Shown here: piece by piece, positions 1-22,469 of the stretch
Position numbering within the stretch: position 1 is the first letter of the stretch
How the letters are laid out: each line of letters starts with the position of its first letter
Virus record (IMG/VR): IMGVR_UViG_3300010354_008821
Coordinates: 1 to 22,469 of that record
Source of the DNA: a virus
Strand: one strand, 5' to 3'
DNA length: 22,469 nucleotides
The notes under the pieces: model-generated
The model's database searches: none
The model's input: only the letters and a program-made list of their open reading frames with translations
Told to the model about the DNA's origin: nothing
Program-made: the position numbers and the translations under genes

Positions 1-13
1 ACAACATAAGAAA

Positions 14-475
14 ATGAAAAGACTTCTATTAGCCTTTTCGTTATTCTTCGCAATCCCAGTTAATGCTGCTGAAATTACATCAAAAATCACTGATTCCGTT
101 CAATTGAAAGTTGATGGTGCTGCTGTTCAATCAACAAGAATCGGTGCTTCCTATTCCGTTTCAGGTACAAATATTCAAGCAACTTCCTTCGGTGGTGTAG
201 GTGGTGCTGGAACCTATGATGTTAATACTGCAGGTCAAGCATTTACTTTCTCAGAAAGTTTTAATGCCGCAGATGCTGTCGTAACTGACCAAACCGTTAC
301 GACTGGTGTAATTGGAACTCCAAATCTTTATGGAGATAGTGTAACTCAAGTTGGTGGAGATAAAGGTTCTCTTGCAGGAACTCTATCTGCTACTGGTGTT
401 CCTACCATTACTGCTGGTGGTGCAGGCACAACTGCAACAGGTCAAAGAACTATTGAACTGAGTGTATTCAAATGA
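14..475 (+). CDS. exported Gly/Thr-rich protein, tandem paralogue 1
   Basis: The protein has 153 residues. It opens with a clear Sec signal peptide (MKRLL, hydrophobic core, cleavage after about residue 18, VNAA|E). The mature part is rich in Gly, Thr, Ser and Val with no Cys, as in beta-rich surface or virion proteins. A segment around residues 45-80 (SYSVSGTNI ... FTFSES) recurs in the next gene (SYTVTGTNI ... FQFSET), so the two look like tandem paralogues. It is the first of four overlapping plus-strand genes, and its TGA overlaps the next ATG (ATGA). The start at 14 is the only one that gives a signal peptide. I do not recognise a family. An exported or virion-surface role is inferred from composition and neighbours. 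Confidence 0.75.
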   Translation: MKRLLLAFSLFFAIPVNAAEITSKITDSVQLKVDGAAVQSTRIGASYSVSGTNIQATSFGGVGGAGTYDVNTAGQAFTFSESFNAADAVVTDQTVTTGVIGTPNLYGDSVTQVGGDKGSLAGTLSATGVPTITAGGAGTTATGQRTIELSVFK

Positions 476-834
476 AACGAATCCTAGCAGGCTTGTTCTT
501 GCTAGGGTTTTTTCATAATGATTCCCTAGCAAATACTGTTGTTCCAAACTTTACCAAAGGAACAATCACATCGGAAACGAAATCTTATACTGAAATTGTT
601 GAGACAATTAAACAAATAGAGTATTCAACTGGAACATCATATACAGTAACTGGAACGAATATAAACATTCCAGGAACTCCAAAACCAGGAACAAATTATA
701 GCATCATGACTCCTGGTGCTCCGTTCCAGTTTAGTGAAACCACACTTGGACCTGGGATATCTAAAGAAACATGGATCGAAAGAACCACCATAGAAGATTC
801 TACAACAAACTCCATATCGGTCTTTACTCAATAA
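472..834 (+). CDS. exported protein, tandem paralogue 2
   Basis: The protein has 120 residues. Its N-terminal signal peptide begins MKRILAGLFLLGF, with cleavage probably near SLA|N at about residue 20. The central SYTVTGTNI segment and the FQFSETT segment match the same positions in the preceding gene, although that gene's Gly-rich insert is replaced here by a Pro/Gly stretch. The start overlaps the upstream stop by four bases, so translation is probably coupled. Its last 64 bases also encode the signal peptide of the next gene in another frame. Function unknown; a beta-rich secreted or virion protein is the most I can infer. Confidence 0.7.
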   Translation: MKRILAGLFLLGFFHNDSLANTVVPNFTKGTITSETKSYTEIVETIKQIEYSTGTSYTVTGTNINIPGTPKPGTNYSIMTPGAPFQFSETTLGPGISKETWIERTTIEDSTTNSISVFTQ

Positions 835-1346
835 TGCTTAGTGGTACAGCACTCGCACAAACTACTCCCAGTAATACTAATATTGCTGGTCCTAGTGCTA
901 GTGCTACAGGAAATGTTACTAATCAAGCTGTTCAAGTATTACAAGGTCCATACGCAATCAATACTTATGGGTCGGGAGTTAGTTGTCAGGGACCGACCCT
1001 AAGTGTTGCTCCTTTTGCTATGGGAAGTTTAAATGGTAATGCTGACCCATCAACATACCAATCGCATAGTGCAAATAGTGGAATCTCAGTTGGTTTTAAC
1101 TTTCCTCTTGATGGAAGTCTTACAGAGATATGTAAATCAAGAGCACGAGTAGAAATCGCAAGACAACAAGCAGAAGCAGATAAAGCACGACTGGATTTTG
1201 AACTTGTTAGATTGCTGAAGTGTGGAGAAGCACTTAAAGCAGGAATCAGTTTTCATCCACAATCACCATACGCAAAAATATGTGCTGATGTCGTTGTGAA
1301 ATATCCAAATGTAAAGGATGTTGCGAATGGAAATAAAACCAATTGA
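771..1346 (+). CDS. exported conserved phage-type protein of unknown function
   Basis: The protein has 191 residues. Starting at 771 gives a basic n-region (MDRKNHHRRFYNK), a hydrophobic stretch and a cleavage site TALA|Q near residue 29. A later ATG at 834, which overlaps the upstream TAA, would leave too short a hydrophobic leader, so I prefer 771 despite the 64-base overlap. The mature protein has a Ser/Asn/Gly-rich half, then a segment ISVGFNFPLDGSLTEICKSR and a charged helix of about 25 residues (IARQQAEADKARLDFELVRL), followed by paired Cys residues near the C-terminus. It reads like a conserved cyanophage structural or exported protein, but I cannot name a domain. Confidence 0.65.
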   Translation: MDRKNHHRRFYNKLHIGLYSIMLSGTALAQTTPSNTNIAGPSASATGNVTNQAVQVLQGPYAINTYGSGVSCQGPTLSVAPFAMGSLNGNADPSTYQSHSANSGISVGFNFPLDGSLTEICKSRARVEIARQQAEADKARLDFELVRLLKCGEALKAGISFHPQSPYAKICADVVVKYPNVKDVANGNKTN

Positions 1347-2154
1347 GATACAAAGCACTGATATTAGAATTAGTGGTCCAAGTATTATTCCAACAATAGA
1401 ACCACCAGTTTCTAAAAGTGTTGAAACTCCAATTGTTAGGGGTCTAGCATTACCAGTTTTTCAAATGCCTGACCCTTCATTTAAGTATCCTGTTGTTGAC
1501 GTTCCAACTCAAGAAGAATTTGATGCTGCTGTTCGTGCTGAAAAAGAAGCACAGCAACAGCAACAACAGGATAAACCAAGAGGATTACCTAATACTAAAG
1601 CACCAGATATTCCTCAACAATTTGTAGAACCACCTACACAACCACCTGTTACACAAACAGAAATACAACCAGATAAACCTCAACCAACCTTTACAGTCCT
1701 TGGAACCGATATTAATTTACCTGATCCTTCTCTTGTTGCTACGGCTGGTGCTGTCGCAGTAGTCACCACAGCATCTACGATGGTTGCTACCACAGCACTT
1801 AATGCTTTAAAAAATGCTGCTGAACCAATCATTAAAGAAGCAACAAAGAATAAATTCAAAATCAAAATCAAACAAGTTAAACCAGTTCTACATTACGTCT
1901 TAGCAGAAAGTGGACATATTGATATTTTTGAATACTCTGCTGAGGGAACTCGTCTTGTAGAACAAGTTACAAATGTAGAACAATATATCCGTGACCAAGT
2001 TGAAATCAATGCTCTCTATGAGATTGATAACAAAATTATTATTGATGATGTAATCGCAGATAAATTTACAAAAGAGGGGCAACAGAGATTTAAACCTCTC
2101 TTTGCCCCTGCTAAAAAAATTGCGAAGAAACTATCTGCTAAGTTTTCAATTTAA
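1327..2154 (+). CDS. Pro/Gln-rich protein with one membrane-like segment
   Basis: The start at 1327 is chosen because AAGG at 1314-1317 sits nine bases upstream. An in-frame ATG at 1318 also exists. The product has about 275 residues. Residues 1-110 are low-complexity, Pro- and Gln-rich, with a run of six Gln. A hydrophobic Ala/Val/Thr segment (LVATAGAVAVVTTASTMVA) lies near residues 137-158. A more globular Lys/Ile-rich C-terminal domain of about 110 residues follows (IKIKQVKPVLHYVLAES ...). The gene begins inside the preceding gene's 3' end. No family recognised. Its layout, a disordered arm, one membrane-like helix and a soluble domain, would fit a virion-associated or membrane-anchored protein. 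Its stop is interlocked with that of the converging minus-strand gene through a TTAA. Confidence 0.7.
   Translation: MEIKPIEIQSTDIRISGPSIIPTIEPPVSKSVETPIVRGLALPVFQMPDPSFKYPVVDVPTQEEFDAAVRAEKEAQQQQQQDKPRGLPNTKAPDIPQQFVEPPTQPPVTQTEIQPDKPQPTFTVLGTDINLPDPSLVATAGAVAVVTTASTMVATTALNALKNAAEPIIKEATKNKFKIKIKQVKPVLHYVLAESGHIDIFEYSAEGTRLVEQVTNVEQYIRDQVEINALYEIDNKIIIDDVIADKFTKEGQQRFKPLFAPAKKIAKKLSAKFSI
2068..2109 (-). terminator. minus-strand intrinsic terminator inside the facing CDS
   Basis: On the minus strand an 8-bp stem (AGGGGCAA with TTGCCCCT) continues, past one bulged base, into a 5-bp stem (AGAGA with TCTCT) with an 8-base loop. It is followed by CTTTTGTAAATTT. It lies about 40 bases beyond the last minus-strand stop codon, where a terminator is expected, yet is fully within the plus-strand gene at 1327-2154. 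The U tract is short, so efficiency may be modest. Confidence 0.6.
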
Positions 2155-2291
2155 TCCCAATCAAACCTAGAAACAATCCAAGAAATAATAAGAATAGGAG
2201 TTTGTACTACGATATTATAAAGAATATCCAAAAAGATATTATCCTTTTCTGCTTTTTTCTTTTCAGGTTTCTTTGCTGGTGCTGATGTCAT
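2151..2291 (-). CDS. 46-residue basic/membrane small protein
   Basis: This short gene begins MTSAPAKKPEKKKAEKD and continues into a hydrophobic C-terminal helix (ILYNIVVQTPILIISWIVS) ending in RFDWD. AAGGTG lies seven bases upstream of the ATG, a good ribosome binding site. Its stop interlocks with the stop of the converging plus-strand gene. The Lys-rich head and single membrane helix suggest a small inner-membrane peptide. Function unknown. It overlaps the preceding gene by 29 bases. Confidence 0.6.
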   Translation of the reverse strand: MTSAPAKKPEKKKAEKDNIFLDILYNIVVQTPILIISWIVSRFDWD

Positions 2292-2499
2292 TTTGTAACA
2301 CCTTAAACAAATCTTTACTATTTAACAACTTATTATCAAATTGTAAAGATTTTTTGCGTCCTCTTCGTGCTGGTCTCCTAACAAAACGAATAATCTCTGG
2401 TGGTTGTCTCTTGGGAATAGGTCTTTTATTCTCAAGTATAATGCCGTCATTTGTAAGTAATCTTAGAACTATTAAAATATCTAAGATGAAAAGTTTCAT
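2263..2499 (-). CDS. small protein, N-terminal hydrophobic helix and basic tail
   Basis: The product has 78 residues. A hydrophobic N-terminus (MKLFILDILIVLRLL) is followed by a strongly basic, Pro-containing stretch (RFVRRPARRGRKK) and a polar tail. The ATG overlaps the nuclease gene's TGA by four bases (ATGA), implying translational coupling. I recognise no family; membrane anchoring with a nucleic-acid- or membrane-binding basic tail is possible. Confidence 0.55.
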   Translation of the reverse strand: MKLFILDILIVLRLLTNDGIILENKRPIPKRQPPEIIRFVRRPARRGRKKSLQFDNKLLNSKDLFKVLQNDISTSKET

Positions 2500-2945
2500 T
2501 CTACAAGAGTTCCTTTTGCCCTGCGAATTTCTTTCAATTCTTCAAAGTTTTTAACTTTAGTTCCTCCAGAGTAAGTCCAAGCATATCCTTCTTCAATCAT
2601 CATCTGATTAATAGACTTTCTTCTGTTTACAGCAGATACTTCATCATCACCAATAAACAAATATCCCAGAATTCTTCCATACTTTTCAGTACTATCTGGA
2701 AGTTCAGTCTTTACAATAATATCTTTCTGCCCTTCTAATTTATTTTTAAGCCACTCTTTAACTTCAAGACCAAGTTTCTTTTCATTGAGATTAGTTGTTC
2801 TACTCTCAGGAGTATCGATACCAGCAAGACGAACTCTTTTACTAAGAGAAATAGAAAAACCCAAATCAATATCGACATCAATAGTATCACCATCTATAAC
2901 CCTAAGAACTGATTTAATTCTGTAAATATATGGATCCTTATCCAT
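2496..2945 (-). CDS. staphylococcal-nuclease-like (SNase/TNase) protein
   Basis: The product has 149 residues, the usual size of a single SNase domain, an OB-fold phosphodiesterase. Visible family hallmarks are VIDGDTIDVDIDLGF at about residues 16-30, with acidic metal ligands; RLAGIDTPESR near residues 39-49, with the catalytic Arg and the TPE acidic pair; and EKYGRILGYLF near residues 87-97, with the second catalytic Arg. No signal peptide is seen, so it probably acts in the host cytoplasm, perhaps in DNA scavenging, though that role is inferred. The start codon overlaps the upstream TGA in a TGATG junction. Family assignment is confident; the biological role is not established here. Confidence 0.9.
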   Translation of the reverse strand: MDKDPYIYRIKSVLRVIDGDTIDVDIDLGFSISLSKRVRLAGIDTPESRTTNLNEKKLGLEVKEWLKNKLEGQKDIIVKTELPDSTEKYGRILGYLFIGDDEVSAVNRRKSINQMMIEEGYAWTYSGGTKVKNFEELKEIRRAKGTLVE

Positions 2946-3157
2946 CAGAATGGTAATCTAAACTTCTCACTATTTAGTTTTGGAATGGGTAATTTTTCAA
3001 AAGCTTTATTGACTTGTTTCTCTACAACTCTTCCAACAAACTCTTCTGGATTATCTAGAATCTTCTGTGCTTTTTGATAAGTGATGTATGCTCCCACACC
3101 AATCGCAGCACTAATGCTCAGACTTGTGAGGGATAGTATCAGACTTAAATGTTTCAT
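2945..3157 (-). CDS. 70-residue single-pass membrane protein
   Basis: MKHLSLILSLTSLSISAAIG is a long hydrophobic N-terminal segment continuing to about residue 27 without an obvious cleavage site, so it is more likely a membrane anchor than a cleaved signal. An amphipathic, charged tail with KLPIPKLNSEKF follows. AAGGAG lies seven bases before the ATG. It starts inside the preceding small gene and stops at the nuclease start. Function unknown. Confidence 0.65.
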   Translation of the reverse strand: MKHLSLILSLTSLSISAAIGVGAYITYQKAQKILDNPEEFVGRVVEKQVNKAFEKLPIPKLNSEKFRLPF

Positions 3158-3263
3158 CGTTCATCTCCTTATGTGCTAGATTTAATATGTAGTAAATGCA
3201 ATATGCTGTAAAGGCAAGACCACAGGATAAAATTATAACAACTCCCCAAGGAAATTCATTCAT
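3111..3263 (-). CDS. 50-residue single-pass membrane peptide
   Basis: It begins MNEFPWGVVIILSCGLAF, with one membrane helix to about residue 29, then a hydrophilic tail ending DTIPHKSEH. The start overlaps the upstream gene's stop by eight bases, and GAGGG precedes it by about nine bases. Its 3' third overlaps the 5' end of the next gene by 47 bases in another frame. The uneven residue pattern (helix, then polar tail) and the good start region argue it is real. Confidence 0.55.
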   Translation of the reverse strand: MNEFPWGVVIILSCGLAFTAYCIYYILNLAHKEMNDETFKSDTIPHKSEH

Positions 3264-3456
3264 TCCACCATCCCTCTTGTTTATGTATCCATACCTTCAA
3301 ATCTTTTACATATTTTCTTAACATCTGGGCTTGCTCCTCGTGCCAAAAATCACCCGTCTCCATAAAAAGACGGGTGTGATTATCTATAGCTTGAAGTATT
3401 TTATGGATGGGAGCATTCCAACACTCCCTCTTGGGAGTATTCCATTCTCTTGGCAT
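3256..3456 (-). CDS. 66-residue Trp/His-rich protein of unknown function
   Basis: The sequence is compact and information-rich (five Trp, several His, Cys), with segments HKILQAIDNHTRLF and DFWHEEQAQMLRKYV that look like two amphipathic helices. No Shine-Dalgarno motif precedes the ATG at 3456, and the first 73 bases overlap the previous reading frame. A strong terminator-like hairpin (3344-3376) lies inside the coding sequence. The protein looks real from its composition; expression may depend on readthrough of that hairpin. Family unknown. Confidence 0.55.
   Translation of the reverse strand: MPREWNTPKRECWNAPIHKILQAIDNHTRLFMETGDFWHEEQAQMLRKYVKDLKVWIHKQEGWWNE
3344..3376 (-). terminator. intrinsic terminator-like hairpin inside a CDS
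   Basis: On the minus strand a perfect 9-bp GC-rich stem (CACCCGTCT with AGACGGGTG) and an 8-base loop are followed by ATTTTTGG. It starts eight bases after the stop of the 59-residue reading frame at 3384-3563, the classic place for a terminator, yet it falls in the middle of the 66-residue gene at 3256-3456. Confidence 0.6.
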
Positions 3457-3563
3457 GGGATTATGAGTGAATGTATTTCATTGTAACGAAGATATTCAAC
3501 TTGACAACTTCCAGGTCCAATTTCTACATAACCAACAATCATAAAAGCAATCAAATCAATCAC
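3384..3563 (-). CDS. 59-residue protein with GTG start
   Basis: GTG at 3563 overlaps the TGA of the upstream basic peptide (GTGA) and is preceded by GGAGGT eight bases away, the strongest ribosome binding site in this stretch. The product begins MIDLIAFMIVGYVEIGPGSC and then reads QVEYLRYNEIHSLIIPC, a plausible small beta-rich fold. The C-terminal 24 residues are encoded in the overlap with the next gene and may be incidental. Function unknown. Confidence 0.5.
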   Translation of the reverse strand: MIDLIAFMIVGYVEIGPGSCQVEYLRYNEIHSLIIPCQENGILPRGSVGMLPSIKYFKL

Positions 3564-3667
3564 TTTTTCTTACCTCCATTCTTTGCTTTTTTAGCAGTAG
3601 CATTACCTTGATTCTGTTTTTTATTACCAGAAGAACCTTTCTTACCCTTATTAGGTGACTTAGACAT
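3560..3667 (-). CDS. 35-residue lysine-rich basic peptide
   Basis: The peptide is almost entirely Lys, Gly, Asn and Ser (MSKSPNKGKKGSSGNKK ... NGGKKK). GAGGAG lies about seven bases upstream, and the ATG shares one base with the upstream TGA. Such composition suits a disordered nucleic-acid-binding peptide, but no function is known to me. Coding is supported by the ribosome binding site and tight packing rather than by homology. Confidence 0.55.
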   Translation of the reverse strand: MSKSPNKGKKGSSGNKKQNQGNATAKKAKNGGKKK

Positions 3668-4035
3668 CAAAGGTCTCCTCTACGAGGTGTTACAAAACCT
3701 TCACCTTCTTCACCTTCTACTTTTGTTTCAAGTGCTTCTACTCTTTCTTCAAGAGATGCATCTCTTGCAGGAGCAGACGCAACTTCTTCATTCCAAATAG
3801 GTGCTGGTTCAGAAGGAGTAATTACATACTCAGTTCTTTGTTCTTCTTTCTTTTCTTTATTATCATCATCATCGTCACCACCCTTCTTCATCGTGTTAAT
3901 ACCAAAAGTTGCAGCAGAGGCAGTAAATACGGTTGCAATAAAGGTAGGATCCATCTTAGCGAGAGCACCAGCATAACTTGCTGTCAGTAGTGCGGCAGAC
4001 CAACCCAAAATCGCAATACGAATAATCTGACTCAT
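3667..4035 (-). CDS. membrane-associated protein with Asp/Glu-rich tail
   Basis: I take MSQIIRIAILGW as the start, because AAGGG lies eight bases upstream; an in-frame ATG 24 bases earlier (4059) is possible. The product is then 122 residues. Two hydrophobic segments lie near residues 4-28 and 30-50, followed by KKGGDDDDDNKEKKEEQ, a polar linker, and a short acidic coiled-coil-like helix (SLEERVEALETKVEGEEGEG). A CTAAATA motif at 4084-4090 on the minus strand, about 50 bases upstream, may be a late promoter. This could be a membrane-tethered scaffold-like phage protein, but the role is unassigned. Confidence 0.65.
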   Translation of the reverse strand: MSQIIRIAILGWSAALLTASYAGALAKMDPTFIATVFTASAATFGINTMKKGGDDDDDNKEKKEEQRTEYVITPSEPAPIWNEEVASAPARDASLEERVEALETKVEGEEGEGFVTPRRGDL

Positions 4036-4094
4036 ACATTTTTCCCTTTTGTTTTCCATCAGTTCCTGCGATGATGTCTTTGTTATTTAGGATT

Positions 4095-6104
4095 TTAGAA
4101 CTTAAATTTAAGTTTTGCGGACACTGCTGTGTTAGAAACTCCATCGTTAATCTGATGTATTCCTTCAATAACAACCATCTCTTTATAATCAACAGAAGCA
4201 GATGCTTCAATCAATCCACTAGTCTGATAAGAACCACCAACAGTTACTCCAAATAAATCCTTTTTCTTTCCACCAAAACGGTGTGAAATATTTAGACCTA
4301 CCTCACCAGAATGTGAAGTTTTGTTTATGGCATCAACAGTTCTTCTAGATTGAACTGAACCACTTTCAGTAAATCCATCTCTCTGATAGTTACCAACAGT
4401 GTAACCAACAAATGGTCTTACATTCTTATTAAGATGCCAGAATAGTCTGTTATTTACAAACCACTCTTTTCCTTCTGTTGAACTTTCATTATTGAAGACA
4501 CCTTGAACATTTCTGGATACATTATATTTGTTCTGGGAATATCCAGCATTTGTTAAGAGTGAAAATGTATTTCCACGGAACATATTGAATATTCCAAAAT
4601 GGCTCTTGAGAAGTTTAGAAGTGCTATCAACTCCACCTAAATCAATATTCATATTATTATATTGACCACCAATCGTCCAGGTTGGTTTAATATCAATCTC
4701 TAATCCACCACCAATGATTAAAGTCTTACCAGAATATCCATAATCACCAGAAGACCATGCATAATAGTTGTTGCTGAATACTCTTACTTTGTCTGTGGTT
4801 GGTTTGGATGGTTCGTGGATAAGAAGATTTTGTAATCCACCACCAATCTTATCTAAAACTTCATACTGGTCAGTGCGTCCAGAAAGAACATCGTGAGTAT
4901 TTTGAGTATCAACTGAGAGGAGTAAAGAACTTACAACTGTTCCATCACTATAAGTATCTTGCTTTAATAATGGAGTTTGAGTTGTAGTTGCAAAGTCTCT
5001 TCTAATCTTTTGAACTCCATCCTTCTCAGATGCCTTATGTGTTACTTCTGTGGTAACAACAACTGGAAGTCCTGGTGCAGGAACAGTTACAGAGTTCAAT
5101 AATGTTGGTGATTGTGGTTGTGGAGTTGGTTCTGGAGTGGGTTCTGGTTCTGGTGTAGGTTCTGGAGTGGGTTCTGGTTCAGGTGTAGGTTCTGGAGTTG
5201 GTGCTACCTCATCAACAGATGGGGCATCTGGATTGTTTGGAGCAACAGGAGTAAAGGTTTCACCATTTGCTGTTGTAGTTCCAGGTTGACTATCAACTAA
5301 AAGAACTGGTGATAGTGCGGTGTCTCCAAGGTTGAATACTGCAAATCCTAAGAGATAATCACCATTAGCACCTACTTGATAAGTTGAATACTGCCATCCA
5401 GTAGAACCAAAAGAACCAGTAGAATAATCTCCAGTTCCAGGATTAGTAAATCCTAAAAGTGCATAATTTTGAAGTTGGTTATTAACTGTGATTGATGGGG
5501 ATGAACCTGCACCTTGATAAACAAGTGAAGTAATGGAACCATCATTGAAAGGAACATAGTCAGTTCCAATGTAGTTCCAAGACATTGTGTAGATTTTTCC
5601 AGTCTCTAAGGTGACTGATTTTGTAATCCAAGCAGCATCAGTTGGATTTGGATTTCCGAGACCTGATGCTTGTTGTTGTTGAATAAGAAGGTCTTTAATT
5701 GCTTGATTTTGTTCTGGCGTTAATCCCAGTGCTTCTGTTGCTTGGTTAAATGTTTGTTGACCGTTTGGTTGTAGTGCAGCACCAGCAGTTCCATAAGGAG
5801 CAAACTCCCAAGTTGTTGGTGTTACTGCGGGTGCGTGATATGGATTAGGAGAACCATCTTGTAATGTTGGACTTCCTACTGCGGGGAAAGAATCAGCATT
5901 GAAGATAACTGGATTATCAACAACACTCACACCAGTTCCCTGTCCAGTGATTGTGCTATCTAAGGTTCCCGTTTGAGTTCCAGTGTTCCATCCCGATGTA
6001 TCTCCAGTCTCAAAATCTGTACCAGAAATTGTATCTGCGAATGCTGTTGGTGCCCCCATTAAAAGAGCAGACGCTACAGCAAGCGCCTTTGTAGCGTAAA
6101 GCAT
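4095..6104 (-). CDS. large exported protein with autotransporter-like C-terminal barrel
   Basis: The product has 669 residues. Residues 1-23 form a signal peptide (ALLMGAPTAFA|D). Residues 24-285 are a beta-rich Gly/Thr/Asn passenger-like region (FETGDTSGWNTGTQTG; AWITKSVTLETGKIYTMSW; GSTGWQYSTYQVGANGDYLL) resembling jelly-roll or PEP-CTERM-type extracellular domains. Residues 302-330 are a Pro-Thr-Glu linker. From about 440 to 669 alternating amphipathic strands end in VSAKLKFKF, the terminal aromatic expected of outer-membrane barrels. AGAGGA precedes the ATG. The arrangement of signal, passenger, linker and barrel is that of a type V (autotransporter-like) protein. An alternative is a phage adhesin whose C-terminal domain only resembles a barrel. 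The passenger has no recognised catalytic motif. Confidence 0.75.
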   Translation of the reverse strand: MLYATKALAVASALLMGAPTAFADTISGTDFETGDTSGWNTGTQTGTLDSTITGQGTGVSVVDNPVIFNADSFPAVGSPTLQDGSPNPYHAPAVTPTTWEFAPYGTAGAALQPNGQQTFNQATEALGLTPEQNQAIKDLLIQQQQASGLGNPNPTDAAWITKSVTLETGKIYTMSWNYIGTDYVPFNDGSITSLVYQGAGSSPSITVNNQLQNYALLGFTNPGTGDYSTGSFGSTGWQYSTYQVGANGDYLLGFAVFNLGDTALSPVLLVDSQPGTTTANGETFTPVAPNNPDAPSVDEVAPTPEPTPEPEPTPEPTPEPEPTPEPTPQPQSPTLLNSVTVPAPGLPVVVTTEVTHKASEKDGVQKIRRDFATTTQTPLLKQDTYSDGTVVSSLLLSVDTQNTHDVLSGRTDQYEVLDKIGGGLQNLLIHEPSKPTTDKVRVFSNNYYAWSSGDYGYSGKTLIIGGGLEIDIKPTWTIGGQYNNMNIDLGGVDSTSKLLKSHFGIFNMFRGNTFSLLTNAGYSQNKYNVSRNVQGVFNNESSTEGKEWFVNNRLFWHLNKNVRPFVGYTVGNYQRDGFTESGSVQSRRTVDAINKTSHSGEVGLNISHRFGGKKKDLFGVTVGGSYQTSGLIEASASVDYKEMVVIEGIHQINDGVSNTAVSAKLKFKF
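5115..5201 (-). repeat. Pro-Thr-Pro-Glu codon repeat (linker)
   Basis: This is an in-frame tandem repeat of PTPEP and EPTPEP units encoding residues 302-330 of the large exported protein. It forms a stiff extended linker between passenger and barrel regions. The complementary strand creates spurious Gly/Ser- and Trp/Phe-rich open frames. Confidence 0.85.
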
Positions 6105-6245
6105 AAAAATCCTCTATGAGTTCAGTGTGTACTAAACAAAACAAACCGAAGTTATGTTTAAAAGTAAAGTATTCACCGAATCACAGAGGACTCGGACTAT
6201 GTAGATTCAGACCATTTAAGATCAAGAATCAGTTATGATTGTAAC

Positions 6246-6253
6246 TATTTATC
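6246..6253 (-). promoter_or_regulatory. T4-like late promoter motif GATAAATA
   Basis: GATAAATA on the minus strand overlaps the lysozyme stop codon and lies 142 bases upstream of the 669-residue exported protein. T4-type late promoters are TATAAATA, and NATAAATA variants are known in cyanomyoviruses. The region from 6105 to 6248 holds no gene that I can see and would be the leader. A single 8-base match is weak evidence. Confidence 0.4.
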
Positions 6254-6920
6254 CTTTTTTCCAGGCTTCACCTTCTGCCTTTCTTCTACGTGCTAAACCT
6301 GCCTCTACATTTGAACCAGGATTGCGGTAGAGATAAAGTGCATCAGGAACTAGGTTCCACTCTCTATTTTTCAAGCGTTTAGTAATAGTATTAAAGTTAT
6401 CACCACCGTAAAAACCGGCACCAAGATTATAAGCAAAGCTGAGCAAAGCGCCTCTTTGTCCATCTGACATCTCATTCCAATGTGGTATTTTGCGAAGTGC
6501 GGGGAGAAACTGATTCTTACACTGACTAATCAGCAAATCATCTGCTTCTGCCTGAGTGATCTTGTCACCAAGTTTAAATGGTGAACCATCCTTCTTACGA
6601 GTTGATCCCCAACCAATAGTAATTGGAAGATTACCACTCAAAGGATCAGGATATGCCGAAAGATGACATCCCTCAAATTCCTTAATAAGTTTAATGCCCA
6701 TCATTGGGACATCATCACCACCTGTTACAGGAGCTGCAGCAGCTGGGGTGGATGCTGATGCAGCACTAGGCTTTTTTCCTCTATAAATTTCTGCCCAATC
6801 AATATTATCTTCTAGGTATTTAACAGGTAGGTTATCTTCTAACCATTGTACTGCTTTTACATGATTTGAATTTTTTTCATCATAAAATTTGAAAAAATTA
6901 TGAAGGTCTATTCTTGCCAT
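6249..6920 (-). CDS. GH24 (T4-lysozyme-type) endolysin with N-terminal module
   Basis: The product has 223 residues and hydrolyses the MurNAc-GlcNAc bond of peptidoglycan. Residues 1-47 form a module (DLHNFFKFYDEKNSNHV, then AVQWLEDNLP and DWAEIYR) that also heads the neighbouring peptidase. An Ala/Ser/Pro linker (48-66) follows, then a GH24 domain from about 73. The catalytic triad of the family is visible: Glu83 in EFEG, Asp92 in YPDP and Thr101 in ITIGWG. GQRGALLSFAYNLGAGFY and AGLARRRKAEGEAW are typical later GH24 motifs. There is no signal peptide, so export would need a holin or delivery in the virion. GGAGA precedes the ATG, and its first 23 bases overlap the small gene before it. Confidence 0.92.
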   Translation of the reverse strand: MARIDLHNFFKFYDEKNSNHVKAVQWLEDNLPVKYLEDNIDWAEIYRGKKPSAASASTPAAAAPVTGGDDVPMMGIKLIKEFEGCHLSAYPDPLSGNLPITIGWGSTRKKDGSPFKLGDKITQAEADDLLISQCKNQFLPALRKIPHWNEMSDGQRGALLSFAYNLGAGFYGGDNFNTITKRLKNREWNLVPDALYLYRNPGSNVEAGLARRRKAEGEAWKKG

Positions 6921-7044
6921 GATTGTCTCCGAAATAACGTTGATAAAGTTCGTTTGCTTCTACTTGTTTTCCATTATCTGTAAGGTCCTTTATGACCTTC
7001 AGAATTTTTCTTTTGAAATTAATCGAAGATTCTGCCCCATCCAT
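6898..7044 (-). CDS. 48-residue small protein between two cell-wall hydrolases
   Basis: The ATG at 7044 is preceded by AGGAGG at five-base spacing, an excellent ribosome binding site located within the 3' end of the peptidase gene. The product starts MDGAESSINFKRKILKVI and then reads KDLTDNGKQVEANELYQRYFG, a basic, amphipathic, probably helical protein with no membrane segment. It overlaps the peptidase by 26 bases and the lysozyme by 23 bases, so all three are probably translated together. Its function in lysis or virion assembly is unknown; it does not look like a holin. Confidence 0.65.
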   Translation of the reverse strand: MDGAESSINFKRKILKVIKDLTDNGKQVEANELYQRYFGDNHGKNRPS

Positions 7045-7690
7045 CGTTGCCTCCTGGACACCAACGGTGCTTAAGAACTGCTTTGGTATAGATAGTTTTT
7101 TTACCGTTAGTCACAGGACCAGTATAGTTATCGTTCAATGAACCATAGGGGTCATTGACATAATAACCTTTTCCGTCTGGTGTCTTACCGATTACAACAC
7201 ACATATGCCCACCAGTAGGTGCAGAAAGAGAACCCCTATGGAGTATGCCAATAACAACGGGCTTCCCAGCGTCCAGACTTTTATCGATATCAGCAAAAGA
7301 TAAATTGTAACTAAAGTGTGACTTAACACCATAACCTGCCAGAACCTTTGTCTGTACCGAATGGTCAGTTGTGTCACCAATTGCGAATACTTTCTTAACG
7401 TATTCGTCATCACCTTTAATGCTTCCTGGCTTGAGGAAAGCAAGACACATAGCACATGACGAACTGTTGCAAGTTCTATGTGCATCTCTGTAGTTATCTA
7501 CTTGGTTAAAGTATGGAACTGCAAGAACTGCTGGAGTTGGTGGTTTTGTTCTGTAAATGCCAATCCAATCAGTCTCTGCATCATCAAGGAACTGAGCAGG
7601 TAGGTTATCCTCTAACCATTGTACTGCTGCCACATGGTTCGCATTACTATCATCATAATACTTGAAAAAGTTATGAAGATCTAAGGTCAT
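7019..7690 (-). CDS. C39-like papain-fold peptidase with N-terminal module
   Basis: Starting at MTLDLHNFF gives 223 residues. The upstream in-frame ATG (7708) lies at or before the transcription start expected from the late promoter, and the chosen start matches that of the lysozyme. Residues 1-47 repeat the lysozyme module (DLHNFFKYYDDSNANHV, AVQWLEDNLP, DWIGIYR). The rest fits a peptidase C39-like (papain-type) domain: Cys74 in TCNSSSCAM aligns with the usual CGPASLAM, His162 in GGHMCVVIG and Asp180 in VNDPYG complete the triad. A likely substrate is peptidoglycan cross-bridge peptides, inferred from the adjacent endolysin. NlpC/P60 or CHAP assignments fit the order of motifs less well. Confidence 0.8.
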   Translation of the reverse strand: MTLDLHNFFKYYDDSNANHVAAVQWLEDNLPAQFLDDAETDWIGIYRTKPPTPAVLAVPYFNQVDNYRDAHRTCNSSSCAMCLAFLKPGSIKGDDEYVKKVFAIGDTTDHSVQTKVLAGYGVKSHFSYNLSFADIDKSLDAGKPVVIGILHRGSLSAPTGGHMCVVIGKTPDGKGYYVNDPYGSLNDNYTGPVTNGKKTIYTKAVLKHRWCPGGNDGWGRIFD

Positions 7691-7714
7691 CGGATATTTC
7701 TTAAACACTGAAGA

Positions 7715-7722
7715 TATTTATA
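7715..7722 (-). promoter_or_regulatory. T4-type late promoter TATAAATA for the lysis cassette
   Basis: A perfect TATAAATA on the minus strand lies 25 bases upstream of the peptidase start codon. It fits T4-family late promoters and would drive peptidase, 48-residue protein and lysozyme late in infection. Its first bases share the T tract of the terminator directly upstream. Confidence 0.65.
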
Positions 7723-7746
7723 AAAAAAGCACCTCATTGAGGTGCT
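7722..7746 (-). terminator. intrinsic terminator of the redox operon
   Basis: AGCACCTC and GAGGTGCT form a perfect 8-bp stem with a 3-base loop, followed on the minus strand by a run of seven T. It lies about 22 bases after the peroxiredoxin stop and closes the redox operon. Confidence 0.85.
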
Positions 7747-7768
7747 TTATACTTATTTTATTTTATAT

Positions 7769-8296
7769 TTAAACAGTAGTACCAACCTTCACAGTAGTTT
7801 TCACATATTCAAAAACATTTTCTGGTGTCGATACTTCATATGGGTCGGTGTCTGCGTTGTCACGGAAACCATCTTCAACGAAAATCTTTTCGATGATTCC
7901 ATTTTCCACCACTGCAGCATAACGCCAAGACCGATCACCGAAACCAAGGTTAGATTTACTGACAAGATATCCCATAGACCGTGTGAAATATGCATTGCCA
8001 TCTGGAATAAGTTTTACATTCTTGATATTTTGATCTTGTGCCCAGGCATTCATTACGAATCCATCATTTACAGAGATGCAATAGATTTCATCAATACCAA
8101 GTGCTTTAAAGTCTTCATACTTCTCTTCAAAACCAGGAAGTTGATAAGCACTACAAGTAGGAGTGAATGCACCTGGCAGTGAAAAAATAATCACTCTTTT
8201 ATTGTTAAACAGTTCAGAAGTAGTACGAGTTACAAACTCTCCTGCCTCACGAAAAATAAACTGAATCTGAGGAACTTCATATTGTTCTTTACGCAT
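7769..8296 (-). CDS. peroxiredoxin (Prx5/redoxin type)
   Basis: I use MRKEQYEVPQ as the start because GGAGGT lies five to six bases upstream; the reading frame is open further, to 8374, but that part overlaps the HLIP gene. The product of 175 residues has the peroxidatic site PGAFTPTCS with Cys48, matching the PxxxTxxC signature of the Prx5-type redoxin family, and later SVNDGFVMNAWAQDQ and RSWRYAAVV segments typical of the family. It would reduce H2O2 or organic peroxides with electrons from a thiol donor. The thioredoxin-like protein in the same operon is an obvious candidate partner (inferred). It is the last gene before a terminator. Confidence 0.92.
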   Translation of the reverse strand: MRKEQYEVPQIQFIFREAGEFVTRTTSELFNNKRVIIFSLPGAFTPTCSAYQLPGFEEKYEDFKALGIDEIYCISVNDGFVMNAWAQDQNIKNVKLIPDGNAYFTRSMGYLVSKSNLGFGDRSWRYAAVVENGIIEKIFVEDGFRDNADTDPYEVSTPENVFEYVKTTVKVGTTV

Positions 8297-8309
8297 TTTT
8301 ACCTCCATA

Positions 8310-8417
8310 TCACCAAATACCCGGAATAATCTGCCCCGTAAAGGCATAACTGCCAATTGCAGCAACAATACCAATCATTGCTGCCCAACCATTAATACGT
8401 TCTGCTCGTTCATTCAT
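8310..8417 (-). CDS. hli: short high-light-inducible protein (HLIP), second copy
   Basis: The product has 35 residues and reads MNERAERINGWAAMIGIVA followed by AIGSYAFTGQIIPGIW. The ERINGWAAMIG motif is the HLIP/LHC chlorophyll-binding helix signature (ExxNGxxAMxG), with Trp in place of the usual Arg after NG. AAGGAG precedes the ATG by about seven bases and overlaps the stop of the previous gene. HLIPs bind chlorophyll and carotenoid in the thylakoid and dissipate excess light energy. This copy is little more than the membrane helix. It ends 14 bases before the peroxiredoxin start. Confidence 0.88.
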   Translation of the reverse strand: MNERAERINGWAAMIGIVAAIGSYAFTGQIIPGIW

Positions 8418-8429
8418 TGTTTTTCTCCT

Positions 8430-8615
8430 TTATTTTACTTTAGAATAGATATATGTTTCACCATAATCACGGTGAATTTTGTAACCAACAACTGCACCCT
8501 TAGTATTCATAAGTGCGGGCATAAAAACAATTGTAAAAAATACTGCTGGAGCTCCAATAATAAGAGCAGCAACGATTACATAATAAGTCAGCAGTTCAGC
8601 TAGAGAGTGTTCCAT
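8430..8615 (-). CDS. 61-residue membrane protein in the redox operon
   Basis: A hydrophobic segment of about 28 residues (LTYYVIVAALIIGAPAVFF and beyond) is followed by a polar tail (GYKIHRDYGETYIYSKVK). Its start overlaps the upstream gene by 20 bases. The size, one membrane span and setting among HLIPs and ferredoxin suggest a thylakoid or inner-membrane peptide, but I cannot match it to a named photosystem subunit. Confidence 0.6.
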   Translation of the reverse strand: MEHSLAELLTYYVIVAALIIGAPAVFFTIVFMPALMNTKGAVVGYKIHRDYGETYIYSKVK

Positions 8616-8874
8616 TATAAGGGTGTCGTTGTTTAAGTTCAGGATTTAATTGTGAAGGAACAACTGGGTTCCTTGATTTGTTTTTAATTACGATGAAAGC
8701 ATCGTTTTGATAAGTGACTGTTCCAAAAGGTTTTGCCCATTTTGGGTTTGCATTTGGACTAGTAGCAGTTCCTGTGACTGCTACTCCACCAATTTCAACT
8801 GAGATATCATCATCTTTATCCCATCCAAGTGTTTCAAGAGCAATTGCAAACTGCCCAAGCATATCAGCACTCAT
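8596..8874 (-). CDS. 92-residue soluble protein of unknown function
   Basis: The ATG overlaps the thioredoxin-like gene's TGA (ATGA). The N-terminal third is helical (DMLGQFAIALETLGWD), and the middle is beta-rich (ISVEIGGVAVTGTATSPN, FGTVTYQNDAFIVIKNK). There are no Cys residues, signal peptide or membrane segment. The family is not recognised. Its place between thioredoxin-like protein and HLIP genes suggests co-expression during light or redox stress of the infected cell. Confidence 0.65.
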   Translation of the reverse strand: MSADMLGQFAIALETLGWDKDDDISVEIGGVAVTGTATSPNANPKWAKPFGTVTYQNDAFIVIKNKSRNPVVPSQLNPELKQRHPYNGTLSS

Positions 8875-9161
8875 GCGTATTGATCTAATAGTGTTTTAAT
8901 GTTTTGTGTAATGCCCATACCACCGATCTTTTCCTCAAGTTTAGCACCATCGGGATCAGTAATAATAAGAACAGGTGTAGCAGTTACACCATACTTCTTA
9001 GCAAGGGCAATGTTTTCTTCAGGGATGGGGACATCACTGAAGTCTTCAAGGTCAATCTTTTCAATAACACTAATCCTTTCGTCCCCAATAGCCTTGAAGT
9101 ATTTGTCTACAAGGGCACATGGACCACAAGATTGTTTAGAAAATAGATAGAATTTATTCAT
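8871..9161 (-). CDS. thioredoxin-like protein (CGPC)
   Basis: The product has 96 residues with the thioredoxin active site CGPC at residues 12-15 and the cis-Pro motif TATPVLII near residues 61-68, in the order of a minimal thioredoxin fold. FYLFSKQSCGPC resembles short phage thioredoxin/glutaredoxin proteins. The ATG at 9161 overlaps the ferredoxin stop (TGATG); an in-frame GTG immediately before is less likely. Possible roles are reducing phage ribonucleotide reductase or the operon's peroxiredoxin; both are inferences. Confidence 0.85.
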   Translation of the reverse strand: MNKFYLFSKQSCGPCALVDKYFKAIGDERISVIEKIDLEDFSDVPIPEENIALAKKYGVTATPVLIITDPDGAKLEEKIGGMGITQNIKTLLDQYA

Positions 9162-9454
9162 CACAGATTCTCTTCCTGCTCAGTCAGAATCACACAATCA
9201 CTAGTTGGGTATGCCACACAAGTCAACACCCAACCTTCTGCCTGCTGCTCATCATCAAGGAACGATTGCTCCTCGTTATCTACGGTGCCAGAGATGAGTT
9301 TTCCTGCACAAGCCGAACAAGCACCTGCTTTACACGAAGAAGGAAGATCAACGCCTGCTTCTTCTGCTGCTTCAAGAATGTATTGATCATCAGGGCATTG
9401 GATTGTAGTTTCGGTGCCATCAGGAGATTGAAGAGTGACATTAAAAACGGTCAT
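9161..9454 (-). CDS. petF: plant-type [2Fe-2S] ferredoxin
   Basis: The product has 97 residues, normal for photosynthetic ferredoxin. Cluster ligands are Cys41, Cys46, Cys49 ([14 protein letters not shown]) and Cys79 ([10 protein letters not shown]). The start at [13 protein letters not shown] fits the family's N-terminus, and its ATG overlaps the stop of the 28-residue peptide (TAATG). In the host it would take electrons from photosystem I. Cyanophage ferredoxins are known auxiliary metabolic genes, often linked to bilin synthesis; no bilin reductase gene occurs in this window. Confidence 0.95.
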
Positions 9455-9540
9455 TAGTAAGTCTCGCAAAGTTTTTCAACAGATGCTGCCAGTAAAACAA
9501 AAAAGGCAACGGATGTCATTGTAAACAAAAGTGAAGTCAT
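9454..9540 (-). CDS. 28-residue membrane peptide between hli and petF
   Basis: The peptide starts [19 protein letters not shown], with one membrane helix, and ends in a short tail SVEKLCETY. The TAA stop overlaps the ferredoxin ATG, and the start lies ten bases after the HLIP stop, so it fills the gap exactly. It resembles the tiny single-helix subunits of photosynthetic complexes in size and form only; no match is claimed. Confidence 0.5.
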
Positions 9541-9549
9541 TGTCAAGTC

Positions 9550-9759
9550 TCAAACTACTCCAAAGAAGAGGTGCCCAGTGAGAGAATAAGAAATAGCACC
9601 AGCAACAATACCGAGCATTGCCCAACGTCCATTCATCTTCTCCGCTTTTTCAGCATAGGGTTCGATGCCATAACGATCAAGATCTTCCTTAGTCATATAC
9701 ATCGAAGGTTCTTTGGCAAACATATTCATTTGCCCAAATTCATTTTTAGTTACAGTCAT
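9550..9759 (-). CDS. hli: high-light-inducible protein (HLIP)
   Basis: The product has 69 residues. A polar N-terminal half (with EDLDRYGIEPYAEKAEK) precedes the chlorophyll-binding helix motif EKMNGRWAMLG at residues 40-50 and a membrane helix to TGHLFFGVV. It is the first gene after the promoter at 9787-9815, with a leader of about 20 bases and no strong Shine-Dalgarno motif. The role is photoprotection of photosystems in the infected cyanobacterium. Confidence 0.95.
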   Translation of the reverse strand: MTVTKNEFGQMNMFAKEPSMYMTKEDLDRYGIEPYAEKAEKMNGRWAMLGIVAGAISYSLTGHLFFGVV

Positions 9760-9786
9760 AATAGATTTGTAAAGAACTGTTACAAT

Positions 9787-9815
9787 ATTATATATGAAAT
9801 CTAAAGAAAAAACAA
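9787..9815 (-). promoter_or_regulatory. sigma70-type promoter of the redox operon
   Basis: On the minus strand, TTGTTT and a perfect TATAAT are separated by 17 bases. The -35 lies in the T tract of the terminator just upstream, and transcription would start about 20 bases before the first HLIP. This would let host RNA polymerase express the operon early. Confidence 0.6.
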
Positions 9816-9836
9816 GGGTAGAAACCCACCCTTGTT
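9804..9836 (-). terminator. intrinsic terminator after the small barrel protein
   Basis: AACAAGGGT and ACCCTTGTT form a 9-bp stem with an 8-base loop, followed on the minus strand by TTTTTTC counted from the stem's end. It lies about 40 bases beyond the stop of the gene at 9875-10252 and would also stop readthrough from the glycan operon. Confidence 0.85.
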
Positions 9837-9850
9837 AGAAAATGATAACT

Positions 9851-9872
9851 TTATAAGTATCGATACTTATAA
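9851..9872. repeat. perfect 22-base palindrome centred on ATCGAT
   Basis: A perfect dyad with no spacer runs outward from ATCGAT through AGTATCGATACT to TTATAA at both ends. It sits two bases after the stop codon of the small barrel gene and before the terminator. It could be a dimeric protein binding site, or part of the 3' RNA structure. I know of no assigned function. Confidence 0.7.
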
Positions 9873-9874
9873 TA

Positions 9875-10252
9875 TCAGAAAGTATAACGAACTTTTAGTT
9901 CACCACCAAGACCAAAGATTTCAGAATCAAAACCATACTCACCAGCAACTTTTACTTTGCCAGTCAGACGATCTGCAATAGGAAAATTAACACCGATTTC
10001 ACCAACAGCGACTCCTTGACCATCACCACCATTAGACCACTCATAACCAGGGCCAATTTCACCAAATACAGTTACACCATTTTCCAGTTTCTGCTCGTAA
10101 CCAACACGAAGTTCGGTTTGACCACCAGTATAATCACCATCAACTACAGCACTAGTAGTTTTAGATTCCACATAAGGTGCTGCCATAGCAGGTGCTGCCA
10201 GCATAGGAAGAGCAGCAAGAGCAATGAATTGTTTCATAAGTTTATTAGACAT
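9875..10252 (-). CDS. small outer-membrane-type beta-barrel protein
   Basis: The product has 125 residues. A signal peptide ends at APAMA|A near residue 24. The mature part consists of alternating strands (TELRVGYEQKLENGVTVFGE; GVAVGEIGVNFPIADRLTG; GGELKVRYTF) ending in the terminal Phe typical of outer-membrane barrels. About 100 mature residues would allow roughly eight strands or an oligomeric barrel. The start may be 10252 or MKQF at 10237. It has its own promoter and terminator. I infer an exported surface protein of the infected cell or virion; no named family recognised. Confidence 0.75.
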   Translation of the reverse strand: MSNKLMKQFIALAALPMLAAPAMAAPYVESKTTSAVVDGDYTGGQTELRVGYEQKLENGVTVFGEIGPGYEWSNGGDGQGVAVGEIGVNFPIADRLTGKVKVAGEYGFDSEIFGLGGELKVRYTF

Positions 10253-10286
10253 ATTTGAGTTTACAAGTCTCTTTTGAGACTCAATT

Positions 10287-10316
10287 ATTTTAACATTTCC
10301 TTTGGGATCATGTCAA
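10287..10316 (-). promoter_or_regulatory. sigma70-type promoter for the small barrel gene
   Basis: On the minus strand the consensus -35 TTGACA (10311-10316) is followed after 18 bases by TAAAAT (10287-10292). The -35 overlaps the end of the last glycosyltransferase gene. The leader contains a 6-bp hairpin (AGTCTC/GAGACT, TTTT loop on the plus strand) at 10266-10281 that is not followed by a T run. Confidence 0.55.
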
Positions 10317-11125
10317 GTGTTTTGTTCCATATTTGGTTTAGTAACAGGTTTCATATAATGATCATAATAATCATAATCCAATAAAGTCTTAATTGGAACT
10401 TGATTGCCGTTTTCTTGCCAGAATTTCATAATGTTTTCTACATTATGCTTATGGAAAATCTCTACATGATCTTGGTGAATGTTTGAGTGAAAATCATAAC
10501 GATAAACAAATAGGGGCATTGAATATGTCTTTCCTGCATTGAAAAGAATTTCATCAGCAACTGCCCGTGGTTTTACACCATTATCAATTTTATACTTGTC
10601 TCCTCTGAAATGCATATCAGCAAGTTTTTGTGCATATCGGCGAGTAAATACATTACAAACAGTGCAAAAGTTTGTAAGAATTCTTGGATGTAAATTAGCA
10701 ACTAGATTTCCAGTGCTAGTAATAGAAAGTTGCAAACAATCCCAATCATAAGGAAGACTTTCTTTAAATAACTTCCAGTTAAATGGCCAAAACTCTACAG
10801 TATCAAAGACAATATCATCTTCACAGATAATAGCAATTTCCTCATCAGTTTCTTCAAGGAAATATCTAAGTGCTTTAAGATGAGATAGGGTGCATCCAAG
10901 TTCCCCAGCATTCATCTGCGGAGGAATATTTCCTTCAAGATAAACACTCAAATCATTTGTTCTTCCATCATATCCCGAAATTCTTACATTGGGAATATTG
11001 TAGTAAGAAAACAGTTCTTCGGTTTTTTCTTTTCTCTCAACATCAGTATCAAGATTGATCCAATAAACTGGACCAAATCCCTTGATCTTCTTTTTGATTG
11101 TTGATGTATTAATTGCTTTGGTCAT
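10313..11125 (-). CDS. glycosyltransferase family 25-like (LPS type)
   Basis: I chose ATG at 11125 over an upstream in-frame TTG (11152); this leaves a 17-base overlap with the preceding gene. The product has 270 residues. The GT25 hallmarks are visible: VYWINLDTDVERKEK near the N-terminus, GELGCTLSHLKALRYF, and the acidic metal-binding IICEDDIVF. GT25 enzymes transfer galactose or glucose in lipooligosaccharide synthesis. It is the last gene of the glycan operon and appears to be a paralogue of the gene just before it. Confidence 0.85.
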   Translation of the reverse strand: MTKAINTSTIKKKIKGFGPVYWINLDTDVERKEKTEELFSYYNIPNVRISGYDGRTNDLSVYLEGNIPPQMNAGELGCTLSHLKALRYFLEETDEEIAIICEDDIVFDTVEFWPFNWKLFKESLPYDWDCLQLSITSTGNLVANLHPRILTNFCTVCNVFTRRYAQKLADMHFRGDKYKIDNGVKPRAVADEILFNAGKTYSMPLFVYRYDFHSNIHQDHVEIFHKHNVENIMKFWQENGNQVPIKTLLDYDYYDHYMKPVTKPNMEQNT

Positions 11126-11759
11126 CGAATTTAATTGGTTCTGGTCTGACAATAATCGGTTCTTTACTTTTTCTAATGTTTTGAGATATAGAATACTTTC
11201 TCAAATCATGATAGGTATATTCTTTATTATAATTGTCCTGATAAAACATTGGGTTATTTAAAGAATATACTTCATAATATTTTGCCATTTCTGCAATTGA
11301 TTTATCAAAATGTTGATTTGCTTTATAGGCACAATAATATGCAACATCTTTTACCATGCTAGCATAATTATCTGATAGATACAACATAGCATGAGTGGAA
11401 AGCATGTTATGAACTCTGCTTATCTCATTGGTAATTTCTTCATACAAAACACCAGAAATATCTCCATTATAATATCCAAAAGCAGAAATTCCAAGATACA
11501 TAAAATCAATGTCTTCGGGAACTCCAAGATCAGTGACTTCATTCTTTAAAGAACAATCATCTTCAAGAACGATAAAAGGTGCTGTTAGTCCTTCAGAAAG
11601 AAGTTTATGATGACTTTTTTCACATCCCCATTCTGCCTCAACACCAGGAAATCTTTCATAATTAAATCCAAGTCCAGAGAGCATCTTTTCCATGCATTCT
11701 CTTTTCTCTTCATGTTTATCAAGATTAATATAATAAGTTTTAATATCAGAAAGTTTCAT
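11109..11759 (-). CDS. second GT25-like glycosyltransferase
   Basis: The product has 216 residues. TYYINLDKHEEKRECMEKM matches the GT25 N-terminal motif, AEWGCEKSHHKLL corresponds to the GxxGCxxSH step, and APFIVLEDDCSL is the DxD-like acidic site. It is shorter than its neighbour and diverges after residue 90, so sugar specificity cannot be read. The ATG overlaps the upstream stop (ATGA). Confidence 0.75.
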   Translation of the reverse strand: MKLSDIKTYYINLDKHEEKRECMEKMLSGLGFNYERFPGVEAEWGCEKSHHKLLSEGLTAPFIVLEDDCSLKNEVTDLGVPEDIDFMYLGISAFGYYNGDISGVLYEEITNEISRVHNMLSTHAMLYLSDNYASMVKDVAYYCAYKANQHFDKSIAEMAKYYEVYSLNNPMFYQDNYNKEYTYHDLRKYSISQNIRKSKEPIIVRPEPIKFDDQSN

Positions 11760-12754
11760 AGATTATTATAAAGATTTTTCCATTGACCTAGAATTTTTTC
11801 TTCCAATCTTTGTGAATGATACTCACAATTTTCTTTGATGACATCTTGACTATGTTTAATACTAGTAATTAGTTTGGGAATCTCTTCAAAACTATTATAG
11901 TAATACCTACAATCTTCAAGTTCTGGATCATACCATTCTAATACATCAATAATACTATCATCAAATTGTGCAGGTGCTAAAGGAATTCCATATCCAGCAG
12001 TGTTCTTTAATTGTTTCATTAAGGGTTTTGCTGGCAATAATGCTGGGACACCAAGATGAATCAACTCAAAGCAAATCAATTTAGAAGGAGCATCTGGAAG
12101 AGTGATCATAGCATAATGCCTCTTCAACTCATTAATATCAGAATATCTTTCACCATCTCCACCCTGCGCCTTAACTCCCATATCAATAAGAGTTTGTTTG
12201 AGATTCATGAATTTATTATCATTATAATACATTCCTACCCAAACATCATTATCTTTTTCTACGGGTTCACTATTTGCAGCCCACTTTCCTAAAGGTGTAA
12301 TCACCTCCCAGTTTTCGGTGCGAATTCCATTAGCATCAGCCCAAACCTTTTCAAACAAAGTGTAAGGGACAATTTTTACATTTGGAAAATCGTTTGCTTT
12401 ATCAAATAATTTTGTCCATTCTTGATCGTCAAAAATATCATAGTTATAACGATTACAAATCCAAATAACAAGTTTGCCAGTGAATTCTTCAATATTTTCA
12501 AGAATAATTCTACTTGCTGGAGCAGTATCTGAAGTTAAAACAACGTCAAATGAATTGAGATAATCTTTTACTTCACTCCAAACAACTCTAGCAAGTGGAG
12601 CACTCATTCTAAAAGATTCTATCGGATTAATAACAGTGAGAGTCTCACCAAGTTCAAGAATTTTTTGAGATGTGACCTCATGTCCCAATTTACTTAAAAC
12701 ATATTCTTGATCCTTAAAGCATCCAATGTGATGAGAAAGGTGTAAAATTTTCAT
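11756..12754 (-). CDS. GT-B fold glycosyltransferase-like protein
   Basis: The product has 332 residues. MKILHLSHHIG is a typical first strand of a GT-B Rossmann domain. The C-terminal half has PLGKWAANSEP, a strand DVWVGMYYND, and SKLICFELIHLGVPALLP, matching the E-rich nucleotide-sugar-binding helix of GT1/GT4-type enzymes (K/R-x-E-x-x-x-x-G-x-P). I assign the fold and general role (glycosyl transfer in the host cytoplasm), not the sugar. It is coupled to both neighbours by 4-base overlaps. Confidence 0.65.
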   Translation of the reverse strand: MKILHLSHHIGCFKDQEYVLSKLGHEVTSQKILELGETLTVINPIESFRMSAPLARVVWSEVKDYLNSFDVVLTSDTAPASRIILENIEEFTGKLVIWICNRYNYDIFDDQEWTKLFDKANDFPNVKIVPYTLFEKVWADANGIRTENWEVITPLGKWAANSEPVEKDNDVWVGMYYNDNKFMNLKQTLIDMGVKAQGGDGERYSDINELKRHYAMITLPDAPSKLICFELIHLGVPALLPAKPLMKQLKNTAGYGIPLAPAQFDDSIIDVLEWYDPELEDCRYYYNSFEEIPKLITSIKHSQDVIKENCEYHSQRLEEKILGQWKNLYNNL

Positions 12755-13608
12755 AGTAATTTCAAAATTGTTTTTGCACGATTTACATAAGTATGGTTAA
12801 ATTTTATGAATAACATTGCTTCCATCATATCAATTTTATTGTTAGAAGAATAATCAATCATATTATCATAAAGTTCTTGTGGGTTAGATCCAAATACCAC
12901 ATAATCACCAAATACTCTTTTTACATTAATAGAGTTAGTTCCAACAATCTGCCCATAACTGATTGTTTTAAAAATCCTGCAAGGTATATATCCAACTTTA
13001 ATATGATGATAATTTCTGAAATCGGGACACAAAAAAGAATTTCTAATCAAATTACGATTTTCTTCATCACTTACCCCACGATAAAGTCTTAATTCTTTTT
13101 CTTTAGATTGAAGAACACTTCCAAATTCTTGAGCAAATTCAAGACCTTCCTCATATAGAGATCCAACATAATTTACATATTTTTTTGAAGGATCAAACTT
13201 ACAATATTCATCCTGATTTATTTCATTTGGTAGTAAATCAGTTGCCCAGCACTGATAAAGTGTTTTTGTTTTTTTATCAAAATATGTTTGATCCTTTATT
13301 TTTTCAAACTTTTCAACATCAACAATATAATTTCCAAGATTTAATACGGAGTCAATACCATCAAAAAAACTTGATTGTATATGATGTGCAATATACTTGC
13401 AATCATTTCTCAATGGCATTCCATGTTTTACTTGATCTTCAGTGAAAAAAATACAGTTTGAAAAATCAAAACCAGAAACATCGTCAGTGCGATCAAACCA
13501 AAAAACATCATATCCCAAAGATTTGAATGCTTTGAAATATGAGTTATGAATATATGAATGAGTATGGGAATGTAATTTATGCCCCCATATGATAATTTTA
13601 TTCCGCAT
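12751..13608 (-). CDS. probable GT-B glycosyltransferase-like protein
   Basis: The product has 285 residues. KIIIWGHKLHSHTH opens as a nucleotide-sugar-enzyme-like strand and loop. The C-terminal part, YIPCRIFKTISYGQIVGTNS, resembles the region of GT-B enzymes where the acceptor- and donor-binding loops precede a helix, and the end (NPQELYDNMIDY ... RAKTILKLL) matches the usual GT4 tail. Catalytic residues are not clear. It lies in the glycan operon next to another GT-B-like gene, overlapping the GT2 gene by 11 bases and the next gene by 4. Confidence 0.55.
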   Translation of the reverse strand: MRNKIIIWGHKLHSHTHSYIHNSYFKAFKSLGYDVFWFDRTDDVSGFDFSNCIFFTEDQVKHGMPLRNDCKYIAHHIQSSFFDGIDSVLNLGNYIVDVEKFEKIKDQTYFDKKTKTLYQCWATDLLPNEINQDEYCKFDPSKKYVNYVGSLYEEGLEFAQEFGSVLQSKEKELRLYRGVSDEENRNLIRNSFLCPDFRNYHHIKVGYIPCRIFKTISYGQIVGTNSINVKRVFGDYVVFGSNPQELYDNMIDYSSNNKIDMMEAMLFIKFNHTYVNRAKTILKLL

Positions 13609-14302
13609 GTTTTTTATAGCAATATTGTCTTTCAGATTCCATTACATCAATAAAATCTTGTTGATTTTGACTTTGACCAGAATGTGATCTATTAGTCATT
13701 AGGACTTCATTTAGTAGAAATGGCATTCCATATGCTTTATACATTCTATAATAAAACTCACAATCCATCAACATCTTCAAGTTTTCATCAAATTCAAGAA
13801 GAGAATCTTTACGAGTTGCAATTACTGTAGGACAACTTATTAAATTTTCTCCAAATAAAGTTGCAACTGGGTTATCAAAGTTGGGATAAAAATCACGATA
13901 AAAAATATTTTGAGAATCTTCATAATGATTGCAAGCTGTAGCCAACCATTTACATGAAGTTGTTTCAAAAACGTCTTTTATTTTTTCAAGAGTTTCGTTT
14001 GAATAAAAGAAATCATCTTGATATACAGGTTTGATATATTTTCCTGTTGCCAATCTAAAACACATATTTGTATTTTGAGATAGACTTCCACGACTTTCAG
14101 TATTTTTGAAATACTTTAAATCAAACTTATCTGAAGATCTTTCACAAAAATTATAAATTTCTTCATCTTTACTATGATCAGAAACTATAACCTCATAATC
14201 TTCAAGTGTTTGTTTTTCTAAAGTATCAAAAAGATGAGAAAGAAATTCAACCCCTCTTCCATTATACTCATATGTTGGAATGCAGATTGAAAATTCAGGC
14301 AT
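13598..14302 (-). CDS. glycosyltransferase family 2
   Basis: The product has 234 residues from ATG 14302, directly after an in-frame TTG. FSICIPTYEYNGRGVEFL, with DYEVIVSDHSKDEE, is the GT-A nucleotide-binding start; NTNMCFRLATGKYIKPVYQDD carries the DxD-like QDD metal site; LLEFDENLKMLMDCEFYYRM matches the later ED-type catalytic region of GT2. There is no membrane segment, so it acts on a cytoplasmic acceptor. It overlaps the preceding fucosyltransferase-like gene by 8 bases. Confidence 0.88.
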   Translation of the reverse strand: MPEFSICIPTYEYNGRGVEFLSHLFDTLEKQTLEDYEVIVSDHSKDEEIYNFCERSSDKFDLKYFKNTESRGSLSQNTNMCFRLATGKYIKPVYQDDFFYSNETLEKIKDVFETTSCKWLATACNHYEDSQNIFYRDFYPNFDNPVATLFGENLISCPTVIATRKDSLLEFDENLKMLMDCEFYYRMYKAYGMPFLLNEVLMTNRSHSGQSQNQQDFIDVMESERQYCYKKHAE

Positions 14303-15047
14303 CAATTAACTCCCAATGTTCAAGATAAAGATCATCAGTATTATGTGGAAGGGATGGACCAAACCAGTTCTTTGGTGCAACTACTGATTTACTATTTGCC
14401 AACCATGCACCCCACCAGGACAAAGAACTATTCGATAAGATGTGATACTGACACATTGCCATTAAACATAAGTCAACCTCAACAGAATTACCTTCGGCAA
14501 TCATAAAACGATCCAAAGAAAACAATTCCTGTTCTTTACACCACTGTGGATCATCACTAAAAATCAATACGGGAATATTATCATTAAACTTAGAGAGTGC
14601 TTGTTCATAATACTCAATTGTGCATGGTGGATGATAATCTGGTTTTTGAAGATAATCTCCACGACGGACATGCAAACTTATCCTTTCTGGGATTTCTTTA
14701 ATCATTTCCCAGCAGGGATCGTAGATGTGTTTTTTAAATGAAAAGTCTTGCCGAATTTTATCTTCAATGTGTTTGAAATATTTTTCGGATTGAAAGTAAC
14801 CAAAGAGATCTATGTCATATTGAAATTTTGAAAATAACTCTTCATCAAAATGAAACTGTTTCTCTTGAAATACTGGAGAATTTCTTCTGCCGATATTAGC
14901 ACCGACCATTTCAAAGCAATCAAAAAGTTCTGTTTTAGGAACCATAAATGATTGATTATTTTTAGAAGCAATTCCCCTAGTTGATGCATACTGAAAGAGT
15001 TGATTTCCAAGTCTCCCATGATTTCCAAGATTATTAAATGTAATCAT
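14295..15047 (-). CDS. GT11 alpha-1,2-fucosyltransferase-like protein
   Basis: The product has 250 residues. Three GT11 signatures are present in order: GNHGRLGNQLFQYASTRGIA near the start, the GDP-fucose-binding SLHVRRGDYLQK near residue 120, and LSNSSLSWWGAWLA near residue 205. GT11 enzymes add fucose, or related sugars, from GDP donors. It starts inside the dehydratase gene's end with a 14-base overlap. The family is certain; donor identity is not proven by sequence alone. Confidence 0.92.
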   Translation of the reverse strand: MITFNNLGNHGRLGNQLFQYASTRGIASKNNQSFMVPKTELFDCFEMVGANIGRRNSPVFQEKQFHFDEELFSKFQYDIDLFGYFQSEKYFKHIEDKIRQDFSFKKHIYDPCWEMIKEIPERISLHVRRGDYLQKPDYHPPCTIEYYEQALSKFNDNIPVLIFSDDPQWCKEQELFSLDRFMIAEGNSVEVDLCLMAMCQYHILSNSSLSWWGAWLANSKSVVAPKNWFGPSLPHNTDDLYLEHWELIDA

Positions 15048-15969
15048 TTTTATACCATTCGATAGTTTTCTTTAATCCCTCTTGAAGATTATATTTTGGA
15101 TTCCAACCAATTTCATCTTTTATTTTAGCATTATCTATAGAGTATCGCAAATCATGTCCGGGACGATCCTCAACATATTCAATTAGATCCTCAGATGCAT
15201 CTAAAAGATTCAAAAGATTTTTAATTAAATCGATATTTTTTACTTCACACTCTCCACCAATATTATATTTTTCACCTACTTTTCCATGATTAAAAACTTC
15301 ATAGATTGCTTCACAATGGTCTTCAACATAAATCCAATCACGAATATTTTCTCCTTTACCATAGACAGGAATTTTTTTACCTTGAAGAATATTAGTAATT
15401 GTTTTTGGAATTAACTTTTCAACATTCTGCCTTGGACCATAATTATTAGAGCAATTTGTAATTTTTATGGGTAAACCATATGTATTATGAAAAGACATAA
15501 CGAAATGATCACTTGCTGCTTTTGATGCGGAGTAAGGATTCTGAGGATCATACGGTGTTTTTTCAGTAAATGACGAATCGTTATAATCAAGTGACCCATA
15601 AACCTCATCCGTTGAGATATGATGAAACATATCAACATTGTAATAATTAGAAAGTTGAAGAAGATTAACGGTGCCAATAATATTAGTTTCCACAAATGGC
15701 ATCACATTAAGGATTGAATTATCCACATGACTTTCTGCAGCAAAGTGAAAAATTTTATTTGGGTTATATTTGGAAAATAATACTTTAAGTTTTTCAATAT
15801 CACACAAATCAACTCTAATCAATTGATGTTTAGCAAGTGGGTATAAATTTTTTACATCACCAGCGTAAGTCACTTTGTCAAGTATGACAATTTCTTCATC
15901 AGTTTTTTGAGTCAGAAAGTGAATAAAGTTACTTCCAATGAATCCAGCACCACCAGTTACAAATATCAT
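15034..15969 (-). CDS. rmlB: dTDP-glucose 4,6-dehydratase-like (RmlB family SDR)
   Basis: The product has 311 residues from ATG 15969, which overlaps the upstream TGA (ATGA). It shows extended-SDR features: GGAGFIGSN for NAD binding, FHFAAESHVDNS, HISTDEVYGSL with catalytic Thr-Asp-Glu, YSASKAASDH with the Tyr-xxx-Lys pair, and NNYGPRQ. The TDEVYG motif and AESHVD are typical of RmlB/RfbB. It would form dTDP-4-keto-6-deoxyglucose, the branch point for 6-deoxyhexoses. No RmlA, RmlC or RmlD is in the window, so host enzymes or the neighbouring SDR would continue the route. Confidence 0.92.
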   Translation of the reverse strand: MIFVTGGAGFIGSNFIHFLTQKTDEEIVILDKVTYAGDVKNLYPLAKHQLIRVDLCDIEKLKVLFSKYNPNKIFHFAAESHVDNSILNVMPFVETNIIGTVNLLQLSNYYNVDMFHHISTDEVYGSLDYNDSSFTEKTPYDPQNPYSASKAASDHFVMSFHNTYGLPIKITNCSNNYGPRQNVEKLIPKTITNILQGKKIPVYGKGENIRDWIYVEDHCEAIYEVFNHGKVGEKYNIGGECEVKNIDLIKNLLNLLDASEDLIEYVEDRPGHDLRYSIDNAKIKDEIGWNPKYNLQEGLKKTIEWYKNDYI

Positions 15970-16631
15970 CGTGCCCAAGAAGGTAAAAATTTATGAAAAC
16001 CAAAAGATTCTGTAGTTTCTGGAACGCTATTTTCTGTGGCAAAACGAGCAGCAACTTCAACTGGAGCGAATTTGCATCCCATCATTTCATAAAGATGTCT
16101 GTTATGTACACAAATATTTCCATCTTCATTGTATGATTTAGCATTCATATGCTTATAAAAGTTTCCTTCATTAACTTCAAATGGAATATGAATATGCTTT
16201 GGTACATCTAAAAGTCTTTTGCTGCGAAGAGAAAACCCACCATTACCAACACGAATATGACGACCAAGTGGATCTACAAATGCTTCATAACTCAATGGCC
16301 AGGGAGCACCAATATAATCATACTCAAAGAATTCATCAGTCCAAAGATCTGGACGCAAAATCCAACTATCATCATGAACATGCAAACAGAAATCTGTATG
16401 CACATGATTAGTCATATTATAGATACAGTATTCACTAAACTGTTCATAATTAATTTTCCTACCAATATCTTCCCAAATAATATCATCAGGAAGATTATTT
16501 GGTTTTTCATGAGTTGCTAACACTACTCTAGCAAACTTAGCATGTTGCATACTTCTTTTCAAAGATACAATATGCTCATCAAATTTAACTGATGTAATTG
16601 CAAGTAGAGTTACATTTGATAAATTAAGCAT
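15966..16631 (-). CDS. DUF5672-type putative glycosyltransferase
   Basis: The product has 221 residues. LCLHVHDDSWILRP-like text (seen as DFCLHVHDDSWIL) includes an acidic pair at the GT-A metal position; FEYDYIGAPW and RVGNGGFSLRSKRLL are hallmarks I associate with DUF5672 proteins, which occur in glycan gene clusters. VHNRHLYEMMGCKFAP follows. Acting on a cytoplasmic nucleotide sugar is inferred from fold resemblance and operon context. It overlaps the upstream GT11-like gene by 8 bases. Confidence 0.72.
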   Translation of the reverse strand: MLNLSNVTLLAITSVKFDEHIVSLKRSMQHAKFARVVLATHEKPNNLPDDIIWEDIGRKINYEQFSEYCIYNMTNHVHTDFCLHVHDDSWILRPDLWTDEFFEYDYIGAPWPLSYEAFVDPLGRHIRVGNGGFSLRSKRLLDVPKHIHIPFEVNEGNFYKHMNAKSYNEDGNICVHNRHLYEMMGCKFAPVEVAARFATENSVPETTESFGFHKFLPSWAR

Positions 16632-17517
16632 ATATGCCAGATTCTACCTTATACTTTTCAAATTCATTATAACATTGTTCATAATCAAAAAGCAACCCTT
16701 CACGATCCTGCCACATCCAATTTTGATATAAATTTTGTCCTGTTGCCCAATATCCATTAGACACATTGTGTCTTGCCCAGTATTTTGGTGCGATTACATA
16801 TTCTACAGTTTCACTAGTAAAAGCAGGAAAACATCCAAAAGTAGAATTAGAAAGAATCAAATATTTTGCATTTTTAATAATGGCATAGTCCTTAGCAACA
16901 TCAAAATGATATGCCTCAATTTCTGGAAACATTTTGTTTGCTGCTTCTACATCTTCAGTCACAATCCTAAAATCCATTTCTGGATTTATTTTCATCATAT
17001 GCTTAATTGCATTTACCCAGTAATCTCTAGTGAGATATAACTCATGAAGATTTCTATATTCACTACCACGAAAATTCATGATACAAATGTCATCTTGATG
17101 AAACTCATAAGTATCATATTCTGGTTTTAGTTTCAACCAATTTTTAATATCGTCAAGATAATGATAAAAATATCTTTCATCTTGCATGATACCTTCAATC
17201 AAAGTGTTATCGACAACATTTGCAAGTCCTTCATCATATAAACTCACATCACACCCATGCGTCATGTCATGATGACAAGTATTCAATTTAATTCTAGTAG
17301 ATTTTTCAATATAAGTGTTATCAACTTTTACGGGATCTTTACCAAGATCCAAATCCATAAAGTATAACCCTTTAGAATTAAATCTTGGATCTCCTAAATT
17401 TTCGGTTCCAAGAAATCCAAAGTCATATCCTTTATCTTTTGCAATACACCTAGTTGTTACATAACAGAAGAGTTGGTTTCCCAACCCTTGGCCGTGCTTA
17501 ATTTCATTAATAATCAT
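16624..17517 (-). CDS. second GT11-like fucosyltransferase family protein
   Basis: The product has 297 residues. HGQGLGNQLFCYVTTRCIA matches the GT11 N-terminal signature. ICIMNFRGSEYRN stands where HxRRGDY usually occurs, so the key Arg-Gly-acid triplet is kept (RGSE) but altered. LILSNSTFGCFPAFTS corresponds to the SNSTFSWWGA motif with the tryptophans lost. It is thus a divergent relative of the other GT11 gene, possibly with a changed donor. Four-base overlap with the upstream GT17-like gene. Confidence 0.8.
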   Translation of the reverse strand: MIINEIKHGQGLGNQLFCYVTTRCIAKDKGYDFGFLGTENLGDPRFNSKGLYFMDLDLGKDPVKVDNTYIEKSTRIKLNTCHHDMTHGCDVSLYDEGLANVVDNTLIEGIMQDERYFYHYLDDIKNWLKLKPEYDTYEFHQDDICIMNFRGSEYRNLHELYLTRDYWVNAIKHMMKINPEMDFRIVTEDVEAANKMFPEIEAYHFDVAKDYAIIKNAKYLILSNSTFGCFPAFTSETVEYVIAPKYWARHNVSNGYWATGQNLYQNWMWQDREGLLFDYEQCYNEFEKYKVESGIYA

Positions 17518-18347
17518 TTGATGATATACTGATATTTTTCTTGATTATCTCTAATATATTTTGGGAATGAACTATCGATTTTTACAACTTTAAACTCTGA
17601 AGGACGATAGAAAATATCTTTATTTGATTTTACATTTTCAACAATTCTGCTCTTTACAGCATCATTGTTAAATTCTTGATGTGCGGCACATTCGATTTTG
17701 TGTGCAATTTTTTGTTCTGGTGTCATACTACCATCACTCCCAACATAAGTAAAATGCCATCCACCAGGAGAAATTCTATATCCACATTCTTTCATATGTG
17801 GCGCTCTCAACTCATTCACGGAATACTGTTTAAGAAAGTTATACTTGCACATCTTAGATCCAAGCCATTTTTTTTCTTCAACGTTATTAAATTCACCAGT
17901 ATAAGAAAGAAGATTTCCAGATACTTCTTTTAAATTCAAGTAATAATAAAAGAGATCTTGTGCAAAGTGATAAACTTTATCATCCTCACAGATGTCTACT
18001 AGTTGATTGAAAATTTCTGGATCGGGAATTTCATCAAGATCACTTGTTAATATGATATCATTGTCTTGACAATTTTCAAGTCCACGAATAATTGCATTTT
18101 TTTGATAAACATCTCTTTCAAATGGATTTCCATCTGGAGTATCCTCTACAACCACATGAATAATTTTATCATTAAATTTTTCAAAACGATTTTTATTCTC
18201 TTGATAATAGAGTGGTTTATCGAGACCAGAAAATGTTACCGTTGATTCTGTCAGGACAAAATAATCAACGTAATCATTTAAGATATTAAGACGAATCTCA
18301 AGAAGATCTAACTCATTAAAAAACTGAAAACAATCGTATATTTTCAT
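17514..18347 (-). CDS. glycosyltransferase family 17 (GnT-III-like)
   Basis: The product has 277 residues. The start, IYDCFQFFNELDLLEIRLN followed by VDYFVLTES and TFSGLDKPLYY, is the characteristic N-terminal block of GT17 proteins, which are related to beta-1,4-mannosyl-glycoprotein GlcNAc transferases and also occur in bacterial and phage genomes. DIILTSDLDEIPDP carries the DxD metal site, and SPGGWHFTYVG follows. The donor in phages is not known to me. ATGA overlaps join it to both neighbours. Confidence 0.88.
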   Translation of the reverse strand: MKIYDCFQFFNELDLLEIRLNILNDYVDYFVLTESTVTFSGLDKPLYYQENKNRFEKFNDKIIHVVVEDTPDGNPFERDVYQKNAIIRGLENCQDNDIILTSDLDEIPDPEIFNQLVDICEDDKVYHFAQDLFYYYLNLKEVSGNLLSYTGEFNNVEEKKWLGSKMCKYNFLKQYSVNELRAPHMKECGYRISPGGWHFTYVGSDGSMTPEQKIAHKIECAAHQEFNNDAVKSRIVENVKSNKDIFYRPSEFKVVKIDSSFPKYIRDNQEKYQYIIK

Positions 18348-19666
18348 ACTGGATGGTGAGCAACGGTAATAAATTTGTCAACAACTTCTTCAATATAAAG
18401 AATCATATCATCATTGATTGTGGGAGATGATCCAATAAAGAATACAAAATCTAAAACTTTATTTGCATTTGGATAGTGAATATAATCATCCAAATGTTTA
18501 TAAGCTGGATGCATCAAAACATTTCCAGCAAAGTAATTCCTAGTCTGCACTTTGTTCTTTTCCAAGAATTTAACAAGATCTCTTTTCAAAGAAATAGAAT
18601 CACAAACAAAAGGTGTGCCAAACCAACTTGTTTCTGCACCTGGAAGTTCTTTCAAAATGCGAATACCAGGAATGCGTTGAAAAATTTCATCCAACCTCTC
18701 TTTGTTTGATCGACGAATTTCATGCACTTCATCAAATTTTTTCAATTGTACTGATCCAATCGCACCCTGAAAATCAGTGGGTTTTAAATTATAACCCATA
18801 TTTGAGAAAACATACTTATGGTCTACAGTTTCATCATATCCACTTAACCAAGTATCAAATCTCTTACCACAAACTCCATTAGAAAGAAGATTTTGCTGAC
18901 CAACGCAATAACATGCACGACCCCACCAAGCAAAACTACGAGCAAGGTCTACGATCTCTTTGATATTAGAAGAAACCATTCCACCCTCAATTGTGGTGAT
19001 GTGGTGTGCTGGATAAAAAGAACATGAAGAAGCAACTGCATAATCAGTAAGATACTTTCCATTCCACTTACTACCAAGACTGTCGCAATTATCCGCAATC
19101 AATTCGAGAAAATACTTTTCACAAATTTGATTGAGTTTTCCAATATCGTAAGGATTACCAAGAACAGGTGAAGAAAATACTGCTTTAGTTCTGGGAGTAA
19201 TTTTCTTTTCAATTTCATTTAAATCCCAGTTCAAATCATCCCACGAAATATCTACAAATACTGGCACCAAACCATTCTGAACAATTGGTGCAATTGTAGT
19301 TGGAAATCCAACACAAGAAACGATAATTTCATCACCATCTACCCACCCAAAATACTTTTTGAGTGCGGCGATCATCACTAAATTTGCCGATGAACCCGAG
19401 TTCACCATTACCGAATATTCTTTATTAAACTTTTTAGAAAACTCTCTTTCGAATTTATTAACAGATTCTCCCGAAGAAAGCCACTTACCCTTTAAAACAC
19501 TATAAAGAAGTGCTTCAATTTCCTCATCATCCCAATAAGGACCCGAATAATAAACTGAATCTTTTTCTTTATCAAAGGATTTTTTATTGGCAATAAATGG
19601 AAAAAGATTATCATCTTTCTCTTTTGCAGTTTTAATAAAATCGGAAATCAAATTTTTCAAAGACAT
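18344..19666 (-). CDS. rfbH: RfbH/ColD-type PLP dehydratase (DegT/DnrJ/EryC1 family)
   Basis: The product has 440 residues, close to the RfbH (E1, CDP-4-keto-6-deoxyglucose 3-dehydratase) length. In ordinary sugar aminotransferases a Lys binds PLP at SFxxxK; here the sequence is SFYPAHHITTIEGGMV, with His221 at that position, as in RfbH and ColD 3-dehydratases. Cys252, Cys254 (RACYC) and Cys266 (VCGKR) fall where RfbH has [2Fe-2S] ligands, and GYDETVDHKYVFSNMGYNLK matches RfbH's GYDHKYTYSHLGYNLK region. It would remove the 3-hydroxyl of a 4-keto-6-deoxyhexose to give a 3,6-dideoxy sugar, with electrons from an iron-sulphur partner. Ordinary transamination is unlikely without the Lys. Confidence 0.88.
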   Translation of the reverse strand: MSLKNLISDFIKTAKEKDDNLFPFIANKKSFDKEKDSVYYSGPYWDDEEIEALLYSVLKGKWLSSGESVNKFEREFSKKFNKEYSVMVNSGSSANLVMIAALKKYFGWVDGDEIIVSCVGFPTTIAPIVQNGLVPVFVDISWDDLNWDLNEIEKKITPRTKAVFSSPVLGNPYDIGKLNQICEKYFLELIADNCDSLGSKWNGKYLTDYAVASSCSFYPAHHITTIEGGMVSSNIKEIVDLARSFAWWGRACYCVGQQNLLSNGVCGKRFDTWLSGYDETVDHKYVFSNMGYNLKPTDFQGAIGSVQLKKFDEVHEIRRSNKERLDEIFQRIPGIRILKELPGAETSWFGTPFVCDSISLKRDLVKFLEKNKVQTRNYFAGNVLMHPAYKHLDDYIHYPNANKVLDFVFFIGSSPTINDDMILYIEEVVDKFITVAHHPV

Positions 19667-20475
19667 AATTCTTTAATACCTTCATCAAGTGAAATTTGAG
19701 GGGAAAATCCAAGTGCATTTAATTTGGAAACGTCCAAATAAAAATCACGAGATTGTACAATATCATGAAATTTTGGAGTATCAATTGACTTAAATTTGCT
19801 CGGACTATTTAGATATTCTTTTGCTCTTTCCATTATAGCACGAATTGCCACTGGTTGACCACTACCAATATTGTAGATGGTATTGTATTCTCCACAATCA
19901 CATACCATTTTAATTGCTCTACATACATCTTCAACATGCAGCAGGTCTCTCAAAACATATCCACCTTCATATAAATTAATATCTTCTCCTTTCTTAAGAA
20001 GATCAATCATATATTGGATTGCATTCTTTTTTGAAGAAGACTTTTTGTCTCCAATACCATAAACATTTGATAACCGCAGAATGCGATATTTAACGTCAAA
20101 AGTTTCACAAAAAGATATTAATAATTGCTCTGCAGCTCTTTTAGTAATAGAGTAAAAACCAGTAGGATCACAATTATCAGTTTCTCTTGCTGGAAGTCTA
20201 GATCTTCCATAAACAAACCAAGAACTAATAAAATTAAAAACAATATCTTTATCTTTGCATTTTTCCAAAACATCCATTAAGACTTTTAAATTTGTATCAA
20301 TATCTACATGCAAATCTTCGTATACATTATAATTATGTACTGTAGAAATAAAGTATATAACTTCATTAGTCAAAGGATCTCGTTCATCTCTGGAAATTGG
20401 TAGAGATGTATCGGGATACATTCTGCAAAAATTTCCACCAACGAATCCAGTTCCACCATAAATTGAATATTTCAT
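19657..20475 (-). CDS. NAD-dependent epimerase/reductase (extended SDR, WcaG/RfbJ-like)
   Basis: The product has 272 residues. YGGTGFVGGNF is the NAD(P)-binding glycine loop; NFISSWFVYG and FYSITKRAAEQLL give the Ser and Tyr-xxx-Lys catalytic residues; RLSNVYGIGD and VLRDLLHVEDVCRAI are typical extended-SDR motifs. Directly upstream of the RfbH-like gene (10-base overlap), it could act like CDP-abequose or paratose synthase, reducing the 4-keto group after 3-deoxygenation. That role is inferred; a plain 4-epimerase is possible. Confidence 0.85.
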   Translation of the reverse strand: MKYSIYGGTGFVGGNFCRMYPDTSLPISRDERDPLTNEVIYFISTVHNYNVYEDLHVDIDTNLKVLMDVLEKCKDKDIVFNFISSWFVYGRSRLPARETDNCDPTGFYSITKRAAEQLLISFCETFDVKYRILRLSNVYGIGDKKSSSKKNAIQYMIDLLKKGEDINLYEGGYVLRDLLHVEDVCRAIKMVCDCGEYNTIYNIGSGQPVAIRAIMERAKEYLNSPSKFKSIDTPKFHDIVQSRDFYLDVSKLNALGFSPQISLDEGIKELCL

Positions 20476-21140
20476 AGTTTTTCCTTATAGTTACAAGTCC
20501 ATAGAGTGTACAATGCTCTTTCTAAAATATGTGATTCCAATGGAACAACAGAATAAGAAACATAAGATTGAAGTTTTTTATAGAACTCCTTTGAATACGA
20601 AAGAATATTTTGTTTTGGTACAACATAATTTCCACCAGGAGCAAATCTAATATAGTCAGGAAAAAATGGATCTATGAAATTATCATCTAAAAATTGATTA
20701 TACGTATTATAATATTTTCTCTCCATTCCAGTATAAGTAAATGCATTATCATTTGGTTCCATATACATTCCATCATTTACCCTAGGATATGTACATTGAC
20801 TGTGATACCTTTCAATGGGGTAGAAAGTATTAATTTCAAAAGCCCGTTTTATCTTATCCAGAGTTGCATAATAATACTCACCATTTATTTCAGAATAAAT
20901 CATATTTCCTTTCATGAATATGACTATATCGGGTAGATTATCGTATCTTTCAATTATAAATCTAAACATGTCGTAAATATTTTCCCCAACATTCGGACTC
21001 AAATAAAAATTTCCTAAGTGAGACCAATCTTTTGGATCATTACTTCTATCGTAAATTGTAATGTTTTCTTTTGGAAAATTTGATATTTTTATCCATTCCA
21101 AATCAGATTTCCAATTAGAAATTACAAGTTCCCTTTTCAT
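20472..21140 (-). CDS. DUF3431-type putative glycosyltransferase, first gene of glycan operon
   Basis: The product has 222 residues. NVGENIYDMFRFIIERYDN with LPDIVIFMKGN is the DUF3431 signature as I know it, a family fused or linked to glycosyltransferases; APGGNYVVPKQNIL, near residue 167, is its conserved later block. No transmembrane segment. It starts 19 bases after the terminator hairpin of the leader (21159-21186), so it is the first gene exposed to attenuation. The next gene overlaps by four bases. Confidence 0.8.
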   Translation of the reverse strand: MKRELVISNWKSDLEWIKISNFPKENITIYDRSNDPKDWSHLGNFYLSPNVGENIYDMFRFIIERYDNLPDIVIFMKGNMIYSEINGEYYYATLDKIKRAFEINTFYPIERYHSQCTYPRVNDGMYMEPNDNAFTYTGMERKYYNTYNQFLDDNFIDPFFPDYIRFAPGGNYVVPKQNILSYSKEFYKKLQSYVSYSVVPLESHILERALYTLWTCNYKEKL

Positions 21141-21158
21141 TTTTTCATTTTATTTTAT

Positions 21159-21186
21159 AAAAAAAGGGAGTTGTTGTCAACTCCCT
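21159..21186 (-). terminator. intrinsic terminator (attenuator) before the glycan operon
   Basis: AGGGAGTTG and CAACTCCCT form a 9-bp stem with a 4-base loop, followed on the minus strand by seven T. It lies between a structured leader and the ATG at 21140 with no gene stop nearby, so it acts on the leader rather than ending a coding transcript. Confidence 0.85.
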
Positions 21187-21310
21187 AAGAAAAACATTCA
21201 GGCTCGCCACCAATTCTTTAACTGGAAATTGGAAACCAGGCGGGAGAGAGTCCCATCCGCACCAGCAAGAATATTTAATGTGCCTTATCTTACGGGCACC
21301 AAAAAGGTAA
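21187..21310 (-). ncRNA. structured leader RNA with pseudoknot, riboswitch candidate
   Basis: Minus-strand RNA from 5' to 3': hairpin GUGCC/GGCAC (21295-21299 with 21280-21284); a 4-bp hairpin GGGA/UCCC near 21243-21254; then CUGG (21236-21239), CCAAUU (21227-21232), CCAG (21222-21225), AAUUGG (21210-21215). The order gives two interleaved stems, an H-type pseudoknot. CGC/GCG (21240-21242 with 21205-21207) could enclose it. No gene is seen here. A terminator follows at once. Known cyanophage leader motifs wcaG RNA and manA RNA contain pseudoknots and sit before glycan or light-response genes; wcaG fits the context, but I cannot confirm its consensus by eye. Confidence 0.6.
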
Positions 21311-21323
21311 GTTAAAAACCTCA

Positions 21324-21351
21324 AATATCACCAACTCTAGACTTAACTCAA
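21324..21351 (-). promoter_or_regulatory. possible promoter of the glycan operon leader
   Basis: TTGAGT (21346-21351) and GATATT (21324-21329) are 16 bases apart on the minus strand, matching four of six consensus bases each. The start would fall near 21317, just before the structured leader. Weak match; position is the main support. Confidence 0.3.
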
Positions 21352-21488
21352 GGAGTTTCTTGAAGTTTTGAAAGAAGATCATTAAATCTACTTTCAAGTT
21401 CATCTAGTCTTTTTTCCAAATTAGTTTCAGAAACACTAGATGAAACTGCTGAAGATTGTGATTATGATGATGATTTTTTAGTTGCCAT
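21348..21488 (-). pseudogene. small Ser-rich coiled-coil gene with premature TAA
   Basis: ATG at 21488 gives MATKKSSS, then TAA at codon 9 (21462-21464), after which the same frame continues with SQSSAVSSSVSETNLEK and RLDELESRFNDLLSKLQETP to a TGA at 21348-21350. The downstream part is a plausible heptad coiled coil, so the frame looks conserved apart from one stop. TAA differs from the repeated TCA (Ser) codons around it by one base. Options: nonsense mutation, sequencing error, or restart at a TTG (NLEKRLDE). A CTAAATA late-promoter-like motif is at 21513-21519. Confidence 0.6.
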
Positions 21489-21545
21489 TTTAGAAAAATA
21501 TAACTCTTTTGATATTTAGTTTTAAAGGGTCTATTGACTCCACCA

Positions 21546-21565
21546 CCTAGTTTGCACTAACTAGG
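21546..21565. repeat. inverted repeat at the stop of a membrane gene
   Basis: CCTAGTT and AACTAGG form a 7-bp stem with a 6-base loop overlapping the TAG stop at 21547-21549. No T run follows on either strand, so it is at best a factor-dependent terminator or RNA-end stabiliser. Confidence 0.4.
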
Positions 21566-21780
21566 AAAAGTTGGATTAGTTTTGGTACTTCTATAGCAGC
21601 ATAAAAACCACATAAGAAAAGAATATCCCAAAATTTGTATTTAATAGCAAAGGGAACGACAAAAATATTCCCAATACATTTTACAAATAATCCAATTTTC
21701 ATATCTCCCCATAACAGAAAAAAGTATCCTGATAAAAGAAGAATGTTGCCAATGTATCGAAATACATTAGATTTTGCCAT
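21547..21780 (-). CDS. 77-residue integral membrane protein
   Basis: The product has two or three hydrophobic helices (YIGNILLLSGYFFLLWG; FVKCIGNIFVVPFAI; DILFLCGFYAAIEVPKLIQ) and short polar links with few charges. GGGAG lies about ten bases before the ATG. A short 6-bp hairpin (ATAGTC/GACTAT) is in the 50 bases upstream. Function unknown; a small inner- or thylakoid-membrane protein of a kind common in cyanophage early regions. Confidence 0.65.
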   Translation of the reverse strand: MAKSNVFRYIGNILLLSGYFFLLWGDMKIGLFVKCIGNIFVVPFAIKYKFWDILFLCGFYAAIEVPKLIQLFLVSAN

Positions 21781-21828
21781 AAGGGGTTGCTCCCGACCAG
21801 TGCGCTTTTATAGTCATCCCGAGACTAT

Positions 21829-22074
21829 TTAATCATCTTTTACGTAACAAGGAACCATATCTGGATCTAACCATTTTGTATATTCAAAATCTTCCATAGC
21901 AGTCATTAACTGCATTTCGTTATCGCAAAGATACATATCTCGATAACGACCTGTATAAGAGTCTACTTTTTGAATACGACAATCTGGTTTACCATTAAGT
22001 TCTAAGGTGCCAACTTGAACATAACGATATGGAAATCTTTCCATAATAACAGTTGGTTTCCGAATTACTTTCAT
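21829..22074 (-). CDS. 81-residue soluble protein of unknown function
   Basis: I use ATG 22074, sharing a base with the upstream TGA (TGATG); an in-frame GTG precedes it. The product (MKVIRKPTVIMERFPYRYVQ and on) is mixed alpha/beta with paired Cys-Arg/Cys-Asp motifs (KPDCRIQKVDSYTGRY; MYLCDNEMQLMTAMED). No membrane segment. Coupled to the first gene after the early promoter, so probably an early protein. Family not recognised. Confidence 0.65.
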   Translation of the reverse strand: MKVIRKPTVIMERFPYRYVQVGTLELNGKPDCRIQKVDSYTGRYRDMYLCDNEMQLMTAMEDFEYTKWLDPDMVPCYVKDD

Positions 22075-22289
22075 CACGCAACTTCAACAGATTCAAGATC
22101 AGCAAGAACATATTCCATAAGCATCTCATAATCATCCAGAGGATCACCAGAAAATACTACACCTTCGTTTTCATAGTACCGACGAACCTTTTTGTAGAGT
22201 TTCGGATTCTTTACATCAAGGTAGAAATCGCCATTTGCGGCACCACGAAGAGTTTGGATGTCTTTCTTGAATTTTGCTGTAAGAGTCAT
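22074..22289 (-). CDS. 71-residue early-region protein
   Basis: The start is ATG 22289 (MTLTAKFKKDIQTLRG), because the longer open frame to 22340 runs through the promoter at 22312-22340 and cannot all be transcribed. The product is basic at the N-terminus and acidic at the C-terminus (DDYEMLMEYVLADLESVEV), with KNPKLYKKVRRYYENEGVVF between. It is soluble and possibly helical. As first gene after a strong host-type promoter it is likely expressed early. Function unknown. Confidence 0.65.
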   Translation of the reverse strand: MTLTAKFKKDIQTLRGAANGDFYLDVKNPKLYKKVRRYYENEGVVFSGDPLDDYEMLMEYVLADLESVEVA

Positions 22290-22311
22290 TTGTTTGATTG
22301 TTGACCTTAGT

Positions 22312-22340
22312 ATTATAAGGGTTTGACTTGGAGAAGTCAA
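22312..22340 (-). promoter_or_regulatory. near-consensus sigma70 early promoter
   Basis: TTGACT (22335-22340) and a perfect TATAAT (22312-22317) are separated by exactly 17 bases on the minus strand. Transcription would begin near 22305, about 16 bases before the ATG at 22289. This is the best host-type promoter in the window. Confidence 0.85.
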
Positions 22341-22343
22341 GGT

Positions 22344-22363
22344 GGACAGAAGAGTTTCTGTCC
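22344..22363. repeat. perfect hairpin just after the tRNA
   Basis: GGACAGAA and TTCTGTCC pair over 8 bp with a 4-base loop, three bases beyond the tRNA 3' end. No T run follows in the minus direction, so it may be a tRNA 3' processing or end structure rather than an efficient terminator. Confidence 0.5.
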
Positions 22364-22366
22364 TAG

Positions 22367-22440
22367 TGCTCGTTGTCAGGATTGAACTGACCTCTGCCGA
22401 TTTATGAGATCGGTCCCTTCAACCAGATGGGTAAACGAGC
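22367..22440 (-). tRNA. tRNA with CAU anticodon (Met elongator or Ile2)
   Basis: A 74-base cloverleaf: acceptor GCTCGTT pairs perfectly with AACGAGC, discriminator A; D arm CCC/GGG with loop containing GG; anticodon stem CCGAT/ATCGG with loop CTCATAA (anticodon CAT); T arm GTCAG/CTGAC with loop TTCAATC. CCA is not encoded. The anticodon stem lacks the three G:C pairs of initiator tRNA, leaving elongator Met or lysidine-modified Ile as options. It would help decode the phage's AT-rich codons. Confidence 0.92.
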
Positions 22441-22469
22441 GTTAATAAACCAGCGTGTATTTTACGGTG

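Follow-up and report, generated by a model that had tools for sequence, protein, structure and literature searches.

To which message does the structured RNA between the small genes and the glycan operon of this virus belong: the operon that follows it, or the genes that precede it? The RNA is a copy of wcaG, a family that has been listed since 2010 as a possible riboswitch, with no ligand assigned to it. An earlier note on the window (the whole 22,469-nt stretch of DNA analyzed here) read the region as an aptamer with an expression platform, i.e., as the attenuator leader of the glycan operon. The relatives suggest another assignment, in which wcaG would be the folded tail of the preceding message and not, as viewed since 2010, a switch opening the sugar-gene message. 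From the sequence comparisons described below, we consider it probable (about 0.68) that wcaG is the structured 3' end of a short early unit, GC249-GC250-orfT, rather than a 5' leader belonging to the glycan operon. The features of the locus are collected in Table 1.

Table 1. Features of the wcaG locus in the window, in the order of transcription (S1 and S2, stems of a pseudoknot).
Feature	Position	Strand	Details
tRNA-Met gene, immediately 5' of the GC249 promoter	22366..22440	-	
Putative sigma-70-type promoter of the upstream unit	22312..22340	-	TTGACT-17-TATAAT; 11/12
GC249-like gene (phrog_552), function unassigned	22074..22289	-	start MTLTAKFKK; ORF listed from 22340
GC250-like gene (phrog_481; cyanophage 'gp206'), function unassigned	21829..22077	-	
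orfT (phrog_2318), small probable membrane protein	21547..21780	-	last codons overlap PK0
Pseudoknot module PK0	21546..21571	-	S1 ACT/AGT, S2 CCTAGTT/AACTAGG, then UGGUG
PK0-wcaG insert	21312..21519	-	late-promoter-like CTAAATA 21519-21513; small degenerate ORF 21488-21312
wcaG RNA (RF01761)	21196..21301	-	80.8 bits
wcaG PK1, variant form	21265..21299	-	S1 GTGCC/GGCAC at 21299-21295 / 21284-21280; S2 GTAAGA/TCTTGC
wcaG central hairpin	21242..21254	-	GGGA/TCCC inside GGTGCGGATGGG..CCCGCC
wcaG PK2	21210..21239	-	S1 CTGG/CCAG at 21239-21236 / 21225-21222; S2 CCAATT/AATTGG at 21232-21227 / 21215-21210
Predicted intrinsic terminator, 9-bp stem and T tract	21159..21186	-	from sequence; stem-loop AGGGAGTTG-ACAA-CAACTCCCT at 21186-21165, then T tract
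Putative promoter inside the terminator	21152..21180	-	-35 TTGACA 21180-21175, 17 nt, -10 TAAAAT 21157-21152; 11/12
First glycan-operon gene (DUF3431)	20472..21140	-	ATG at 21140

Screening of the whole window with the Rfam covariance models, which the earlier note had proposed with wcaG and manA as candidates, identified the leader as wcaG (RF01761; 80.8 bits against a cut-off of 42, E 5.8e-14), with the match spanning model positions 1-98. This was the sole Rfam match in the window, and manA (RF01745) was therefore rejected. The relatives used for comparison came from an exact-core pattern search, which found at least 120 viral stretches with the wcaG core, and from a distant search, which found 57 phage records; the comparison set comprised about 140 wcaG relatives overall. 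The exact core had no match in bacterial genome contigs. One strong copy was present per genome record, by which the idea of a repeated cassette was rejected. Because many of the viral loci are closely related, duplicates (identical 180-nt stretches) were dropped for the downstream counts; they were kept for the upstream-neighbour count.

The wcaG fold consists of two H-type pseudoknots, PK1 and PK2, with a hairpin between them. The interleaved stems of PK2, already recognized as a pseudoknot in the earlier note, are present on the minus strand and covary, whereas its GUGCC/GGCAC hairpin is real as a pairing but not as a plain hairpin, because the loop GUAAGA pairs with UCUUGC, which makes it an H-type pseudoknot (PK1). 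Among 56 distinct relatives, 96.3% of the pair cells of the two-pseudoknot structure were standard (81.2% in shuffled sets), and the covariation score was 0.474 in comparison with 0.196 after shuffling (0/500), falling to at most 0.14 once the partners were slid; the compensatory changes that the earlier note had asked for are thus strong. PK1 S1 was poorly aligned by MAFFT, so a structural parse was used for it (own 3.09, swapped 2.48, 0/1000). It should be stressed that the viral loci were chosen by the exact core, so the constancy of the hairpin, and that of PK2 S1 on its 5' side, partly reflects this selection; the PK2 S1 compensations stem from the phage records. No hairpin variants of the exact core were found among the matches listed, but in S-SKS1-type loci (GGGTGG..CCGTCCAG) PK2 S1 is swapped to CCAG/CTGG.

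A pseudoknot scan anchored at UGG[CU]G gave 273 modules in bins of at least 10 against 3 in a block-shuffled control, the high-scoring ones being mostly PK1 and PK2. PK0, which the earlier note had not described, is found in some freshwater loci at a distance of about 80 nt on the 5' side of the core. Marine loci have a further module, PK3, downstream and beyond the Rfam wcaG model; in seven loci PK3 was seen after PK2, several times directly before a tRNA gene. The variant PK1 of the window recurs in seven loci, and its S1 takes the forms GTGCC/GGCAC, GTCCC/GGGAC, and GCGCC/GGCGC among the relatives, with one broken pair in two of the seven (L030 and L119). The same seven loci have homing-endonuclease-like ORFs (by eye, GIY-YIG/NUMOD-like or HNH-like) just upstream of wcaG; these ORFs end in the variant PK1, and their C-termini read ..W[SCR]PQDK[AG]Q unless stopped early, while S-CAM3 has, in the matching place, an unrelated ORF with the end SPQDKG. 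In another seven loci the 5' part of wcaG is replaced by different domains, which show no sequence relationship to the usual PK1 and all join at UGGUGCGG.

The upstream unit of the window begins with a promoter sequence that the earlier note had missed. A sigma-70 promoter scoring at least 9/12 precedes GC249 in 66 of 70 distinct upstream regions (50 of 1400 shuffles), mostly as TTGACA/T-17-TATAAT placed 22-23 nt ahead of the start codon. Early genes of cyanophages are thought to use the unmodified host polymerase and sigma-70-like promoters (PMC2984593). The small degenerate ORF in the insert between PK0 and wcaG has three in-frame stops ahead of its end, and no relative of it was found among phages or in the wcaG loci examined; the matching place in S-SM2, flanked by the PK0-side hairpin and by wcaG, holds an intact small gene.

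The neighbourhood of wcaG is conserved upstream but not downstream. Of the 120 loci with at least 1.5 kb upstream among the matches listed, 118 had GC249, GC250, orfT, talC, or g120 upstream of wcaG and on its strand, and 105 had GC250 itself. In the isolates, GC250 was upstream of wcaG in 20/22 and any of the five genes in 22/22; none of the 22 had GC249/GC250-associated genes downstream. The first downstream feature was a tRNA in 16 of 108 loci among the matches listed and fell into 25 protein clusters in the rest, the largest of which (41) was sugar epimerase-like. A tRNA stood downstream in 9/22 isolates, and the genes following wcaG in the relatives included tRNAs, hli, tail fibre, oxygenase, and sugar genes. 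In the window it is indeed a glycan operon that follows, as the earlier note had stated.

The 9-bp terminator that the note had placed after the leader was also confirmed. A feature absent from that note is that the terminator loop contains the -35 box TTGACA; with the -10 box 17 nt further on, this places wcaG upstream of the likely promoter of the glycan operon itself. Among the matches listed, 94 of 115 distinct loci had a terminator within 130 nt after wcaG (68 of 575 shuffles, 11.8%), and 101 of 115 had a strong terminator or a tRNA directly after it. The terminator/promoter composite, defined as a TTG hexamer in the terminator loop, a spacer of 16-18 nt (nearly always 17), and a TATAAT-like box, occurred in 69 of 115 distinct loci among the matches listed, as opposed to 13 of 2300 shuffles. 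The loop hexamers were mostly TTGCAT or TTGACA, and these counts admit both, as scoring against TTGACA alone misses the common TTGCAT form. S-MbCM25 has a terminator and a separate promoter, both between wcaG and hli.

Taken together, the upstream promoter, the conserved upstream neighbours, the terminator/promoter composite, and the variable downstream genes locate wcaG at the 3' end of the unit formed by GC249 and GC250. If both promoters and the terminator function as they read, host RNA polymerase would initiate at the sigma-70 promoter that precedes GC249, transcribe the small genes and then the array of H-type pseudoknots (PK0, then PK1-hairpin-PK2 of wcaG), and stop at the terminator just 3' of wcaG, and the glycan operon would start anew from the promoter whose -35 box is the terminator loop. 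Many marine relatives have a tRNA in place of the terminator or next to it, and their 3' end could therefore be generated by tRNA processing. The likeliest role of the pseudoknots would be to protect the 3' end or to set free a stable RNA from it, with control of read-through coming second. More tentatively, and with the odds somewhat against it, wcaG may be, instead of a 5' riboswitch, one form of a broader cyanophage 3'-end element, built of 2-4 tandem H-type pseudoknots that all carry a UGG[CU]G tail. Such an element would protect or free the 3' end of an early phage message, the end itself arising at an intrinsic terminator or through tRNA processing.

The main rival explanation retains a regulatory switch: wcaG would sense a ligand or protein and gate read-through from the GC249 promoter into the glycan operon, which would be transcribed from its own promoter besides. 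This would fit the position of wcaG directly before the terminator, the frequent presence of sugar genes downstream, and the listing of wcaG as a possible riboswitch (Weinberg 2010, PMC2864571), as well as P-SSM2, in which GC249-250 and a GDP-mannose dehydratase gene are closely packed; no wcaG reached the Rfam cut-off in this region of P-SSM2, and the arrangement also counts in favour of the 3'-end assignment. No sign was seen of the simplest form of such control, an antiterminator pairing specific to the individual locus, which was rejected: the terminator arm paired with its own wcaG at a mean of -10.96 kcal/mol and with those of other loci at -10.87, the own pairing being better in 38/67, i.e., there was no locus-specific signal of alternative pairing between an aptamer and its platform. 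Since, moreover, the terminator carries a putative promoter, several relatives stand before tRNAs or lack a terminator, and the downstream genes vary widely, we regard read-through control as rather unlikely. The same observations, together with the conserved upstream neighbours, tell against the attenuator leader of the earlier note: the wcaG identity, the covarying stems, the terminator, and the glycan genes hold good, while control of the operon by its leader is not supported.

It is less probable still that wcaG is freed, by termination or by RNase E or RNase P cutting, as a stable small RNA that would act in trans and have its RNA or protein targets in the host or the phage, a view with which the tandem pseudoknots ahead of a terminator or tRNA and the single strong copy per genome record are consistent. 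Finally, the locus could be a gene-shuffling cassette of the PeSL type (promoter-early stem-loop, a composite promoter-terminator reported in T4-like phages; Arbiol 2010, Comeau 2014, via PMC4503421), in which the RNA fold is incidental and conserved border DNA lets phages swap downstream modules. The conserved upstream side with swapped downstream modules, the composite itself, and the endonuclease-like genes adjoining wcaG agree with that idea, but compensatory changes strongly preserve the RNA fold despite sequence change. The contigs with wcaG hold 34 further PeSL-like composites in 1.05 Mb, and 0/34 are preceded within 20 nt by a TGGYG tail; the composite is thus of a general PeSL-like type that wcaG adjoins, and a mere cassette seems very improbable. 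For the region of S-PM2 studied in PMC4503421, its authors consider exchange driven by PeSLs unlikely. The passages on terminators, promoters, and ncRNA in the S-PM2 RNA-seq paper do not mention the wcaG locus.

Several observations weigh against assigning wcaG to the 3' end of the preceding message. In about 11-14 of 115 loci among the matches listed, wcaG is followed by no strong terminator and no recognized tRNA, and in some of these an ORF, in several cases an oxygenase, starts 6-19 nt past it, which looks like a 5' UTR or an intercistronic site. The very high conservation of the core, which also favours read-through control, is typical of ligand- or protein-binding RNAs. In the window, the -10 box TAAAAT is weaker than the usual TATAAT, and a late-promoter-like sequence and a degenerate gene separate PK0 from wcaG. 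If wcaG nevertheless belongs to the 3' end of the preceding message, ligand searches guided by the downstream sugar or light genes have been aimed at the wrong gene, and the partners to study would be GC249/GC250 together with the tRNA or terminator found after wcaG.

wcaG is a known family, which its first description took to be probably a 5' UTR element and possibly a riboswitch (Weinberg 2010, PMC2864571); the window copy is a new member with a variant PK1, and what is new is the evidence on its location. It shares with the published wcaG the core, the cyanophage context, and downstream sugar or high-light genes, and differs in standing 3' of GC249/GC250 and before a terminator that carries the promoter of the next operon. 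In comparison with the Rfam model, its PK1 is a variant and the array reaches past the model (PK0 here, PK3 in marine loci). The manA RNA (RF01745) is likewise a structured RNA of cyanophages, unlike wcaG without a match in the window. In S-CREM1, an annotated manA RNA (2361-2730) lies about 370 nt 3' of wcaG, directly between tRNA-Leu and tRNA-Asn, an odd site for a 5' UTR element. As in the PeSLs of T4-like phages (as cited in PMC4503421), a sigma-70 promoter sequence in the window overlaps the stem-loop of a terminator, and the site is a gene border within a variable region, whereas the window composite is joined to a pseudoknot RNA.
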